DNA of 64,000 nt from Planctomycetota bacterium (GTDB taxonomy: Bacteria; Planctomycetota; Phycisphaerae; Phycisphaerales; SM1A02). The position numbers and the translations under genes were made by a program. The notes under the pieces were generated by a model that worked only from the letters and a program-made list of their open reading frames with translations, made no database searches and was not told the DNA's origin. This document shows, in pieces, positions 1 through 64,000 of the stretch (positions are counted from its first letter, which is position 1; each line of letters starts with the position of its first letter). The stretch covers positions 1 to 64,000 of the forward strand of contig JAQCEQ010000001.1 in the NCBI GenBank assembly GCA_027618565.1. The letters run 5' to 3'.

Positions 1-746
1 TGCCAGCCGGGGTATCCCTCGCCCCAGGGGCTGTCCCACCGCATGATGTGCCTGGGATCCGGCTTCCAGAGCATGAAGTCGGCGGGGTGCCGCTTGACCG
101 ACTGGTGAGCCGCGGAAATTCTCCCGCCTTCGCCTTCGCGGAGCGCGTCCAGCGTGTTGCCGCTCAGGTTGCCGTAGCGGGCGAAGGAACGCACATCGAA
201 GTACACGACTCCGTCCGTGGCCACATAGGCGTGGCCGCGATCGATCAACCGTGCCACCAACGCCACCATCTGCGGGATGCAGCGAGTCGGGCGCGGCATG
301 AGTGACGGGTCGGCCTGCGCCTCGTACGCCACCTTGAGGCCAAGCAAGCGCGCATCGTCCAAGAATCGTCCCGCATAGAAATCCGCGATGGCGTAGGGAT
401 CGCTGGGGTCAATCTCGGTTCCCGCCGGGAGTGCGCCCGACTTCTTGGCCTCCGCGATGCGCCGGCCAGCCACCGCCATCTTGTCCTCGCCCCCGCCGTC
501 GGCGCTGGTGTCCTCCGTCATGTGGCCGACGTCGGTGATGTTCATCACGTGGCGGACCTCATGGCCGAGACACTCCAGGGCCCGGCGGAGCGTGTCGGCG
601 TTGAGGAACGACCGGAAGTTGCCGATGTGCGCGTCGTCGTAGACGGTGGGGCCGCACGAATAGAAGAGCACCGGCCCGCCACGCGGCGACGGCTCGAAGG
701 CGCGCATCGAGCGCGAGAGCGTGTCGTGGAGGTGCATCACGGGCAT
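1..746 (-). CDS. cysS: Cysteinyl-tRNA synthetase, 5' part (3' end off window)
   Basis: This gene encodes a class I aminoacyl-tRNA synthetase that charges tRNA-Cys in the cytoplasm. The translated minus strand begins MPVMHLHDTLS and shows the zinc and HIGH-type region YSCGPTVYDDAHIGNFRS, then NITDVGHMTEDTSADGG. It reaches MRWDSPWGEGYPGW at the window edge, which is the conserved CysS sequence that precedes the zinc-binding HIECS. About 248 residues are present, and the C-terminal half lies outside the window. An in-frame GTG at 761 is an alternative start. The acyltransferase gene ends 31 bases upstream on the same strand, so the two may be co-transcribed. Identity is secure from the motifs. 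Confidence 0.93.
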   Translation of the reverse strand, partial: MPVMHLHDTLSRSMRAFEPSPRGGPVLFYSCGPTVYDDAHIGNFRSFLNADTLRRALECLGHEVRHVMNITDVGHMTEDTSADGGGEDKMAVAGRRIAEAKKSGALPAGTEIDPSDPYAIADFYAGRFLDDARLLGLKVAYEAQADPSLMPRPTRCIPQMVALVARLIDRGHAYVATDGVVYFDVRSFARYGNLSGNTLDALREGEGGRISAAHQSVKRHPADFMLWKPDPRHIMRWDSPWGEGYPGW

Positions 747-777
747 GGGAGGGATCGACACGGGCTGGGCACGACGA

Positions 778-1338
778 TCACACGGGGCGCGGCCGCGGCT
801 TCACCACGTGCGCGGGGTTGCCAAGCGAGATCGACCACGGCGGCACGCTCTTGAGGGCCACCGCCCGGGCGCCGAGGATGGCTCCCTCGCCGACCGTCAC
901 GCTGGGGCCGACGAAGGCATCCGCGGCGATCCACGCATCATCGCCAATGGCGATCGGCGGCCTCAGGAGTGGCATGAGGCGCGAACGATAGTCGTGGCTC
1001 CCCGCGCACAGGTGCGCGTGCTGCGAGATGGTCACGCGCGCGCCGATCGTCACGGGACCGAGGCAGTAGATGATGGCGCGATCTCCTATCGCGGAGTCGG
1101 CACCGATCGAGAGATTCCACGGACACTCGATGCGGACCGAGGCGCGAACACGTGCCGTGGAGTGGAGCTGCGCGCCGAAGAGTCCCAGCAGCCCGCGCCG
1201 GACGCCATACCAGTTGTGAAACGTCCATCGAAAGAGCGTGGCCTGGACCACTCCCCAGAGCACGCGACCCACCTTCTCCCTTGTGGAATAAGGGCTGGTG
1301 CCGCGTTGGGCATCGGTGGACGACTCAGCGTGGCTCAT
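778..1338 (-). CDS. Left-handed beta-helix (hexapeptide) acyltransferase, WcaF-like
   Basis: The 186-residue protein carries the imperfect hexapeptide repeats of left-handed beta-helix acyltransferases, for example VRIECPWNLSIGADSAIGDR, VTIGARVTISQHAHLCAG and VTVGEGAILGARAVALKSV, and ends with GNPAHVVKPRP. The order of elements, including the SHDY segment, matches the WcaF/NodL-like O-acetyltransferases that modify sugars of exopolysaccharides. The likely role is acetylation of a surface polysaccharide unit in the cytoplasm. It lies upstream of cysS on the same strand and divergent from a GT2 gene, next to other polysaccharide genes. The exact acyl acceptor cannot be told. Confidence 0.88.
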   Translation of the reverse strand: MSHAESSTDAQRGTSPYSTREKVGRVLWGVVQATLFRWTFHNWYGVRRGLLGLFGAQLHSTARVRASVRIECPWNLSIGADSAIGDRAIIYCLGPVTIGARVTISQHAHLCAGSHDYRSRLMPLLRPPIAIGDDAWIAADAFVGPSVTVGEGAILGARAVALKSVPPWSISLGNPAHVVKPRPRPV

Positions 1339-1429
1339 GGAGCCGGAATCTACGCAGCCACAGGTCCCGGTGTGCGACCCTCCGCGATCCCCGGTAGTGT
1401 TATTGGGCGCTCAGGATCGCTGCACAGGC

Positions 1430-2275
1430 ATGGCCCAACTCCCCGTCACCGTTGTCGTCCCGGTCAAGAACGAGGAGAAGAACCTCCCCCGGTGCCTGGC
1501 CCGGCTGAAGTCGTTCGCGAGGGTCGTGGTGGTCGATTCCGGCTCCACTGACCGTACGCCCGAGATCACTCGCGAGGCTGGCGCCGAGTATGTCCTGTTT
1601 CAATGGGACGGGAAGTACCCCAAGAAGCGCAACTGGTACCTCCTGAACCACCATGTCAGCACGCCATGGGTGCTCTTCCTGGACGCCGACGAATACATTC
1701 CTGAGTCGTTCGTGGACGAACTGGAGCGTGTGCTGGCCGCCACCTCGCATGTGGGGTTCTGGATCCACTACGAGAACCACTTCATGGGGCGGCTCTTGAG
1801 GCATGGATCGCCGATGGTGAAGCTGGCCCTCTTTCGCTCGGGAGCGGGGCTGTACGAGAAGATCGACGAGAACCAGTGGTCCACGCTGGACATGGAAGTC
1901 CACGAACACCCGGTGCTCGAAGGAACCGTGGGCACCCTCTCTGCCACCATCGAGCACAACGACTACAAGGGGCTGCACGCGTACATCGCGCGGCACAACG
2001 ATTACTCCAGCTGGGAGGCATCGCGGCGGATGAAACTGGATTCCACGCCTGAAGCATGGAGCCACTTCACTCCCGTGCAGCGCCGCAAGTACCGCGGCAT
2101 CGACAAGTGGTGGACAGCGCCCTCCTACGCCGCGTATGCCATCGTGTTCAAGCTGGGCGTTCTGGACGGCATCCCCGGCATCTGCTTCGGGCTCATGAAG
2201 GGCATCTACTTCTTCCAGATCTGGCTCAAGATCCGGGAATTGCGGCGGGAACAGGCCGCTGGCAGCTCACGCTGA
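1430..2275 (+). CDS. Family 2 glycosyltransferase (WaaE-like)
   Basis: This is a GT-A fold glycosyltransferase of 281 residues. From the N-terminus it has VTVVVPVKNEEKNLPRCL, VVVDSGSTDRTPEI, WDGKYPKKRNWYL and the DxD-containing FLDADEYIPESF, a pattern typical of the WaaE/KdtX-type GT2 enzymes that add sugars to lipopolysaccharide core or surface glycans. A hydrophobic stretch near the C-terminus (IPGICFGLMKGIYFFQIWL) may be membrane-associated. I start at the ATG at 1430 because the family's first beta strand follows immediately. The open frame extends upstream to 1298, but that part overlaps the divergent acyltransferase and looks non-coding. Confidence 0.9.
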   Translation: MAQLPVTVVVPVKNEEKNLPRCLARLKSFARVVVVDSGSTDRTPEITREAGAEYVLFQWDGKYPKKRNWYLLNHHVSTPWVLFLDADEYIPESFVDELERVLAATSHVGFWIHYENHFMGRLLRHGSPMVKLALFRSGAGLYEKIDENQWSTLDMEVHEHPVLEGTVGTLSATIEHNDYKGLHAYIARHNDYSSWEASRRMKLDSTPEAWSHFTPVQRRKYRGIDKWWTAPSYAAYAIVFKLGVLDGIPGICFGLMKGIYFFQIWLKIRELRREQAAGSSR

Positions 2276-2281
2276 GGCTCT

Positions 2282-3508
2282 TCAGCCCTTCGCCGCCCTG
2301 CACAAGGCCACTTGGTACAGCGCCTCAAACCGCGCGGCCACGGCGTCCGTGTCCAGCTCGCGCATCGCCCACTGGCGCCCCACCTTTCCGCGCTGGGCGA
2401 GGGCCGCACGATCCGCGAGCAGTCGTTCCATCGCCGTGGCGAACGCCTCGGCGTTCTGCGGGACGATCTCTCCGGCACCGCTGGCCGCGATCTCATCCTT
2501 GGTGTCCACCAGATTGGTGGTGAGCACGGGGAGCCCAGCGGCGAGGGCCTCGAAGAAGACGAAGCCGAAGTTTTCCTGGCTGGTAGGGAGCGCAAAAAGG
2601 GTGCTGGCCTGGAGGAGCGACAACTTGAGGGACCCGCCGACATGTCCGACGAAGTCGATCCTCGCCGAGGCCCCCACCGATGCCGCCAGCCTCCGCATGC
2701 GTCGGGCGTACTCCTCATCGCCGTCGCCGGCGATGATCAACCGCACGGCCACGCCGCGCCTGGCGAGCATCGACACCGCTTCGATGAGGTGCTCCACCCC
2801 CTTCTTGTGCGACATGCGTGAGAGAAAGAGGACCACTGGCAAGGACGCGGGGTCCATCTTGAACCGCGCGACCGCTTCCGCAGGACCCGGCATCGACCGG
2901 AATGGCGCCAAGTCCATCAGGTTGGGGACCACCATGCCGCGGCCCCTCGGGAACCACGGGGAACTCTGCTCCAGCTCCGCCTGCGCGGTGCAATGCACCA
3001 CCGCGGCGCGCTCCAGCATCTTCCTCCCGCCGAGCGCCAGGTAGATGCGCTTCTTGAGCCGTCCCTGCGCCATGCACCAGTCGTCCAGCATGCCTCGGAG
3101 GCTGACCACCGTGGCCACGCCGCGCTTGCGTGCGAGGGCTGCCACCTGGAGGTTGCTTGGCTCCCACACGCCGTGGAGGTGGACGATGTCGGCTGTCGTC
3201 ACAGCATGGTCCAGCGACCGGATGCCAACAGCCGAAATGATGCGGCCACCCCGGTTTGCGACTTCGATGGCCCGCGCGGCGCCGCCATGCTCAGGCGCTT
3301 GCTTCCACTCGTCCGGAACATCGGCCAGCGTCATCGAGGCGATCGTTGCGTCGTGTCCCCGCTGCCGCATCACCCGCACCTGGTCCACGACGGCGCGGGC
3401 CGGCCCGCCTCGGCGGAAATCGACATGATCGATGTAGTGGACGATCCGCACGCCGGATGTGAGTCTAGGGGCAGAGGTAGACTCGTCCTCATCACGCATG
3501 TGTGGCAT
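2282..3508 (-). CDS. Family 4 glycosyltransferase
   Basis: This GT-B fold glycosyltransferase (up to 408 residues) probably builds the same surface polysaccharide as its neighbours. The N-terminal half has GGPARAVVDQVRVMRQRGHD. The C-terminal half has VVLFLSRMSHKKGVEHLIEA, RLIIAGDGDEEY, FVGHVGG and the EX7E-type ENFGFVFFEALAAGLPVLTT, all typical of GT4 enzymes using nucleotide-sugar donors. It ends 7 bases from the GT2 gene, facing it. The longest start (3508) and the ATG at 3499 overlap the divergent asparagine synthase start at 3498. A GTG at 3451, directly before VRIVHYIDHVDF, would avoid this, so the start is uncertain. Confidence 0.9.
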   Translation of the reverse strand: MPHMRDEDESTSAPRLTSGVRIVHYIDHVDFRRGGPARAVVDQVRVMRQRGHDATIASMTLADVPDEWKQAPEHGGAARAIEVANRGGRIISAVGIRSLDHAVTTADIVHLHGVWEPSNLQVAALARKRGVATVVSLRGMLDDWCMAQGRLKKRIYLALGGRKMLERAAVVHCTAQAELEQSSPWFPRGRGMVVPNLMDLAPFRSMPGPAEAVARFKMDPASLPVVLFLSRMSHKKGVEHLIEAVSMLARRGVAVRLIIAGDGDEEYARRMRRLAASVGASARIDFVGHVGGSLKLSLLQASTLFALPTSQENFGFVFFEALAAGLPVLTTNLVDTKDEIAASGAGEIVPQNAEAFATAMERLLADRAALAQRGKVGRQWAMRELDTDAVAARFEALYQVALCRAAKG

Positions 3509-6500
3509 CGCAGGCTTTGCTGATCCGAATCGCCGGCTCGACGATCCTGCTGGCGTCGCGCGGGCGATGGCTTACACGCTTCGGTTGAGGGGTCCGGATG
3601 ATGAAGGCGTCTGGGTGGAACCTCGCGAGGGGGTGGCGTTTGGCTTCCGCCGGCTCTCGATCCAGGATCTCTCCGAGTGCGGGCATCAGCCGATGTCGTC
3701 CGCGTCCGGGCGATTCACCATCGTCTTCAATGGCGAGGTCTACAACTTCGGCCAGTTGCGCCAGGAACTGGTGGGGCTTGGCCATCACTTCCGAGGTGGT
3801 TCCGACACGGAAGTCATGCTCGCGGCATTTGAACAGTGGGGACTGCGCCACGCCCTGGATCGATTCAACGGGATGTTTGCGTTCGCGCTGTGGGACTCCA
3901 AGGCCCGAACGCTGACGCTGGTACGGGACCGAATCGGCGTGAAGCCTCTGCACTGGGCTCTGTTGGGGCCGGGCAAGGACATCCTTGCCTTTGCCAGCGA
4001 ACTCAAGGCGATGCGTCTGGTCCCCGGCTTCGTGCCGAAGGTGAGCCGGGTGGCGCTCACGCTCTACACACAGTTTGGCTATGTGCCAAGCCCCCACTGC
4101 ATCTTCGAGGACTTCCAGAAGGTCCAGCCGGGGCACATGGTCACCTGGAGTGCCGCAACGAGAGAAGTCACGCTGGACCAGTGGTGGAGTGCACGAGAGG
4201 CGGCCGAGCGAGGTGCGACCAGCCAGATCCTGGATCCGCACGAGGCGATAGACGCCGTGGATGCGCGACTGCGCGAGGCGATCAAGCTGCGGCTCATCGC
4301 CGATGTGCCCGTCGGCACATTCTTGTCCGGGGGCGTCGACTCCAGCCTCATCGTCGCCCTCGCCTCGCAGGTGTCCCCGGAACCGGTGCACACCTTCACG
4401 GTTGGCTTTGACGACATCGACTTCAACGAGGCGAACAATGCGAGGCGGATTGCCGCGCATCTTGGCACTCGACACACCGAACTCGTGGTGACCGCCGAGG
4501 ACGTCATTGGCGTGCTCCCCCTGCTCACTGAGGCGTTTGACGAGCCCTTCGCCGACTCCAGCGCGATGCCAACCTGCATCGTGTCGCGCCTCGCAAGAAC
4601 ACAGGTGACTGTGGCACTCTCGGGCGATGGCGGCGACGAACTCTTTGGCGGCTACGACCGCTACCACTACGCGGTCCTGCTGGAGCGTCGGTTCGGTGCT
4701 CTGCCGCGTGCGGTCCGGCTCGCGCTGGCTGGCGCCTGCCATACCGTGAACTGGCCACTGATCAACTCCCTGCTGGAGCGCTGGCACAGCGGCACGCCTG
4801 GGGCATCTCGGACGCTGCTCACTGACCGGATCCTCAAACTGGCATCCGTGATCTCGTCGCCCAGCGCGCATGACTTCTACCCGATGGTCGCCTCCATCCA
4901 CAAGCGCCCGGAGAACTTCGTCCTCCGAGCGCAGCAGGCGCTCTCACCGATGACCCACCCGTCCTGGCGCCCGCGCATCGACTGCGCGATGACGAGGATG
5001 ATGCACGCGGACATCGTCTCGTACCTGCCCGAAGAGATCCTTACCAAGACCGACCGCGTCACGATGGCCAACAGCCTGGAGGGTCGTGCGCCCTTCACGG
5101 ACTACCAGTTGTGCGAACTGGCGTTCCGCATCCCAGCGCACATGAAGTACCGCGATGGTCGCGGCAAGATCATCCTGCGGGAACTTCTCGCCCGGTATGT
5201 GCCGCCGGAGTTCATGGACAAGCACAAGATGGGCTTTGGTGTCCCGCTGGATCAGTGGCTGCGCGGGCCGCTGAAGGAATGGGCGTGGTCGCACATCGAG
5301 CCCAGCCGCCTCGTCAGCGACGGATACTTTGACCCCACCGCGGTGCGGGACCTGTGGGAGAGCCACCAGTCGGGCATGCGGCAGGCGCAGTGGGAACTGT
5401 GGACAATCATTGCCTTCCAGTCGTGGTCCGACCGATGGGCCCGCCAGATATCCGCGACGGAATTGGAACGCGCTCCGGCATTGTTGCCGTCCGCGGTTTG
5501 TGTCTACGACGATGCCAGCGTGGAGCGATCGGTGGACCTCGAGGGGGTGCCTGTGGCTGCGTCCCCTCAGTCCAAGTCACCCTTACCCAACATCACGGCG
5601 GGGACGCATGTGGCCGAGGGGATGGAGATCGGTCACCAAATCACGTCCGGAACGGCGTGGGGCTTGGTGCAGGCGGGTGTCCAGAAGACGTGCAGCATCG
5701 CGACCTATCTGACCATGATGTACTTGGTGCAGCCGGCGGACGTCGGCATCGCCACGCTGGCGATTTCCCTGGTGACCGTCATGGCTGCGCTCTACCCGGG
5801 AGCTGCGGGTGACTTGATCATCCAGCGCCATTCCGCCGACGGGAATCGCTGGGAAGCAGCTGGGGCTCGGCTGGCGATGCTCGCCGGCCTTGGCACGCTT
5901 CTGCTGGTGCTGGCGGTAGGCCCGTTCATCGCCGGGTGGTGGAGCCAGCCCGCACTGCAGGTGCTGCTGGCCTTGGCCGCGGGACGAATCTTGCTGGATG
6001 CGGCGACGACTGTGCCGCTGGCGACCGCTCGCGCGCAACTGGAATTCCGGTACCTCTCGATCCTGGAGACCGCCGCTGCGCTGACAACGCTCATGCTCAC
6101 GATCACGGCCGCCGCGTGGGGCTGGGGCGCATACTCCATCCTGATTCCCCTCCTGGTCGTCGGGGCCGGGAGGCTCTTGATTCTGATGTTGCATCGACCA
6201 TGGAAGGTGTTTGAACCGGAAACCTGGACGCGCGTGCGGCAACTCTGGCCCGACTTTCGCTCCGGTGGACTCCAGCACTACCTCAACGGCGTCTCGCAGA
6301 ACATCGATTACCTCGCGCTCGGCGTGTTTCATTCTGACGCCGTCCTTGGCGTGTACGCGATCGCCTACATGATCGCGTCGGTCATCGGCATCGCCCTCAG
6401 CTTCACGGTGGGAGGCGTTTTGCAGCCGATCCTCAGTCGCCTGGCCGATCGACCCATGGAACAGCTTCATACCTACGTCACCACGCAGGCAACCGCGATG

Positions 6501-7130
6501 GCAGCAGCCACTGCTTCAGGCCTGGCGTTGGCCAGCCTGGGAGGTTGTGCGGTACGCACCTTCCTCCCGGAGAATTGGCATGGGGCCGCGAAGCCACTCA
6601 CCGTGCTGGCCATCGCCTTCATTTTCGCGAACCCGATTCAGATTGCGCGCGCCATGCTCCGCGCCAACGGCCTGTATTCGCGGGCCCTTGCCCTGCAGCT
6701 GGTGACGACAGGCCTCCTTGGAGGCTGCGTGTTTCTGGCCAGTTGGTGGCGAGGCGCGGGAAGCGTGGCGATTGGCGTGCTTGTGACCTTTGCGGTCATG
6801 GCGCCGATCTACATCGCGGCATCGCTGCCTGGCAAGGGCGTGCGGCGACGGACGGTTGCCCGCATCATGCTCCGCGCGCCGCTCTGCGGGGTGGCCGCGT
6901 TCTTGCCGAGCCTCGCCCTGGCCTGGATCATCCAGAATGGGTTCTTCGACGTTCTGGCGCCAGCGTCCTTCTTCTCCCTGGCGTGCCTCATGCTTTCGGT
7001 GGCGCTATCCGCCAGCGACTACATGGGTTACCTGAGGCGATTTGAGCCCAGCGTGCACGCCGACGCGCTGCGCGGGTGGCGTGCGGTGCGGAACCGGCTC
7101 TCGCTCAGCGCGCGGCCTGCCTCGGCCTGA
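3498..7130 (+). CDS. Asparagine synthase fused to a Wzx-like polysaccharide flippase
   Basis: One uninterrupted frame of 1210 residues joins two proteins. Residues 1-640 are a class B asparagine synthase: catalytic Cys2 (MCGIAGF), RGPDDEG, FNGEVYNF of the class II glutaminase, the PP-loop SGGVDSS from residue 277, and SGDGGDELFGGYDRYHY. Such enzymes amidate Asp or, in polysaccharide clusters, sugar acids. After a 65-residue low-complexity linker, residues from about 709 (MEIGHQITSGTAWGLVQAG) form a polytopic protein of about 12 helices resembling Wzx/WzxC lipid-linked oligosaccharide flippases. The start is fixed by the need for Cys2. I see no stop or obvious frame change at the junction, but an internal start at the ATG at 5622 could also give a separate flippase. 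Confidence 0.9.
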   Translation: MCGIAGFADPNRRLDDPAGVARAMAYTLRLRGPDDEGVWVEPREGVAFGFRRLSIQDLSECGHQPMSSASGRFTIVFNGEVYNFGQLRQELVGLGHHFRGGSDTEVMLAAFEQWGLRHALDRFNGMFAFALWDSKARTLTLVRDRIGVKPLHWALLGPGKDILAFASELKAMRLVPGFVPKVSRVALTLYTQFGYVPSPHCIFEDFQKVQPGHMVTWSAATREVTLDQWWSAREAAERGATSQILDPHEAIDAVDARLREAIKLRLIADVPVGTFLSGGVDSSLIVALASQVSPEPVHTFTVGFDDIDFNEANNARRIAAHLGTRHTELVVTAEDVIGVLPLLTEAFDEPFADSSAMPTCIVSRLARTQVTVALSGDGGDELFGGYDRYHYAVLLERRFGALPRAVRLALAGACHTVNWPLINSLLERWHSGTPGASRTLLTDRILKLASVISSPSAHDFYPMVASIHKRPENFVLRAQQALSPMTHPSWRPRIDCAMTRMMHADIVSYLPEEILTKTDRVTMANSLEGRAPFTDYQLCELAFRIPAHMKYRDGRGKIILRELLARYVPPEFMDKHKMGFGVPLDQWLRGPLKEWAWSHIEPSRLVSDGYFDPTAVRDLWESHQSGMRQAQWELWTIIAFQSWSDRWARQISATELERAPALLPSAVCVYDDASVERSVDLEGVPVAASPQSKSPLPNITAGTHVAEGMEIGHQITSGTAWGLVQAGVQKTCSIATYLTMMYLVQPADVGIATLAISLVTVMAALYPGAAGDLIIQRHSADGNRWEAAGARLAMLAGLGTLLLVLAVGPFIAGWWSQPALQVLLALAAGRILLDAATTVPLATARAQLEFRYLSILETAAALTTLMLTITAAAWGWGAYSILIPLLVVGAGRLLILMLHRPWKVFEPETWTRVRQLWPDFRSGGLQHYLNGVSQNIDYLALGVFHSDAVLGVYAIAYMIASVIGIALSFTVGGVLQPILSRLADRPMEQLHTYVTTQATAMAAATASGLALASLGGCAVRTFLPENWHGAAKPLTVLAIAFIFANPIQIARAMLRANGLYSRALALQLVTTGLLGGCVFLASWWRGAGSVAIGVLVTFAVMAPIYIAASLPGKGVRRRTVARIMLRAPLCGVAAFLPSLALAWIIQNGFFDVLAPASFFSLACLMLSVALSASDYMGYLRRFEPSVHADALRGWRAVRNRLSLSARPASA

Positions 7131-7135
7131 AACAC

Positions 7136-7429
7136 TCACTCGAACAGCAGCCCACGTTCGGCGGCCGAACGGTGCACGGCGGGGCCAGCCCAGTCGTCGT
7201 ACTCCAAGTTGGGGTTGGCGTCGATCCACTGGATCAACGCGAGGACGCTGCTGGGGTCGGCGGAATCCCTCCACTCCTCGCCAAAGCGGACTTTGATTCC
7301 CAGCCACAGGTGTGCATACGCGTTGCGTCTTTCGAGTCCTGGGTGCGGGTGGAGGATCGGTTGGATGCGATCGCCCACGCGCGCGACGGCCTCGCGGATG
7401 GCGGTGGATTCCTCGTGGGAGAGCGACAC
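7136..7429 (-). CDS. Small conserved-looking protein of unknown function
   Basis: A 97-residue acidic protein that I do not recognise. It has protein-like composition with amphipathic segments (MSLSHEESTAIREAVARVGD, RNAYAHLWLGIKVRFGEEWR, VLALIQWIDANPNLEYDDWA), no signal peptide and no membrane helix. It starts 18 bases after the FG-GAP gene on the same strand, so it could be co-transcribed, and it ends 6 bases from the convergent flippase fusion gene. The regular spacing of aromatic and charged residues argues for a real gene rather than a chance frame. No function can be inferred. Confidence 0.65.
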   Translation of the reverse strand: MSLSHEESTAIREAVARVGDRIQPILHPHPGLERRNAYAHLWLGIKVRFGEEWRDSADPSSVLALIQWIDANPNLEYDDWAGPAVHRSAAERGLLFE

Positions 7430-7446
7430 GGGTGCGCCGCGATGGC

Positions 7447-9156
7447 TCAGCCCCAGCTGGCCAGGACGATCGCCAGGTCTTGTGCGTCGACCGCGCCGCT
7501 GCTATCCACATCGCTCGCCGTACTGCCCAGCCCCCAGTCTCCCAAGAGCAACGCAAGGTCGATGCCATTCACGATGCCGTCGTTGTTGATGTCGCCATCA
7601 GGTTCGGAGGTGCCGCCCTCGGTGTAGGTGAGCACCGCGCCGATGCCAACATTGTTGTTCCAGTCTCGGGCCCGGACGAAGTAGCTCACCTGCGCCTGCG
7701 GTGCCTGCGCGGGCATCGTGCCGCGCCACATGTTGTTGCCGTGCCAGGCCATCGGGGACACTTGCTCGGCGCCGCCGTTCACGGTGTAGGCGATCTCGAC
7801 GCCGCGATCGTGGAAGCCACGGTCACTCGTCATCTGGTCGTGGATCTCGACTCGAATCTGGTGTGGGACGGGCTTGCTGCCGGCGACCGCTTGCTCGGTG
7901 CGGATGATCGCGGGCGCGATCGTGTCGGCTGGCCCGTTGTTCAGGTACAGACGATTCTGGAACGAACCCGACTCGCCCTGCGCGGTGAGGACATCGAAGT
8001 CGCCGTCGTTATCCACATCGCCGACCTTGACATCCAGCGAGGAGTCGCTGAAGGAGGTGATGATTCCCGTCACCTGCGTGAACGAGCCTGTCCCGTTGTT
8101 GCGGTAGACGCGCTCGGCACCGCCCAGGACGGCGATGATCATGTCCAGGTCGCCGTCCATGTCGATGTCGAAGAACTTGCTGTCGTTGTCGTCGGCGGAT
8201 GGGTTGGGCGAGATCTGCGAGGAGATGTTGGTCCAGACCGTGCCCAAACCATCGGCGTTTCGCAGCAGCAATTCTTGGTTCGATGGGCCCGCGTTGGCAC
8301 CCAGCAGGTCAAGATCACCGTCGCCGTCGATATCGCCGGCGTCGTAGGAGTAGCTGGTGGCGTCGCTCACGATCGTGGTCATCTCGGTGAAGACGCCAGC
8401 CCCGTTGTTCTTGTAGAGCTTGCTGTCGCTGGCGCCGGTGGCGCGCGTGCCGAGGTGGATGTCCAGGTCCAAGTCACCGTCCACATCCAGGAAGAGGACA
8501 TCCATTTGCTGGCCGATGTTGCCAGCCGGGACCCGCGAGGCGGTCTGGTCCTCGAAGTAGCCGGTGCCCTCGTTCACGTAGATCTTCATCCGGGCGCCGA
8601 CACCGAAGTGGGATGTGCCGCCGGAGTGCGTCAGCGCGATGTCCAGGTCGCCATCGTTGTCAATGTCGCCGAACTGCCCGCGGCTGGAGGTCAGGTTGAT
8701 GGCCGGCATGCGCTGCGCGGATTCGTTGGTGAAGTAGCCCGACCCGTTGTTGATGAAGAGGAGTGCCGGCTTGACGAAGTCTTGCGCCAGAAGCATGTCC
8801 CAGTCGCCGTCGCGATCGACATCGCCAAACTCCACGCCGCGGAACCAGCCGGCGATCGTGCCCACCCGGGCATCCGTCTGATCCGAGAATGTGCCGGTGC
8901 CGTTGTTGATGTACACGCGCGGCTTGAGCGCGGTGCCCAGCGAGGAATAGCCCTGACCGTTGGCCGCGATGAAGTCCAAGTCGCCGTCGTTGTCGATGTC
9001 GCACATCGAAATCTGGTTGGTGTATTCGGACTGCGTCGGGATGCGGCCCGAGGTGCTATCCGCGAATTGCACCTGCGCCAGGGCGGGCAGCGCGGCGACG
9101 GCGCTCGCGATCGTGAAGCAGGCGAGAAGACGGTGGCTGACGGTGTGAAACGACAT
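7447..9156 (-). CDS. Secreted FG-GAP/VCBS repeat protein with C-terminal dockerin-like anchor
   Basis: This 569-residue exported protein starts with a signal peptide (MSFHTVSHRLLACFTIASAV then ALPALAQ). It contains about seven FG-GAP/VCBS repeats, each with a calcium-binding D-x-D-x-D-G-D loop, such as CDIDNDGDLDFI, GDVDRDGDWDMLL, GDIDNDGDLDIAL and GDIDGDGDLDLLG, suggesting a beta-propeller on the cell surface. The last 50 residues have two EF-hand-like loops (GDINNDGIVNGIDLALLLGD and DVDSSGAVDAQDLAIVLASW), as in planctomycete dockerin-type C-terminal anchors. The ATG at 9156 is preferred because the signal peptide begins there. The binding target is unknown; adhesion or calcium-dependent assembly is plausible. 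Confidence 0.9.
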   Translation of the reverse strand: MSFHTVSHRLLACFTIASAVAALPALAQVQFADSTSGRIPTQSEYTNQISMCDIDNDGDLDFIAANGQGYSSLGTALKPRVYINNGTGTFSDQTDARVGTIAGWFRGVEFGDVDRDGDWDMLLAQDFVKPALLFINNGSGYFTNESAQRMPAINLTSSRGQFGDIDNDGDLDIALTHSGGTSHFGVGARMKIYVNEGTGYFEDQTASRVPAGNIGQQMDVLFLDVDGDLDLDIHLGTRATGASDSKLYKNNGAGVFTEMTTIVSDATSYSYDAGDIDGDGDLDLLGANAGPSNQELLLRNADGLGTVWTNISSQISPNPSADDNDSKFFDIDMDGDLDMIIAVLGGAERVYRNNGTGSFTQVTGIITSFSDSSLDVKVGDVDNDGDFDVLTAQGESGSFQNRLYLNNGPADTIAPAIIRTEQAVAGSKPVPHQIRVEIHDQMTSDRGFHDRGVEIAYTVNGGAEQVSPMAWHGNNMWRGTMPAQAPQAQVSYFVRARDWNNNVGIGAVLTYTEGGTSEPDGDINNDGIVNGIDLALLLGDWGLGSTASDVDSSGAVDAQDLAIVLASWG

Positions 9157-9264
9157 CGTGTGGAAGTCCTGTGGGGCCCTTTCAACCTCCTGCAACATGC
9201 AGGCAGACTCCCATTGATAGCCCCAGCACATCCAGAATCCACTGGATCCAGCAAAAAAACACCG

Positions 9265-9284
9265 CCAAACATGGGATTTGTTGG
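9265..9284 (-). terminator. Possible weak intrinsic terminator
   Basis: On the minus strand a short hairpin (6 paired bases with one bulge, loop AATCCCA) is followed after five bases by a run of seven T (plus-strand A-run at 9253-9259). It sits 26 bases past the stop of the hypothetical gene ending at 9310 and upstream of the FG-GAP gene, so it could separate the two transcripts. The stem is weak for a GC-rich genome, and the call is tentative. Confidence 0.3.
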
Positions 9285-9309
9285 GGAAACTGCGGCTCGT
9301 TCTGGCGAT

Positions 9310-10164
9310 TCAGTCGCGGCGGCGCCGCTTGAAGGCGACAGCCACGCTGCCGGGCTGTCCCGGTTGGTTCTCGGACCGATCGGGTTCGTGCACCGGTGTG
9401 GACTGCGCGCCACGCGCGCCCGCGGCCTTCGCGCTCTGTGCCAGCTTGCGCACGCGGTCACGCGCGACGCGGATCTGTTCGGGCGTGGCTCCCTGCAGGT
9501 AGGCGCCGCACATCGCGTCGGCCTCGTTGAGTCCCTCCACGCTGAGGATGCCGTTGGCGGCGTCCACTCGCACCGCACAAATGCCAAAGTCGGAGAGCAG
9601 CGTGGTGGCGCACTGGAACGCGGCTGTCTCGCGATGCCCCTCCTGCCTGGTGAGCCCCCCCAGGTAGCGGGCGGCGGCGGCCATGTGGTCTTCGTTGACG
9701 CGACGCAGTTGGTTGATGCCGGCGACCGTCTTCTTCATGTCGTCCAGCCTTGGCGGCTTGCACTCGATCACTTCGCCGTTGAGCTGGAATTTCCGGTTGG
9801 CTCGATTGTGCAGCGCGATCACCATGGCGCGGCCCGTAGCCATGTTTCCAGTCGTGAATGGATCCGTGTGGTCGCGCGCCATCTGCTTGGCGGGGATGTG
9901 CTCCGTCACCTTCATCGTTCCCGCGGCGGCGTCCAGCTCCACCGCACGAATCCCCATCTCATGGAGCATCCAGAGGCTGGCTTGCACCAAGGCGTGGTCG
10001 TTCCCGATGGACTGCTTCTGGGCGTCGGTCAAGAGCGCGGCGAGGATCGACCCCAGCGGCACCTTGGGCATCTGCGGAAGGGCCACATTGGCGATCTTGC
10101 CAAACGCGTCCGCCTTCTGTTGCGTGAGCGGAATGGAGGTGCCGTTGAGCGTGATCGATGGCAT
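9310..10164 (-). CDS. Hypothetical protein with an internal sequence duplication
   Basis: A 284-residue protein, probably cytoplasmic (no signal peptide or membrane segment), that I do not recognise. It has two similar segments: LHEMGIRAVELDAAAGTMKV around residues 70-90 and LSDFGICAVRVDAANGILSV around residues 190-215. Each is followed by a helix with Ala and Met (AKQMA, EADAM). Between them is MKKTVAGINQLRRVNEDHMA. The C-terminus is a basic, low-complexity tail ending KRRRRD, which could contact nucleic acid. It is divergent from the fucosidase at 10199 with only 34 bases between. Coding quality looks good; function unknown. Confidence 0.75.
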   Translation of the reverse strand: MPSITLNGTSIPLTQQKADAFGKIANVALPQMPKVPLGSILAALLTDAQKQSIGNDHALVQASLWMLHEMGIRAVELDAAAGTMKVTEHIPAKQMARDHTDPFTTGNMATGRAMVIALHNRANRKFQLNGEVIECKPPRLDDMKKTVAGINQLRRVNEDHMAAAARYLGGLTRQEGHRETAAFQCATTLLSDFGICAVRVDAANGILSVEGLNEADAMCGAYLQGATPEQIRVARDRVRKLAQSAKAAGARGAQSTPVHEPDRSENQPGQPGSVAVAFKRRRRD

Positions 10165-10198
10165 GGGGGGAGCGAGGTTACCTCCCTAGCATCCGCGA

Positions 10199-12304
10199 AT
10201 GGGACTGCTGCACTCGTTGGTGGCCGGCATCGCGATGGGGTCGCCGATCGCGCAGGTGCAGGGTGACGTGGCGCCCCGCGATGTGACCCCTCCCGATTTC
10301 ACCTGGTGGCGCGAGGCTCGATTTGGCATGTTCATCCACTGGGGCCTCTATGCCGAAGCGGCGGGCTCCTGGCGCGGACGATTCCTCGGGGGTTGGACCG
10401 AGTGGCTCCTCTCCAAGGGGAAGATCGATCCAGTGGAGTACCAACGCGAGTTGTTGCCTCGATTTGATCCGGCGGGATTTGACGCCGATGCGGTCGTGTC
10501 GGCGGCCAAGCGCGCAGGCATGGGCTACATCGTGATCACCACCAAGCACCATGAGGGTTTTTGCCTGTGGGACAGCGCCGACAGCCCCAGCGACCTTGCG
10601 ATGACTCCGTTTGCGGTGCGCGGGCGCAGTCCGCTGAGGGAACTGGCGGACGCGTGCCAGCGCGAGGGCATTCGCCTCGGGTTCTACTACTCCTTGCTTG
10701 ACTGGCACGATTCGGACTACCTGCCGCGGCGAGCGTGGGACGCAAGGTCGAGTGCGGGCGTTGACTACGCGCGCTACTCGCAGCGCATGCGCACGCACCT
10801 GGAGGAATTGCTCGGCGGCCAGTTTGGCAACATCGACATCCTGTGGGGAGATGGCGACTGGGAACACGGCCCTCAAGCGCATGGTTCGCCCGAGCTGCTG
10901 GCGCGGGCCCGCGAACTGCAGCCGGGGTTGCTGGTCAACAATCGCTGGTCGCTCCCCGGCGACTACGACACGCCGGAGAACACGATTCCAGACGCGCCGC
11001 TCCCACGCCCGTGGGAAACCTGCATGACGATGAATGAGTCCTGGGGCTACACACCGCGCGTGGAGACCTACAAGCCGGCGGTGGAGCTGGTGCGCATGCT
11101 GGCGGACATTGCCTCCAAGGACGGCAATTTCCTTCTCAACGTGGGGCCCGATGGCGACGGTCGATTGGACCCCGTGGCGCTGGAGCGATTGGACCAGATC
11201 GGCGGATGGATGGACCTGAACGCGGAGTCGATCCGCGGCACGCGGGGAGCAGGGACCATTCACGCCCCGGCGGTGTATTCGTGGGGGCGATTGACGGTGC
11301 GCCAGTCTCCGGATGGCGATGGCGGGTCGCTCTATCTGCATGTGTTTGAGAAGCCCGAAAGTGGCGAGATCGTGGTGCCGGGGCTGGCGGCGGAAGTGCG
11401 TGGAGTCTCGGTACTCGGCCTGGCGGGAATCGGTGGCGAGCCGATCGGGTTCACGCAGCGCGGCTCGGATGGTGTGGTGGCGCTTCCCGCCGGCATGCAC
11501 AACAACGCGACGAGCATGGACATGGTCATCAAAGTGGAGGTTGCTGGCTGGCCTCCGATTGCTGGAGAGCCACGGCCATCGGTGGACGCTGGCTTGTTCG
11601 AGGGATCGCTTGTCCTTGGCTTTGACGTCGCGCCCGGAAGCGAAGTGCTGGTGACGGCGGACGGGAGTGAGCCGCGCGTTGGTGGCCTCACGACCCATAC
11701 GCTCGGTGAATCGCAGCAGTCCATCCCACTCACGGTGACCTCACGAGTGCGCGCGCGAAGCGTCGTGCGAGGCGTCGTCACGGGAGAGGAGTTCGCAGAC
11801 ACCTACACACTGGCGACTCCCTGGCCGGCTGTGGCGGGGGCGTCACCTCGAATCCAGGCCACTCTCATGGAAGGCGCGCCGGGACAGTTCAGCCATGCTC
11901 CTGGGACGCTTGCCTGTGCGCCGACATCGGCAAGCATGCCGGCGCCGCTGGTGCGTGCGATCGATGTGCATGATGTCTCCCTCCCAATCGAGTCGTGGCT
12001 CCCAGAGGACAACTTCGCGGTGCAGTTCGACGGCATCGTTGACGTGCCCGCCACGGGCATCTGGACCTTTTGGCTCACCAGCGACGATGGGTCGATGCTG
12101 TGGATCGACGGAAAGCTGGTCGTGGACAACGATGGACCGCACGGCGCGAAGGAAGTGCGAGGACAGGCTCCTCTCGCGGCCGGCGCGCACGCGATCCGGG
12201 TTGGGTTCTTCGAAGGCGGCGGAGCCGCGATGCTGTCCTTGGAGTGGGCTGGGCCAGGGAGCGACCGAGCCACGGTACCGGCAGCCGCGTTCGGCGCACC
12301 GTGA
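10199..12304 (+). CDS. Exported alpha-L-fucosidase (GH29) with CHB_HEX_C-like and PA14 domains
   Basis: This 701-residue glycoside hydrolase removes alpha-linked fucose from glycans outside the cytoplasmic membrane. A short signal peptide precedes the GH29 catalytic barrel: WWREARFGMFIHWGLYAE, VITTKHHEGFCLWDS, the nucleophile region IDILWGDGDWEHG (Asp after LWG) and NFLLNVGPDGDGRLDP. After it, around residues 465-540, VLVTADGSEPRVGG resembles the chitobiase/hexosaminidase C-terminal domain. The last 110 residues form a PA14-like domain (GIWTFWLTSDDGSMLWIDGK). It pairs functionally with the second GH29 gene at 15178-17010. The start at 10199 gives the signal peptide directly. Confidence 0.93.
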   Translation: MGLLHSLVAGIAMGSPIAQVQGDVAPRDVTPPDFTWWREARFGMFIHWGLYAEAAGSWRGRFLGGWTEWLLSKGKIDPVEYQRELLPRFDPAGFDADAVVSAAKRAGMGYIVITTKHHEGFCLWDSADSPSDLAMTPFAVRGRSPLRELADACQREGIRLGFYYSLLDWHDSDYLPRRAWDARSSAGVDYARYSQRMRTHLEELLGGQFGNIDILWGDGDWEHGPQAHGSPELLARARELQPGLLVNNRWSLPGDYDTPENTIPDAPLPRPWETCMTMNESWGYTPRVETYKPAVELVRMLADIASKDGNFLLNVGPDGDGRLDPVALERLDQIGGWMDLNAESIRGTRGAGTIHAPAVYSWGRLTVRQSPDGDGGSLYLHVFEKPESGEIVVPGLAAEVRGVSVLGLAGIGGEPIGFTQRGSDGVVALPAGMHNNATSMDMVIKVEVAGWPPIAGEPRPSVDAGLFEGSLVLGFDVAPGSEVLVTADGSEPRVGGLTTHTLGESQQSIPLTVTSRVRARSVVRGVVTGEEFADTYTLATPWPAVAGASPRIQATLMEGAPGQFSHAPGTLACAPTSASMPAPLVRAIDVHDVSLPIESWLPEDNFAVQFDGIVDVPATGIWTFWLTSDDGSMLWIDGKLVVDNDGPHGAKEVRGQAPLAAGAHAIRVGFFEGGGAAMLSLEWAGPGSDRATVPAAAFGAP

Positions 12305-12321
12305 GGGTCGCCCGAGCCGGC

Positions 12322-13302
12322 TCAGCTGGGAATCAGTACGCCCTCACGCGCGGTCATCTCGGCGTAGAGCGCCTGGAGCTTGCGGGTCACGGGTCCGGCA
12401 CCCCTGCCCGCGCCACCGGCCACTCCACTCAACCCACCGATGACGCGACCATCCAGCACCCCCACCGGCGTCAACTCGCCAAGCGTGCCGGTCACGAACA
12501 TCTCGTCCGCGGTCCACGCATCGGTGAGTGTCAGCCGCTTCTCGGCGTGCGGGACACCGTGCATGCGGCATAGCTCCAGGACCTTGGCACGCGTGATGCC
12601 GGGGAGGCAGGCGTCAGCGATCGGCGTCAACACCTCGCCACCTCGCACCAGGAAGACATTGGTCGCGTTGGTCTCCGCGATGAACCCCTCCATGTCCAAC
12701 ATCAACGCGTCATCGGCTCCGGCGTCGTTGGCCTCGATCTTGGCGAGGATGTTGTTGAGGAGGTTGTTGTGGTGGATCCTTGAGTCCAGGCACTGCGGGG
12801 GGTTGCGGCGGATCTCGCTGGTGACAAGGGAGATTCCTGCGGCCGCGCCAGGACCCTCCGCCACGGGTCGACCCCGCGTGTCGGCCAGCGGCTTCCACTC
12901 CGCTAGGACGATGAGCGTGCAGCCCTCCTGGTTGTTGCGAGGATCCATCCCGGAGGTCACCTTGCGGCCTCGCGTCAGCGTCACTCGCATGTGCGCACGG
13001 TCGCGCATGCCGTTGGCCTGAAGCGTGGCGAAGATCGCGTGGCGGACCTCGTCGGCAGTGGGCACTCCCGAAAACGCCAGCGCGTGCGCGGAGGTGAAGA
13101 GCCGGGCCAGATGCTCCTCCAGCGCGAAGACCCGTCCGTTGTAGACACGAACGCCCTCCCACACCGCATCGCCCCCCTGCACCACGCTGTCGAAGACGGA
13201 GACTCTCGCCTCGGCGCGAGGCACAATCTCGCCGTCGACCCACACCCTCAGGTCGGCGTTGCGCGGGTCGGGGAGGATCGAAGGAGGTGTGGTGCGAGGC
13301 AT
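12322..13302 (-). CDS. Class IV PLP aminotransferase family protein (BCAT/D-amino-acid transaminase-like)
   Basis: The 326-residue protein has the class IV aminotransferase fold signatures: VWVDGEIVPRAEARVSVFDS, QGGDAVWEGVRVYNGRVFAL, MEGFIAETNATNVFLVRGGE and DEMFVTGTLGELTPV. Such enzymes transaminate branched-chain or D-amino acids. At the place where the PLP-binding lysine normally sits (IKSLNLL-type motif), this protein reads I176-H177-H178-N-N-L-L, so the Schiff-base lysine seems to be replaced by His. This is an alignment by eye. The adjacent upstream gene encodes a sulfotransferase-like P-loop protein, the same partner found fused to this domain in plant BCAT-like proteins. I start at ATG 13302, just before the conserved N-terminus. 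Confidence 0.85.
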   Translation of the reverse strand: MPRTTPPSILPDPRNADLRVWVDGEIVPRAEARVSVFDSVVQGGDAVWEGVRVYNGRVFALEEHLARLFTSAHALAFSGVPTADEVRHAIFATLQANGMRDRAHMRVTLTRGRKVTSGMDPRNNQEGCTLIVLAEWKPLADTRGRPVAEGPGAAAGISLVTSEIRRNPPQCLDSRIHHNNLLNNILAKIEANDAGADDALMLDMEGFIAETNATNVFLVRGGEVLTPIADACLPGITRAKVLELCRMHGVPHAEKRLTLTDAWTADEMFVTGTLGELTPVGVLDGRVIGGLSGVAGGAGRGAGPVTRKLQALYAEMTAREGVLIPS

Positions 13303-13346
13303 GGGAACGATCCGTGAAGGCGCCAGAGACGCGGCGCAGCCTAGGG

Positions 13347-14066
13347 TCAAGCACAGATCGCCCGCGCGAGAAGCATCTCGTGCAGCGGACGGCAGCGGTC
13401 GATGAGCGGCTGGAGGCGAGATGGGATGGGATCGGACTTGGGTCGATACTCCCCAAAGCCCGTGGATCGATGCACATTCTTGTACCAGTGCTTCGCCCAC
13501 ACACCGTCGCAGGCGCGCGGGCCGGCAGGCCACCGGAGCATCGCCGCGTCCCACGCCATGTCCAACTGCCTGCACAGTTCGCGAAGGACGCCCTCGGGGT
13601 CCAGTAGGAGTTCTCGCGAGTCAAGCACCGGGACTCGCTGTCCCCGTGATTCAAGGTCGACCATGAGCTCCACCTGCCGTTGCATCCCGATGTCGCGCAT
13701 CGTGGGGTCTGGAATCTGCACGGAAAGCGTCACCGCGACCTCCGCGGGATCCCGCACGAGGAGCACATTGCGCGTGTTCGACAAGAATCCAAGATCAAGC
13801 TCCAGCAGGTGATGCGCCATGTGCTTCTGGAAGTGGAGTGCCTCCGTGATCGGGGCCAGGATCACCTCCCGCACGACCTGCGCGCCGTCGTTCTCTTGCG
13901 CGGCAAGCGCCTCTTCCCGCCCAGGGTGTTCCGCACCGGAGACACGGAGGTAGTGCGCGTACAGCGGCTCGTCCGAACAGCGTGTGTCCGCGCGCTGGGC
14001 GAAGGAGTACATCAGCGCCGTGGAGACATTGCGCGGGCCGGACCAGAGGCAGATGGGCGTGGACAT
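13347..14066 (-). CDS. Sulfotransferase-like P-loop protein
   Basis: A 239-residue P-loop protein beginning MSTPICLWSGPRNVSTALMY, where SGPRNVSTAL corresponds to the 5'-phosphosulfate-binding loop of sulfotransferase-like folds. It continues with DEPLYAHYL, a conserved histidine-rich helix (LHFQKHMAHHLLELDLGFL), and VLLVRDPAEVAVTLS, equivalent to the 3'-phosphate-binding segment. It lacks a signal peptide. The class IV aminotransferase follows 44 bases downstream on the same strand, so the two are probably one operon. In plants, proteins annotated as BCAT-like carry these two domains in this order in one chain (from memory). Substrate unknown. Confidence 0.82.
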   Translation of the reverse strand: MSTPICLWSGPRNVSTALMYSFAQRADTRCSDEPLYAHYLRVSGAEHPGREEALAAQENDGAQVVREVILAPITEALHFQKHMAHHLLELDLGFLSNTRNVLLVRDPAEVAVTLSVQIPDPTMRDIGMQRQVELMVDLESRGQRVPVLDSRELLLDPEGVLRELCRQLDMAWDAAMLRWPAGPRACDGVWAKHWYKNVHRSTGFGEYRPKSDPIPSRLQPLIDRCRPLHEMLLARAICA

Positions 14067-14150
14067 GGTGCGTTGCTGGATGCAGTGCCGAATCGCGATT
14101 GCTCGGCAGGTTATCCAAAGACCCACATTCCTCGCCTACGCTCCGCGGCG

Positions 14151-15218
14151 ATGTGTCTTCTCCACTTCGTCGTGCCGGCGCTCGTGTCGTTGGGTACGCC
14201 ACCAGTCGATCATGTTGTGATCGTGAGCGTTGATGGATTGCGCGCAGATGCCTTGGAAGCACACGCCCTCGAGCAACTTCCTGCGTTCAGTCGATTATTC
14301 CAAGGACCCCACACCCTCAATGCGCGGTGTGACCCCGACAGCAGCGTCACGCTCCCCAACCATGTCGGCATGGTGACGGGGCGATCGATGCGTGGTCCCG
14401 GCGGCCACGCGTACGAGCTGAACACCCTCCCGCTCGCACCCGCCGCGGGCGGTTTGGTGCGACCCTCGCCCACTCGGTACATCGCGAGCTGCTTCGATGT
14501 GGCACACGATGCCGGACTCTCCACAGCTGCGATAGCCAGCAAGCTCAAGTTCACGCTCTTCGTGCAGACCTGGGGCGAGGACTACGGCGCGCCCGACACC
14601 GATGTGCGAGGTGGCGACAACGGCACGAACAAGATCGGCACTTTTGCATTTGCCCACGAGATGCCGCAGGTGACAGCGGGCGTGATCGACGCGCTTGACG
14701 ACGCGCCCCGCGGGCTGATCTTTGTCCACTACGCGCTCCCCGACAGCGTGGGACACACCACCGGCTGGACGACGGAGCCGGATCAGCCGTGGATGGCCAG
14801 CGTCAAGGTCATAGACACGGAGTTGGGACGGTTGCTGTCGGCCATCGATGCGGACCCGGCCCTCAACGATCGCACCGCAGTCATCCTGACCACCGATCAC
14901 GGCGGCGGGGTCCCCTTTCGCACACACACCGATCCGGATGCGCTGGTGAACTATCGAATCCCGTTCGTGGTGTGGATCGATGGCGCCGAACTCTCCAGCG
15001 ACCTCTACACCGCCAACTCGGGCGCGCGAACCGATCCCGGCGTGGATCGAACTCCATCACACGAACAGGGTGCTGCACCCATCCGTAATACGGACGCTGG
15101 AAATGCCGCCCTGCAACTGCTGGGGCTGGATCCGATTCCTGGCTCGACGTATGGGGGCGAGTCGCTCCCGCTCGCCGTCACTTCGCCGGCACCAGCCGCA
15201 CCTCGCGCAGGTTCATGA
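14151..15218 (+). CDS. Exported type I phosphodiesterase/nucleotide pyrophosphatase family protein
   Basis: A 355-residue member of the alkaline phosphatase superfamily, subgroup type I phosphodiesterase/nucleotide pyrophosphatase. After a hydrophobic N-terminus comes VIVSVDGLRADALEAHALEQ with the first metal-binding Asp, then SSVTLPNHVGMVTGR with the nucleophilic Thr in TLPNH, FVHYALPDSVGH, and AVILTTDHGGGVPFRTH supplying further metal ligands. It lacks the Cys-x-Pro-Ser-Arg motif of sulfatases, so it should cleave phosphodiester or pyrophosphate bonds in the periplasm or outside. The ATG at 14151 gives the export signal. Its 3' end overlaps that of the convergent fucosidase by 41 bases. Confidence 0.88.
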   Translation: MCLLHFVVPALVSLGTPPVDHVVIVSVDGLRADALEAHALEQLPAFSRLFQGPHTLNARCDPDSSVTLPNHVGMVTGRSMRGPGGHAYELNTLPLAPAAGGLVRPSPTRYIASCFDVAHDAGLSTAAIASKLKFTLFVQTWGEDYGAPDTDVRGGDNGTNKIGTFAFAHEMPQVTAGVIDALDDAPRGLIFVHYALPDSVGHTTGWTTEPDQPWMASVKVIDTELGRLLSAIDADPALNDRTAVILTTDHGGGVPFRTHTDPDALVNYRIPFVVWIDGAELSSDLYTANSGARTDPGVDRTPSHEQGAAPIRNTDAGNAALQLLGLDPIPGSTYGGESLPLAVTSPAPAAPRAGS

Positions 15219-17010
15219 GCGCCATGCGGGGCTTGTCCACCGCGCGGATGGTGATCGTGTGCGGGTCCTGGTTCTCCATATGCACGGTTCCTGCCTTCAC
15301 ATTCGTGAAGTCTCCCCAGCCGTTGGTTGCGGGGATGTCGACCTGCGCCACCGTGGAGCCGTCCAGCTCGATCGCGAAACGCCCGCCGCCCTCGGCCGCG
15401 GTGGCGGCGACCATGCAATGAATCTCGTAGGTGCCCGCGGGTGCCGCGAACTCCCACCACACGCGGCCCATCGAGTCAGTCCAGTAACCGATGTTGTCAA
15501 ATCGATCTTCGTAGCGGAGCTGGCCCGCCAGCGAGGCGTCGCGCGCAGCAAGGTTCACTGATCCGTCCGCTGCGGGAGCCGTGAACAGCGCGACTACCTC
15601 GGGTGCGCCCTCCAGATCAATCGCCAGCACGCTGGCGACGGCACTGGGTGCCTCCGCGGGAAGCAGAACCGTTCCGGCCTCCGCGCCCGGCATCACCCTG
15701 AACCCGGTGTTTCCCAAGAGCCTGGCGTTGGACCAGGCGTTCTTGAAGGGTGGCAGCGTGAACTCCACCATCGTGGCACCCGCGGACGCCGTCGGCCAGT
15801 CAAAGATATGCAGGTAGAGCCGCGTCTTTCCCTCCGGCAGCGGCTTCTGCGTGACGCGTCCCCAGCTGGGCGCACGGTTGAAGGGACTCGCGGCAGTGCC
15901 GTAGATCGACTCTCCGTTGGTCTCCATCCAGTCACCCATCGCCGTCAAGCGATCGATGCTGGCCTGCGGGATGCGGCCGTCGGGCTGCGGGCCCACATTG
16001 AGGAGGAAATTGCCGCCCTTGCTGGCGATGTCCACCAGGTTTCGGACGAGCGATTCGGCGCTCTTCCAGTGGTGGTCGTTCTGGTGGAAGCCCCACGATC
16101 CATTCATGGTCATGCAGGTTTCCCAGTCCACGCCCGGCAGGCCGCTCGCGGGAATCTCCTGCTCCGGCGTGCCGTAGTCGCCTTCCCACTCGCCCTCGCC
16201 GTCCAGGCCCTCCATGCCGCGACGCCCCTTGTCAACGCGATTGTTGATGATGATCGACGGCTGCAGCGTGCGGACATGGCGCGCCAGGTCCAGGCCCAGA
16301 TCGTGGTTCCAGGTGTCTTCCCACTCGCCATCGAACCAGAGAATGCCCATGTCGCCGTAGCGGCCGGAGAGGAGTTCACTCAGCTGGCCCTTCATGAACT
16401 CTCGGTAGCGGTCAAAGTCAGCCGTCCCAGTGGGTCGATTGTCCCAGCCGCGACGCGGCAGGTAATCGGGGTGCGTCCAGTCCATGATGGAGTGGTAGAC
16501 GCAGAAGACGACGCCTTCCCTCTCGCAGGCGTCGGCTAGTTCCTTGATGATGTCTCGCTTGAAGGGCGTCCCCATGACATCCCACTCCGTGAGCGCGCTG
16601 TCAAAGAGCGCGAAGCCGTCGTGGTGCTTGCTGGTGATGACGATGTACTTCTGCCCCGCCGCCTTGGCGATGCGGACCCACTCGTCGGCGTTGAACTCCA
16701 CTGGGTTGAACTGTGCCTGGAGCGGCGCGTAATCAGCGGGCGTGATCTTGGCGGAGTGCATCAGCCACTCGCCAGCGCCCGCGTGGTTGGTCCCATTCCA
16801 GACGCCGCCCGGCACGGCGTAGAGGCCCCAGTGGATGAACATCCCAAAGCGCGCGTCCCGGAACCAACCCAGGCGCTCGTCGCGTGTGGCCTGCGCCCAC
16901 TCGCGTGAACCCATTTCTTGGGCTTGTGCGGGCAGGCCCAGTGAGCCCGAAGCCAGAAGGAAGCATGCCGCAAGAGGACGGACGACGGGACCGAGGACGG
17001 ATCGACTCAT
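15178..17010 (-). CDS. Exported alpha-L-fucosidase (GH29) with C-terminal carbohydrate-binding domain
   Basis: This second GH29 enzyme (610 residues) begins with a clear signal peptide (MSRSVLGPVVRPLAACFLLA then SGSLGLPAQAQ). The catalytic domain shows WFRDARFGMFIHWGLYAVPG, YIVITSKHHDGFALFDS, the nucleophile Asp in GILWFDGEWEDTW, and NFLLNVGPQPDGRIP. The C-terminal 130 residues form a beta-rich domain similar to CBM6/CBM35 modules (DRFDNIGYWTDSMGRVWWEF, GTYEIHCMVAATAAEGGGRF). It should release fucose from host or algal glycans. It is divergent from an MFS transporter gene 45 bases away, which may export or import a product. The ATG at 17010 is chosen for the signal peptide. Confidence 0.94.
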   Translation of the reverse strand: MSRSVLGPVVRPLAACFLLASGSLGLPAQAQEMGSREWAQATRDERLGWFRDARFGMFIHWGLYAVPGGVWNGTNHAGAGEWLMHSAKITPADYAPLQAQFNPVEFNADEWVRIAKAAGQKYIVITSKHHDGFALFDSALTEWDVMGTPFKRDIIKELADACEREGVVFCVYHSIMDWTHPDYLPRRGWDNRPTGTADFDRYREFMKGQLSELLSGRYGDMGILWFDGEWEDTWNHDLGLDLARHVRTLQPSIIINNRVDKGRRGMEGLDGEGEWEGDYGTPEQEIPASGLPGVDWETCMTMNGSWGFHQNDHHWKSAESLVRNLVDIASKGGNFLLNVGPQPDGRIPQASIDRLTAMGDWMETNGESIYGTAASPFNRAPSWGRVTQKPLPEGKTRLYLHIFDWPTASAGATMVEFTLPPFKNAWSNARLLGNTGFRVMPGAEAGTVLLPAEAPSAVASVLAIDLEGAPEVVALFTAPAADGSVNLAARDASLAGQLRYEDRFDNIGYWTDSMGRVWWEFAAPAGTYEIHCMVAATAAEGGGRFAIELDGSTVAQVDIPATNGWGDFTNVKAGTVHMENQDPHTITIRAVDKPRMALMNLREVRLVPAK

Positions 17011-17055
17011 GAAAAGGATCCTATTGAAACGGCGAGTCCTTAGACTCACCACCCG

Positions 17056-18486
17056 ATGTCAAGCGCATCCCGCGTCTCCCCCTGGCTGGTGCTGATCGCC
17101 GCCACGGGCAGCCTGTCGATGGTGATGCTGGACTCGACCGTGGTCGGCGTCGCCTTGCCGTCGATCCAGCACGACCTTAGCCTCACCACGGCGGAGCGCG
17201 GCTGGATCGTGAGCTCCTACTTGCTCGCGATGGCGGCGCTCATGGCGCTGGGAGGTCGCACAGGCGACCGCCTTGGATATGTGCTGACCTTCCGCGTGGG
17301 AATCCTGGGCTTTGGCGCGGCGAGCGTGATGTGCGGTCTCTCGGAGAGTGCGGCGACCCTCATTTTCTGGCGAGTCATGCAGGCCGTGTGTGTCGCACTC
17401 ATGCAACCGGCGGCGACGGCGATGGTGGTCTCGTCGTTCCCTCGCGAGCGCCTGGGCCGTGTCATGGCGATCTACATCGGAATCCCGCTCCTTTTCCTGG
17501 CGGGCGGCCCCGTGCTGGGTGGCGCGATCACCGAGTGGGCTGGCTGGCGATGGATCTTCCTCCCCAATGCCCTGATCACACTGGCTGCGATTGCCATGAC
17601 CTTTGGCATCGGTCTTCGCAATGAGCCGGGGCGTCCGCGCGCGTTTCACCCATTCGCGCCGGTCCTCCTGATCCTCAGCCTCTCGGCGCTTGGCATCGGG
17701 CTGCAAGTACTGGGTGACGACATCGACTCTGCCGCCTGGAGCGCTCCTCTCGTGGGAGGTGGCGCCGTTGCATTCCTTGCCTTCCTCGCCTGGCAGTACC
17801 GCAGCCCTCGACCACTGCTGGCGCTCACGGTGTTCCATGACCGCGTGCTCCTGCGCAACGCGTTGCTCATCGCCTTCGCGCAACTGGCACTGGTAGGCCA
17901 GGGAATATTCGGCCCGATCTACCTGCAGGTCGCCATGGGGATGTCGCCGTTCGAGAGTGGGATGGCGGCACTCCCGCTGGTGGCCCCCAATGTCGTGGTC
18001 ATCTACTTCGCCGGGCGCGCGTATGACCGATACGGCGGGCGCCTCCCGGCGCTCTTCGGATCGATCGCCCTCTTCGCCGGACTCCTCATTGAGGCGGTGG
18101 GCATGTGGCAACTCAGCTACACCGTCATCGCGGTGGGTATGGGGTGCATCGGCTGCGGCATCCCCTTCATCCTGAACCCATCCAACACCGACGGCATGGC
18201 GCGCGCGCCGGCTGACAAGCGAGCCGAAGTGTCGGGGCTCCTGCAGACCGGACGACAGTTCGGGGGTGCGTTTGGCATCACGACGGTGATCGCGAGCGTG
18301 CATCTCTGGACATCGATCCTGCAGCCCGGCACGAACTCTTCCGAAGACCAGTCGCTCGCGGTAGCCCATGCGATCTCAATCACCTTTGGGACGCAGGCCC
18401 TGGCCGCGCTCATCGTGATGTGGCTGGCGACGGGGTTGCCCCGTGGCGCCCACGCGCGTTCGGGGGGCGCAGGAGCCTCAGCCTGA
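17056..18486 (+). CDS. MFS transporter, DHA2 (14-helix) family
   Basis: This 476-residue inner-membrane protein has the major facilitator features of the DHA2/EmrB-QacA drug:H+ antiporter group. These are MLDSTVVGVALPSIQHDL in helix 1 (motif D1), ALGGRTGDRLGYVLTFRVG (motif A), and a helix 5 segment with FLAGGPVLGGAITEWAGWRW (motif C, the antiporter signature). About 14 helices can be counted. Export of a small hydrophobic compound driven by the proton gradient is the family role; the substrate is not evident. It is divergent from the second fucosidase, and its 3' end overlaps the convergent ABC ATPase gene by 9 bases. Confidence 0.9.
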   Translation: MSSASRVSPWLVLIAATGSLSMVMLDSTVVGVALPSIQHDLSLTTAERGWIVSSYLLAMAALMALGGRTGDRLGYVLTFRVGILGFGAASVMCGLSESAATLIFWRVMQAVCVALMQPAATAMVVSSFPRERLGRVMAIYIGIPLLFLAGGPVLGGAITEWAGWRWIFLPNALITLAAIAMTFGIGLRNEPGRPRAFHPFAPVLLILSLSALGIGLQVLGDDIDSAAWSAPLVGGGAVAFLAFLAWQYRSPRPLLALTVFHDRVLLRNALLIAFAQLALVGQGIFGPIYLQVAMGMSPFESGMAALPLVAPNVVVIYFAGRAYDRYGGRLPALFGSIALFAGLLIEAVGMWQLSYTVIAVGMGCIGCGIPFILNPSNTDGMARAPADKRAEVSGLLQTGRQFGGAFGITTVIASVHLWTSILQPGTNSSEDQSLAVAHAISITFGTQALAALIVMWLATGLPRGAHARSGGAGASA

Positions 18487-19587
18487 GGCTGGCGCCAAGT
18501 GTGCTGGTGTGTGCGCGGCCAAAGTCGCGTCGCCAAAGAGAAACGCCACCTGCGAGGGGTCGATGGCCAGGCGCACGGCGTCGCCACCCTTGAGATGCCA
18601 GCGGGGATTGTGCTCTAGCACAGTGATTTCCGTGCCGCCGCACGCCACGGTGTGTCGTGCCGTTGCCCCCAGGTTCATCGACCTGACCAGGCGGCCCCGT
18701 GCCAGCTCATGCATGCCGGGGGGAACGATGGTCGCCACGAGTTGGATCGCCTCGGGACGGATGCTCGCCATCGCCTGGCCGACTCGCTCGGTCTGGTCGA
18801 CGCGAATGTCGCCGATGGGCGTGCTAGCGATGAAGCCGCTGCCCGACGCCCCCGAGACCGTCGCCGGGAGCAAGTTGGTCTCGCCCAGGAAGGTGGCGAT
18901 GAAGCGACTCTTCGGCCGCGAGTAAACCTCTCTCGGCGGTCCGACTTGCTCCATCCGCCCCTCGTGCATGACCGCCATGCGATCCGCCATCGAGAGCGCT
19001 TCTTCCTGATCGTGCGTCACATACACCGCCGTCATTCCCGCGTGCCGGCAGATGCGCACGATTTCCGAGCGCATCTCCACGCGCAGTTTTGCGTCCAGGT
19101 TGGAGAGAGGCTCGTCCAGCAACAGGATCTGCGGCCCAAAGGCGACTGCGCGAGCGAGCGCGACACGCTGCTGCTGCCCACCGGAGAGTTCGCTCGGCTT
19201 GCGCCGGGCGTATGGCTCCATGCGAACCAGCGCGAGGGCCTCAGCGACCCGGCGCGCGCGATCCGCGGCGGACACCTTGGCCACTTCCAGGCCAAACGCG
19301 ATGTTTTGCTCCACCGTCATGTGCGGCCACAGTGCGTAGCTCTGGAAGACCATGCCGCACCGGCGCTTTTCGGCCACGGTGGCGGTGACATCGCGGTCCC
19401 CAAACAGAATCCGGCCGGAACTGGGCGCGATAAATCCCGCGATCATTCGAAGAATCGTGGTCTTGCCGCAGCCAGACCCGCCGAGCAGGAAGAACAGTTC
19501 TCCCGGCTCGATCCGCAGGGACACTTCCTTGACGACGGGAGTGGTGCCGTACGACTTGCTCAGGGACTCAAGCGTGATCGGCACCAT
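18478..19587 (-). CDS. ABC transporter ATP-binding protein (MalK/PotA/FbpC type)
   Basis: The 369-residue protein contains a complete ABC nucleotide-binding domain: Walker A GGSGCGKTT, the Q-loop, signature LSGGQQQRVALARA, Walker B ILLLDEPLSNLDAKLR and the H-loop AVYVTHDQEEALSMADRMA. The last 120 residues form a TOBE-like regulatory domain (FLGETNLLPATVSG, MASIRPEAIQLV). This architecture powers importers for iron(III), polyamines or sugars of the CUT1/PotA class. No permease or binding protein is adjacent, so its partners must be elsewhere. ATG 19587 is preferred; the open frame runs further upstream but overlaps the divergent DciA-like gene, 16 bases away. Confidence 0.92.
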   Translation of the reverse strand: MVPITLESLSKSYGTTPVVKEVSLRIEPGELFFLLGGSGCGKTTILRMIAGFIAPSSGRILFGDRDVTATVAEKRRCGMVFQSYALWPHMTVEQNIAFGLEVAKVSAADRARRVAEALALVRMEPYARRKPSELSGGQQQRVALARAVAFGPQILLLDEPLSNLDAKLRVEMRSEIVRICRHAGMTAVYVTHDQEEALSMADRMAVMHEGRMEQVGPPREVYSRPKSRFIATFLGETNLLPATVSGASGSGFIASTPIGDIRVDQTERVGQAMASIRPEAIQLVATIVPPGMHELARGRLVRSMNLGATARHTVACGGTEITVLEHNPRWHLKGGDAVRLAIDPSQVAFLFGDATLAAHTPAHLAPASG

Positions 19588-19603
19588 GTTTCCAGAGGAT
19601 ACG

Positions 19604-20044
19604 ATGCGCTCCGTGCCCGACACCCCGCGCGAGACCACGGCTCCGGAGGCTGGAGGCCAAGCGCTGACCCCACAGGATCGAGCCGCGCAGTACCAGCTGG
19701 CGCAGCTGCAGCGATGGCGCGGTGGCACGGGCCGGCGCGAACCTGCACCCTTGAGCGAAGAGTGGAAGCGCATCGGCGCTCAGGTGCGCCGAGACCACAA
19801 GCGCGTGGGGAGCGTGGTGGAGGCATGGGAACTCTGCGTGCCCGAGGCGTTGCGGGAGCACTGCCGCGTGGATGGCTATGCGCGAGGCGTGCTCACGGTC
19901 GCGGTGGAGAGTGCACCGGCTCGCTTTGAGTTGGACCGCGCGCTGCGCGGAGGGCTGGATGGCCGATTGCGACAGCTCCTGGGCACCGCGTTCCAGCGCG
20001 TGCGATGCGTTTCGGCTCCAATCGACCCGGTGGCCGGTGCGTAA
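19604..20044 (+). CDS. DciA-like (DUF721) protein, putative replicative helicase loader
   Basis: A 146-residue protein whose C-terminal 90 residues fit the DUF721/DciA domain: VGSVVEAWELCVPEALREHC, then VDGYARGVLTVAVESAPARF and a final helix with LRQLLGTAFQRVR. DciA loads or recruits the DnaB helicase in most bacteria that lack DnaC. The N-terminal 45 residues are low complexity and probably disordered. The ATG at 19604 is used because the upstream frame overlaps the divergent ABC gene. dciA often lies near the replication origin, which fits the yidC-mnmE block just downstream, but no dnaA or gyrB is seen here. Confidence 0.78.
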   Translation: MRSVPDTPRETTAPEAGGQALTPQDRAAQYQLAQLQRWRGGTGRREPAPLSEEWKRIGAQVRRDHKRVGSVVEAWELCVPEALREHCRVDGYARGVLTVAVESAPARFELDRALRGGLDGRLRQLLGTAFQRVRCVSAPIDPVAGA

Positions 20045-20097
20045 GGGGACGGCCGTTCAACGGCACTTTGTGATGGGACCACAGGCGAGTTCGGACA

Positions 20098-20514
20098 TCA
20101 CTCCCCCGGCGCCACGCCCTCGGTGGTGGCGATCGCTTGCCGGAGCGCTGCCGGCATGGGGCACGCCCGTCCGTCGCGATCGACGCAACCAAGCGTGGTA
20201 CGGGCGACCGAGATCACTTCAGGCCCGCGCCGCACCTCATATTCGTGCAGGATCTTCACGGCCCCAACCTCCACGACATGGGTGCGCAGCGTGAGGAGGT
20301 CGTCGTAGCGCGCGGGGCGGCGATACCGCAGTTCCAGCTTGACCACCACCAGGAAGTGGCCCGCCGACTCCATCTCGCGGTAGGTGGTGCCGGTCGCTCG
20401 CAGAAGTTCCGTCCGGCCCATCTCCAGCCAGATCGGGTAGGTGGCATGGTGCACAACGCCCATCGGATCGCACTCTGCGTATCGAACCCTGAACTGCATC
20501 TCGCCAACGGTCAT
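20098..20514 (-). CDS. Acyl-CoA thioesterase of the YbgC/FadM hot-dog family
   Basis: This 138-residue hot-dog fold protein has the 4-hydroxybenzoyl-CoA thioesterase/YbgC active-site signature: VRYAECDPMGVVHHATYPIW, with the catalytic Asp, followed by LEMGRTELLRATGTTYREME and LELRYRRPARYDDLLTL. It hydrolyses short- or medium-chain acyl-CoA, and in many Gram-negative bacteria it belongs to the Tol-Pal or envelope-lipid context. It lies 37 bases downstream of mnmE on the same strand and is probably the last gene of a yidC-mnmE operon. The ATG at 20514 gives the normal family length. Confidence 0.9.
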   Translation of the reverse strand: MTVGEMQFRVRYAECDPMGVVHHATYPIWLEMGRTELLRATGTTYREMESAGHFLVVVKLELRYRRPARYDDLLTLRTHVVEVGAVKILHEYEVRRGPEVISVARTTLGCVDRDGRACPMPAALRQAIATTEGVAPGE

Positions 20515-20551
20515 GCGGACACGGTAGCGGATCGATCCCGCCACCCCCGGC

Positions 20552-21925
20552 TCACTTCCCGACACAAAACCGGGAGAACACCTCGCCCAGCACATCGTCA
20601 CCGGTGAGGCGGCCGCTGACACTCCCCAGCGCGTCGAGGGCTCGACGCAGCCCCTCCGCCACCAGTTCCGGCTGGTGGATGGCTCGAATGTCCGTCGACA
20701 ACGCCCGTTGCGCGTCCTCCACCGATTGGATGGCCACTTGGATGGCCCGGAGGTGCCGCGCGCGAGACACGACGGCGGCGTGGGATCCCTGCCACCGCGC
20801 GAGCGATGCGGCCACGGTGACGCAGAGTGTGTCCAGCCCCTCGCCTGTCTTGGCTGACACGCGGATCGCCGCGACCGCGGGTTGCTCGACGCCGTCCTCA
20901 CCGTCGATGATCCCAAGGTCCGCGCAGGTCACGACCGAGATCACGCGCCCGGGACGGGTTCCGTCCGCCGCAGCCGCCGACCCCCCGCGCGCGCACGCCA
21001 GGATCACTGTCGCGCCCTTGATCTCCCGCTCGATCACCGCGCGCACCGGGTTGCGAAATGGGTCTCCATCACCGGGCACTCCGGGAAGATCGACCAACTC
21101 GCACTCGATCAAGCTCCCCGCCGCGCCTCGGACGCGCCATCGCTCCACCAGCGCGTCGCGGGTGGTTCCCGCCACATCCGCCTCCACGGCCCGGCGCCGC
21201 CCGAGCAGCGCGTTGAAGAGCGTGCTCTTGCCGGCGTTGGGTGTGCCGCACAGGACAACTCGCGGGGCACCGGTCACCACTTCCTTGGTGTGACAACCCT
21301 CGGCGGCGGCCTCCAGCTGCAGGCCCAGCGCGTCGCAGCGCTCACGAAGGTCCCCCGCGGCGATGGGTACCACATCCTCCTCGTCAGTGAAGTCAATCCC
21401 CGCCTCCACCAGGGCCAGCATCGAGAGAATGTCCCGCTGCCAACCGTCGCACAAGCGACCCAGCCGTCCCTCGCGCAGGCGCCGCGCCGCTCGCAGCCCG
21501 TCGTCGTCCACCGCCGAGATGGTCGCGGCTACGCCCTCCGCCTCCTCAAGCGACAGTCTCCCGTTGAGAAACGCCCGCATGGAGAACTCGCCGGCTTCGG
21601 CGGGTCGAGCCCCGCAGCCACACAACGCCTCCAGGACCGCCGACGCCACTCCTCCGGGCACCAGAAACTCCACGGTGTCCTCGCCCGTGGCCGAGTTTGA
21701 TGCTGGGAGCCAGACCGCAAGCGTGCGCAGGCTGCCACGCCCGGGAAGGTGCAGCGTGGTGGGTCGCACGCCGCGCCCGGGCGGTGCGCCCGCGCGTGCG
21801 ATGTCGCCGCCCATGCCCATCCTGCTCGCCACCTCGCACGCCGCGCTCCCGCTCACGCGGACGACGCACCGCACGCCTGCGGCGTCACCTGAAATCGCGG
21901 CGATCGTGTCCGCGATCCCGTGCAC
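20552..21925 (-). CDS. mnmE: tRNA uridine-5-carboxymethylaminomethyl(34) synthesis GTPase MnmE
   Basis: MnmE works with MnmG to modify the wobble uridine (U34) of several tRNAs. The 457-residue protein starts with the tetrahydrofolate-binding domain (MHGIADTIAAISGDAAGVRC). It then has a helical domain with an embedded GTPase: G1 GTPNAGKSTLFNALLGRRRA, G2 AGTTRDALVERW, G3 DLPGVPG. It ends FCVGK, where the Cys is the conserved C-terminal residue. Length is normal for the family. It starts 3 bases after the yidC stop, indicating an operon; yidC-mnmE adjacency is common near bacterial origins. Confidence 0.96.
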   Translation of the reverse strand: MHGIADTIAAISGDAAGVRCVVRVSGSAACEVASRMGMGGDIARAGAPPGRGVRPTTLHLPGRGSLRTLAVWLPASNSATGEDTVEFLVPGGVASAVLEALCGCGARPAEAGEFSMRAFLNGRLSLEEAEGVAATISAVDDDGLRAARRLREGRLGRLCDGWQRDILSMLALVEAGIDFTDEEDVVPIAAGDLRERCDALGLQLEAAAEGCHTKEVVTGAPRVVLCGTPNAGKSTLFNALLGRRRAVEADVAGTTRDALVERWRVRGAAGSLIECELVDLPGVPGDGDPFRNPVRAVIEREIKGATVILACARGGSAAAADGTRPGRVISVVTCADLGIIDGEDGVEQPAVAAIRVSAKTGEGLDTLCVTVAASLARWQGSHAAVVSRARHLRAIQVAIQSVEDAQRALSTDIRAIHQPELVAEGLRRALDALGSVSGRLTGDDVLGEVFSRFCVGK

Positions 21926-21928
21926 GGC

Positions 21929-24133
21929 TCACTCGCGATCCTTGAAGGTCTTCTTGTCGTTGCGCGACTGGAGACGGTCCAGCGCGTCGGCATAGCGGCG
22001 ACCAGCCTCGTCCTTGGGCTTGACCGCGGCGCGCTTCTTGGGAGTGATGTCCATCTTGGCCACCTCGGCACGGACACGCTTGCTCTCCCAGATCCCGATG
22101 ATGGTGCTGGTCATGATGTAGAGCGTGAGGCCTGACGGCGCCTTGTAGAGCATGACCGGGAAGAGGATGACGGTCATCCACTTCATCATCTTCTGTTGCT
22201 GCTCCTGCTCGGGCGTCAGCGTGGTCATCGATGGCGGCTGCATGTACTTCTGCTGGATGAAGAAGACTGCCCCCATCAACAGTGGCACGACATTGACGCC
22301 CTGCAGCGAGAAGAGCCAGAGGTCGAACGACCGGCCGAAGGTGAAGAAATTGTCTGGTTCCGAGAGGTCGCCCAGGAAGAGCCACCCGCCGAACATCTGG
22401 AAGATGCCGAAGAACGCCGCTTCCTGCCGCAACTCAAAGGCCAAGTACAGAACCGCGTAGAGCGCGATCCAGATCGGCATCTGCAGGAACATCGGGAGGA
22501 ACCCACCCAGGCAGCCGAGCGGGTTGACGCCATACTCTGAGTAGAGCCGCATTTGCTCCTGCTGCATCCGCTTCGGCTCGTCCTTGTATCGCTTCTGCAG
22601 CTCTTCCAGCTCCGGCTTGAGCGCCGACATCACGCGGCCCACTTTCTGCATCTGAATCTGGCTCTTGCGCGTCAGTGGATGCAGTGCGAGGCGCACGACC
22701 ACCACGAGCGCGATGATCGCCAGTCCCCAGTCGAAGAAGACATGGTTGTGGAGCATCCCGAGAAACACCACCAGGCCGTCGGCCAGCCAGGCGAAGGTGC
22801 ACCAGCTGCAGCAGCCGCTCATCTGGTAGACGATGAGTCCAACCATCCCCAGCGCCCCGTACGGCTCATCGTCGATCAAGACGCTGCGCGAGAGCGGACC
22901 GGCGTAGGCGGCGAAGTCAAGGTCAGCCGCGGTGCCGGGGGCAACCTCGCGCGGGGACATCGCCATGATGCTGAACATCGCCGGCGCGACCCCCACACCC
23001 TGCTGTCCGTACACCGTGGCGACGGTATCAGCCAGGCTCTTGCCGCTCGCCCCAGGCACTCCGGCGCCAACGCCTTCGGTGAAGGGGGCGTGGATCGCAA
23101 AGGCGAAGTATCGATTGGTCGAGCCGAACCAGGACAGCGACTCTCCGGCGCGATCCTGCGCAGGCCAGAGGATCGCGCTTCCGGATTCCTCCACCATGGA
23201 CGCCACGGTCGAACGCTCGATCATCCCGTCGTTGGAGACGACGGTGGCCTGCGATGGATCCCGCTCCTTCGGGAGCAGGTAGCCGAACTGGAATCGACGG
23301 ACATCCAGGAGTCCGTTCGCTTCCAGCGCAAGGTCACCCGGTCCATACATCCACAGCTGCGACTGGATCGGAGCGGCAGTGAGATTCTCGACGCGATGTG
23401 TGACCAGGAGGTCAAATCCCTCGCCGGCGAAGGTGATCGTTCTCGTGACGCGAGCCACCGGCGATGGCGCGCTCACCGACTCACCCACAACATCGCCGCG
23501 AACGATCTCCGTCACGAAGGTGCCCGGGCTCGTCTCCGACCACACGGCACCGAAGAGTTCGGCTCGCACCCCGTCAATCATGATGCTGTGCACGGCCAGC
23601 ATCGGGACCAGTTCGGGCGTCGTGTCCACGGAGCCCGCCGCACGCGGGAGGAAGCCCTCTGGACGCAGCGTGTAGCGAGCGCTGTCGGGCGGCAGTGGCT
23701 TGCTCGAATCCAGCGCGTGCGCCTTGGCTGCGCGCGACTCCTCCGCCGTGTTCCAGTACTCGCTGAAGACAATCTGAGAGATGCCCGCCGCGCCCGGGGT
23801 GAAGTCGACGCGCATGCGCGCGTGCGCCGGGTCCAGGGAACCAAGCGAGGTGAGCGGCCCGGTTCCCGATGGCGCCCGGGCGGCGAGCTGGCCAGCCGAG
23901 ACAACGCTGGCCGACGGAGATGGCTCGGTCGCGGTCACCGCCGGAGCTGCGTCGCCTGCCTGCGCCGCCTCCATCGCCACGACCGTGGCCGCGGGCAATG
24001 CCGTCTCGGCGTTGGTGCCTTCCGTTGGCCGGTTCCTCGGCGTGCCCTGCATCATCGCCACGACGATGCCGAGCGCGATGAGGCCAACGACCAGTGGAAC
24101 GACAACGCGTGCGATGCTCGACTTGTTCTTCAT
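21929..24133 (-). CDS. yidC: Membrane protein insertase YidC
   Basis: YidC inserts and folds inner-membrane proteins, alone or with Sec. The 734-residue protein has the Gram-negative architecture: an N-terminal anchor (VVVPLVVGLIALGIVVAMM), a long periplasmic beta domain of about 400 residues, and a C-terminal five-helix insertase domain. The last includes FFDWGLAIIALVVVVRLALH with the essential membrane Arg, MSALKPELEELQKRYKDEPK in the cytoplasmic hairpin, and QMPIWIALYAVLYLAFELR. The tail after the last helix is basic. mnmE follows after 3 bases. It is slightly longer than the usual 540-620 residues, because of the periplasmic part. Confidence 0.96.
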   Translation of the reverse strand: MKNKSSIARVVVPLVVGLIALGIVVAMMQGTPRNRPTEGTNAETALPAATVVAMEAAQAGDAAPAVTATEPSPSASVVSAGQLAARAPSGTGPLTSLGSLDPAHARMRVDFTPGAAGISQIVFSEYWNTAEESRAAKAHALDSSKPLPPDSARYTLRPEGFLPRAAGSVDTTPELVPMLAVHSIMIDGVRAELFGAVWSETSPGTFVTEIVRGDVVGESVSAPSPVARVTRTITFAGEGFDLLVTHRVENLTAAPIQSQLWMYGPGDLALEANGLLDVRRFQFGYLLPKERDPSQATVVSNDGMIERSTVASMVEESGSAILWPAQDRAGESLSWFGSTNRYFAFAIHAPFTEGVGAGVPGASGKSLADTVATVYGQQGVGVAPAMFSIMAMSPREVAPGTAADLDFAAYAGPLSRSVLIDDEPYGALGMVGLIVYQMSGCCSWCTFAWLADGLVVFLGMLHNHVFFDWGLAIIALVVVVRLALHPLTRKSQIQMQKVGRVMSALKPELEELQKRYKDEPKRMQQEQMRLYSEYGVNPLGCLGGFLPMFLQMPIWIALYAVLYLAFELRQEAAFFGIFQMFGGWLFLGDLSEPDNFFTFGRSFDLWLFSLQGVNVVPLLMGAVFFIQQKYMQPPSMTTLTPEQEQQQKMMKWMTVILFPVMLYKAPSGLTLYIMTSTIIGIWESKRVRAEVAKMDITPKKRAAVKPKDEAGRRYADALDRLQSRNDKKTFKDRE

Positions 24134-24202
24134 GGCAGGAGGCAGTCCGGAGGACGGGAGGGGCAGGCGGAACCGGGAGTCATGGGCGAGGAGCCGAAAT
24201 GG

Positions 24203-24988
24203 TCATCGACCCTGCAACAGGCGCTCGCCCAGCCAGTCTGGAAGTTCGTCGATGGCGCGGATCTTCTCGACCGTCTCGTCGATGGGGTACTCGACCCGGT
24301 AGAAGGTCACCTTGCCGCCGACCGCCTTGGAGGGCTCGTGCTCCAGGATCGCGTAGCTGGCGCGCGGATCCTGGTCGCGCGGCTGACCCACGGAACCGGG
24401 GTTGATGATCACCTTCTCGGTGTCGGAAATGTCAAAGGTGTTGTCGTCCAGGTCTTCCAGGTAGAAGAATTCGGGGTCATCGGTGAACACACCGGGGAAG
24501 TGGGTGTGGCCAACAAGGCACGCGCGGTCGATGCGCTCGAAGACGCTGGCCAGCTTGGAGGGGGACTGCACGACATCGTCGGGAAAGAGGTATTCGTTGA
24601 CCGGCCGCCGCGGCGATCCGTGGACGGCGAGGATGTCTCCTTCCACGACCCGAACGCGCATCCGCCCCAGGAACTCCCAGCGGCGCCGGACTGTTTCCGT
24701 GTCCCAACGGTCGTTTGGTTCCAGCTGGCGACGAGTCCAAAAGGCCGCGCGCTCGGCGGCCGCGTTGAAGTTGGTTGGCTCGTAGAGGACGGCGTAGTCG
24801 TGGTTGCCCAGCAGGCTCCACTCGCACCGATCCGCCACCAGATCCACGCACTCGGCGGGATCGGGGCCATAGCCAATGACATCCCCCAGGCTCAGAATCC
24901 GGTCCACACCCTGCGAATCGATGTGTGCCAGAACGGCCTTGAGGGCCGCCAGGTTGGCGTGGACATCACTGATGAGGGCTGTTCGCAT
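24203..24988 (-). CDS. Metallophosphoesterase (YfcE/calcineurin-like)
   Basis: A 261-residue cytoplasmic phosphoesterase with dinuclear metal-binding motifs: ALISDVHANLAALKAVL (D-x-H), ILSLGDVIGYGPDPAECVDL (G-D), SLLGNHDYAVL (G-N-H-D), VVEGDILAVHGSPRRPVNEY and CLVGHTHFPGVF (G-H-T-H), plus INPGSVGQPRDQDPRASY. This is the pattern of the YfcE/MJ0936-like phosphodiesterases. The substrate is unknown. The ATG at 24988 is chosen because MRTALISDVH is the family N-terminus. It lies 69 bases upstream of yidC on the same strand, and its start is 95 bases from the divergent lpd gene. Confidence 0.9.
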   Translation of the reverse strand: MRTALISDVHANLAALKAVLAHIDSQGVDRILSLGDVIGYGPDPAECVDLVADRCEWSLLGNHDYAVLYEPTNFNAAAERAAFWTRRQLEPNDRWDTETVRRRWEFLGRMRVRVVEGDILAVHGSPRRPVNEYLFPDDVVQSPSKLASVFERIDRACLVGHTHFPGVFTDDPEFFYLEDLDDNTFDISDTEKVIINPGSVGQPRDQDPRASYAILEHEPSKAVGGKVTFYRVEYPIDETVEKIRAIDELPDWLGERLLQGR

Positions 24989-25083
24989 CGTGCTGGAGCC
25001 GGGCAACCCCATTGCGGCCACAGGAGGGTCGATCGTAGCACCTCCCATCCCAAAACGCCGCCAACCCTAGAATCCCCGCCCCT

Positions 25084-26571
<1,488 letters not shown>

Positions 26572-26619
26572 TTCGCCTCGGACGACGATCCGAACGCAGG
26601 CCGGCAGGAAACGACCAAA

Positions 26620-26648
26620 GCCGGATCCCGCACCGTGCGGGACCCGGC
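26620..26648. terminator. Bidirectional terminator-like hairpin
   Basis: A 13-base-pair stem with one mismatch (left arm from 26620, right arm ending 26648) encloses a three-base loop. It stands between the convergent lpdA and the small secreted protein gene. On the minus strand it is followed by TTTGGTCGTTT, which resembles a rho-independent tail. On the plus strand no clear U-run follows. Confidence 0.55.
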
Positions 26649-26691
26649 CTGGCGGGTCGATCTCGAAGGGCCTTCCTCTCCGGGGAGACGA

Positions 26692-26961
26692 TCAGCCAAC
26701 CGGCTTGTCGTATCCCATCCGGTTGCACCAGTGGCAGTACCAGCGGAAGATGATCTCTTCTTGCATCGTGTGGGACCACATCGGGCCAAACTCCAGCATC
26801 ATGAAGAGGCTGAACTCCGCTGGGTATCCCACGGGTGGATCGAACTTCTGCAACTTTGGTGCATCGTCATCGGTCGAACTGGCACTGACGATGGCACCGG
26901 CTCCGGCAACCAACAAGGTCGCGGCTGTCACCAGAAACATGTGGCGAAAGGCATCCATCAT
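26692..26961 (-). CDS. Small secreted protein coupled to an XRE regulator
   Basis: An 89-residue protein with an N-terminal signal peptide (MMDAFRHMFLVTAATLLVAG then AGAIVSASS) and a mature part of about 60 residues. The mature part includes a hydrophobic segment (YPAEFSLFMMLEFGPMW) and a YCHWC motif near the C-terminus, which could bind metal or form a disulfide. I do not recognise the family. Its ATG overlaps the stop of the upstream XRE/helical-repeat regulator in an ATGA arrangement, and AAGGAGG lies at normal spacing before the start, so expression is strongly coupled. It may be a signal, a ligand or an effector regulated by that protein. Confidence 0.75.
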   Translation of the reverse strand: MMDAFRHMFLVTAATLLVAGAGAIVSASSTDDDAPKLQKFDPPVGYPAEFSLFMMLEFGPMWSHTMQEEIIFRWYCHWCNRMGYDKPVG

Positions 26962-28214
26962 GCGCCTCCTTGGTTGATACCGCTGAGCACTCCGGCGTGC
27001 TCGAGAATTCTCCACCCGGTATCGCGGAAATGCGGGAATCGACCCATCGTGCCGGCGATGATCCGCACATCCTCGTCGTCTAGAACCCAATCGGCCGGAT
27101 CCGCCTCCGGGCCACCACCGACATCCTGGCGCCGCAGCCAGTCGTTGGTGAAGGTCCGCTCGCGCAGGCTCCAGTTGTCCAGGCGCTCGGCAATCTCGCC
27201 GCTCTTCGTCGTGAACACCGCGACCTGGCGCGAGACCAGCGGGCCGTTGAGGTGCCGAAGCGCGATGTTGCTGCCGTACACGCACCACCAGCCGCGCGCT
27301 TCCAGCACATCGCCGCGCACGGTGGTCGGGTCGATCGCGTCGTCCAGCGATGCCATGATGCGTTCGATGGCACTCGCTGGCGTCTGGTTGCCAAGCACGG
27401 CATCGCACTCCAGGATGGCACCGCGGCAGGTCTGCGCAACGCCCAGGTAACTGAGGTCGTCGTGGTCGCGCGCCAGTTCCTCATAGTGCTCCGCCCCACG
27501 GTGCAGGTCGGTCAAGGCAGCGCCCGCATGCTCAGACGCCTGGTGCGGATCCTGTTCGATGAGCCTGCGAAGCGCGGTGCCCCTGGTGTAGTAGGCAAAG
27601 GCGCGCGCAACTCGCTCGAAGCGTGATGCGGGGGCATCGGCCTCGAACCGATGGATGAGGTCGCTGGCCACACTTCGCGCCTCGAGGAGGTGCCACAGCA
27701 TGCCATGCGCGTTGGCCAAGTTTACTTGCAGCATGAGGCGGAGGTCAGGGGTGACGCCGGGTTCGGCCAGCCCAGCTTGGACCGCAGCGAGTGACCGGGT
27801 GTATCGACCCTGGCCGTCGTAGGCGCCGGCGAGGCGGTTGGCGGAAAGCGCCCGCTCCAGTCCGGTGGTCGCTCGCTGCGCCATGGTGCTTGCCGTCTGT
27901 TCCATTCGCTTCCAGTCGCCGGCGCGGTGGGCCATCAGCGCTTCCGAGTCCAGTTGACGGAAGGTCCGCTCGTCGTGGCAATCCGTCCCGGATGGACGGA
28001 GGACTTCCGCAACCTCGCCCACGGACCAGTCCAGGGCTTCGCTCAGGGCAAACACCAAGTCCAGCTTCGGGTTGCCGCTCGCGGGAACCATCTTGGAGAT
28101 CTCCCGATTGAGGGCTCCCGAGAGTTCCGTCCTGTTCCAGCCGCGGTAGACACGCGCGAGCCCCACCAACTGGGACAGCCGTTCGCGCTGTTCGTACTCT
28201 GTGTTCTTCACCAT
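26958..28214 (-). CDS. XRE-like HTH regulator with helical (TPR-like) repeats
   Basis: A 418-residue protein. Residues 10-70 resemble an XRE helix-turn-helix (LVGLARVYRGWNRTELSGAL, then LDLVFALSEALDWSVGEVAE). The rest is all-helical with TPR-like features (GLERALSANRLAGAYDGQGR, RLMLQVNLANAHGMLWHLLE, ASEHAGAALTDLHRGAEHYE). The HTH-plus-repeat layout recalls the RRNPP regulators of Firmicutes, which bind secreted peptides, but the similarity is architectural only. The strong SD (GAGAGGAGG) before the ATG at 28214 fixes the start. An inverted repeat at 28290-28307 upstream could be its operator. It is translationally coupled to a small secreted protein gene. Confidence 0.82.
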   Translation of the reverse strand: MVKNTEYEQRERLSQLVGLARVYRGWNRTELSGALNREISKMVPASGNPKLDLVFALSEALDWSVGEVAEVLRPSGTDCHDERTFRQLDSEALMAHRAGDWKRMEQTASTMAQRATTGLERALSANRLAGAYDGQGRYTRSLAAVQAGLAEPGVTPDLRLMLQVNLANAHGMLWHLLEARSVASDLIHRFEADAPASRFERVARAFAYYTRGTALRRLIEQDPHQASEHAGAALTDLHRGAEHYEELARDHDDLSYLGVAQTCRGAILECDAVLGNQTPASAIERIMASLDDAIDPTTVRGDVLEARGWWCVYGSNIALRHLNGPLVSRQVAVFTTKSGEIAERLDNWSLRERTFTNDWLRRQDVGGGPEADPADWVLDDEDVRIIAGTMGRFPHFRDTGWRILEHAGVLSGINQGGA

Positions 28215-28289
28215 CGTGCGCCTCCTCTCGGAGCATGCCGAGATCGACCCATCAAGAACAGAAGGTGGCGGAGCGGGACACGCGGCACG

Positions 28290-28307
28290 CCAATTGCCAG
28301 AAATTGG
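28290..28307. promoter_or_regulatory. Operator-like inverted repeat between HTH gene and gmk
   Basis: CCAATT and AATTGG form a perfect 6-base inverted repeat separated by six bases. It sits 76 bases upstream of the XRE regulator start and 43 bases before gmk, in the only AT-rich part of the 135-base divergent intergenic region. Half-sites of this size and spacing are typical for dimeric XRE regulators. This is inference without binding data. Confidence 0.4.
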
Positions 28308-28349
28308 GAAAACTAGACTGCGCTGCCTCGGCCGCTCCCACCCCAGCCC

Positions 28350-28979
28350 ATGTCCCCAGCCACCGACCCATGTCCCTCCAACGGTCCCGACGGGCTCGTC
28401 CTCGTGCTCTCGGGGCCAAGTGGCGTGGGCAAGACCACCGTTGCGCAGCATGTGCTCACGCGCTACGGCGGGACCTTCAGCGTGAGCGCGACGACCCGCG
28501 CGCCGACCTCGAAGGAGCGCGATGGGATCGACTACCACTTCATCGACGAGCCCACCTTCCAGCGATGGATCGACGAGGGCCGGTTCCTGGAGTACGCGCA
28601 AGTCTTCGGCAGGTCGTGGTACGGGACGCTGCGGGAACCGGTCGACGCAGCCCTGGCGGCGGGCCGGCTCATCGTGCTGGACATCGATGTGCAGGGTGCC
28701 GAGCAAGTGCACGGCAAGGTGCCCGGCATGCTGGGGGCCTTCCTGCTCCCGCCGTCGCTGGAGGAACTGATGCGCCGGCTGCGATCGCGCGGGCGCGATG
28801 ACGAGGAGGCGATCCAGCGTCGGTTCGCGACCGCGAAAGAAGAGATTAATCGCGCGGCGCGCAACGGCGTCTATGACGCGACCATCGTGAACGACGACCT
28901 GGTCAGGGCGCAGCGGGAACTGGACGCGCTGGTGACGGCGCGCTGGGAACAGCTTCGCCGGCCCGGGTGCGCGCACTGA
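28350..28979 (+). CDS. gmk: Guanylate kinase
   Basis: Guanylate kinase phosphorylates GMP to GDP in the cytoplasm. The 209-residue protein has the P-loop VLSGPSGVGKTTVAQHVL, the GMP-binding SVSATTRAPTSKERDGIDYH and FIDEPTFQRWIDEGRFLEYA, and IVLDIDVQGAEQV, with lid region RLRSRGRDDEEAIQRRF. All are in canonical order and the length is normal. Its 3' end overlaps the convergent tmk gene by 77 bases. The divergent XRE regulator lies upstream. Confidence 0.95.
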   Translation: MSPATDPCPSNGPDGLVLVLSGPSGVGKTTVAQHVLTRYGGTFSVSATTRAPTSKERDGIDYHFIDEPTFQRWIDEGRFLEYAQVFGRSWYGTLREPVDAALAAGRLIVLDIDVQGAEQVHGKVPGMLGAFLLPPSLEELMRRLRSRGRDDEEAIQRRFATAKEEINRAARNGVYDATIVNDDLVRAQRELDALVTARWEQLRRPGCAH

Positions 28980-29625
28980 GGGACTGGAGCTTCCACGCCA
29001 TCCCCTCCAAGAGCGTGTCCCAGACGATGTCAGGATCGCGCGACGCGTCGATGAGGAGGTGCCATGCCGGGCGCTCGCGAACCTGGGCGAGAAAGCCGTG
29101 GCGCACCCGCGCGTGGAACTCCGCGCCCTTCTGCTCCATCCGGTCCAGGAGCGGCGAGAGTCGGTGCGCCGCCGTGGCCTCGTCCACGTCGAAGACCACG
29201 ACCAAGTCCGGCGTGCAGCCACTGGTCGCGGTGATCCCAGTCTGGCGGATCTCGCTAGGGTCCAGCCCGCCCGCCGTTCCCTGGTAGGCAAGCGTCGACG
29301 AGATGAATCGATCCGCCAGGACCAGCGAGCCTCGCGCCAGCGCCGGGCGGATGCGCTCCTCCACCAGTTGCGCGCGCGAGGCCATGTAGAGGAGCATCTC
29401 GCACCGCACGGTCATGGATGCATTCGCCGGGTCCAGCAGGACCGTGCGAACCTGCTCGCCGATGGCCGTGCCGCCTGGTTCCCGCACTTCCTCGACCGCC
29501 ACGCCCGCCGCCCTCACCATCGCCGAGAACCGGCGGAACTGCGTGCTCTTGCCGCTCCCGTCAGGGCCATCGAACACGATGAACTTTCCGGCGAGGAGTG
29601 GGATCCACTGGTCCTGTGGAGGCAT
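28903..29625 (-). CDS. tmk: Thymidylate kinase
   Basis: dTMP kinase makes dTDP for DNA synthesis. The 240-residue protein has the P-loop FIVFDGPDGSGKSTQFRRFS, the DRY-like region VREPGGTAIGEQVRTVLLD, MLLYMASRAQLVEERIRPAL, and ADRFISSTLAYQGTAGGLD with the dTMP-binding residues, followed by DLVVVFDVDEATAAHRL. The C-terminal 25 residues after ARTRAGE are Pro/Ala-rich, beyond the usual family end, and lie within the overlap with gmk. The ATG at 29625 gives a 16-residue N-terminus before the P-loop strand. Confidence 0.94.
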   Translation of the reverse strand: MPPQDQWIPLLAGKFIVFDGPDGSGKSTQFRRFSAMVRAAGVAVEEVREPGGTAIGEQVRTVLLDPANASMTVRCEMLLYMASRAQLVEERIRPALARGSLVLADRFISSTLAYQGTAGGLDPSEIRQTGITATSGCTPDLVVVFDVDEATAAHRLSPLLDRMEQKGAEFHARVRHGFLAQVRERPAWHLLIDASRDPDIVWDTLLEGMAWKLQSLSARTRAGEAVPSAPSPARPVPAAP

Positions 29626-29647
29626 GTGACAAGGATACGATTGGGAC

Positions 29648-30133
29648 GTGGTCATCGAAGTGCACGATGGCAGCCGCGCCATCGCAGGCGTCATCGACAT
29701 TCCTGTTGCGGGTTCAACTCGACCCGCGCGTGCGCAGGCTGGCTCGCGTGAGGTGCTCTTGCTGTGGGAGGGCGCGCTGGACGATGGGGGTTGCCTGCGT
29801 CGTTGCGTGGTCTGCGGGTGCCCACGACTCCACCGCGCTCGCCGTCTCCCGCATGTCACGCCCATCCTCTTGGCCCTCTGCGCCGTCGCGGTGGGCGTGG
29901 CGATGCTGGGGTACGCCGCTCACCCCGCACTGGTGGCCCTGATCGCCGTCTTGATTGGCTGCGACATCGCCGTCCTCTGCTTCGCGAAGACCCACCTGAC
30001 GTGCTACGGCTGCCAAAGCGTGTATCGCGGGGTCGCGATCGCGCGGTGGCACCGGAACTGGGACCCGATCACGGCGATTCGTCTTGCTCGTTCGCCTCTT
30101 CCGCCAGCGACTGGACCGTCGGCGGGCCGATGA
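29648..30133 (+). CDS. Membrane protein with two CxxC motifs, unknown function
   Basis: A 161-residue protein starting at a GTG, divergent from tmk (22 bases). The N-terminal 50 residues form a beta-rich soluble part, then CVVCGC, two adjacent hydrophobic helices (VTPILLALCAVAVGVAMLGY and PALVALIAVLIGCDIAVLCF), and CYGCQSVYRG. The paired CxxC motifs flanking a helical hairpin suggest a zinc ribbon held at the cytoplasmic membrane face. I do not recognise the family. The 3' end overlaps the convergent YggS-type gene by 65 bases, so the C-terminal tail may be mispredicted. Confidence 0.65.
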   Translation: MVIEVHDGSRAIAGVIDIPVAGSTRPARAQAGSREVLLLWEGALDDGGCLRRCVVCGCPRLHRARRLPHVTPILLALCAVAVGVAMLGYAAHPALVALIAVLIGCDIAVLCFAKTHLTCYGCQSVYRGVAIARWHRNWDPITAIRLARSPLPPATGPSAGR

Positions 30134-30899
30134 TCGCGCTGCCGATGCGGACGACATTCGCGCCGCATTCCACCGCCAGCTCGTAGTCGTTGCTCATCCC
30201 CATCGAGAGAATGTCGAATCGCGCGCCAGCGACTCCGGCCGTGCGGATGTCGTGGAAGAACTCGGCGGTCCGCGTGAAGAGGGCACGGAGCGCATCGCGG
30301 TCATCCGTGTTGGGCGCCATCGTCATGAGCCCGCGCACGCGGATGTTGTGCATCCCCGCGACCTGCTCGATGAAGTGCCTCAGCGCCGGGGCGGCCACGC
30401 CATGCTTGTTGGCCTCGCCCGCGATGTTGGCCTCCACCAGCACATCGACAGGATCGGTCCTCTTCGCGGCCGCCGTCTGCAACTCTTCCGCCAGGCGGAG
30501 CGTGTCCACGCTGTGGATGAGCCGGGTCACCTCGATCGCCTTCTTCACCTTGTTCCGCTGCAGCGAGCCGATCATGTGCCAGCGGATGGTGGGCGGCGTG
30601 GCGCCCGGGCGCATCTCGGTGGGTCGGCGCACGAACTCCTCGATCTGCTGGGATCGCTGCACCAGCCGCTGCACTCGATTCTCCGCGAAGTCGCGCTGGC
30701 CAAGCATCACCAGTTCGCGCACCTGGTCCATCGCGGCGGTCTTGGTCACCACGACCAGCATGACCTGCTCCGGCGAGCGCCCGCTGACCTTGGCCGCGAC
30801 GGCGATGCGGTCGCGCACCGCCTGCCATCGACCCGCCAGCGTTGGCGCGAGCAGTTTGGCTGCCTCGGATCCGGCGCTGGGGTCTTGGGTGGTGGCCAT
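30069..30899 (-). CDS. YggS/PLPBP family pyridoxal phosphate homeostasis protein
   Basis: This 276-residue TIM-barrel PLP protein belongs to the YggS/PROSC family that buffers pyridoxal phosphate and affects amino-acid homeostasis. Seen motifs are VMLVVVTKTAAMDQVRELV (PLP-binding Lys), DFAENRVQRLVQR, RWHMIGSLQRNKVKKAIE, LIHSVDTLRLAEELQ, VRGLMTMAP and LSMGMSNDYELAVECGANVV followed by RIGSAIIG (phosphate-binding end). It is about 40 residues longer than typical because of an insertion after QQIEEF and a C-terminal tail. The ATG at 30899 is chosen; the upstream frame overlaps gpmI and is rejected. Confidence 0.92.
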   Translation of the reverse strand: MATTQDPSAGSEAAKLLAPTLAGRWQAVRDRIAVAAKVSGRSPEQVMLVVVTKTAAMDQVRELVMLGQRDFAENRVQRLVQRSQQIEEFVRRPTEMRPGATPPTIRWHMIGSLQRNKVKKAIEVTRLIHSVDTLRLAEELQTAAAKRTDPVDVLVEANIAGEANKHGVAAPALRHFIEQVAGMHNIRVRGLMTMAPNTDDRDALRALFTRTAEFFHDIRTAGVAGARFDILSMGMSNDYELAVECGANVVRIGSAIIGPPTVQSLAEEANEQDESP

Positions 30900-31007
30900 C
30901 GAGGGTTCTCGTCCGTGAGGTGGTGACGCTACCGGAGATTGGTGCGCAACGCCATGCGCCGACGGGGCCGCGCGTGGGATGACAACCGCGCGGCGTAAAC
31001 TTGCCTC

Positions 31008-32645
31008 GTGTCGCCAGTTGCCGCCCGTCGCGCGTCTCCCGTGCTGCTCATCATCCGAGATGGGTGGGGCCGGAACCCGCATCCGGAGCACGATGCCTTC
31101 AACGCGGTGAAGTTGGCCAGCACGCCCGTGGCCGATGCCATGGAGCGCGAGTGGCCCACGACGCTGATTCGCACGAGTGGCGAGGATGTCGGGCTGCCGA
31201 TCGGGCCGGACGGCCCCGTGATGGGCAACAGCGAGGTGGGGCACCAGAACATCGGCGCGGGGAGGATCGTGGACCAGGAACTGATGCGGATCACCAACGC
31301 GATCCGGACGGGTGCGTTCGCCGGCAATCCGATCCTTGCGGCAGCGATGGATCGCACGGCGAAGGGGCACGCCCTCCACATCATGGGGCTGGTGAGCGAC
31401 GGCCAGGTGCACAGCGACCTGGCGCACCTGGATGCGATCCTGGAGCTGGCTCAATCGCGTGGGGTGCCGGCGGAGCGCCTCTTCGTCCACGCCTTCTTGG
31501 ACGGCCGCGACACGGCGCCGTTTCGGGGCGCGGAGTACATCGACCACCTGGAGCAGACGCTGGCATCGACGGGCGGCCGGATCGCGACGATGTCAGGGCG
31601 CTACTGGGCGATGGACCGCGACCATCGGTGGGATCGCGTGCAGCGCGCCTGGGAAGTCCTGGTGCGGCCGCTGCCTGCGGGCGCGCCGACGCGACGCGCC
31701 GTCGACGCGATGCGCCACGCCTATGAGCATCCGATCGACCAGTCCCGCAAGGGGGACGAGTTCGTGGAACCGGTGCGCCTGCTGCCCTCCGAGGGTGTCA
31801 TCCGAGACGGCGACAGCGTGGTGTTCTTCAACTTCCGCGGCGACCGGCCACGCGAGCTGTGCAAGGCCTTCGTGCTTGGGGAACCGGCGTTTCGCGCGCT
31901 GACGGGGGGCGGCTTTGATCGCGATGCCGTCCCGCGCGACCTCTTCTTCGCCACGATGGCCAACTACGAGGAAGGACTTCCGGTCCGCGTCATCTTCCAG
32001 CGGCCGCCAAAGATGGAGTCCATCCTGGGAGATGCCGTGGCGCGCGCTGGGCTCACCCAGTTTCGATGTGCGGAGACCGAGAAGTTCCCGCACGTCACCT
32101 TCTTCTTCAACGACTACCGAGAGGCCCCGTTCCCGGGCGAGTCACGCGAGCTGATCCCCAGCCCACGAGATGTGTCCACCTACGACCAGAAGCCGCAGAT
32201 GAGTGCGCGCGGCGTGTGCGATGCGGTGCTGGCGCGGCTGCGGGCAGCGGACACGGAACCGCTCATCATCGTCAACTTCGCCAATGGGGACATGGTTGGG
32301 CACACTGGCGTGCTGGCCGCGGCGATTCGCGCGTGCGCGGTGGTGGACGGGTGCGTCGGGGAGATCCTGGAGGCCGTTGGGGCGCGGGGCGGGGCGGCCA
32401 TCGTCACCGCCGACCACGGAAACGCCGAGCAGATGCTGGATCCCCGGACCAACATGCCGCACACCGCACACACCAACTACGACGTGCCGATCAGCGCCGT
32501 CGGGTCCGACGCAGGCGGGCGCAGCCTGCATGGTCGATTCCTTCGTTCGGGTGGCCGGCTTGCGGACATCGCTCCTACGCTGCTGCAATTGATGGGGCTT
32601 CCGATCCCTGGGGCCATGACGGGCCGGAGCCTTCTCGAGCCGTGA
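31008..32645 (+). CDS. gpmI: 2,3-bisphosphoglycerate-independent phosphoglycerate mutase
   Basis: This cytoplasmic glycolytic enzyme interconverts 3- and 2-phosphoglycerate using two Mn ions. The 545-residue protein starts at a GTG and shows LLIIRDGWGRNPHPEHDAFN (metal-binding Asp), MGNSEVGHQNIGAGRIVDQE with the phosphorylated Ser, FVHAFLDGRDTAPFRGAEYI, GRYWAMDRDHRWDRVQRAW, VVFFNFRGDRPRELCKAF, and INFANGDMVGHTG-type and VTADHGNAEQML C-terminal metal sites. Length is normal. The next gene starts 7 bases downstream and may be co-transcribed. Confidence 0.95.
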   Translation: MSPVAARRASPVLLIIRDGWGRNPHPEHDAFNAVKLASTPVADAMEREWPTTLIRTSGEDVGLPIGPDGPVMGNSEVGHQNIGAGRIVDQELMRITNAIRTGAFAGNPILAAAMDRTAKGHALHIMGLVSDGQVHSDLAHLDAILELAQSRGVPAERLFVHAFLDGRDTAPFRGAEYIDHLEQTLASTGGRIATMSGRYWAMDRDHRWDRVQRAWEVLVRPLPAGAPTRRAVDAMRHAYEHPIDQSRKGDEFVEPVRLLPSEGVIRDGDSVVFFNFRGDRPRELCKAFVLGEPAFRALTGGGFDRDAVPRDLFFATMANYEEGLPVRVIFQRPPKMESILGDAVARAGLTQFRCAETEKFPHVTFFFNDYREAPFPGESRELIPSPRDVSTYDQKPQMSARGVCDAVLARLRAADTEPLIIVNFANGDMVGHTGVLAAAIRACAVVDGCVGEILEAVGARGGAAIVTADHGNAEQMLDPRTNMPHTAHTNYDVPISAVGSDAGGRSLHGRFLRSGGRLADIAPTLLQLMGLPIPGAMTGRSLLEP

Positions 32646-32652
32646 ACACGCC

Positions 32653-33645
32653 ATGATGTCCCTCCTTTCCACATGGATTGTCCTCTCCACCCTCCAAGGG
32701 TCCCCCGCCCCGGGCATCACCGTGACATCCGCCGGCAGCGAGCCACGGTCGGCGGTGGCGTGGCTTCCCCCGACACCATCGGACACCGCCGCATCAACAC
32801 CGGTGGAGTGGGTCGTCCGAAAGGAGATCTCGGTGCGACGCACCTTTGGCGCGGTGGGCAACGCGCCCGCCATCGTCCAGACGCTGACGGACACGACCGC
32901 GACCTTTGCCGTCACCCACTCGATCCAGTCTCCGGACTCCCCGGGATCCACAAGGTCGATTCGAGTGGTGCTCACGGGAGCCCAGAGCGGCGTGACGCAG
33001 GTGCGCGGTGAGGTGAAGGAGCCGCGCATCGACACCAGCGCGCGAGTGGCGAAGGTCAACGCGATGGTCTCGCTGTGCACGATCGACGCACCATTGGACC
33101 AGGGCCGGGCGCAGCTTGGTGACGCGGGCTGGTCCACGGCAATTGGTCCGTCGATCGCCGACACGGACCGGGCCGCCACGCAGCAACGGTTGGCGTCCTA
33201 CCGATCGCTCCTCGCCGATGTCTGGCCCTGCTTCCCCAACGAACCCGCTGGCGTCGGCGCCACCTGGCACCAGGAATCGCATCGGTTGGTGCGCGATGCC
33301 GTCGCGCAGGTGCACACGGAGTGGACGCTCTCCGGGCGCGAAGGTGACTCGCTGACGCTCTCGCTTGCTCGCACAATCGTGGTCCCCGCACCCGACAAGT
33401 CCACGCCGGCGCTTCGCTTTGAGCAGCACGGAACGGTGAACGTGAACCTTCGCGACCCGCGTTCACTCACGGCATCGCTGGATGAATCGATGTCGCCGGT
33501 CGTGACCAGCGCGCCTGGTGACGCCGCTGGCCCGGGCGGCGCAGGCAGCGCCATCGACCTTTCCATGACTTCGGAGTCGACCGTGACGGTGACCACTCGC
33601 GTGCCGGCTCCGGCGCCCGCCCCTACTTCTTCCGGGAGTAGGTGA
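32653..33645 (+). CDS. Exported protein of unknown function
   Basis: A 330-residue protein with a short hydrophobic N-terminus (MMSLLSTWIVLSTLQGSPAP) that may be a signal peptide. The mature part is rich in Ser, Thr and Val and probably beta-rich (VRRTFGAVGNAPAIVQTLTD, WSTAIGPSIADTDRAATQQR, VWPCFPNEPAGVGATWHQES, QVHTEWTLSGREGDSLTLSL). I do not recognise a domain with confidence; some planctomycete secreted proteins have a similar layout. It ends with an Ala/Pro-rich tail that overlaps the convergent gene at 33623 by 23 bases. It is placed 7 bases after gpmI. Confidence 0.72.
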   Translation: MMSLLSTWIVLSTLQGSPAPGITVTSAGSEPRSAVAWLPPTPSDTAASTPVEWVVRKEISVRRTFGAVGNAPAIVQTLTDTTATFAVTHSIQSPDSPGSTRSIRVVLTGAQSGVTQVRGEVKEPRIDTSARVAKVNAMVSLCTIDAPLDQGRAQLGDAGWSTAIGPSIADTDRAATQQRLASYRSLLADVWPCFPNEPAGVGATWHQESHRLVRDAVAQVHTEWTLSGREGDSLTLSLARTIVVPAPDKSTPALRFEQHGTVNVNLRDPRSLTASLDESMSPVVTSAPGDAAGPGGAGSAIDLSMTSESTVTVTTRVPAPAPAPTSSGSR

Positions 33646-33967
33646 TTCGCATCTGGGGGCGCTCGGTGCCGTTGTCCTGCGGCTCGAAGTTCTCCAGCAC
33701 GATCGTGTCCTTGCCGTCGTAGGTCTGGACGCCGCGCATCGGGCGGGTGCCACCCTTGAAGATGTCGGGTTCGACGACGGTCCCCTCGAATTCCGGCCCG
33801 TCGGGCCCCATCATGCCCCTGTAGATCTGCCGGGAGTAGCGCCCACCATAGAGCGACTGGTACACGGCCGTGCCAGCGCTCTTGGACGGTTCGGCGCCCG
33901 GCACGGCATAGAACCCGACGGTACTGGCGATGAGGACGGTGGGATTGTGAACGCAGGAGGACGCCAT
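33623..33967 (-). CDS. Small protein of unknown function downstream of der
   Basis: A 114-residue protein that I cannot name. The N-terminal 35 residues contain a hydrophobic stretch (NPTVLIASTVGFYAVPGA), possibly a signal or anchor. The rest is a charged beta-rich domain: YGGRYSRQIYRGMMGPDGPE, FEGTVVEPDIFKGGTRPMR, DTIVLENFEPQDNGTERPQM and the C-terminal RITYSRKK. It starts 10 bases after the der stop and is likely in the same operon. Composition and ending look like a real gene, but the start is uncertain (an earlier ATG at 34012 lies inside der). Confidence 0.62.
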   Translation of the reverse strand: MASSCVHNPTVLIASTVGFYAVPGAEPSKSAGTAVYQSLYGGRYSRQIYRGMMGPDGPEFEGTVVEPDIFKGGTRPMRGVQTYDGKDTIVLENFEPQDNGTERPQMRITYSRKK

Positions 33968-33977
33968 GGGTGGCGTC

Positions 33978-35462
33978 CTATTCGCCGTCTGCGTCGCTGG
34001 TCTCCACTTCACCTGCCTCCACAGCCCCCTCGTGGACGCCGCCCCCCGTCAGCGCGCGCTGCTTGCGGGCGCTGAAGAGAAGCTTGATCGGCACTTCGCT
34101 GTACGCCACTTCCTCGCGCAGCCGGTTCAGCAGGTACCGTTGGTAGGTCGCCTTGAAAAGTTCCGGCTTGTTCACGACGCACGCGATCGTGGGCGGGCGC
34201 GTGTCGATCTGCGACACATAGAACACCTTGGCACGCGTCCCCAGCGCGCTGCTGGGGCCTCGCTCCAAAAGGATTCTCCTGATCGCCGCGTTGAGCTGGC
34301 CCGTGCCCTCGCGGTGTGACGCCTGCGACACCAAGTTGAAGGCCATGCCGACGACATCGTCCAAGCCCTGGCCTGCCTTGGCGCTGATGGTCACGATCGG
34401 CGCGAACCCCAGGTGCGGGAATTCCTTCGAGAGATACTCTTCGTAGTCAGCGACCTTGAGTTTCTTCTCGACCAGGTCCCACTTGTTGATTACCAGGATG
34501 ACGGGCTTGTAGCACTCCACGATGAGCGACGAGAGCTTCTTCTCCACATGCGAGGCCTTCTCGGTGGCATCCAGCATCAGGAGGCACACATCGGCGCGGC
34601 GGATCGAGTCCTCGGTCCGGCGGCTGGCGTAGTACTCCACGTCGTCGGCGAGGGAACGCTGCTTGCGGACACCCGCGGTGTCGATCGCCACGAACGTGCG
34701 GCCGCCAATCTCGAAGCGCACATCGACGCTGTCCCGCGTCGTGCCGGCGATCTCGCTCACGATGACGCGTTCCTGCCCCGCAAGCGCATTCACCAGGCTG
34801 CTCTTGCCTGCATTGCGGCGGCCGACGATCGCGATCTTGATCTCGGTGTCGGCCGGGTGCTCGCCCTCGCCCGGCGCGCCAGCCCCGCCGGCGTGCAGTC
34901 GCTCCCAGAGCAGCTCGCCCAGGAGCCGCAGACCCGCGCCGTTCATCGCGCTCACGCACGACGGCTCGCCAAAGCCGAATCTGTTGGCCTCGGCGGCCTG
35001 CAACTCCCACGACTCGCTGTCGCACTTGTTGGCCACCACGACCACCTTCGCGGCGTGGCCGGCGGATCGCAGCATGGTGGCGACCTCGCGGTCCGGCCCC
35101 GTGATCCCCTGCTGGACATCGACTACGAAGAGGATCTGCGCCGCGATGGCCGCCGCATGGCGGATCTGCTCCTCCACATGCGGCGTGAGCTTGGCCAGGT
35201 CCATGCCGGCATCGTCAAAACGACCGCCCTCGGCGGTGTAGACACCGAAGCCGGCGGTGTCGCACAGTTCCACCCACTTCGACCGGTGCCGGTCGTCCAC
35301 GCGGCGCTCCGGCGGTGGATGCAGCTCGACCGGCTCCGTGATCCGGTCGCGTGTCACGCCAGGCGTCGGGTCCACGATGGACACGCGACGGCCGACGAGC
35401 CGGTTGAAGAGGCTCGACTTGCCCACATTGGGGCGACCGATGATCGCGACGAGAGGCAGCAT
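33978..35462 (-). CDS. der: GTPase Der (EngA), ribosome assembly
   Basis: Der has two tandem GTPase domains and a KH-like domain and is essential for 50S ribosome maturation. The 494-residue protein shows the first G1 IIGRPNVGKSSLFNRLVGRR, a G3 in CDTAGFG, and ANKCDSE (NKxD). The second copy has IVGRRNAGKSSLVNALAGQE, AIDTAGVRKQRSLADDVEYY and VINKWDLVEKKL. The KH-like region is in the C-terminal 110 residues (LLFSARKQRAL). Insertions after the first G2 and before the second GTPase are modest. A small gene follows 10 bases downstream; PSP1 lies divergent upstream. Confidence 0.95.
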   Translation of the reverse strand: MLPLVAIIGRPNVGKSSLFNRLVGRRVSIVDPTPGVTRDRITEPVELHPPPERRVDDRHRSKWVELCDTAGFGVYTAEGGRFDDAGMDLAKLTPHVEEQIRHAAAIAAQILFVVDVQQGITGPDREVATMLRSAGHAAKVVVVANKCDSESWELQAAEANRFGFGEPSCVSAMNGAGLRLLGELLWERLHAGGAGAPGEGEHPADTEIKIAIVGRRNAGKSSLVNALAGQERVIVSEIAGTTRDSVDVRFEIGGRTFVAIDTAGVRKQRSLADDVEYYASRRTEDSIRRADVCLLMLDATEKASHVEKKLSSLIVECYKPVILVINKWDLVEKKLKVADYEEYLSKEFPHLGFAPIVTISAKAGQGLDDVVGMAFNLVSQASHREGTGQLNAAIRRILLERGPSSALGTRAKVFYVSQIDTRPPTIACVVNKPELFKATYQRYLLNRLREEVAYSEVPIKLLFSARKQRALTGGGVHEGAVEAGEVETSDADGE

Positions 35463-35557
35463 GGCGAATCGACCAGTCTACGTGGAAGCGCCACCGGCAC
35501 ATGGAGTCGCCGACGCCCGCCGGTACGCTGCCATGCGTGTCGATCGTTCCGCTTCCC

Positions 35558-36652
35558 ATGTTTGAGCGTGATGCACCGGCTCCCGCTGGCCCGGAAGCGC
35601 GGGGGCCTCAGACGCTGGTGGTCCGGTATGGGGCGATGCGGGCGATTGCAGAACTTCCGTACGACGGAGGTGTCCGCCCCGGCTGCGGCACCAAGCTGGT
35701 GGTGACCACGCCGCGTGGCACCGAATTTGCGGAACTGCTCACCGTGGCCTGCGGCAACGGCGGGTGCGACAAGAACCTCTCGCGGGAAGAGGTGCGCGAC
35801 TTCATCGCACACAGTGGTGCGGAGGCCTACCCCTTCACCACCGCCGGCCGCGTGGAGCGCATCGCCACGGCGGAAGACCTCGACCATTGGACCAAGGTGA
35901 AGGACAAGGGCCACGCGCTCCTTCGCCCTATCCGCGACGCGATCCAGCCGTTGGGACTCCCGATCAAGGTCATCGAGGTGGAACTCATCTTTGGCGGGGA
36001 GGTGGCCACGATCTACACGACGGTGGTGAAGGAGGCCGCGACGAATGCCGCGACGAATGCGGTGCGGGTCCACGGCGCGCACCCACGACCAGCGGGGCCC
36101 GCGGGAGGGGGCATCGACCTGACGCCAATCGCACGATCGGCATCGCCATTGATCCCCAACGCCCACATCACCGTCCTGTCGGTTGGGCCGCGCGACGAGG
36201 CTCGCTTGGTGGCCGACTACGAGAAGTGCGGGCAGCACTGCTGCTGCCAGAACTTCCTCAAGGTGCTCAAGCCGGTCTCCATGAAGCACGCGCGGCACCA
36301 GAAGCCGACGATGGATCCACTCAAGATCTCGGGCCGCTGCGGCCGGCTCATGTGCTGCCTCCGCTACGAGGAGCAGACCTACACGGAACTGGCGGCTCGA
36401 CTCCCCAAGCGCGGCGCCAGAGTGGGGACACCAGAGGGCCCAGGCGAGGTTCGCGACACTAAGGTGCTGGTACAGCTGGTGCTGGTGCGGCTGGACGATT
36501 CTGGCAAGGAGATCGCCGTGCCGGTGGAGGAGCTCACGGCGGCGGGTGCCGCCGGCACGCCGCCGAGCGATCACCCCGAGGTGGAGACTCCATCTCCCGC
36601 GGACGGTGGGTCGCAACAATCTCGGCGACATCGCAGACCCAAGCGGGACTAG
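35558..36652 (+). CDS. PSP1 (RicT/YaaT-like) domain protein
   Basis: A 364-residue protein whose central 200 residues match the PSP1 C-terminal domain, known from YaaT/RicT, a partner of RNase Y in Firmicutes, and from the yeast polymerase suppressor. Motifs include VVRYGAMRAIAELPY, GTEFAELLTVACGNGGC, VIEVELIFGGEVATIYTT, and a Cys-rich stretch (YEKCGQHCCCQNFLKVLKP and CGRLMCCLRYEEQTY) that coordinates Fe-S in RicT homologues. C-terminal residues are disordered and basic. I prefer the ATG at 35558, which leaves 95 bases to the divergent der; an in-frame ATG at 35501 is possible. Confidence 0.88.
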   Translation: MFERDAPAPAGPEARGPQTLVVRYGAMRAIAELPYDGGVRPGCGTKLVVTTPRGTEFAELLTVACGNGGCDKNLSREEVRDFIAHSGAEAYPFTTAGRVERIATAEDLDHWTKVKDKGHALLRPIRDAIQPLGLPIKVIEVELIFGGEVATIYTTVVKEAATNAATNAVRVHGAHPRPAGPAGGGIDLTPIARSASPLIPNAHITVLSVGPRDEARLVADYEKCGQHCCCQNFLKVLKPVSMKHARHQKPTMDPLKISGRCGRLMCCLRYEEQTYTELAARLPKRGARVGTPEGPGEVRDTKVLVQLVLVRLDDSGKEIAVPVEELTAAGAAGTPPSDHPEVETPSPADGGSQQSRRHRRPKRD

Positions 36653-36677
36653 TACCACCGCCGATACGATTGATCCC

Positions 36678-38306
36678 ATGGCCACCACCAAGGGCGCAGT
36701 CGCGCCGGCGAATGCTCACCACCGCGGGGGACTTGCCGACACCATTTCGGTTCTCCTCGTGTCCTTCTCGTTGGCGATGGTGTTCCGAGGATTTGTGCTG
36801 GAGGGATTTGTGATCCCGACGGGGTCGATGGCTCCCACGCTTCTGGGTGAGAACCTCCGGATTCGCAGCGCCGAGACCGGCTACGACTACGCCGTTGACG
36901 CGCAGCCCGTCATCTTCAACGCGCGTCGCACGGCTAGCGGCGCAGTCCGGGACTTCCCTCAGCCAACCTACGACCCGATGATCTCGCAGCAGATCCCCGT
37001 GGGGTCCGAGTCCAACCTTTCGCTGGCCTCGGACGCGCGCCTGGGCGACCGCATCCTGGTCCTCAAGTACCTCTGGCCCTTCCACGGTCCCGAGCGGTAC
37101 GACTCCGTGGTCTTCAAGAACCCCACCAATCCCGTTGGCGACGCCGCCTACTACGTGAAGCGGTGCGTCGGCCTCCCCAATGAGCGGTTCTGCATCGCCG
37201 ACGGCGATATCTTTACTGGTCCGGCCGATGGCGCCGTGGACCAGATGACGATCGCCCGCAAGGGTGAGTTGGCCCAGCGCGGCTGCTGGCAGCCCGTCTA
37301 CGACTCCGACTACCAGCCCGTGAGCGTGGCCAGAATGGAGGCCTCCACGAAGCGCGCCTGGGCTGGGGCACCCTTCCAGGGTTCTGGCTGGTCCATGCGC
37401 GGCGAGCGCGAATGGTCGCATCCCGCCGGTGGCGAAGCCGCGACGCTCAAGTGGTCGCACTCCATCATTCCGCTCTCGGACTGGAACGCCTACAACATCT
37501 ATCGCCCGTCCACCACGCAGTTCCCTATGGCGGACATCCGCGTCGCCGCCGAGGTGGCCATGGGCATGGAGTCCATCGACACATCTTTGGAACTGCGTGC
37601 GCGCGGGCGCGTGTTCCGGTTCACGCTGGGTGCCTACGAGGCGAAGGTCGAGATGCTGGATGGCTCTGGCGCTTCGCTGGGCGCCGCCGCCGCCGAAGGC
37701 TGGTACCTGGGTGAGTCTCGCATCCATGTGGAGTTCTGGCAGGTGGACCAGGCGATGCGGATCTTCGTGGACGGCCGCGAAGTGGTGGCGATGGAGTACG
37801 AGTTCGACTCCCCACTCGCGCGGATGGAGGCGTCGATCCCAGACTTTGACCTGCGCGAATACATGGAAGACCCCATGCGACAGCTCCCGGCCACGCCGAC
37901 GATGGAGTGGTCATTTGGTGGCGAAGTGACCCTCCGGCGCGTGCAGGTGTCGCGCGACCTCTACTACCGACCTGCGCGGCTGGACCCCAACCAGCAGACA
38001 CGGCTCCTGGGCGTTCCGGTGCAGGACGGGCTCGCCTTCGGAGTTGATGTGGTCAACCCTCCGGTGCTTGGGCCTCGCGACCATGTGATGTTTGGAGACA
38101 ACTCCGCCGCCAGCCGCGACTCACGGCTGTGGGGCTCCCCACACCCACTGGTCGTGGACCAACTGGAGTACGAGCAACCGTTCTGCGTGCCCACCGAGAT
38201 GGTGATCGGCCGTGCCTGGGCGGTCTACTTCCCGTCGCTGATCCCGATGGATCCGGGCGGCAGGAAGTTCATCCCCGACTTCGGCCGCCTCCGGTTCATT
38301 CGCTGA
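36678..38306 (+). CDS. lepB: Signal peptidase I with a large internal insertion
   Basis: This membrane-bound serine protease removes signal peptides outside the inner membrane. The 542-residue protein has an N-terminal helix (ISVLLVSFSLAMVFRGFVL), the nucleophile Ser50 in VIPTGSMAPTLLG, and a general-base Lys161 in YYVKRCVGLPNERF. The C-terminal box E is MFGDNSAASRDSRLWG near residue 475. Between them about 230 residues (roughly 200-440) form a beta-rich insertion (lectin/LamG-like, with IYRPSTTQFPMADIRVAAEV) that most family members of 200-320 residues lack. It starts 25 bases after the PSP1 gene. The 3' end overlaps the next convergent gene by 11 bases. Confidence 0.92.
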   Translation: MATTKGAVAPANAHHRGGLADTISVLLVSFSLAMVFRGFVLEGFVIPTGSMAPTLLGENLRIRSAETGYDYAVDAQPVIFNARRTASGAVRDFPQPTYDPMISQQIPVGSESNLSLASDARLGDRILVLKYLWPFHGPERYDSVVFKNPTNPVGDAAYYVKRCVGLPNERFCIADGDIFTGPADGAVDQMTIARKGELAQRGCWQPVYDSDYQPVSVARMEASTKRAWAGAPFQGSGWSMRGEREWSHPAGGEAATLKWSHSIIPLSDWNAYNIYRPSTTQFPMADIRVAAEVAMGMESIDTSLELRARGRVFRFTLGAYEAKVEMLDGSGASLGAAAAEGWYLGESRIHVEFWQVDQAMRIFVDGREVVAMEYEFDSPLARMEASIPDFDLREYMEDPMRQLPATPTMEWSFGGEVTLRRVQVSRDLYYRPARLDPNQQTRLLGVPVQDGLAFGVDVVNPPVLGPRDHVMFGDNSAASRDSRLWGSPHPLVVDQLEYEQPFCVPTEMVIGRAWAVYFPSLIPMDPGGRKFIPDFGRLRFIR

Positions 38307-40305
38307 GCGTGGGGTCTGCGGCCGCCGGCGCCGATCCCTCGGCCGCCAACTCGATGAGCGCTCCTTGAATCGTGGCCAATGCCGCTGCAGCTTTGGCGGG
38401 GGCATCGCCCAGATCCACCACGATGAAGGGCTCACATGAACCAAGGAGCGGCCGCGTCCTGATCTCGTCGGCGTCCGATCCACTGAAGCACGAGTCATCC
38501 AGGCACGCCACGCGCGCGCGCGCCTCTCGGAGCCGATCGACCGGGACGATCTCATCCCATCGCTCCAGGTCTTCGCCCAGTTCCCACTCCTCTGCGCCTG
38601 GGGCCCACGCACATCGGATGAAGAACAGTTGGTCCAAAGTGAGTTCCTTGGCGCGCGCGAGCCGGGTCTCGCGAACGGCGGGGTCGGCGCGGTTGGGCAT
38701 CTCAACACCGAACAGCTCGTCAACCTCTCCTTGGCTCGCGCGGCGGAACCCGCACGGGTCCGGGGCGTCCAATCCTTGCACAGCCGACAGGAGCCGCGCC
38801 GAGTCATCGGGGCCCACGCACCGTTCTTGCAGCGCCCACGCGACATCGTCCAAGAGAAGCGCCGCGGTCAGCGCGTGTGCCGCGGTCGGGTCCGCAGCCA
38901 GGTGCCGTACGGCACGCAGGCACTGCTCGATCGCCACGGCGGCGTCCTGCGGGCTGCGGCGGACCGCATCGATCAACTCAAATCGAAGCGCGCCGCGGAG
39001 CGTCCCCATCACCAACAGGTCCAGCGCCGGGGCCGCGTTCATGCCAAAGTCACACGACCTGATCGCCCCGGCCATGCGCAGCGGTGCTGCGAGGGCTCGA
39101 TCCATCCGCTCGTTCACCTCCGTCAGCCGCTTCGACTGATCTCCGCCCACGGACGCGGGCGCGATGCGCGCCATCAGCGTCACCGTCTGCACATCAGCGG
39201 GAATCGATGATGTCGCGGCTGCGGCCTTCAGGTACCAGTACGCGGCGTTGGCGTGCTCGGTCGCCGGGACGGCGCCACGTGCAATCGCATCAAACTGTGC
39301 TGCGACCAGACGCAACCTATCGACGATGCGGTCGCGGGAGGTGAGCAGCGCGTCGAAGGAGGGCATGACCGCATGCGCGAGCGTGTTCTCCGATGCCTCC
39401 ACCTCCTCCAGGATGCTGGTGATCGCCTCCCGCGTGGCGTGGCGGTCTTCCAAGACCAGCGCGTCGGCGCACTGACCGTACCAGCCCTTCAACTGCGCCA
39501 GCTGGACTTCCGCGTCCTGTTCGCTCAGGTCATCAAGCATGTCAAAGCCTGGCTCTTTCGCCATGAGTTGGCGCTGCTGCGCGTCTGACAAGGTGATCGA
39601 AACCATGTCGCCCTCGCCGCGCGTGGCGTCCGCCATCCCGAAGGCGTCTCCCGCCGCTGCGCCCGCAAGCAACTCCGCCATGGCCTGCGCCTCTTCGCCC
39701 GAGACCATCCCAGAAGCAAGCAAGTCCTCTGCACGGGAAGTGGCCAACCCTGTCACCGACGCTCCCACGAGAGAACCGATGAGGATTCGATCCTGCGCCA
39801 GGTGCTGTCCCATCGCCACGATCTGCCGTTCTGCAGCGAGTGCCTCCTGCGTGTCGCCATCGGCAATCGCCAGTGCGCAGCGTGCGGCAAGCAATCGACC
39901 CAGGTTTCGCTGCTCCTGAAGGTGCGGCATCAACATCGCAAAACCCTGCGCCCGGTCCAGGTTCCAGTCGCAATCGGCGAGCCCCGCCGCTCCCGCCGTG
40001 GCCTCAAGGATGGGCTGTGCCTTCGCCATCGCGGCGCGAGCCTGTGCCATCCATGCCGACGACCCGCGCACCGGCGACTGACCGGACGCCAAGTCGTACA
40101 CCAGACTCCACTCATCCTCGGTCAGGAGCCCTGACTCGCGCGACGCCAGCACGTGCGCCCGGGCATAGTGCGTCGCGGCGTTCTCGGCCGCGGGAGGCGG
40201 TGCCGACTGACCAAACGTCATGCTGCCGAACGGGCTGCACAGCAAGGCTCCTACCAGCAGGAGCCCGATGCGGAAACCTTCCACCAAGAGTCGCGCGTTC
40301 GCCAT
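38296..40305 (-). CDS. Exported helical protein of unknown function
   Basis: A 669-residue protein with a signal peptide (VEGFRIGLLLVGALLCSPFG then SMTFGQ) and an Ala- and Leu-rich, almost entirely helical mature part (ARCALAIADGDTQEALAAER, GSLVGASVTGLATSRAEDLL, ADPTAAHALTAALLLDDVAW). It resembles a family of long planctomycete secreted proteins with no known activity. Its start is 20 bases from the divergent PVC dehydrogenase/cytochrome gene, which suggests shared regulation. No catalytic motif is visible. Confidence 0.78.
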   Translation of the reverse strand: MANARLLVEGFRIGLLLVGALLCSPFGSMTFGQSAPPPAAENAATHYARAHVLASRESGLLTEDEWSLVYDLASGQSPVRGSSAWMAQARAAMAKAQPILEATAGAAGLADCDWNLDRAQGFAMLMPHLQEQRNLGRLLAARCALAIADGDTQEALAAERQIVAMGQHLAQDRILIGSLVGASVTGLATSRAEDLLASGMVSGEEAQAMAELLAGAAAGDAFGMADATRGEGDMVSITLSDAQQRQLMAKEPGFDMLDDLSEQDAEVQLAQLKGWYGQCADALVLEDRHATREAITSILEEVEASENTLAHAVMPSFDALLTSRDRIVDRLRLVAAQFDAIARGAVPATEHANAAYWYLKAAAATSSIPADVQTVTLMARIAPASVGGDQSKRLTEVNERMDRALAAPLRMAGAIRSCDFGMNAAPALDLLVMGTLRGALRFELIDAVRRSPQDAAVAIEQCLRAVRHLAADPTAAHALTAALLLDDVAWALQERCVGPDDSARLLSAVQGLDAPDPCGFRRASQGEVDELFGVEMPNRADPAVRETRLARAKELTLDQLFFIRCAWAPGAEEWELGEDLERWDEIVPVDRLREARARVACLDDSCFSGSDADEIRTRPLLGSCEPFIVVDLGDAPAKAAAALATIQGALIELAAEGSAPAAADPTLSE

Positions 40306-40325
40306 GGTTCTATGCTCACGATGCT

Positions 40326-42917
40326 ATGCCCCACCGCGCGCTCCCCAAGAATCCATGCGCGCTGACACTGTGGGCGATACCGATGGCGCTCTGCGTCCCG
40401 GCCTTCTCGCAGCGCGGTGACCAGAAGGGGGAGATCCAGCGCGACCTCCCTGCGGCGTGGTTGGCGGTGGAGTCGCCGCCACTCAGCGCGGACGCAGCGC
40501 AGGCCCGACTCATCGTGCCCGATGGCTACCGGATCGAGTGCGTGGCCAGCGAACCGCTCATTGAGGCACCGATCGCCGCGATGTTCGCTCCCGATGGCGC
40601 GTTGTGGGTCCTGGAGATGCGCGGCTTCATGACGGACCCCGACGGCACGCAGGAATTGGATCCGCTCGGTCGGGTGTCGGTGCTGCGCGACACGGACGGT
40701 GACGGTCGCATGGACACCTCCACTGTCTTTGTCGACACACTCATCCTCCCCCGCGCCTTCGCGTTTCACCGCGACGGGCTCCTCCTCGTGGAGCCGCCGC
40801 ACCTGAGCTTCCTGCGCGACACCGATGGCGATGGCCGCGCCGACATGTCGCGCGTCGTGTGCACCGGCTTTGAGGGCATCGAGAGCCCAGAGCACGCGGG
40901 CAACGGCCTGCTCTGGCAGCACGATGGTTCCTATGCATTCAGCCAGCATCCGTGGTCAGTCGCGCTCTTGGATGGCGAGGACGCTCCAGTCCTCGCGGCA
41001 CTCACGCGCACCCCCTCGCATGGCCAGTGGGGCGTGGCCCAGGATGACTGGGGACGCCTCTACTACTCGCCCAATTCTGATGCGCTGCTCTGCGACACGC
41101 TCCCCAAGGCATTTGCGGCGCAACACGCCTCGGGGCGAGGGATTCCGGGCGTGCCCAGGCGCGTCGTCACCGACCAACGCGTGTGGCCGGCGCACCTCAC
41201 GCCAGGAGTCAACCGCGCCTACCGATCGGGCTTCTTGCGCGACGGCCGGCTGAAGGAATTCACCGCCGCCTGCGGGCCATCGATCTACAGGGATTCGCTC
41301 CTTGGGAACGACCTCACTGGCAACGCATTTGTGTGCGAGGCCGTCGGCAACCTGGTGATGCGATTCAACCTGGAAGAGTCTCCCGATGGACCCATCGGCT
41401 CCCCCGCCGACGGCGACACCGCCTTCATCGCCAGCACCGACGAGCGCTTCCGCCCGGTGAACACGTTCGTCGGGCCGGATGGCGCCCTGTATGTGGTGGA
41501 CATGGCCCGCGGCATCGTCCAGCACAAACTGTTCGTGACCAGCTTCCTCCGCAAGCAGATGGAGGCACGGCAGCTGCGGCGGGGAAACGAGTGTGGTCGC
41601 ATCTGGCGAGTCGTGCCAGACGCCGGTGCCGTTCGCCCCGTACCAGACATGAGTGCGATGACTTCCTTGGAGCTGGCGCCGCTCCTGCACTCTGAGAGTG
41701 GTGCGATTCGCGACATGGCACAGCGACTCCTGGTGGAGCGAGTCGATGATGCCTCTCTGGGCGCGACCGCCGATGTGGTTCGGGCACAGCTCTCGAGCGA
41801 TCGACCTGAGGTGAGGCGCATCGCTCTCTGGACGCTGGCGCTGGTGGGCGCGCTCCGTGACGCCGACATGGATGCCGCCCTGGCGGACCCGCACTCCGGC
41901 GTGCGCAGCGCCGCGGCCATGGTGGCGTACGCCATCGAACGACCGACACTGGCCGCGCCACTTCTCTCGGATCTCGATCCCCCGGTGCGCCGCCATGCTC
42001 TGGCTGCACTTGGAGCCACGATTCCCGCCGGGGCACTTGACGACTTCATCGCTCAATCGCAAGCGCTGTGGAACGACCCGACTGCCCGCGCGATCATCGT
42101 GCAGTCGTGCGACGGGATGGAAGCCGACGCCATCACCTCAATCTCCGCACACCGAGGCCAACCCGGCGCAGACACGCTTCAGGCGGACATGCTGGAGGCC
42201 GCACTGACCTCCGGCGACGAAGCTCGTGTCCCGTTGGCTTTGGACGCGGCGTTGGCCGCCAGGGACTCGATGCCCCAGGCCTGCGAGGCGATGCTCGCGC
42301 GTGCTCTCAAGGCGCTTCGCGCCGACGCGATCGACCCCAGCGAGCGTCGCCGCATTCGCTGCGCATCACAGCCGATTCGCTGGAGCGAGTCACGGCGCGC
42401 AAGCGCCGAGTTGGACACGTCGTTGCGAATGCTGGATGCATGCCTCATCTGGCCGGGTCGACGCGGGTACGAACGCGAGTCCGTCCCGCTGGGCGTCCAG
42501 GAGCGTGGCCGAATGCTCTATGCGCACTGTGCCGGTTGCCACGGTGCGTCGGGCGATGGCACTCCCGGCGTCTACCCGCCGCTGCGCGGATCTCCCTTCG
42601 TCACCGGCGACGCCGACCGCCTCCTCGCAATCCTCCTCAAGGGCCTTGAGGGTCGACTGGAAGTTTCCGGGGGCGTGTACGACTCGCACATGCCGCCGGC
42701 ACCGGTGGAGGGCGACGAGGCGATGGCGGCACTGGCTTCCTATGTCCGACAGGCGTGGGGCAACGGCGAGGGGGCAGTCTCCGCGCAGGATGTCGCTCGT
42801 GCGAGGGATCGCTTCAGCGCGCGATCGACGCCCTGGACGCTTCGAGAGTTGCACGAGGAGATGAAGAGCACTCGTGCTCCAGCACCTTCGCCGACGCCCG
42901 CCGGCCTGCCCCGCTAG
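40326..42917 (+). CDS. PVC-type membrane-bound dehydrogenase with HEAT-like region and cytochrome c domain
   Basis: An 863-residue exported protein. After a signal peptide, residues 60-430 resemble the glucose/sorbosone dehydrogenase-like beta-propeller of the planctomycete-verrucomicrobial dehydrogenases (YRIECVASEPLIEAPIAAMF, DGALWVLEMRGFMTDPD, RVSVLRDTDGDGRMDTSTVF, GPDGALYVVDMARGIVQHKL). Residues 440-650 are helical, HEAT-like (SDLDPPVRRHALAALGA). The C-terminus has one haem c motif in LYAHCAGCHGASGDGTPGVY. Members are thought to oxidise sugars or alcohols in the periplasm and pass electrons to the haem. The ATG at 40326 gives the signal peptide. Confidence 0.9.
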   Translation: MPHRALPKNPCALTLWAIPMALCVPAFSQRGDQKGEIQRDLPAAWLAVESPPLSADAAQARLIVPDGYRIECVASEPLIEAPIAAMFAPDGALWVLEMRGFMTDPDGTQELDPLGRVSVLRDTDGDGRMDTSTVFVDTLILPRAFAFHRDGLLLVEPPHLSFLRDTDGDGRADMSRVVCTGFEGIESPEHAGNGLLWQHDGSYAFSQHPWSVALLDGEDAPVLAALTRTPSHGQWGVAQDDWGRLYYSPNSDALLCDTLPKAFAAQHASGRGIPGVPRRVVTDQRVWPAHLTPGVNRAYRSGFLRDGRLKEFTAACGPSIYRDSLLGNDLTGNAFVCEAVGNLVMRFNLEESPDGPIGSPADGDTAFIASTDERFRPVNTFVGPDGALYVVDMARGIVQHKLFVTSFLRKQMEARQLRRGNECGRIWRVVPDAGAVRPVPDMSAMTSLELAPLLHSESGAIRDMAQRLLVERVDDASLGATADVVRAQLSSDRPEVRRIALWTLALVGALRDADMDAALADPHSGVRSAAAMVAYAIERPTLAAPLLSDLDPPVRRHALAALGATIPAGALDDFIAQSQALWNDPTARAIIVQSCDGMEADAITSISAHRGQPGADTLQADMLEAALTSGDEARVPLALDAALAARDSMPQACEAMLARALKALRADAIDPSERRRIRCASQPIRWSESRRASAELDTSLRMLDACLIWPGRRGYERESVPLGVQERGRMLYAHCAGCHGASGDGTPGVYPPLRGSPFVTGDADRLLAILLKGLEGRLEVSGGVYDSHMPPAPVEGDEAMAALASYVRQAWGNGEGAVSAQDVARARDRFSARSTPWTLRELHEEMKSTRAPAPSPTPAGLPR

Positions 42918-43854
42918 CCTCAGCGCCGCCTTGCTCCTCACGCGCAAACACCTCGCGGCGGACCTCATGCTCCTGGCGTGCGCCGCGATTTGGGGTGCCA
43001 CCTTTGTCGCGCAAAAGATGGGTGCGGAGTCCATGCACGCGGTCTCGTTCGTCGCCATGCGCTTTGGCTTGGGCGGACTGCTCGTCGCGGCACTCCTCCC
43101 AATGCGGAGTGTCCTCGGATTCCGCGGAAACATCATCGACCCAACGCGGGGGCATCGTGCACGCGACCTCTGGCTGGGCGGGAGCCTTGCCGGCGTAGCC
43201 ATGCTCGGCGCCGCACTCACGCAGCAGATCGGGGTGGCGCAGACCAGCACCGGAAACGCCGGCTTCATCACCAGTCTCTATGTGGTTGGCGTGCCCCTCA
43301 TCGGCATCGCGCTCGGGCAGCGACCGGGTTGGGCCGCGTGGGTGGCGGTGCTCATCGCGGTGCCGGGCCTCTATCTCCTCAGCGTAAGCGGACGACCGCA
43401 CATCGAGCCGGGCGACCTCTGGATCCTGGCCTGCGCCGCATGCTGGGCGGTCCATGTGCAAGTCGTCGGTCGATTCGCGCCCAGGTGCGATCCCATCGCC
43501 TTGAGTGCCGTGCAATTCCTGGTGACTGGGCTGGGCGCGGCCGTCGTGTCGCTCTGTGTGCAGGAGAATCCACTCTGGCACGGGGCGCAAGAAGCGCTCC
43601 TCCCCATCTTGGCCTGCGCCATCTTTGCCACCGGGCTCTGCTTCACGATGCAAACGATCGCGCAGCGCGACGCACCTCCCACGCACACCGCGATCATCCT
43701 GAGCCTGGAGGGAATCTTTGCGGTACTCACCGGCTGGCTGGTGCTCAGCGAAGTGCTCACCGCCGTGCAGTGGATCGGCGCGGCGATTCTCCTCGGTGCC
43801 GCCCTCCTGGCGCAAGTGCCGGGTCCTACTGAGAACCGCCGTCCCCAGACATGA
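42874..43854 (+). CDS. EamA/DMT family transporter
   Basis: This inner-membrane protein of up to 326 residues has ten predicted helices in two EamA repeats: LMLLACAAIWGATFVAQKMG, FVAMRFGLGGLLVAALLP, GVAQTSTGNAGFITSLYVVG in the first, and LWILACAACWAVHVQVVGRF, AIILSLEGIFAVLTGWLVLS in the second. DMT proteins exchange metabolites or drugs; the substrate is unknown. The GTG at 42874 overlaps the dehydrogenase 3' end by 44 bases. A TTG at 42931 or an ATG at 42967 are alternatives that would avoid this. The 3' end overlaps the convergent ExbD-like gene by 29 bases. Confidence 0.87.
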   Translation: MLQHLRRRPPACPASLSAALLLTRKHLAADLMLLACAAIWGATFVAQKMGAESMHAVSFVAMRFGLGGLLVAALLPMRSVLGFRGNIIDPTRGHRARDLWLGGSLAGVAMLGAALTQQIGVAQTSTGNAGFITSLYVVGVPLIGIALGQRPGWAAWVAVLIAVPGLYLLSVSGRPHIEPGDLWILACAACWAVHVQVVGRFAPRCDPIALSAVQFLVTGLGAAVVSLCVQENPLWHGAQEALLPILACAIFATGLCFTMQTIAQRDAPPTHTAIILSLEGIFAVLTGWLVLSEVLTAVQWIGAAILLGAALLAQVPGPTENRRPQT

Positions 43855-44644
43855 GCGCCTCGCCGGCGGCCACGGGAATCGGCTGGATCGCAAAGCCCCT
43901 GTCCTGCAGTTCCCGTTCCAGGTGCTTGAACGCGCCGTACGAGTCGGGCCATACCGCCACCTCGATGCGCTTGGAACTGGGTGAGGTCCCCGCAAGCAGC
44001 GTGGCCACCGCCGCGCGCGCCGTCTCGGCGTCGCGCACCGCCTCGCCGATGCCGGACACTGGCCGAAGCTCCGTGGCGGTCGGGTCGATCCTTGGTGCCG
44101 ATGCCAGCCCCCCGCTCACCAGAAGCAAGACGGCTTCGCGCGTGTCGTCCACATTCCAGCGGCTGGTGCGAACGAAGGCGGTCGAGTACTTGAGTTTCTC
44201 CATGCGGGCCGCCAGCTCTGCCTGCTTCTTCAATTCCTCGTTTTGCTTCTTCTCCGACTCCGCCAGTTCCTGCGTGCGCTCCTCGGTGACCTCGCGCGTG
44301 GCCGAGATCCGATCCAGTGTCTCGTCGCGGCGCTCGCGAGACTCGTCCGCAGCCAGGAGCGCCGCCTTGTACCGCTTGGTGAGCGCGGGATCGCCTGCCG
44401 GCGGGATGGCCTTGAGCGCGGAGAGCGTCGCCTCCAGTTCCGTCTGCGTGGCAGCCAGCTGCGATTCCAGTTTCTTCAGTTCCTCGGCATCCCCGCCCCC
44501 CACCGGCGGCTTGGCGAAGAGCGCCACGACCATCACGATGAACATGACGACACCCAACCCACAGCACAGCGCGTCCAGGAAGAGGTCGAATGAATCGCTG
44601 TCCCCCGCGCTTGCCCTCACGCGCCGACGGCGGCGGCGCCTCAT
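43826..44644 (-). CDS. ExbD/MotB-like membrane protein (last gene of the motor-GTPase operon)
   Basis: A 272-residue protein with a basic N-terminus (MRRRRRRR), one membrane helix (LFLDALCCGLGVVMFIVMVV) carrying an Asp near its start, as in the ion-path Asp of ExbD/MotB/ZorB, then a long coiled coil of about 80 residues (KLESQLAATQTELEATLSAL, QELAESEKKQNEELKKQAEL) and a small C-terminal domain. No OmpA-like peptidoglycan-binding domain is seen. It overlaps the previous ExbD-like gene by 4 bases and ends the operon. Together with the MotA-like channel it probably forms a stator that uses H+ or Na+ flow. Confidence 0.8.
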   Translation of the reverse strand: MRRRRRRRVRASAGDSDSFDLFLDALCCGLGVVMFIVMVVALFAKPPVGGGDAEELKKLESQLAATQTELEATLSALKAIPPAGDPALTKRYKAALLAADESRERRDETLDRISATREVTEERTQELAESEKKQNEELKKQAELAARMEKLKYSTAFVRTSRWNVDDTREAVLLLVSGGLASAPRIDPTATELRPVSGIGEAVRDAETARAAVATLLAGTSPSSKRIEVAVWPDSYGAFKHLERELQDRGFAIQPIPVAAGEALMSGDGGSQ

Positions 44645-45477
44645 GGCGTTTCCCCCGCCGCCGGTGCCTCTTCTGGCTCATCGAAGATCGAGCCGTTCGC
44701 CGGATCCCACAGCTGCCAGCCCACCTGATAGCCGTGGCCGTACCACTCCTGCATCGCCGCCTGGAAGATGTCCTCCTGGCCGGGGTGGATGACGAACAGC
44801 AAGTACCAGTCGCTTGACTGGTGTGTGACCTTCGCTGCGTTGACCGCAGCATTGGCGCTGAGTCCCTCCATAGATCCAGGGATCCGTGAGGGGACCCCGT
44901 CACCGGTCAGGAGCCCGCAGGTGGCACCTTGCTGCGAGAGTTCCACCAACATCGGCTGCTTGTCCTGTCGATCGCCAGGTCGGTACTGCACACGCGCGCG
45001 CTTGGCGGCGAGGGCGTACTCCGCCTCCATCGCCGCCGTGGCACGCATCAGTTGGTCCACCTTCTCCGTCGATTTCTGCAGCCTCTCCGCAGTAGCGGCG
45101 AGATTGCGCTTGGCCTGCTCCTCTTCCTGCTGCGCTGCCTCCGCCCCCTTCCGCAAGTCGTCGGCGAGGCGCTCGATCCGCTCCACTTCTTCTTCCTCGA
45201 TGGGTTCTCCCTCTTGCGCCTTGGCGAACTGTGCCTTCGCCTCCTGCAACTGCTGCTGCGCCTGCGCGACCGCCGCGCGCGCGGCGTCAAGCTTGGCCTG
45301 GTCGGCGGTCTGTTGCTCGGGCGACCGCGGGGCCGGCTCGACCGGTTCCATCGACATCGGGTCCAGCGCCATCAGCAACGCCACCAAGATCATGATCCCC
45401 AGCGTGGCAGCCACGATGTCCTGGAAACTGAAAAACGACATCGGCGAGCCCGATGCCGATGGGCGGCGGCGACTCAT
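44641..45477 (-). CDS. ExbD/MotB-like membrane protein (first of two)
   Basis: A 278-residue protein with a single N-terminal helix (FFSFQDIVAATLGIMILVAL) carrying an Asp at its cytoplasmic end, typical of the ExbD/MotB/TolR families. A long coiled coil of about 120 residues follows (AVAQAQQQLQEAKAQFAKAQ, AEAAQQEEEQAKRNLAATAE), then a globular C-terminus (WYLLFVIHPGQEDIFQAAMQ). It lacks an OmpA-like domain. It starts within the stop of the MotA-like gene (4-base overlap) and overlaps the next ExbD-like gene by 4 bases. The two ExbD-like proteins differ in sequence and may form a heteromeric stator. Confidence 0.8.
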   Translation of the reverse strand: MSRRRPSASGSPMSFFSFQDIVAATLGIMILVALLMALDPMSMEPVEPAPRSPEQQTADQAKLDAARAAVAQAQQQLQEAKAQFAKAQEGEPIEEEEVERIERLADDLRKGAEAAQQEEEQAKRNLAATAERLQKSTEKVDQLMRATAAMEAEYALAAKRARVQYRPGDRQDKQPMLVELSQQGATCGLLTGDGVPSRIPGSMEGLSANAAVNAAKVTHQSSDWYLLFVIHPGQEDIFQAAMQEWYGHGYQVGWQLWDPANGSIFDEPEEAPAAGETP

Positions 45478-46313
45478 CGTGGATCCATCAGGCGCAGGCG
45501 GGTGATGACATGGTCATGGCAGTACGTCTCCACCCGGTCCAGCAGTCCAAGCTCTTGCTTGTAGACAAAGGTGGAGTAGAGCTGCACGATGACGGCCAGC
45601 ACCAGCGCTACCAGCGTGGTCTCAAAGGCAGTGGCAAGGCCGGCGATGACGGGCGACAGCGAGTCGCGGATCGACGAGGCATCGCCAGAGTCTTGGGTCA
45701 GCACCGCCTGGAAGTTGCCAATGGCGTCGCCAAGCCCGATGACCGTCCCGATAAAGCCGAAGACAGGCACCGTCCAGATCAGCGCGCGGATCGCCGTGTA
45801 CGACGACTCCAGCGCGCTCGCGTCGCTGTCGGCCTGGCTCTCCAAGACGGCACCGACATCGCGAACCTCGCCGATGTTTCCAAGGTTGCTCAGCGCGGAC
45901 CAGAGTCGATTGAAGACAAGGAACTCCCTGGGCCGCACCGCGCGGCCGTTGATCCTCGCCAAGACCTCGGGGGCCGTGGCGGGCGAGAGGATGAAGTCCG
46001 TTCGTCGCGGCAACAGGTCCGTGGCATCCAGCGCACGACACTGCACGCGGACCTTGAAGAGCTTGGCCGTCAGCATGAGGATCGCCCAGAGCGCTGCCAG
46101 CACGCAGGCATAGTTGGTCCAGCAGCGGTTCATCATGACCGAGAGAGGCCAGTCCGCAAAGATGTTGAAGGCCGCCGCGCTGGCGCCAGTCACCACGAGG
46201 GAGACGCCCAGCCACAGTGGGCCATGCGACGAGAGTGATCGATTCGAGGAAAGGCCGAGCAGGCACTCAGGGTCGCCGCGCGAGGCGTCAAGCGGGAGCA
46301 GAGGTGAGCTCAT
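45474..46313 (-). CDS. MotA/TolQ/ExbB-type proton channel protein
   Basis: A 279-residue inner-membrane protein with four helices and the family signature: two N-terminal helices (GPLWLGVSLVVTGASAAAFN and YACVLAALWAILMLTAKLF), a cytoplasmic loop of about 100 residues, then VPVFGFIGTVIGLGDAIGNF and LSPVIAGLATAFETTLVALV. The last pair is the MotA/TolQ/ExbB proton-channel consensus. It would build the pentameric ring of a force-generating stator with an ExbD-like partner, encoded by the next gene with a 4-base overlap. Its start overlaps the preceding GYF-like gene by 26 bases. Confidence 0.9.
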   Translation of the reverse strand: MSSPLLPLDASRGDPECLLGLSSNRSLSSHGPLWLGVSLVVTGASAAAFNIFADWPLSVMMNRCWTNYACVLAALWAILMLTAKLFKVRVQCRALDATDLLPRRTDFILSPATAPEVLARINGRAVRPREFLVFNRLWSALSNLGNIGEVRDVGAVLESQADSDASALESSYTAIRALIWTVPVFGFIGTVIGLGDAIGNFQAVLTQDSGDASSIRDSLSPVIAGLATAFETTLVALVLAVIVQLYSTFVYKQELGLLDRVETYCHDHVITRLRLMDPR

Positions 46314-47316
46314 TCGAGGATCTCCGAGGGGGTGAGCGATGCGCCACCCGGCGCTCGCGTGTGGCCATGACGGCCACGATGAGGATGCAGAGTAGGACCA
46401 GGAGTAAGCGAGCGCCGTCCAAGACCAGGAAACGGTCGGCTGCGTCGCTGTTGAGATAGCAGAGGATGGAGGCGGTCATCGTGCCCGCGGCGGCGAGGAC
46501 ACCTGCCGCAACGACGAACTGCCGTCGCCATCGCGGCCACGCCCCCCAGAGCGCGATGCTCACGAGGGCCGCCGCGGCCACTGGCAGCAGCGCCGTGACC
46601 ATCATCGCCATCTGTTCGGCGACGGCACCGGCGACCAAGGCAGCCACGGCACCGACGCCGGCCACCGCCATGGCCCAGGGTGCAGAATGATCGTCCCATG
46701 CTGGCACGAGGGCTATACCGACCGCAGCGGTCGCGACCGAACACAGGCCCCAGGCCCCCTGCGAAATGATGATGCCGACGACGCCTGCCGAGGCGGCCAG
46801 CCCGACGGCGACGAGCATCCAGGCGGCACGTGAGGTCGACGGGCATGCGCGCCTCTGTGCCTCACTCACTCCGGCCACGAGCAACGCAAGTCCAAGCGCT
46901 GAGACGACGACCGGAGTGGGCTCCTCGATCCACACTAGGTGTGAGAGTTCCCGCCCGGCAGGCATCGCGAGCGTGAGGGTCACCAGGGCACCCGCCACAG
47001 CCACAACGAGTGCCGGACTCACCTGGATGCCCGCGATGGACATCGACGACATGGAGAGTGGCAGGCCGGCGATGCCCTCGGAACCTGGCACCTCCTGCGG
47101 GAATGGGTCCCCTGCTGGCTCGGCGGGAGACTGCAGGAACGCCACCATGGATCTGGCGGAGATCCAAGTTTCGCCATCGTCGGCAGAGATTTCGTGGATG
47201 GGAGTGATCTCGCCGCGGTGGTAGCGGCGCTTGGCCTCCGCAGCCGAGAGCGGGCCGAAGACGCTCCCACCAAGGCGGACCAAGTACTGCTCGCGGCCGC
47301 TGGATCGTGCGCTCAC
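46288..47316 (-). CDS. Membrane protein with N-terminal GYF-like domain
   Basis: A 342-residue protein. Residues 9-60 fit the GYF_2-like domain often found on planctomycete membrane proteins (YLVRLGGSVFGPLSAAEAKR, then DGETWISARSMVAFLQ), which binds proline-rich or other partners. The rest has about nine hydrophobic helices (VSPALVVAVAGALVTLTLAM, SALGLALLVAGVSEAQ, AGVLAAAGTMTASILCYL). The function is unknown. Its start overlaps the end of the large coiled-coil gene by 4 bases, and its end overlaps the MotA-like gene by 26 bases, so it belongs to the same operon and may link partners to the membrane complex. Confidence 0.78.
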   Translation of the reverse strand: MSARSSGREQYLVRLGGSVFGPLSAAEAKRRYHRGEITPIHEISADDGETWISARSMVAFLQSPAEPAGDPFPQEVPGSEGIAGLPLSMSSMSIAGIQVSPALVVAVAGALVTLTLAMPAGRELSHLVWIEEPTPVVVSALGLALLVAGVSEAQRRACPSTSRAAWMLVAVGLAASAGVVGIIISQGAWGLCSVATAAVGIALVPAWDDHSAPWAMAVAGVGAVAALVAGAVAEQMAMMVTALLPVAAAALVSIALWGAWPRWRRQFVVAAGVLAAAGTMTASILCYLNSDAADRFLVLDGARLLLVLLCILIVAVMATRERRVAHRSPPRRSSNELTSAPA

Positions 47317-50237
47317 GGCGCCTTGCTCTCGCTGCTGCGGCCACTCTCCACGCCCTCAGTGGCTGTGGCTTGCCCCGACGCGCGGAAGACGAGCGTGCCG
47401 ACGGGCACCAGATCCAGGTGTTTGGTCCCGTCTTGGTCCACCAGGTTCACGATGGCCACCGGAGCTTCGGGCCGCGACACGACCCCGACAAGCCGGTCCT
47501 TGGTCCCCGGTGCGCCCTGGGCGGCACCTGGCACAAACTCGATGCGGCGCCCGGCATCGTCACGCACGATTCGACCGACTGGCACATAGGTCGCTGCCAT
47601 CGCCCGCATGGCGGAAGCCTGCGCCGCAACCTGATCCGCACGCAGTTGCGCCACTGTCGGAGCGGAGCCCAGCGCCCCTTCGGCCCGGCGCCGAGCGCTT
47701 TCGGAAGATGCGGTCGGTGGGGCGATCCAGTCCACGACCGGGACGGCGGCGGTGGCGATCGCGCGCTCGAACTCATCCCAGCGCGCCGCCGAACCCGGAA
47801 GGGAACTCCTCAGCCGGTCCATCAGCTCCTGTGTCAGGAGCAACCGGAGGATCGGATCCACCTTCGTGTCCCAGGCCATGGACTCCCACACTTGGATCAT
47901 CGCTTCCGCCGGCTCCAGGCCGCGCCGGTCCAGTACGGCCCTTGCCTTCTGCATCATGGTGAACTGCGGCGAGTCGCCCAGGTAGAGGATCGAGTCCGTC
48001 GGCACCGTCTTGAGCGTGGACGCATTCAGCGTGTCCACGGAGTGGATGACCCGGAACGACTGGTGCGGCGAGTTCTTGTTGAAGTTGGAATCGGATCGAC
48101 GCGTGTACCAGACCTTGCCGTCCGCGACTCGCGCCAGGCCAAGGCCCACATACGGCGACTTGCTGAATTCCTCCACCCATGATTCCCACTCCCGCGAGGG
48201 AGACACCAGCGCGCGCGCCACCAAGGCATCCTCCTTGTAGGGAGAGAGTGGGTGCCTCGCCACATGGTCGTCCAGCGCCGCCGCCAGCTTTTCCTGCTGG
48301 GTGAGCGAGGTCGGCAGCGGCTTGCCGGAGAACGCCCGCATCCTCGTCGACCAATCGGTCACCATCTCCCAGGCAATCTCGTCACCGGCGGCGCGACGGT
48401 ATTCCGCCGCGCGCTGGTCGTCGGGCCAGCGATCCACGAACGAACGAAGCCCCGCGGCATAGGCCGCCGGCGATGTCACCGCCAGCGCCAGTTGTGCGTT
48501 GTCGGCCTCGCGTGCGGCGTGTCGTTCGCGCTCATTTCGCAGCGCAGCCCACTCCGCAGAGAGGCGGTCCGCGCGCTTTCGGGTCGGTGCGAGGGCCTCT
48601 TTGGCGGGAAGCGAGATCCTCGGCTCGGTCTCCATTGAGCGGATCTGCGCGTCAATGGCGATGAGTGCCTGCATCGCCCCCTCGAGGGCGGGGTCACCCT
48701 TGGAGAGATCGGCCAGCTGCTCAGCGATGGTCTTGACGCGATCCGTGAAATGCGCGTCTCTCGCGCGCTGGCGTTCCTGCGTGGCCGCCTCGTACGCGGC
48801 ACGCCACGCAGCGACGCGTTCCCGCTGTGCCGTGCTGGAGACCCGCGTCTCCGCCTTGTCCACCGACGCCGCGCGTGCGCTGGCCGTGGATGGGTCGCCC
48901 GCCTCCGTAATGAGGACCTCAAACTGTTGGTCGTCCTTCAATCGAGAGGCTTGCGCGGCCACTAGTGAAGCCGAAGCGTGCACGATGACCTCGTGCTTGT
49001 CCAAGCCAAGCTGCCGCGCGCTGTCCAGCACGCCCTCGGCGTCCGCCAGGCGCCCCGCCTCCAGAAAGCCAATGGCTTGATCCGCGAGCCTCTCGGCATT
49101 CTGGTTGGCACGGTGCTTCATCACGCCCCAAGCCATTCCCGTGCCCGTCGCCACGATCACTGCCGCTGCAGAGAGCCACTTGACGGCTCGCGCCCGGCGC
49201 TCCTGTGCCACGAACTGGCCGATGCGCATTCGCACGGCGAGCTGGTCTTCCTCCCATGGCTCCTCAGGTGGCACCTCCTCGACGGCGCGCAGCGCTTCCT
49301 CCAGTTGCTCCCTCGTCGCGGTGTGGAGCCCGTGCAGCGCCCGCAGGCCCGCCAGTCGCGCCGCTCCGTTCCGCCGACGCTCCTCCTCACTCTGCTGTAA
49401 CTCGATCCACTGCATGGCGGCGTCGGCGGTCGCGGCCGTTTCGCCGGAGATGGGCATGCCCGTGTCGGAGAGGAAGAATCGCAGTGCCTCAAACTCCTTG
49501 ACCTTAGCCTTGGCGCCGGCAACATCCTGCTCCTGAAATCGCTCGTGCAGGAGGCGGACAATCTCCGCCGCGCGGTCATGCGCGGTCTTTGGACCTAAGG
49601 CCTGGAGTTCCTGCTCCCACTTTCTCGCCACCTTCAGTGCGGTCGGGTTCTTCCACTCCTTTCGGGCGACGAACCCCTGGAGCCTCCAGCATTCCTCAAG
49701 TCGCCCCGACACCATCGCCTTGCTGAAGGCATTGGCCAGCTCCACGAGCGACGGCTCCTCGAACACGCGGGCATCGTCCCTCCAGAACGGACCGGCGGGG
49801 TCAGCCCGGATCAGGCGCCACAGCGTCTGCAGCCGCACATGCGCTGGTTCTCGCCGCAGGTTCTGGATGCGCCACTCATCCAGCAGCGGCTCCAGCTTCT
49901 CCAGGGCACGAAGGCCCTCCTGCAGTTCATCCAACTCCCGAACGCTCAGCCCCGGCGGGTCGGCGAGGCCGTACCGCTTGCAGAACTCCGGCCAACGGGC
50001 AAGCGCTGGGTCATGCAGCGCCGCGAGCGTGTCCAGCAACGCCGGCTGCCGGGCGGCCAATTCCCGCGCCTCCATCCAGGCACCCTGCCGGAGCAGGCTG
50101 AGACATTCTGATGCGCGACGCCGCGCGTCGGCGACCAGGTCCCCATACTGCTGCGCGATGGCCGCGGACTGGGCCTTCTCGCGGATCAGTCCGTCCATCA
50201 CCCACCGCACGGCATCGACGACTTGCCTTGGCCTCAT
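47313..50237 (-). CDS. Large membrane protein with helical N-terminus and periplasmic C-terminus
   Basis: A 974-residue protein of no family I recognise. Residues 1-345 are helical and probably cytoplasmic (AVRWVMDGLIREKAQSAAIA, ELDELQEGLRALEKLEPLLD). One membrane helix follows at about 351-372 (LSAAAVIVATGTGMAWGVMK). Residues 380-630 are helical with coiled-coil-like stretches, and 630-974 form a mixed region (WYTRRSDSNFNKNSPHQSFR, AAVPVVDWIAPPTA). It is bridged by 4-base overlaps to the secreted-protein gene before and the GYF gene after. A structural or transducing role in the complex is inferred from context only. Confidence 0.78.
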   Translation of the reverse strand: MRPRQVVDAVRWVMDGLIREKAQSAAIAQQYGDLVADARRRASECLSLLRQGAWMEARELAARQPALLDTLAALHDPALARWPEFCKRYGLADPPGLSVRELDELQEGLRALEKLEPLLDEWRIQNLRREPAHVRLQTLWRLIRADPAGPFWRDDARVFEEPSLVELANAFSKAMVSGRLEECWRLQGFVARKEWKNPTALKVARKWEQELQALGPKTAHDRAAEIVRLLHERFQEQDVAGAKAKVKEFEALRFFLSDTGMPISGETAATADAAMQWIELQQSEEERRRNGAARLAGLRALHGLHTATREQLEEALRAVEEVPPEEPWEEDQLAVRMRIGQFVAQERRARAVKWLSAAAVIVATGTGMAWGVMKHRANQNAERLADQAIGFLEAGRLADAEGVLDSARQLGLDKHEVIVHASASLVAAQASRLKDDQQFEVLITEAGDPSTASARAASVDKAETRVSSTAQRERVAAWRAAYEAATQERQRARDAHFTDRVKTIAEQLADLSKGDPALEGAMQALIAIDAQIRSMETEPRISLPAKEALAPTRKRADRLSAEWAALRNERERHAAREADNAQLALAVTSPAAYAAGLRSFVDRWPDDQRAAEYRRAAGDEIAWEMVTDWSTRMRAFSGKPLPTSLTQQEKLAAALDDHVARHPLSPYKEDALVARALVSPSREWESWVEEFSKSPYVGLGLARVADGKVWYTRRSDSNFNKNSPHQSFRVIHSVDTLNASTLKTVPTDSILYLGDSPQFTMMQKARAVLDRRGLEPAEAMIQVWESMAWDTKVDPILRLLLTQELMDRLRSSLPGSAARWDEFERAIATAAVPVVDWIAPPTASSESARRRAEGALGSAPTVAQLRADQVAAQASAMRAMAATYVPVGRIVRDDAGRRIEFVPGAAQGAPGTKDRLVGVVSRPEAPVAIVNLVDQDGTKHLDLVPVGTLVFRASGQATATEGVESGRSSESKAP

Positions 50238-51196
50238 CGCGACTTCTCCTGGATGTGGAGGATTGCCCGGGGACGCCCACCGGTGGCATCGCGGATTGTG
50301 ACGGTGATCGGCGTGGCGATCTTCGGGTCGCCGGTGGTGCGGTACTCGGCTTCGGCGGCATCGAGCACCGACTGCAGTCGAGCCAGCTCGCCATCATGGA
50401 TGCGCAACGCTTCCGGCGCCGCAGGCGGCGGCAGGCTCTTGATGGCGTCCAGTTCATCCTTGGCCTTGGCCACACGCTCCTTGGCACTCGAGGCAAAGAA
50501 CACATCCACCGAACCCTCGCCAAGGAACACGGTGAGTGCCGGGCCGCTGCCCGTCAGCACCAGTTCCAGGCCCGTGGTCGAGGGATCCACCACCCACGGC
50601 GATGGCACCTCGCCAGGATCGATGGCGAGCGCCGGCAAACCTCGAGGCAACCCAAGCCTCTGCCTCCCCTTGGTGGGATCAATGATTCGCTCCACCGGTG
50701 GTGCGCCGATGATCAGCACATCCTTGCCTTCATGCTGGCAGACGATCTCGCCCACTTCCAGCGCCGAGAGGATGACCTTCAACGAGACCTCATACCTGGT
50801 GCGGTCGGCCGTGCTCCACGCGAAGCGCAGCGTCCCACGATCCCAGCGAAGCTCCGCCAGCTCCGGTCCCGGTCGCACCCTGCCCGTGAGGGGGTCGCTC
50901 GTCGGCGGTGCCATGAAGAGCCCGCGGCGGGCCTGCTTGTCCGCGACAAAGGTCACGCCCGTGGCCGCGTCGATGGCCGGCCGCACCTGAATAGACGAGA
51001 CCTGCCCGGGCAGCGGCGAGAGCGTCACTTCCTCGCGCTTGGGCAGGCCAAGGCGATCGGTGTGCATGGCAAACGAGCCATCTGGGCACTCCGCGCGCTT
51101 CGGGGTGTCGTCGGCCGATGCGCAAGATGAGGGAATAGCCGATGCCGGCGCGGCGGTGAGCGAGAGCGTGAGGATGAGCGCGCCGCCGACCATCAC
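50234..51196 (-). CDS. Exported protein in the motor-GTPase operon
   Basis: A 320-residue protein with a signal peptide (MMVGGALILTLSLTAAPASA) and a mature part of mixed beta structure (VRPAIDAATGVTFVADKQAR, LRFAWSTADRTRYEVSLKVI, VLIIGAPPVERIIDPTKGRQ) ending with a helical segment (RVAKAKDELDAIKSLPPPAA) and a short beta tail. I do not recognise a domain. It should be periplasmic, where it could contact the C-terminal domain of the GAP1-type or coiled-coil proteins. It overlaps both neighbours by 4 bases (start in the GAP1 stop, stop in the next start). Confidence 0.75.
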   Translation of the reverse strand: MMVGGALILTLSLTAAPASAIPSSCASADDTPKRAECPDGSFAMHTDRLGLPKREEVTLSPLPGQVSSIQVRPAIDAATGVTFVADKQARRGLFMAPPTSDPLTGRVRPGPELAELRWDRGTLRFAWSTADRTRYEVSLKVILSALEVGEIVCQHEGKDVLIIGAPPVERIIDPTKGRQRLGLPRGLPALAIDPGEVPSPWVVDPSTTGLELVLTGSGPALTVFLGEGSVDVFFASSAKERVAKAKDELDAIKSLPPPAAPEALRIHDGELARLQSVLDAAEAEYRTTGDPKIATPITVTIRDATGGRPRAILHIQEKSR

Positions 51197-53781
51197 GGAC
51201 TCGCTCCTCCCTTCGAGCCACTCTTCGACTCAGGTGCCGTCACCCGGATAAGCGCCAGGGTGCCCGGTGCGTGCGACCCTTCGGCGGCCTCCGACGTTGT
51301 CGCGTCCGATGGCAGTCCATCGACGGTGACGGCAAACACCGGCGACAGCCACTCGTCCCGGAATGTCTTGGCGGCGGCGAGCCGCTCCTTCGCCAGTGCG
51401 GCGATCGCTTCCAGGCACTTGGCAAAGTCGCGCATGATTTCCTTGTCATCGCCCGCGGAGGCAACCCGTGCCCCGAGCATGACCTCGATGCTCTGGTAGG
51501 CACCGCCGAGGCTGTCCTTGGAGTTCTTGCACTCCTCCGTCACCGCTCGGAGCTCCGCCGAGGTCAGCGGTGGCCTCACGCGCGAACTGGTGCCGCTGGT
51601 GTAACTCTTCCTCAAATCCAGGAGAGTCGCCCCTCGAGTCTCGTCCCCTTCGGCGAATAGTTCCGCATCCTTCTGGTACTTGTTCGCGAAGTCGCGGCAG
51701 CGCTCGTAGTAAGCCACATCGATCAGCGCCTCTGGGGCGATGGCTGTTGCCTTGACCACGACACCTTCACGCGTCAGCGATGCAACCAGTTCGCCGCGTC
51801 CGCCTGGCAAAGGAATGGTCTTGGGCTGACCCTCCAAGAGCAGTGCGGTCGTGCCATCGCTTCCGACCAGGCGAACTCCCTTCACCCACGGTGGAACCTG
51901 AACCGATGCACCGACCGCCCCGGCGACGATATCTCGAGGCACATGGTGCCCCTTCACTTCCAGCGCAACGGTCTGCCTCTCGGCTCCAGTCCCCACATTC
52001 AGCCACAGGCCGCTGAGCAGCCCGGTGTATCCACCCTGGGCCGAGAGATCGACGCCAATCAACGGATCCGGCGGTTCGAGGATCCAGACCCACTTGTTGG
52101 AATCGATCTTCGCGCGCGCCACCACCTTGTCCCCGATCAGTACCTCGCCCGCCTCGGGTTTGAGTTCCACTCCCGTGACGAGCATGTCCCCTAGTCCTTT
52201 CATCTCGACGGGCCATGTGGGGTCGATGCCCAGGTCATACAAAACCCCCGACTCCGTACCCACGATCACGACGCGAACGGGACCGCCAGACTCCGCCGGG
52301 GCCGGCGGCTCGGTTGTCGGCACCGTTGTCGGCACCGTTGCGGGACCCGTCGTTGCATCCGTCCCTGGACCATTGTGAGGGGGGGCTGCTGGATCTGCTG
52401 CTCTTGTTCCAGTCGACCTGCCCCCCACCGGCGGCCGAGGTGGTTGCTCTTGCGCAGTGCTGGCCGCCAAGGCGCGCTTCGTGTTTGCCAGCTCCGTCGC
52501 CAGCCCGTCACGAGTACGCCTCACCTCCTCCAGTTCGCGCTGCAGGGACCGCACTGCTGCCGCTGCGGCTGCACCGGTGGTCTGGGCGGCTGCCTCCGCC
52601 TCCCGGGCGGCCCCGGCGGTCAGCCTGGCCTCCTGCTCGGCCAGCACCAGCGCGTCCAGGTCCCCACGAAGCCCCACCCATACGAAGAGCCCGACGATGA
52701 TTCCTCCGATCATGAAGCTCATGACCGCGACAGTCAACAGCGTGCCCGCGGAGTTCGTGCGTGCGGCACCGGGGGTCTCCGCCGTCGAGTCGCCAAACGC
52801 ATTCGGGGCCCGTTCCCGGATCGTTGGGACGGCCGCCGCGGACTCGAGCACCGGCACGTGGCCGGCCAGCTGTTCGGAAACGTCGGATCTCTCGGGCGCC
52901 GTGGAACCAAGAGCGGCGAGCGTGGCGCGCAGCTGGTGCTGGTGCCTGGCGTCCTCGTCGGGAAGCGACCCAGTCGGATCTGGCACGACCAAGAGGCCGC
53001 TGCGTGCGGCCTCCACATATCGACCCTCGCGCGGGCACGGACCACCCTTGACCAGGTCCAGCATGCGCGCGCCCTGCTGCCGCAGCGCCGCCGCCTCCTG
53101 GGTTCCATCAAACACAAACCTCCACGCGCAGGTGTGGTTGGGGAGAGATCGCTGCCAGTAGGTGGAGAAGGTGATGCGCCAACGCCACTCGGGCGGCAAC
53201 AGGGCCACCGCCTCATCGGCCAGCTGAAGCGTGTCGGTCTCTGGTGGCACCAGGATGTGCGTCGGCTTGCTCGCGTCAAGGATGAAGTCGCTCACCAGCG
53301 CGCCGGCCCAGCCAGGGTCACCCGCGAGCTTCTGCCATGTGTGGCAAATCCCGGGAGCACGGTGGATCGACGGCACCAGGTCGCGGTGCGGCGGCAGGAG
53401 CGTCGGGGCCTCGTTCCACGAGTCACGAATCTCGCCCTCGGTCCGAAGCAGTGCGACGGGACCGTTGGAATCCAGTTCGCCGCGCTCCAGAATGAGGAAG
53501 TGCGCCAGCTTGTTGCTGCGGCCGCTGTGGTCGGGTGTCGCGGCACGCACCGCTCCCACCACGTGGAATCGCTCGCCCCCCGCTGACACGGTCCCGTGCA
53601 GGTACTCGACCGGGCACTGGGGAAGCGTCGTAGCCCACGGGGGAGCCTTGTATCCCGTGAGCGACTCCAGCGCAATGCGCATCGATGCCGGCAGTCCCTG
53701 CGACATCGCCACGGTGCAAAACCCGTGTGAGCCGGGGAGGATGCCCTGCGGCGAGGATGTGTAGACGAGTTCACGCGCCAT
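51193..53781 (-). CDS. GAP1-N2-type (GTPase-associated) membrane protein
   Basis: An 862-residue protein. Residues 1-280 match the N-terminal domain type 2 of GTPase-associated protein 1 (recognised from the start MARELVYTSSPQGILPGSHG and FCTVAMSQGLPASMRIALES, with GRSNKLAHFLILE). A helix at about 348-372 (TVAVMSFMIGGIIVGLFVWV) is followed by a coiled coil (REAEAAAQTTGAAAAAAVRS, LQRELEEVRRTRDGLATELA) and a C-terminal region of about 400 residues with beta and helical parts. GAP1 proteins are partners of GTPases in predicted conflict or signalling modules. Its start overlaps the GTPase gene by 11 bases, a strong hint of partnership. Confidence 0.85.
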   Translation of the reverse strand: MARELVYTSSPQGILPGSHGFCTVAMSQGLPASMRIALESLTGYKAPPWATTLPQCPVEYLHGTVSAGGERFHVVGAVRAATPDHSGRSNKLAHFLILERGELDSNGPVALLRTEGEIRDSWNEAPTLLPPHRDLVPSIHRAPGICHTWQKLAGDPGWAGALVSDFILDASKPTHILVPPETDTLQLADEAVALLPPEWRWRITFSTYWQRSLPNHTCAWRFVFDGTQEAAALRQQGARMLDLVKGGPCPREGRYVEAARSGLLVVPDPTGSLPDEDARHQHQLRATLAALGSTAPERSDVSEQLAGHVPVLESAAAVPTIRERAPNAFGDSTAETPGAARTNSAGTLLTVAVMSFMIGGIIVGLFVWVGLRGDLDALVLAEQEARLTAGAAREAEAAAQTTGAAAAAAVRSLQRELEEVRRTRDGLATELANTKRALAASTAQEQPPRPPVGGRSTGTRAADPAAPPHNGPGTDATTGPATVPTTVPTTEPPAPAESGGPVRVVIVGTESGVLYDLGIDPTWPVEMKGLGDMLVTGVELKPEAGEVLIGDKVVARAKIDSNKWVWILEPPDPLIGVDLSAQGGYTGLLSGLWLNVGTGAERQTVALEVKGHHVPRDIVAGAVGASVQVPPWVKGVRLVGSDGTTALLLEGQPKTIPLPGGRGELVASLTREGVVVKATAIAPEALIDVAYYERCRDFANKYQKDAELFAEGDETRGATLLDLRKSYTSGTSSRVRPPLTSAELRAVTEECKNSKDSLGGAYQSIEVMLGARVASAGDDKEIMRDFAKCLEAIAALAKERLAAAKTFRDEWLSPVFAVTVDGLPSDATTSEAAEGSHAPGTLALIRVTAPESKSGSKGGASP

Positions 53782-55084
53782 GCGAGGAATCCTCTACCAC
53801 CTCGAACCGATCGTCGGTCGTGCCCGACTCCGGCTTCGTGAAGCCCACCAAGTGCGTGGAGTAGCGCGCAAGCGCATACGTGAACGGGACCGTCACCCAG
53901 TGCGGGTGCAGGGATGACGGACACACCTTCAGGAGCCCGGTGTCGGGATCCATCGACGGCGCGCCACCAGTCGAACTCACCGGAAGGTAGATGACGCGCT
54001 CAAACCCGTCCTCCACGGCCGCGACGATCTCCGGCGCAATCTCGCCCAGCAGCTCGCGCAGCCGGGTGGAGACCATGGTGATCCTGTCGCGATCGAGCAG
54101 GCCCACCCGTCCCGCGTCGCCCGCGGGGATATGCGGCTCCGTCGCCAGGTCTATGTCGGGAACCAGCGGCGCCCAGGCATCGGACTTGGCGATCAACAAA
54201 AAAATGGGGCGCTTGATTCGCGTCCCGGTCGTCGCGCCGCCCGCGGCGCGGACACGATTGGTCAATTCCGTGAGCAGCGTGTCCTGGCGCATGCCACGGA
54301 TCGGGAGATCAAGCTGCGGGTCACGGCTCACGCCGCGCAACTTCGCCCTGAAGCGCGCGTCCTGCAGCGGATCGAACATGAACATCAGTACGCGCGCCTC
54401 CGACAGGTGGCGCGTCCCGGGCGCCGCGGGCGTGTCGGCGCCCGGCAAGTAGTGCTCGCCCGCGTTGTCGTAGAGGCAGAAGTGATAGGTGAGCCGCTCG
54501 CGGCTGGCTCCGTTCAGGTGCCCGTCGCGAGGCCGCAGCGTGAAGATGTATGGCCTGGGGAGGAACGAGGTCACGCCGGCCGTGAGCTGCACCGCGAAGG
54601 CGTCGCCACCCTCCAATTCCGTCTTGTCCAGCGCGACGGCCCTGTCGGGCGTGTCGCTCAGGAAAAGTCGTTCCTCATTCGCCGCCAGCGGCCGATTGAT
54701 GAACGCATCGGCATCCTGGAACGAGATGCGAAAGTCCCTGGGAAGGACCTGGCGGAGCTGCCACATCGCCGAGGCCAGAAAGAAGGTCTTGCCACTCGCT
54801 GGCATCCCCGCCAGCGAGAGGATGAGCGGCATCCGCTCGAGGATGTCCGACGGGAACGGGAGGTGGCAGCGCGGGCAGGCCAGTCGCGTGCTTGGGAAGC
54901 CTCGCGGGTCGATCGCCTCCCCCGCCGGCGTGAATCGAGTGGGAAGGAACCGGCGCGGCTCATCTGGTCCAAGGAGCTCATCCCCCCGCTCCTCCGGGTG
55001 CGTCGCCAGGAACAGCGTCTCCGTGGGCGTGAACTTGTTCCAGCAGCAGGGGCACATCACTTTGGCCAGCAGGCGGCGCTTCAT
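53771..55084 (-). CDS. TRAFAC-like GTPase with N-terminal zinc ribbon (GAP1 partner)
   Basis: A 437-residue protein beginning MKRRLLAKVMCPCCWNKFTP. Cys11/Cys14 and Cys70/Cys73 (CPRCHL) form a zinc ribbon. Then come the P-loop LAGMPASGKTFFLA (93-100), FCLYDNAGEHYLPG (G3-like D-x-x-G) and FLLIAKSDAWAPL (G4-like KxD). This fits the GTPase class found next to GAP1 genes (the DO-GTPase type, from memory). It should act in the cytoplasm as a switch or ATPase/GTPase that controls the membrane complex. It is the first gene of the eight-gene operon and overlaps the GAP1 gene by 11 bases. The divergent vWA gene starts 43 bases away. Confidence 0.85.
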   Translation of the reverse strand: MKRRLLAKVMCPCCWNKFTPTETLFLATHPEERGDELLGPDEPRRFLPTRFTPAGEAIDPRGFPSTRLACPRCHLPFPSDILERMPLILSLAGMPASGKTFFLASAMWQLRQVLPRDFRISFQDADAFINRPLAANEERLFLSDTPDRAVALDKTELEGGDAFAVQLTAGVTSFLPRPYIFTLRPRDGHLNGASRERLTYHFCLYDNAGEHYLPGADTPAAPGTRHLSEARVLMFMFDPLQDARFRAKLRGVSRDPQLDLPIRGMRQDTLLTELTNRVRAAGGATTGTRIKRPIFLLIAKSDAWAPLVPDIDLATEPHIPAGDAGRVGLLDRDRITMVSTRLRELLGEIAPEIVAAVEDGFERVIYLPVSSTGGAPSMDPDTGLLKVCPSSLHPHWVTVPFTYALARYSTHLVGFTKPESGTTDDRFEVVEDSSHGA

Positions 55085-55127
55085 CGGCGAAGCCCCTGGC
55101 AATCGTGATCTTCGAAACACATGTTCG

Positions 55128-56186
55128 GTGTACGGTACCCTGCGCGAAGCCGTGGCAGACTCCAAGAACAACCGATGGGTGGATCGTCGAACGCGTGACG
55201 TGTCCGTCGCCGGGATGGGCGGCATGATGCTCTTTGCGATTGCGGTATTGATCTGGGCCCTGTTCGCGCCTGGGTCCGGGGCGGCGGGTTCCGGCGGAGG
55301 TTTTGGCGGAGGCACGGGGAACGGCGTGGGTGCCGGCACGGGTGACGGCTTGGCCGACGCTGGGGCGGGACCGGGCGCTGCTCGGACTGGCACGGGGCGC
55401 GGTGCCAACGACACCGGCGGCAACGACGTGCCGCAAGGATCTCCCGACGGCGAGGTGGTTTCAGATGCCCCGCACACGACCCGCGCCAACGACGCACCGC
55501 CCGAACAGATCACCGGGAGGACGGCCCCCCGCATCGGGTTCTCTGCGCCGAAGGTCGACACCACGGTGGCGACCACCCAACCCGATCCAGTGGCCACGGC
55601 GCCTCGAGGCGATTCCGCCCCCGGTCGCACGAGCGCAGGCGCAGCGGGTGCCGGCGGAGGAGGAGGTGGCGGCACGGCAGTCGAGTTCATGGGGGTCGAG
55701 ACCGAAGCGAGGCATGTGGTCTATGTGCTGGATCGCTCGGGCAGCATGAGTGCCGGCGGTCGCTGGTACCACGCGTACCTGGAACTCCGCAAGAGCGTGC
55801 AGGCGCTGGACAAGAACTGCACTTTCTCCATCGTCTACTTTGACCACGACTTCTATCCGATGCCGGAGCCAGGCCAGATGCACAAGGCCACCGACAAGGC
55901 GAAGTCAGCCGCACTCGACTGGGCGAACACGATGACCCCGGCCGGGGCGACGGACCCGTCGGCCGCGCTCCGATATGTTTTTGAGAACCTGAAGTGCGAC
56001 ACCATCTTCTTGATGACTGACGGCGAGTTTGGCGAACAGGAGACACGAAATGTCCTCAACCAGTTCAACAACGGCGCCAAGGTGGCCGTGCACGCGATTG
56101 CGTTCCACTCCAACGCCGGCGAACCGGTGTTGCAGGGCATCGCGCGCGACTTCCGCGGGCAGTATCGGTTCGTGCCGCCTCCGTGA
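55128..56186 (+). CDS. Membrane-anchored vWA protein
   Basis: A 352-residue protein with an N-terminal helix (GGMMLFAIAVLIWALFAPG), a Gly/Thr/Pro-rich linker of about 140 residues (GSGGGFGGGTGNGVGAGTGD), and a C-terminal von Willebrand A domain. The MIDAS is complete: VVYVLDRSGSMSAGGRW, the Thr in NTMTPAGATDPSAALRYVFE, and IFLMTDGEFGEQETRNVLNQ. vWA domains bind protein partners through a metal. It is divergent from the GTPase operon with 43 bases between, so it may belong to the same system. The start is a GTG (55128 or 55152); no ATG is available in frame. Its 3' end is 31 bases from the next convergent gene. Confidence 0.85.
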   Translation: MYGTLREAVADSKNNRWVDRRTRDVSVAGMGGMMLFAIAVLIWALFAPGSGAAGSGGGFGGGTGNGVGAGTGDGLADAGAGPGAARTGTGRGANDTGGNDVPQGSPDGEVVSDAPHTTRANDAPPEQITGRTAPRIGFSAPKVDTTVATTQPDPVATAPRGDSAPGRTSAGAAGAGGGGGGGTAVEFMGVETEARHVVYVLDRSGSMSAGGRWYHAYLELRKSVQALDKNCTFSIVYFDHDFYPMPEPGQMHKATDKAKSAALDWANTMTPAGATDPSAALRYVFENLKCDTIFLMTDGEFGEQETRNVLNQFNNGAKVAVHAIAFHSNAGEPVLQGIARDFRGQYRFVPPP

Positions 56187-56216
56187 ACTGAGTCACGGTT
56201 CCGCTGGATCACCGGG

Positions 56217-57098
56217 TCAATGGCTCGCCTGGTCCTGGTAGGCGTCGAGTTCTCGTGCCACCGCCTCAAGACGCGCGAATGACTCCATCACGCCGGGGGC
56301 CACCGCGGCAATCACCAGGACGAGCGACACCAGCGCACGGCGGAGGGGTTGATCGCGTGCAAAGCCCGTGAGGGCGGGAGCCGCACTCAGGCTTGGGGCC
56401 AGCGCAGGCACCCACCACCACCACGCGGGCGCGACATCTGGCTGCACTGCGTAGCTGGAACCGAATTGCGCCAAGGCCACCATCGCCGCTGCGGCGACGC
56501 CTGCAGCGGGCGCTCCGAGGATGAAGCGACGGTTGATCGCGCTGGGGATCGCAAGCAACACGAGGAGCATCGTCACCGCCATGGCGATGAACGCGATCCT
56601 GGAGTGTCCGCTCGCCAATGCCGCGAACGAGATGGCAAAGAAACTTGCAGCAAGCACGAGCGGCGCCGCGAACGATGGCGTGCGAGCTATTGGCACAAGC
56701 GCGAGCGCCAGGAGCGCACCGATCGACGCCGATGGAAGTCGCGCTGCAAGGCCGTCGTGCCCAGGGAGGTCCATCAGCATCAGTGAACAGAACGCCAACA
56801 GCATCGCGAGGAACGAGCCGGCGGGCGGTGAGTTCCACCAGACGACGACCGCGGCGAGCCCGGCGAGGATCACCACTGAAGAGATCGAGTGCCACCGCTC
56901 GCTGCCGAAGTCGGCGGCGCCAGAGACACTCGCAAAGGAAAGCGTGAACGCGAGCGCCAGCGCGGCTGCCGGTCCCCACGATTCCACCGGGGGCAAGTCT
57001 CTTCGGTGGCCGTGCCACGCCCCGCGCGGTGCGAGCGCGGTGGCAAGCGCCACGAGCGCGGGAACCACGATCCCGAAGAGGAGGAGCGATTGCTCCAC
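56217..57098 (-). CDS. Polytopic membrane protein of unknown function
   Basis: A 293-residue protein with eight or more hydrophobic helices (LLLFGIVVPALVALATALAP, AAALALAFTLSFASVSGAAD, SSVVILAGLAAVVVWWNSPP, AFIAMAVTMLLVLLAIPSAI, VSLVLVIAAVAPGVMESFAR). No characteristic motif is visible to assign a transport or enzymatic role. It starts 3 bases after the YceI gene on the same strand and is likely co-transcribed with it. It converges with the vWA gene. Confidence 0.7.
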   Translation of the reverse strand: MEQSLLLFGIVVPALVALATALAPRGAWHGHRRDLPPVESWGPAAALALAFTLSFASVSGAADFGSERWHSISSVVILAGLAAVVVWWNSPPAGSFLAMLLAFCSLMLMDLPGHDGLAARLPSASIGALLALALVPIARTPSFAAPLVLAASFFAISFAALASGHSRIAFIAMAVTMLLVLLAIPSAINRRFILGAPAAGVAAAAMVALAQFGSSYAVQPDVAPAWWWWVPALAPSLSAAPALTGFARDQPLRRALVSLVLVIAAVAPGVMESFARLEAVARELDAYQDQASH

Positions 57099-57101
57099 GG
57101 C

Positions 57102-57857
57102 CTACTTCGCCTGACCCTTCGGTGTGGCGGCTGGAGCGCGGTCTTGCGCCGGCGCGCCCGCCTCAATCGCGACGACCACGCGGACCTCGTCGCCCAGGAC
57201 GCCCTTCTCGACGCCGTAGTCCACGCCAAATTCGCTGCGCTTGATCGTGAAGGCTGTCTCGTAGCCGGACTTGAAGCCGCGCCCGAAGTCGGAGCCGCCG
57301 AACGACTCGACCGACACCGTGATCTGCTTGGAGACTGTCTTGATGGTGAGCGCTCCCGTCACCTCGAAGACTCCGTTGCCCTTGTACAAGCTCGCGGCGC
57401 TCTTGAAGGTCATTGACGGAAACTCAACCCCATTGAAAAAGTCAGGGCTCTTGAGGTGCGCGTCCAGCTGGTCGTTCCCGGAATCGACGGACTCAATGGA
57501 AATGGAGATGTCCATCGCGAGCGAGGTCTCACCGTCCTGGGTCACGGTTCCAGTGACGCCGTTGAATCGACCCCAGAAGTAGCCCGCTCCCATGTGGCGC
57601 ACCCGAAACAGTGCGCATGAGTGCACCGGGTCGGTGGAGAGTGTTTGAAGCTTGGCCGTCGTGCCTTGGAGCGTGGCGGTGGTGGTGGTGGTGGTGGTGC
57701 CAGGATTCGCGACCGTCGCGCGATTGGTGGTTTCGTCAAGAGTGGCTGCGATCAACGCCGGAATGATCGCTCCGGAGAGCACAAGCAATGCTGCGGTTCG
57801 ATTGGGGAAAACGCGCCAGCGTTGGGGAGTGAGCATGAGGAGCGAGATCGTAGGCAC
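57102..57857 (-). CDS. YceI family exported protein
   Basis: A 251-residue protein with a signal peptide (the ATG at 57836 gives MLTPQRWRVFPNRTAALLVL). A Thr-rich linker is encoded by a GGT/ACC trinucleotide tract (57678-57698). The YceI lipocalin-like beta-barrel has LDAHLKSPDFFNGVEFPSMT, FEVTGALTIKTVSKQITVSV and YETAFTIKRSEFGVDYGVEK. YceI-type proteins bind long isoprenoid or lipid molecules in the periplasm and are induced by stress in some bacteria. It overlaps no neighbour; the membrane protein follows 3 bases downstream. The start at 57857 or 57836 is unresolved. Confidence 0.9.
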   Translation of the reverse strand: MPTISLLMLTPQRWRVFPNRTAALLVLSGAIIPALIAATLDETTNRATVANPGTTTTTTTATLQGTTAKLQTLSTDPVHSCALFRVRHMGAGYFWGRFNGVTGTVTQDGETSLAMDISISIESVDSGNDQLDAHLKSPDFFNGVEFPSMTFKSAASLYKGNGVFEVTGALTIKTVSKQITVSVESFGGSDFGRGFKSGYETAFTIKRSEFGVDYGVEKGVLGDEVRVVVAIEAGAPAQDRAPAATPKGQAK

Positions 57858-57886
57858 TCGCGCGGCACGAACACGCCACTTGGGCG

Positions 57887-59101
57887 CTACGACTGGGCGC
57901 GATATCCCATGCGGTCGGTGAGGCCGTCGAACTGGTCGAGTGAGAAGAACTCGATCACAAGTTTTCCGGCGCCAGCCTTGCGGCCCAGGCGAATGCTCAC
58001 GCGGGTCCCAAGATGATCGCCAAGCGCCCTCTCCAGTTGTGCGATGTGCGCGGAAATGTTCTTGGGCTGGGGCAGGCGTGAGCCACTCGACGGGTCGAGG
58101 ACGGTCGCCCCCCCACCGCCGCCACGGATCGACTTGACCTCATGCTCGGTCTGGCGCACGGACCACTCTTCGCGTGCGGCGCGGCTGGCGATGCTCGCAC
58201 GAGCCCCGACATCATCCAACCCAAGCAGCACCTTCGCGTGGCCCAGTGTGAGCTTGCCAGCTCGGACCAATTCGGCGGTGGCTGGCTCCAGGTCGGTCAG
58301 TCTGAGTAGGTTTGCGACGGTGGCACGGTCGATCCCAAGTCTTTGCGCAAGAGTTGCTTGTGTCGCTCCGAACGTGGACCGCAGACGCTCCAGCCCCTCG
58401 GCGCGCTCCATCGGGTTCAGTTCCTCGCGCTGGATATTTTCAATAAGTGACCAATAACCTGCCTCTTCATCGGTTATCGGACGAATAAGGGCTGGGATTG
58501 ATCGCCAGTTCAGGTGCTTGGCTGCCCGAAGGCGCCTCTCGCCCGCGATCAACTCGTACCCACCCGCGCGGTCCTTCCTCACGACGATCGGCTGAATGAG
58601 TCCGGAGGATTCGATTGAACGGGCGAGCTCGGCAATGGTGGATTCGCTGAAACTGGCTCGAGGCTGAAGGCGATTTGACCTCACCTCCGAGATGGTGATC
58701 GAGACGATCCGGTCGTCTTCGTTAGTGCCAGGAGCGACGACAGTTCGCTCGTCCGTTGACGCGGACCCGCCTGCCGGGAACTTGGGCTCCACGCGCGGCG
58801 GATCTGCCACGGGTTCCCCTCCATGGGGTGGCGCCACAGCCCTCTGGATGGCCATTGGAATCAGGTTTCCAAGACCTCTCCCAAGTCGCCCGAGTGGCGT
58901 TCCTGACCTGGGTGTCGTTGGTGTCGTTGGTGTCGTTGGTGTCGGTGGTGTCGTTGGTGTCGGTGTCCCAACTCGCGACGGCGAATGACTTGAACGACTG
59001 ACCCCCGACGGTCCAGCCGAGGCTGATCCAGCAGTTAGAGGGCCTGGAGGGGGAGACTGCGCCACAACACGGCGAGACGATCGGGCCACTTCTTTTGGCA
59101 T
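57887..59101 (-). CDS. parB: Chromosome partitioning protein ParB
   Basis: ParB loads onto parS sites and spreads as a CTP-dependent clamp for chromosome segregation. The 404-residue protein has a long low-complexity N-terminus with TPT-type repeats, then the N-terminal nuclease-like/CTP domain (NRLQPRASFSESTIAELARS, VRKDRAGGYELIAGERRLRA), the helix-turn-helix (FGATQATLAQRLGIDRATVA, LGHAKVLLGLDD), and a C-terminal dimerisation domain. The AAGGAAG before the ATG at 59101 supports this start. It has no adjacent parA. A parS site lies 30 bases upstream. Confidence 0.94.
   Translation of the reverse strand: MPKEVARSSRRVVAQSPPPGPLTAGSASAGPSGVSRSSHSPSRVGTPTPTTPPTPTTPTTPTTPRSGTPLGRLGRGLGNLIPMAIQRAVAPPHGGEPVADPPRVEPKFPAGGSASTDERTVVAPGTNEDDRIVSITISEVRSNRLQPRASFSESTIAELARSIESSGLIQPIVVRKDRAGGYELIAGERRLRAAKHLNWRSIPALIRPITDEEAGYWSLIENIQREELNPMERAEGLERLRSTFGATQATLAQRLGIDRATVANLLRLTDLEPATAELVRAGKLTLGHAKVLLGLDDVGARASIASRAAREEWSVRQTEHEVKSIRGGGGGATVLDPSSGSRLPQPKNISAHIAQLERALGDHLGTRVSIRLGRKAGAGKLVIEFFSLDQFDGLTDRMGYRAQS
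58911..58966. repeat. Short tandem repeat in parB (9-base unit)
   Basis: About six copies of a GGTGTCGTT-like 9-base unit, with GTT/GGT variation, encode Thr-Pro-Thr-type repeats in the disordered N-terminal part of ParB. Repeats like this can change copy number by slippage; here they keep the frame open. Confidence 0.7.
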
Positions 59102-59131
59102 GGGCACTTCCTTGTGCGGTTGCCTCATGGG

Positions 59132-59147
59132 TGTTCCACGTGGAACA
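59132..59147. promoter_or_regulatory. parS site
   Basis: TGTTCCACGTGGAACA is a perfect 16-base palindrome that matches the parS consensus TGTTNCACGTGNAACA, extended to 18 bases with flanking G/C (59131-59148). It sits 30 bases upstream of the ParB start on the minus strand, consistent with ParB nucleation and perhaps autoregulation. Confidence 0.92.
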
Positions 59148-59148
59148 C

Positions 59149-59429
59149 TGTCGGCAATCCAATGCGTATTGTGTTCAATGTACACACCTTCTGGGATCAG
59201 GTCCAAGACAGAGCGAAAATGCCATGAAAATCGTGTTCGACCTCCTCGAACCGCATCGCCCCTCTTTGGCCTTCAGCTCCACTCATGGATGGTGGTCCCT
59301 GGGAAGTCAACAGGATCAACGGTGAGGTTGTACCACCGAGCACAAAACAGACTGATGGTTATCGGACTATCTGGGTTCGCGAGTGAACCGCCCGGCATCC
59401 GCCGAATCCTGAGCGAACCAGGACTGGCT
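59149..59429. other. Intergenic region between parB and the MBL-fold gene
   Basis: This 281-base stretch holds the likely parB promoter (minus strand, not resolved) and the 3' flank of the metallo-beta-lactamase gene. The minus-strand sequence near 59160-59220 is comparatively AT-rich, but I see no convincing -10/-35 pair. Reading frames here are short and look non-coding. Confidence 0.4.
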
Positions 59430-60911
59430 TCATACGTCGTGTGTGACTTCCAGCGGCGGCGCGACCGCGGCGCGCCCGAGTCGGTCGTGAACAAGCTCCG
59501 CCATCCCGGACCGAGCCTGCTGCGTGCCGTGATTCAGGATGACGCGTGGCTCGCCGGGGACGCGCTCAAGCCACTCCACGAGCTCGTCGGGTGACGCGTG
59601 GCCGCTGAATCCCGAGAGTTTCCCGATCTGCGCGTGGACTTCTATCACTTCTCCGTTGATCGCGATGCGCGTGGCACCGTGTCGAAGCCCCCACGCCAGC
59701 GTGTCGTGCAACACGTGCCCCGCAAACAGCAGCAGTGTGCTCTTCTTCGGCAGCGAGCGAAGGAGGTGCCGCAGCATCGGCCCGGCATCGCAGAAACCGC
59801 TGCCGGCGATCACCGCACACGAGCGACGCATGCCATCGATCACGCCGCTCTCCTCTCGCGAACGCAACGGCCGAAACTGTTCAAAGTCGAACGGATCCTT
59901 GCCTGCCAGTCGCGCACGCTGCAGCGCCGGCGAGAGCAGGTGCGGCCATCGACCCATCAGCGAGCACGCGCGCGAGGCCATCCCCGAGTCCAGGAACACC
60001 GGCGTGTCGCCGAGCACGCCCTCTCGAGCCAACTGCGAGAAGGCATACACCAGGAGTTGCGATCGACCCACGGCAAAGGACGGGAGAAGGATCCTCCCGT
60101 CGCGCTCGCGTGCCAGCGCCACCAGTTCGCGCAATTCGCCCACGCCATCCTTCGCGGTCTTGGCTGGCGCGGCAGCCGCGATGCCAGCACCGCCCAGCGC
60201 GCGCGCGCCATTCGTGGACTCCATCACCACGGCGTCAATCGGGCCATCTGGGAAGCGGTGGGGGGCCAGCACCGGGCTCCCGAATGCGCCAATGTCCCCG
60301 GAGAGGAGCACACGCTTTGGCGTGCTGCCTGGGATCTCGCATTCCAGCTCCACGCTCGCCGCGCCCAGCATGTGAGAGGCGTGATGCAGGCGAAGCCTCA
60401 CGCCTGGCGCGATGTCTTCCCACTCCTCCCACGGGACCGCGATCAACTCGCGCGCGACCTGCCCCGCGGCTTGGTGGCCAAACAGCACCTTGGGCGACTC
60501 GTGCCGCTCCCAGCTGCTCCATCGAAGGTTGGCTGGCTCCAAAACCTCGCACTTTGGCGCTGTTTTCTCGGAGAATTCATCCACCCTCAGCTTCTGCAGT
60601 GAAGCACTTGAGCGAAGCACCACGGGGAGCAGGGCGGCGGTCGGCTCGCTGGCGAAGATCGCACCGTCGTACCCAAGCGCTGGCAGCAGGCCGAGCCGCC
60701 CGCAGTGGTCGACATGCGCATGGGTCACCACCACGGCGTCCACCCGAGCGAAGTCGATGGAGGGCATCACATGGTTGCGAGCCTCGTTCTCTGGCGAACC
60801 CTGGTAGAGCCCGAGGTCGACCACGACGCGCGCCATGGGCGTCTCCACCAGGGTGCATGACCCGGTGACCTCGCCCGCGGCGCCGTGGAGCGAGATGCGG
60901 ATGGCAGACAT
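59430..60911 (-). CDS. Metallo-beta-lactamase/beta-CASP RNA-processing-type protein
   Basis: A 493-residue protein of the MBL-beta-CASP group (CPSF/YSH1-like), whose members are RNases. The start has LHGAAGEVTGSCTLVETPMA and DLGLYQGSPENE, then the metal-binding VVVTHAHVDHCGRLGLLPAL. The beta-CASP domain includes ILLPSFAVGRSQLLVYAFSQ, FLDSGMASRACSLMG, AVIAGSGFCDAGPMLRHLLR and, near the C-terminus, KLSGFSGHASPDELVEWLER with the last His. Length and motif order fit the family. RNA maturation or decay is the likely role. It is convergent with nothing; the parB region follows downstream. Confidence 0.9.
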   Translation of the reverse strand: MSAIRISLHGAAGEVTGSCTLVETPMARVVVDLGLYQGSPENEARNHVMPSIDFARVDAVVVTHAHVDHCGRLGLLPALGYDGAIFASEPTAALLPVVLRSSASLQKLRVDEFSEKTAPKCEVLEPANLRWSSWERHESPKVLFGHQAAGQVARELIAVPWEEWEDIAPGVRLRLHHASHMLGAASVELECEIPGSTPKRVLLSGDIGAFGSPVLAPHRFPDGPIDAVVMESTNGARALGGAGIAAAAPAKTAKDGVGELRELVALARERDGRILLPSFAVGRSQLLVYAFSQLAREGVLGDTPVFLDSGMASRACSLMGRWPHLLSPALQRARLAGKDPFDFEQFRPLRSREESGVIDGMRRSCAVIAGSGFCDAGPMLRHLLRSLPKKSTLLLFAGHVLHDTLAWGLRHGATRIAINGEVIEVHAQIGKLSGFSGHASPDELVEWLERVPGEPRVILNHGTQQARSGMAELVHDRLGRAAVAPPLEVTHDV

Positions 60912-60949
60912 CGCGCGAGGCTACGCCACAACGCTAGCCTCATCGGGCC

Positions 60950-61612
60950 ATGATCAACATCTACACACTCCTCGCACCGAGCGTGGTGCTCGTGCTCGCT
61001 GGCTGCCAAGTCTGCTCGACTCCATCGGCGACACGCGACGAACCTCGATCGCCTCTCGCCATCACCACATCCTTGGCGAACGACTGGAAGTCGGTGGGGG
61101 GAGCAGCCAACTACTCTTGGGCGGAAGTCGATGGAGTGGTGGTGCTCACCGCCGCCGGCACCGCGTCTCGCAACGGATTCCTGGTCGCGCCGGTCGAGGT
61201 CTCCGACTTTGACCTCACGATCGACGTTCGTATCGAGCGCGGGAATTCTGGGCTCCAGTTTCGAAGCCAGATCGACACCGAGAAGGACCGCGTGATCGGC
61301 TACCAGATGGAGGTGGATCCCACGAACCGGAGGTGGTCAGGAGGGGTCTATGAGGAAGGGATTCGCGGCTGGGTGTCGCCCCCGCCTGCCGAGACCATTG
61401 CCAACCATCCCTTCCGACCGGGTGAATGGAACACCTATCGAGTGCGCTGCGTGGGCGACCACATCCAGACATGGATCAACGGCGTGAGCATCGTCGACCT
61501 ACGTGACGGCGCGGCTGCGTCGGGCATCATCGCCCTTCAATGCCACTCCGGTGACTCGCTGGTGCAGTGGCGCAACCTCTCGCTGCACGAACTCCCCAGC
61601 GGTCGCGACTGA
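60950..61612 (+). CDS. DUF1080-like lipoprotein
   Basis: A 220-residue protein with a lipoprotein signal (MINIYTLLAPSVVLVLAGCQ), the Cys being the lipid attachment site. The rest is a beta-sandwich of the DUF1080/3-keto-disaccharide hydrolase type: DFDLTIDVRIERGNSGLQFR, VIGYQMEVDPTNRRWSGGVY, ANHPFRPGEWNTYRVRCVGD and HIQTWINGVSIVDLRDGAAA. Domains like this are common in planctomycetes and are thought to bind or cleave sugars at the cell surface. The start lies 38 bases from the divergent MBL gene. Confidence 0.86.
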   Translation: MINIYTLLAPSVVLVLAGCQVCSTPSATRDEPRSPLAITTSLANDWKSVGGAANYSWAEVDGVVVLTAAGTASRNGFLVAPVEVSDFDLTIDVRIERGNSGLQFRSQIDTEKDRVIGYQMEVDPTNRRWSGGVYEEGIRGWVSPPPAETIANHPFRPGEWNTYRVRCVGDHIQTWINGVSIVDLRDGAAASGIIALQCHSGDSLVQWRNLSLHELPSGRD

Positions 61613-61635
61613 CTCTGGCTGTATCCTGCGCCACC

Positions 61636-61797
61636 ATGTCCGTCTTGATCGCCAGCTTCATCCTCGCGCAGGGCGCCCCCGACCCGCCCGTCACGGACGG
61701 TGCCTCTCCTATGGCTGGCTTCGCCATCATGACGATCCTCGCCATTGTCGTCATCGGCATCAGCCTGATGCCCTCCAAGCGAAGCCACCAAGACTGA
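61636..61797 (+). CDS. Small membrane protein (53 residues)
   Basis: A 53-residue protein with an N-terminal hydrophobic segment (MSVLIASFILAQGAPDPP), a short polar loop, a second helix (GFAIMTILAIVVIGISLMPS) and a basic tail KRSHQD. It sits between the lipoprotein gene (24 bases before) and the next small secreted-protein gene on the same strand. I do not recognise it; two hydrophobic segments and a basic end are typical of small membrane proteins. Moderate certainty that it is expressed. Confidence 0.55.
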   Translation: MSVLIASFILAQGAPDPPVTDGASPMAGFAIMTILAIVVIGISLMPSKRSHQD

Positions 61798-61835
61798 AGT
61801 GTTGTCTGCACGGCGGCGCATGCCGCCAGGAAGGG

Positions 61836-62135
61836 ATGCCCATGACGTCACGATCCGCCCGACTCCTCCTCACACTCAACGCTGTCCTCCTCGTGGCGGT
61901 CGCGATCCTCGCGTTCGCGCCGCAGGCCGTCGCGCAGGGGCGTGCGCGTGGCCAATACATGATGGTCGGCGGCACCGCTCCCGGCAACAGTAAGGGCATC
62001 GTCTACATCACTGACACCGTGGCCATGGAAGTGCTGGCGCTCCAGTGGGACGACAACCAGCGTACCTTCACGGGCCTCGGCTACCGAAACATCGGGAGCG
62101 ACGCCAACAATGCAACCCGCTCGGGAGGGCGTTGA
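61836..62135 (+). CDS. Small secreted protein (99 residues)
   Basis: An exported protein with the signal peptide MPMTSRSARLLLTLNAVLLV then AVAILAFAPQAVAQ. The mature part, of about 65 residues, is beta-rich: GRARGQYMMVGGTAPGNSKG, IVYITDTVAMEVLALQWDDN and FTGLGYRNIGSDAN. Its core (YITD, MEVLALQ) resembles the next gene's LYIIDSRSETLMVY, so the two are probably paralogues. A purine-rich AGGAAGGG-like stretch precedes the ATG. The function is unknown. Confidence 0.72.
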   Translation: MPMTSRSARLLLTLNAVLLVAVAILAFAPQAVAQGRARGQYMMVGGTAPGNSKGIVYITDTVAMEVLALQWDDNQRTFTGLGYRNIGSDANNATRSGGR

Positions 62136-62136
62136 C

Positions 62137-62478
62137 ATGTCGCGCACCCACCCTGGCACTCACTTGGGCATTCACTCTCGCGCCAACACTGCCCTCACGC
62201 TCTCCGCGTGCGGCCTCGCCATGACACTCGGCGCGCTCCTGGCGCAGCCAACGCATCGTGAGGCGCTCGCTGACGCCGTGTTCGGACCGGACGATGTCTC
62301 GATGCTCACGCTGACCAATGGCCTGGGGGGCGCGGAGAATCCCCACGAGACGCTGTACATCATCGACAGCCGCAGCGAAACGCTGATGGTGTATTTCATC
62401 GAGAACAGCGGACAGAAGCGACTCGACTTCCGGCAGGCGGTTTCTCTCCCGGAGCTCTTCCGCCAGGCGAGGAATTGA
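62137..62478 (+). CDS. Small secreted protein paralogous to the preceding gene
   Basis: A 113-residue protein with an uncleaved or cleaved hydrophobic N-terminus (NTALTLSACGLAMTLGALLA) and a C-terminal domain with LTLTNGLGGAENPHETLYII, then DSRSETLMVYFIENSGQKRL and DFRQAVSLPELFRQARN. The strand LYIIDSRSETLMVY mirrors the upstream gene's IVYITDTVAMEVLAL. The ATG at 62137 follows GGGAGGG within 10 bases. It overlaps nothing and starts a base after the previous stop, so the two are co-transcribed. Confidence 0.72.
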   Translation: MSRTHPGTHLGIHSRANTALTLSACGLAMTLGALLAQPTHREALADAVFGPDDVSMLTLTNGLGGAENPHETLYIIDSRSETLMVYFIENSGQKRLDFRQAVSLPELFRQARN

Positions 62479-62488
62479 CGAGGCGGGC

Positions 62489-63457
62489 GTGATGGATGCC
62501 GCACGACACCTTGGTGCGGTCACGGTCGATGACGTGACGGTGGTCAGGCGCGCCGCGCACTTCACCACTCGGAGTATCAAAAAGGACTCGAAGTCACGCG
62601 CCATCCGGCTGGCGGTGTCGATGGTGGACCTCACCACGCTGGAGGGCGCGGACACCGCCGAAAAGGTGCGATCGCTGTGCGTGAAGGCGGCGCAGCCGTG
62701 CACCGAACCACTGCATGATCCGTTGCCGGCGTGCGCGGCGGTGTGCGTCTATCCACAGATGGTCCGCGCGGCGAAGGAGTGCCTGCGATTGCTCGCGACG
62801 CGTCTTCCGGCCGCCGCAGCCATCAAGGTGGCCAGTGTTGCGACTGGATTTCCCAGCGGGCAATACTCGCTTGATCTACGCGTGCGAGACACACACGAAG
62901 CGGTCGCGGCTGGGGCGGACGAGATCGACATGGTGATTTCGCGCGGGGCGTTCCTCTCAGGCGACCTGGGGTTCGTTCGCGACGAAGTGCGCGCGATCCG
63001 CGAGGCGTGCGGCTCGGCGCACCTGAAGATCATCCTCGAGACCGGCGAGCTGGCCACGCTGGACAATGTCAGGCGCGCCTCTGACATGGCGATCGATGCC
63101 GCCGTGAGCGCGCCGGGTTGTGCGGCGCCGCACGATGGCGACCTCTTCATCAAGACTTCCACGGGCAAGGTGCAGCCCGCCGCCACGATGCCCGTCACGC
63201 TGGTGATGCTTGAGGCGATCCGCGACCACTTTCGCGCCACCGGCCTGCGCATCGGGATGAAGCCGGCAGGGGGGATCCGCACGAGCAAGCAGGCGATCCA
63301 CTACCTGGTGATGGTGCGCGAGACGCTTGGCGAGGCGTGGCTCTCGCCGCACCTCTTCCGATTTGGCGCCAGCGCGCTCTTAGGAGATCTCGTGCGCCAG
63401 GCGCTCTGGATGGAGCGTGGGGTGTATACGGGTGCGGGCGACTCAGCGGAGCCGTAG
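62489..63457 (+). CDS. deoC: Deoxyribose-phosphate aldolase
   Basis: DeoC splits 2-deoxy-D-ribose 5-phosphate into glyceraldehyde 3-phosphate and acetaldehyde in nucleoside catabolism. The 322-residue TIM-barrel protein shows AVCVYPQMVRAAKECLRL, VATGFPSGQYSLDLRVRDTH, AGADEIDMVISRGAFLSGDL, the Schiff-base Lys in FIKTSTGKVQPAATMPVTL, and MKPAGGIRTSKQAIHYLVMV with the second catalytic Lys. It is about 70 residues longer than the E. coli-type enzyme, mainly N-terminal (residues 1-60), typical of the longer DeoC class. The start is a GTG, with an ATG 3 bases on. Confidence 0.93.
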   Translation: MMDAARHLGAVTVDDVTVVRRAAHFTTRSIKKDSKSRAIRLAVSMVDLTTLEGADTAEKVRSLCVKAAQPCTEPLHDPLPACAAVCVYPQMVRAAKECLRLLATRLPAAAAIKVASVATGFPSGQYSLDLRVRDTHEAVAAGADEIDMVISRGAFLSGDLGFVRDEVRAIREACGSAHLKIILETGELATLDNVRRASDMAIDAAVSAPGCAAPHDGDLFIKTSTGKVQPAATMPVTLVMLEAIRDHFRATGLRIGMKPAGGIRTSKQAIHYLVMVRETLGEAWLSPHLFRFGASALLGDLVRQALWMERGVYTGAGDSAEP

Positions 63458-63476
63458 CCGACCTCCCAAAAGGTGG

Positions 63477-63998
63477 TCACTCGCAGACCACAAACCGTAT
63501 CGGCTCCACGAATTCGACAGACGACACAAGCGCCAGTCGCACCAGGTCCTCTCGGGCCACGCGCGCAACCACCACCCGTGTCGGCTGGTTCACGGCATCC
63601 ACTGTGCATCCAACCTTGGCCAACTCATCGCTGGTCGACACCGACACGCCACTCACGCGGATCGTGACCATGATCTTTCCCTCGTGCTTGGTCCACTCGG
63701 GTGTGGCGGGACGATCCCCGTAGAGCGCAAAGAGCAGCAACTGTTGGTCCATGCGATCCCACAAGAGGTCCAGCTCGGCGGGGGCGATGACCGCAGCTGA
63801 TGCCAAGGTACCCGCCACGCCTGCCCCGGCCCCAGCAATCGCCGCCGCCCTGCGCGCATCAAGCCACTTCGCGATCTCAGCCTGCATCGCCTGCGGCGCG
63901 TGAATCACAAGGACACCTCGCTTCCCCGTCCAAGTCGCCAGGAACCCGCCACGATCAACCCACACCGCAGGCTGCACGGCACCCTGCATCGCAGTCAC
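63477..63998 (-). CDS. Uncharacterised protein, 5' end uncertain at window edge
   Basis: At least 173 residues are visible before the window ends, so the gene may begin beyond it; the GTG at 63998 is only the last possible start here. A strand-helix unit (RGVLVIHAPQAMQAEIAKWL) resembles the short repeat found in planctomycete proteins with secretin-like or sensor segments. It is followed by an Ala/Gly-rich segment (RRAAAIAGAGAGVAGTLASA) and a C-terminal mixed domain (IMVTIRVSGVSVSTSDELAK, VVVARVAREDLVRLALVSSV). I do not recognise a family. It converges with deoC, 19 bases away. Confidence 0.6.
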   Translation of the reverse strand: MTAMQGAVQPAVWVDRGGFLATWTGKRGVLVIHAPQAMQAEIAKWLDARRAAAIAGAGAGVAGTLASAAVIAPAELDLLWDRMDQQLLLFALYGDRPATPEWTKHEGKIMVTIRVSGVSVSTSDELAKVGCTVDAVNQPTRVVVARVAREDLVRLALVSSVEFVEPIRFVVCE

Positions 63999-64000
63999 CA

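Follow-up and report, generated by a model that had tools for sequence, protein, structure and literature searches.

A planctomycete operon joins a GTPase/GAP1 core to a MotA-type motor and probably serves a cell-envelope machine

Eight overlapping genes in the window (the whole 64,000-nucleotide stretch of planctomycete DNA analyzed here) make up a real, conserved system in which a GTPase/GAP1 core is linked to a motor of the MotA type. Because relatives join the same switch to pilus or secretion machinery, the switch probably controls an envelope machine rather than killing viruses. The analysis directly supports the gene order, co-occurrence and co-divergence, the conservation of catalytic and channel residues, and the exchange of modules on the core. 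We lean toward the view that core and motor together constitute a GTPase-gated inner-membrane platform driving a cell-envelope machine.

Results

All eight minus-strand open reading frames were found between positions 43826 and 55084 (Table 1). From the GTPase gene to the second ExbD-like gene, the overlaps calculated from the coordinates are 11, 4, 4, 4, 26, 4, and 4 bases; these lengths hinge on start-codon choice, and the chosen starts are backed by aligned N-termini of relatives. The coordinates and all seven overlaps given in a preliminary description of this DNA were thus reproduced. The eight genes it listed are real, but it overlooked a conserved ninth partner, the divergent vWA gene, which is separated from the operon by a probable shared promoter region. 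The vWA protein (PF13768, E 6.4e-14) consists of a TM anchor, a Gly-rich linker, and a vWA domain with a MIDAS-like DRSGSM motif, and its gene adjoins most Phycisphaerales-type loci in either divergent or convergent orientation.

Table 1. Positions of the operon genes, the divergent partner gene, and the region between them.
Feature	Position	Strand	Length and basis
DO-GTPase2-type GTPase, core gene 1	53771-55084	-	437 aa; PF19993
GAP1 (GAP1-N2 + GAP1-M), core gene 2	51193-53781	-	862 aa; PF20013, PF20014
Exported protein, accessory	50234-51196	-	320 aa; GTG start; signal-peptide-like N-terminus
Large bitopic protein, core gene 3	47313-50237	-	974 aa
GYF/TM protein, accessory (putative adaptor)	46288-47316	-	342 aa; GTG start; GYF_2, TM count
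MotA/TolQ/ExbB-type motor subunit	45474-46313	-	279 aa; PF01618
ExbD/TolR/MotB-like subunit 1	44641-45477	-	278 aa; TM, Asp, model
ExbD/TolR/MotB-like subunit 2	43826-44644	-	272 aa; paralogue of subunit 1
vWA protein, divergent partner	55128-56186	+	352 aa; GTG start inferred; PF13768
Divergent intergenic region	55085-55127		43 bp; coordinates

Among 298 genomes of the class, the GTPase was detected in 28, this MotA type in 33, and both in 23 (Fisher p 6e-22), with the two genes sharing a contig in 17 of the 23. About 10 genera of the same family, as well as many other families, share the order GTPase-GAP1-(secreted)-large-(GYF/TM)-MotA-ExbD1-ExbD2, so the arrangement reflects more than chance. 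GTPase, GAP1, large protein, and MotA also co-diverge (Mantel r 0.71-0.93, p 0.0005, 37 loci), a correlation that partly mirrors species descent. The proposed coupling of a MotA-type motor to a GTPase/GAP1 module is therefore upheld, as is the expectation that the genes co-occur in related genomes. The distribution is patchy, 33 of 101 genomes in the family having GAP1-N2; this pattern also suits a defense system and counts against an envelope machine. The downstream flank carries the same gene family in several genera. No copy of the operon genes was found in a plasmid search and no relative on viral contigs, and the flanks held neither clear defense genes nor PADLOC hits of note; a mobile or defense-island origin was rejected on these grounds.

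The constant part of the system, GTPase-GAP1-large, was found across Planctomycetota and Lentisphaerota. The GTPase matches the DO-GTPase2 model PF19993 with an E-value of 1.6e-5 and 25.1 bits, slightly below the 27-bit Pfam cut-off. Its N-terminus carries zinc-ribbon cysteines (CPxC...CPxC) whose CPxC pairs are conserved among relatives, and the G-loop GK, D-NAGEH (DxxG), and KxD residues are invariant across 17 relatives. DARPin matches to its N-terminal region, the sole kind among the matches listed when the GTPase profile was compared with the PDB, were dismissed as chance. As the relevant passages of Kaur et al. (2020; PMC7159879) use the name, GAP1 stands for GTPase-associated protein 1 and not for a shown GTPase-activating protein. 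The GAP1 protein matches PF20013 (GAP1-N2, 7.6e-22) and PF20014 (GAP1-M, 2.3e-13), both above cut-off; these cytosolic domains are followed by one TM (residues 351-369), present in nearly all relatives, and by about 490 further residues. D84, R88, N90, W149, G154, and D155 are invariant in the 46-sequence alignment. The AlphaFold model of the large protein (mean pLDDT 87.7) comprises a helical cytosolic part, a low-confidence linker/TM at about residues 352-379, and a long helical and beta part; nearly all relatives have a TM at the matching place, and the protein's alignment comprises 63 sequences. Family searches with the large protein gave no match, and Foldseek returned nothing at E<=0.001, only weak and uninformative TPR/solenoid matches.

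The MotA-like protein matches MotA_ExbB (PF01618) above cut-off (4.9e-10) and has four predicted TM segments, TM2 and TM3 being separated by a long loop. Its conserved GFIGTV and AFETT motifs line up with GLLGTV/ALITT in an ExbB encoded by the same genome (hhalign E 2.5e-6), and the channel Thr residues are conserved. Against TolQ it scores 16 of 221 bits, whereas the genome's own ExbBs reach 54-55 bits. Whether it clusters with ordinary TolQ/ExbB had been named as a critical check; in the tree, a branch with 100/99 support parts it from the ExbB/TolQ proteins of this genome and of the PDB (a ZorA fragment sat on a very long branch, and its placement was disregarded). The separate branch and the low TolQ score led us to reject an ordinary Tol/Ton system. 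A flagellar stator was likewise rejected, as the protein matched no flagellar MotA model at the thresholds applied and no flagellar genes were seen beside the operon.

Both ExbD-like subunits have an N-terminal TM with a putative ion-binding Asp in all complete GTPase-linked copies: D20 of subunit 1 is kept in every such copy and D24 of subunit 2 in 34 of 34. The first subunit combines a TM bearing F(S/A)FQD, a coiled coil, and, in the model, a C-terminal beta-beta-alpha-beta-alpha-beta domain, and the two subunits are paralogues (hhalign probability 99.8, E 2e-27). PF02472 (ExbD) was absent from the families listed for 42 members of subunit 1 (25 of 31 families) and from those listed for 37 members, hhalign against one ordinary ExbD gave no profile similarity, and a Foldseek search with the domain reached TolR (5by4) weakly (E 0.47, rank 28, TMt 0.44). 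Of the product labels assigned previously, GTPase, GAP1-N2, and MotA are supported, while "ExbD-like" denotes architecture plus an intramembrane Asp, with no detectable sequence homology.

The accessory proteins are less readily classified. The exported protein has a hydrophobic segment at its N-terminus and no confident family match; its homologues in matching position comprise 23 gene calls, including duplicates. The GYF/TM protein has about eight TM helices and a GYF_2 match below cut-off (E 0.0017), and the gene in the same position at locus L161 encodes two GYF_2 domains (4.4e-25). GYF domains appear repeatedly at the various loci, in the motor-side TM protein, a kinase, and an ATPase. 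GltJ of the Myxococcus xanthus gliding machinery likewise contains a zinc ribbon and a GYF domain.

The motor is exchangeable. Elsewhere the core is accompanied by a Tad/Flp cluster (L130, L129, and L156), by GYF-T2SSE (secretion ATPase) fusions (6 loci), or, in Lentisphaerota, by PilM and PilO-like pilus genes (11 loci); L200 of Oligosphaera ethanolica DSM 24202 has the PilM form. The Tad/Flp genes upstream encode CpaB, TadA-FHA, TadB, TadC, FHA, and kinase-GYF proteins, and at L130 the downstream side adds another T2SSE along with a Flp-like pilin and a prepilin peptidase. The GYF-T2SSE and PilM replacements lie directly 3' of the large gene, in the motor's place. In the GTPase tree, a single origin suffices for the Tad group and likewise for the GYF-T2SSE group. 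At several planctomycete loci the core is found with a GYF/TM gene only and neither a motor nor a secretion module nearby, and at L266/L267 a gene resembling that for the large protein immediately precedes MotA-ExbD-ExbD with no GTPase/GAP1.

Discussion

That Tad, T2SSE, or PilM modules can take the motor's place beside one and the same core favors an envelope machine. In the mechanism we propose, the zinc-ribbon DO-GTPase would bind the cytosolic domains of the bitopic GAP1 and large proteins, with the GYF protein as a possible adaptor of this platform. In its active state the platform may recruit or switch on the ion-powered motor, a presumed MotA-type ring around an ExbD-like 1/2 heterodimer contributing one intramembrane aspartate each. 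The long coiled coils of the motor could then act on extracytoplasmic partners, candidates for which are the vWA and exported proteins together with the outer portions of GAP1 and of the large protein, so that a surface structure would be moved, extruded, or tensioned. In other lineages the same platform would act on a Tad pilus, a GYF-T2SSE ATPase, or a PilM-type assembly. Such a machine would probably act in secretion, adhesion, or gliding or build a surface appendage. Counting against this mechanism, the window operon has no recognized pilin, adhesin, or outer-membrane pore, its ExbD-like genes show no detectable sequence homology to ExbD/TolR, and several planctomycete loci have the core with neither engine nearby. 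We put forward more tentatively, at somewhat short of even confidence, a previously unrecognized class of GTPase-controlled envelope machines in the PVC bacteria, which would have evolved independently of the Myxococcus MglA system and in which one conserved platform (DO-GTPase, GAP1, large protein) would accept interchangeable engines: an ion-motive MotA/ExbD-like motor, a Tad/T2SS/T4P ATPase, or a PilM assembly.

In Myxococcus xanthus, MglA-GTP recruits Agl-Glt, whose motor is of the TolQR type, and switches on type IV pili (PMC7668184, PMC3169522); the Agl motor combines one TolQ-like with two TolR-like subunits (AglR, AglQ, AglS) (PMC3169522), much as the operon combines one MotA with two paralogous ExbD-like genes. 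By contrast, the operon encodes a DO-GTPase2 rather than a Ras-like MglA, family models assigned no MglB-type GAP or Glt proteins, and AglQ and AglS match Pfam ExbD whereas its ExbD-like proteins do not. In our analysis, the overall pattern would fit a GTPase-gated envelope machine better than phage defense.

In the portion devoted to these families, Kaur, Burroughs, Iyer, and Aravind (2020; PMC7159879) described planctomycete GAP1-N2/DO-GTPase systems that include a GYF/TM-rich gene, treated GAP1-N2 systems as predicted conflict systems, and reported kinase and vWA partners in actinobacterial members. The operon shares with these systems a DO-GTPase with a zinc ribbon, GAP1-N2 plus GAP1-M, a TM-bearing GAP1, and a GYF/TM-rich gene. 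It differs in that no FNIII domain was recognized in the eight genes or the vWA gene, where a fast-evolving FNIII could escape, and in having no effector or EAD domain; the latter feature is optional, GAP1-N2 systems mostly carrying their own variable parts according to the same portion of PMC7159879. The text of PMC7159879 contains no MotA, TolQ, ExbB, ExbD, or proton channel, its passages on GAP1-N2 systems mention neither T2SSE nor Tad nor PilM as a partner, and the literature searched yielded no link of the core to motors or to pilus or secretion modules. The operon had been called undescribed, which is only partly right: the core with a GYF/membrane partner has been known since 2020. The envelope-machine reading departs from the conflict reading of Kaur et al.

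An anti-phage or conflict system, in which the GTPase and GAP1 together detect infection and set off a Zorya-like motor or membrane effector, would accord with the company the core keeps among predicted conflict systems (PMC7159879, in its GAP1-N2 passages), with the patchy distribution, and with the PADLOC search, where MotA weakly matched ZorA (E 1.4e-4, 18.9 bits) and ExbD1 weakly matched ZorB (0.0022). Like Zorya, the operon places a MotA-type ring and a single-span subunit beside cytosolic regulators. Unlike Zorya, it has two different B-type subunits and a MotA without the long ZorA tail, and it falls far below every curated cut-off (ZorA2 12.8 of 700 bits). No ZorC, ZorD, or ZorE was recognized in the operon or the listed flanking genes, and no nuclease or other toxin in the operon, as previously remarked; Zorya membership was rejected on the scores and the missing effectors. 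Given further that the same core sits inside Tad and PilM loci, and that the operon is chromosomal with stable flanks, no plasmid or viral copies, and no clear defense genes beside it, we regard defense as unlikely. A structural or signaling role had been judged as likely as defense; module exchange moves the balance toward an envelope role.

We consider it quite improbable that the operon is a Tol-Pal-like tension or division machine, its motor using the vWA protein to pull on the wall or outer membrane under GTPase timing. MotA/TolQ/ExbB family membership, the TM-anchored vWA with its flexible linker, and a ParB gene about 3 kb upstream speak for this, and the ion-driven A/B subunit logic, intramembrane Asp, and channel Thr are shared with Tol-Pal/Ton (TolQR, ExbBD). 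However, the MotA-like protein is far from TolQ and has four predicted TM rather than three, the B subunits are long and coiled, no TolA/TonB was recognized, the genome already encodes other ExbB-type proteins and an ordinary TolR-like ExbD, patchy presence misfits an essential role, and the swap with pilus/secretion modules is left unexplained. Least credible, and in our view very improbable, is a loose neighborhood of core and MotA module with independent functions that travel together. The core does occur without MotA, and MotA trios without the GTPase (L126-L128, L131, L266/L267), but gene overlap, an order kept over many families, co-divergence, and the placement of GYF-T2SSE and PilM directly after the large gene oppose it.

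GAP1/DO-GTPase modules have so far been classed, on genomic evidence, as antiviral conflict systems; the present loci repeatedly associate such a module with machinery for force production or for pili and secretion. Should the envelope-machine reading be true, an entire class of bacterial GTPases would act as envelope-machine switches in planctomycetes and Lentisphaerota, groups with poorly known surface machinery. The pairing of an ion-driven or an ATPase-driven engine with one regulator would then offer an unusual natural experiment in machine control.

Organization of the operon and its proteins

The preliminary description held that each gene of the operon overlaps the next, by 11, 4, 4, 4, 26, 4, and 4 bases, and the coordinates of the eight open reading frames bear this out exactly. 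In alignments the N-termini of relatives match the chosen starts, so the overlaps are not due to how the starts were picked. In Pfam searches, GAP1-N2 and GAP1-M in the GAP1 protein and MotA_ExbB in the MotA-like protein scored above cut-off, DO-GTPase2 in the GTPase fell just below it, and GYF_2 in the GYF/TM protein was weak; the exported, large, and two ExbD-like proteins matched no confident family. NCBIfam and PADLOC assigned the operon proteins nothing close to any cut-off. The name GAP1 stands for GTPase-associated protein 1 (PMC7159879), and nothing shows GTPase-activating activity.

A vWA gene lies 43 bp from the GTPase gene and is divergent from it. In most loci of the Phycisphaerales type a homologue stands beside the operon: in the long variant it is divergent, and in the compact one it follows ExbD2 in convergent orientation. 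We count the vWA protein, conserved beside the operon, as the ninth member of the system. The operon may lie near the replication origin, since a ParB gene sits about 3 kb upstream of it in this genome (2.26 Mb in 62 contigs, 97% complete).

Coordinates and composition of the operon, its neighbours, and comparable loci (L-numbers denote genome stretches)
Feature	Locus	Position	Strand	Content
Eight-gene operon	window	43826-55084	-	GTPase to ExbD2
vWA protein, TM-anchored	window	55128-56186	+	PF13768 6e-14; Gly-rich linker, MIDAS-like DRSGSM motif
ParB gene	window	57887-59206	-	
Tad/Flp cluster beside or around core	L129, L130, L156	3095-19899 (L130)		CpaB, TadA with FHA, TadB, TadC, FHA protein, Ser/Thr kinase-GYF
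Genes after core	L130			second T2SSE, Flp-like pilin, prepilin peptidase
GYF fused to T2SSE-type ATPase	six loci, including L163, L166, L168, L169, L178	13806-15698 (L166)		directly downstream of shortened large protein
PilM	11 Lentisphaerota loci, one being Oligosphaera ethanolica DSM 24202			often with PilO-like genes
Two GAP1 genes around one GTPase	L268	2207-4822, 6444-9008		
Second ExbB of the genome, apart from operon	L002	1141-2710		then two small single-span genes, one TolR/ExbD-like

A distinct MotA-like protein with two ExbD-like subunits

The MotA-like protein has four predicted TMs and the motifs GFIGTV and AFETT, and it can be aligned by hhalign (E 2.5e-6) with an ExbB of the same genome. 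It scored 40 bits against PF01618 and 16 against TolQ, compared with 84 and 54-55 bits for the two further PF01618 proteins of the genome. Clustering with ordinary TolQ/ExbB would have spoken against a distinct motor, but a 100/99 branch of the tree divides the ExbB/TolQ set from the operon-type MotA group.

ExbD1 and ExbD2 (subunits 1 and 2) are paralogues of each other, and no sequence similarity to ExbD/TolR was detected in either. In its model, subunit 1 combines a TM and a long coiled coil with a small beta-beta-alpha-beta-alpha-beta domain, for which Foldseek returned no decisive match. An Asp near the TM start is kept in every complete ExbD-like copy of GTPase-linked loci, within F(S/A)FQD or FSFLD in subunit 1 and LD in subunit 2. 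Four MotA-ExbD1-ExbD2 trios are GTPase-less and bear a long extension on MotA (L126, L127, L128, L131); in L126-L128 the subunit 1 Asp is replaced by Ser. In two genomes of one family (L266, L267), a short "large"-like gene sits directly upstream of the trio, with no GTPase or GAP1 within the stretch.

Co-occurrence and exchange of engines

GAP1-N2 is present in 33 of the 101 genomes of the family, and the same gene order recurs in about ten genera (twenty neighbourhoods). Co-occurrence of GTPase and MotA across genomes, a check proposed earlier, proved strong: among 298 genomes of the class, 28 held the GTPase profile, 33 the MotA profile (E below 1e-15), and 23 both (Fisher p 6e-22), on one contig in 17 and on separate contigs in the remaining six. 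Among 294 genomes of the phylum, ten of the 12 with the strongest MotA matches also carried the GTPase; in nine of these the two genes share a contig and lie no more than about 10 kb apart. Across 37 loci, MotA pairwise distances correlated with those of the GTPase (r 0.85), large protein (0.78), and GAP1 (0.71), to which the species' shared descent contributes. Relatives' genes were predicted with a simple purpose-written dicodon caller that missed some starts and a few genes; the MotA of L113/L114, missed in this way, was recovered by profile search. Several loci proved to be one contig retrieved twice, and these were excluded from trees and distance tests.

A GTDB genome scan yielded 227 GTPase relatives, the best 80 of which come from Planctomycetota, Lentisphaerota, Kiritimatiellota, and Verrucomicrobiota, apart from one MAG titled Chitinophaga pinensis, probably a mislabel, that groups tightly among planctomycete rows in the GTPase tree. 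GTPase, GAP1, and large protein form a core that is constant, with a few exceptions, in loci of sufficient length. Its neighbouring module, or engine, is one of MotA-ExbD1-ExbD2, a Tad/Flp cluster, a GYF-T2SSE fusion, or PilM; some core loci have the GYF/TM gene only. Wherever a T2SSE, Tad, or PilM module was present, MotA was absent from the locus. One branch of the GTPase tree sets the Tad group apart from all other rows, and another does so for the GYF-T2SSE group; the PilM group falls within a single Lentisphaerota-type clade adjoining MotA-bearing rows. Four GTPases (L271, L275, L276, L277) carry FHA-like or kinase-like extensions, seen as local profile matches only, which suggest a possible phospho-signal input. 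One locus (L268) has a GTPase between two GAP1 genes.

An envelope machine or a conflict system

GAP1-N2 systems are read as biological conflict systems in the published account (PMC7159879), and the operon could be one of them. We consider this less likely: no effector was recognised in the operon, its flanks are conserved with no sign of mobility found and no clear defence genes adjoining, and elsewhere the core sits inside pilus clusters. A literature search, with most subscription papers outside its reach, found no description of a motor-linked form of these systems.

The closest working parallel is the MglA system of M. xanthus, in which a GTPase controls both motor and pili. MglA-GTP recruits the Agl-Glt complex, in which the motor is built from one TolQ-like subunit and two TolR-like ones, and also activates type IV pili via SgmX (PMC3169522; PMC7668184). 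Because MglA and the operon GTPase belong to different GTPase families, this likeness is one of analogy, not membership. Given that the recurrent partner of the core is a force-producing or secretion/pilus engine, with GYF recurring as a linking domain, we favour the interpretation that the system is a GTPase-gated envelope machine.
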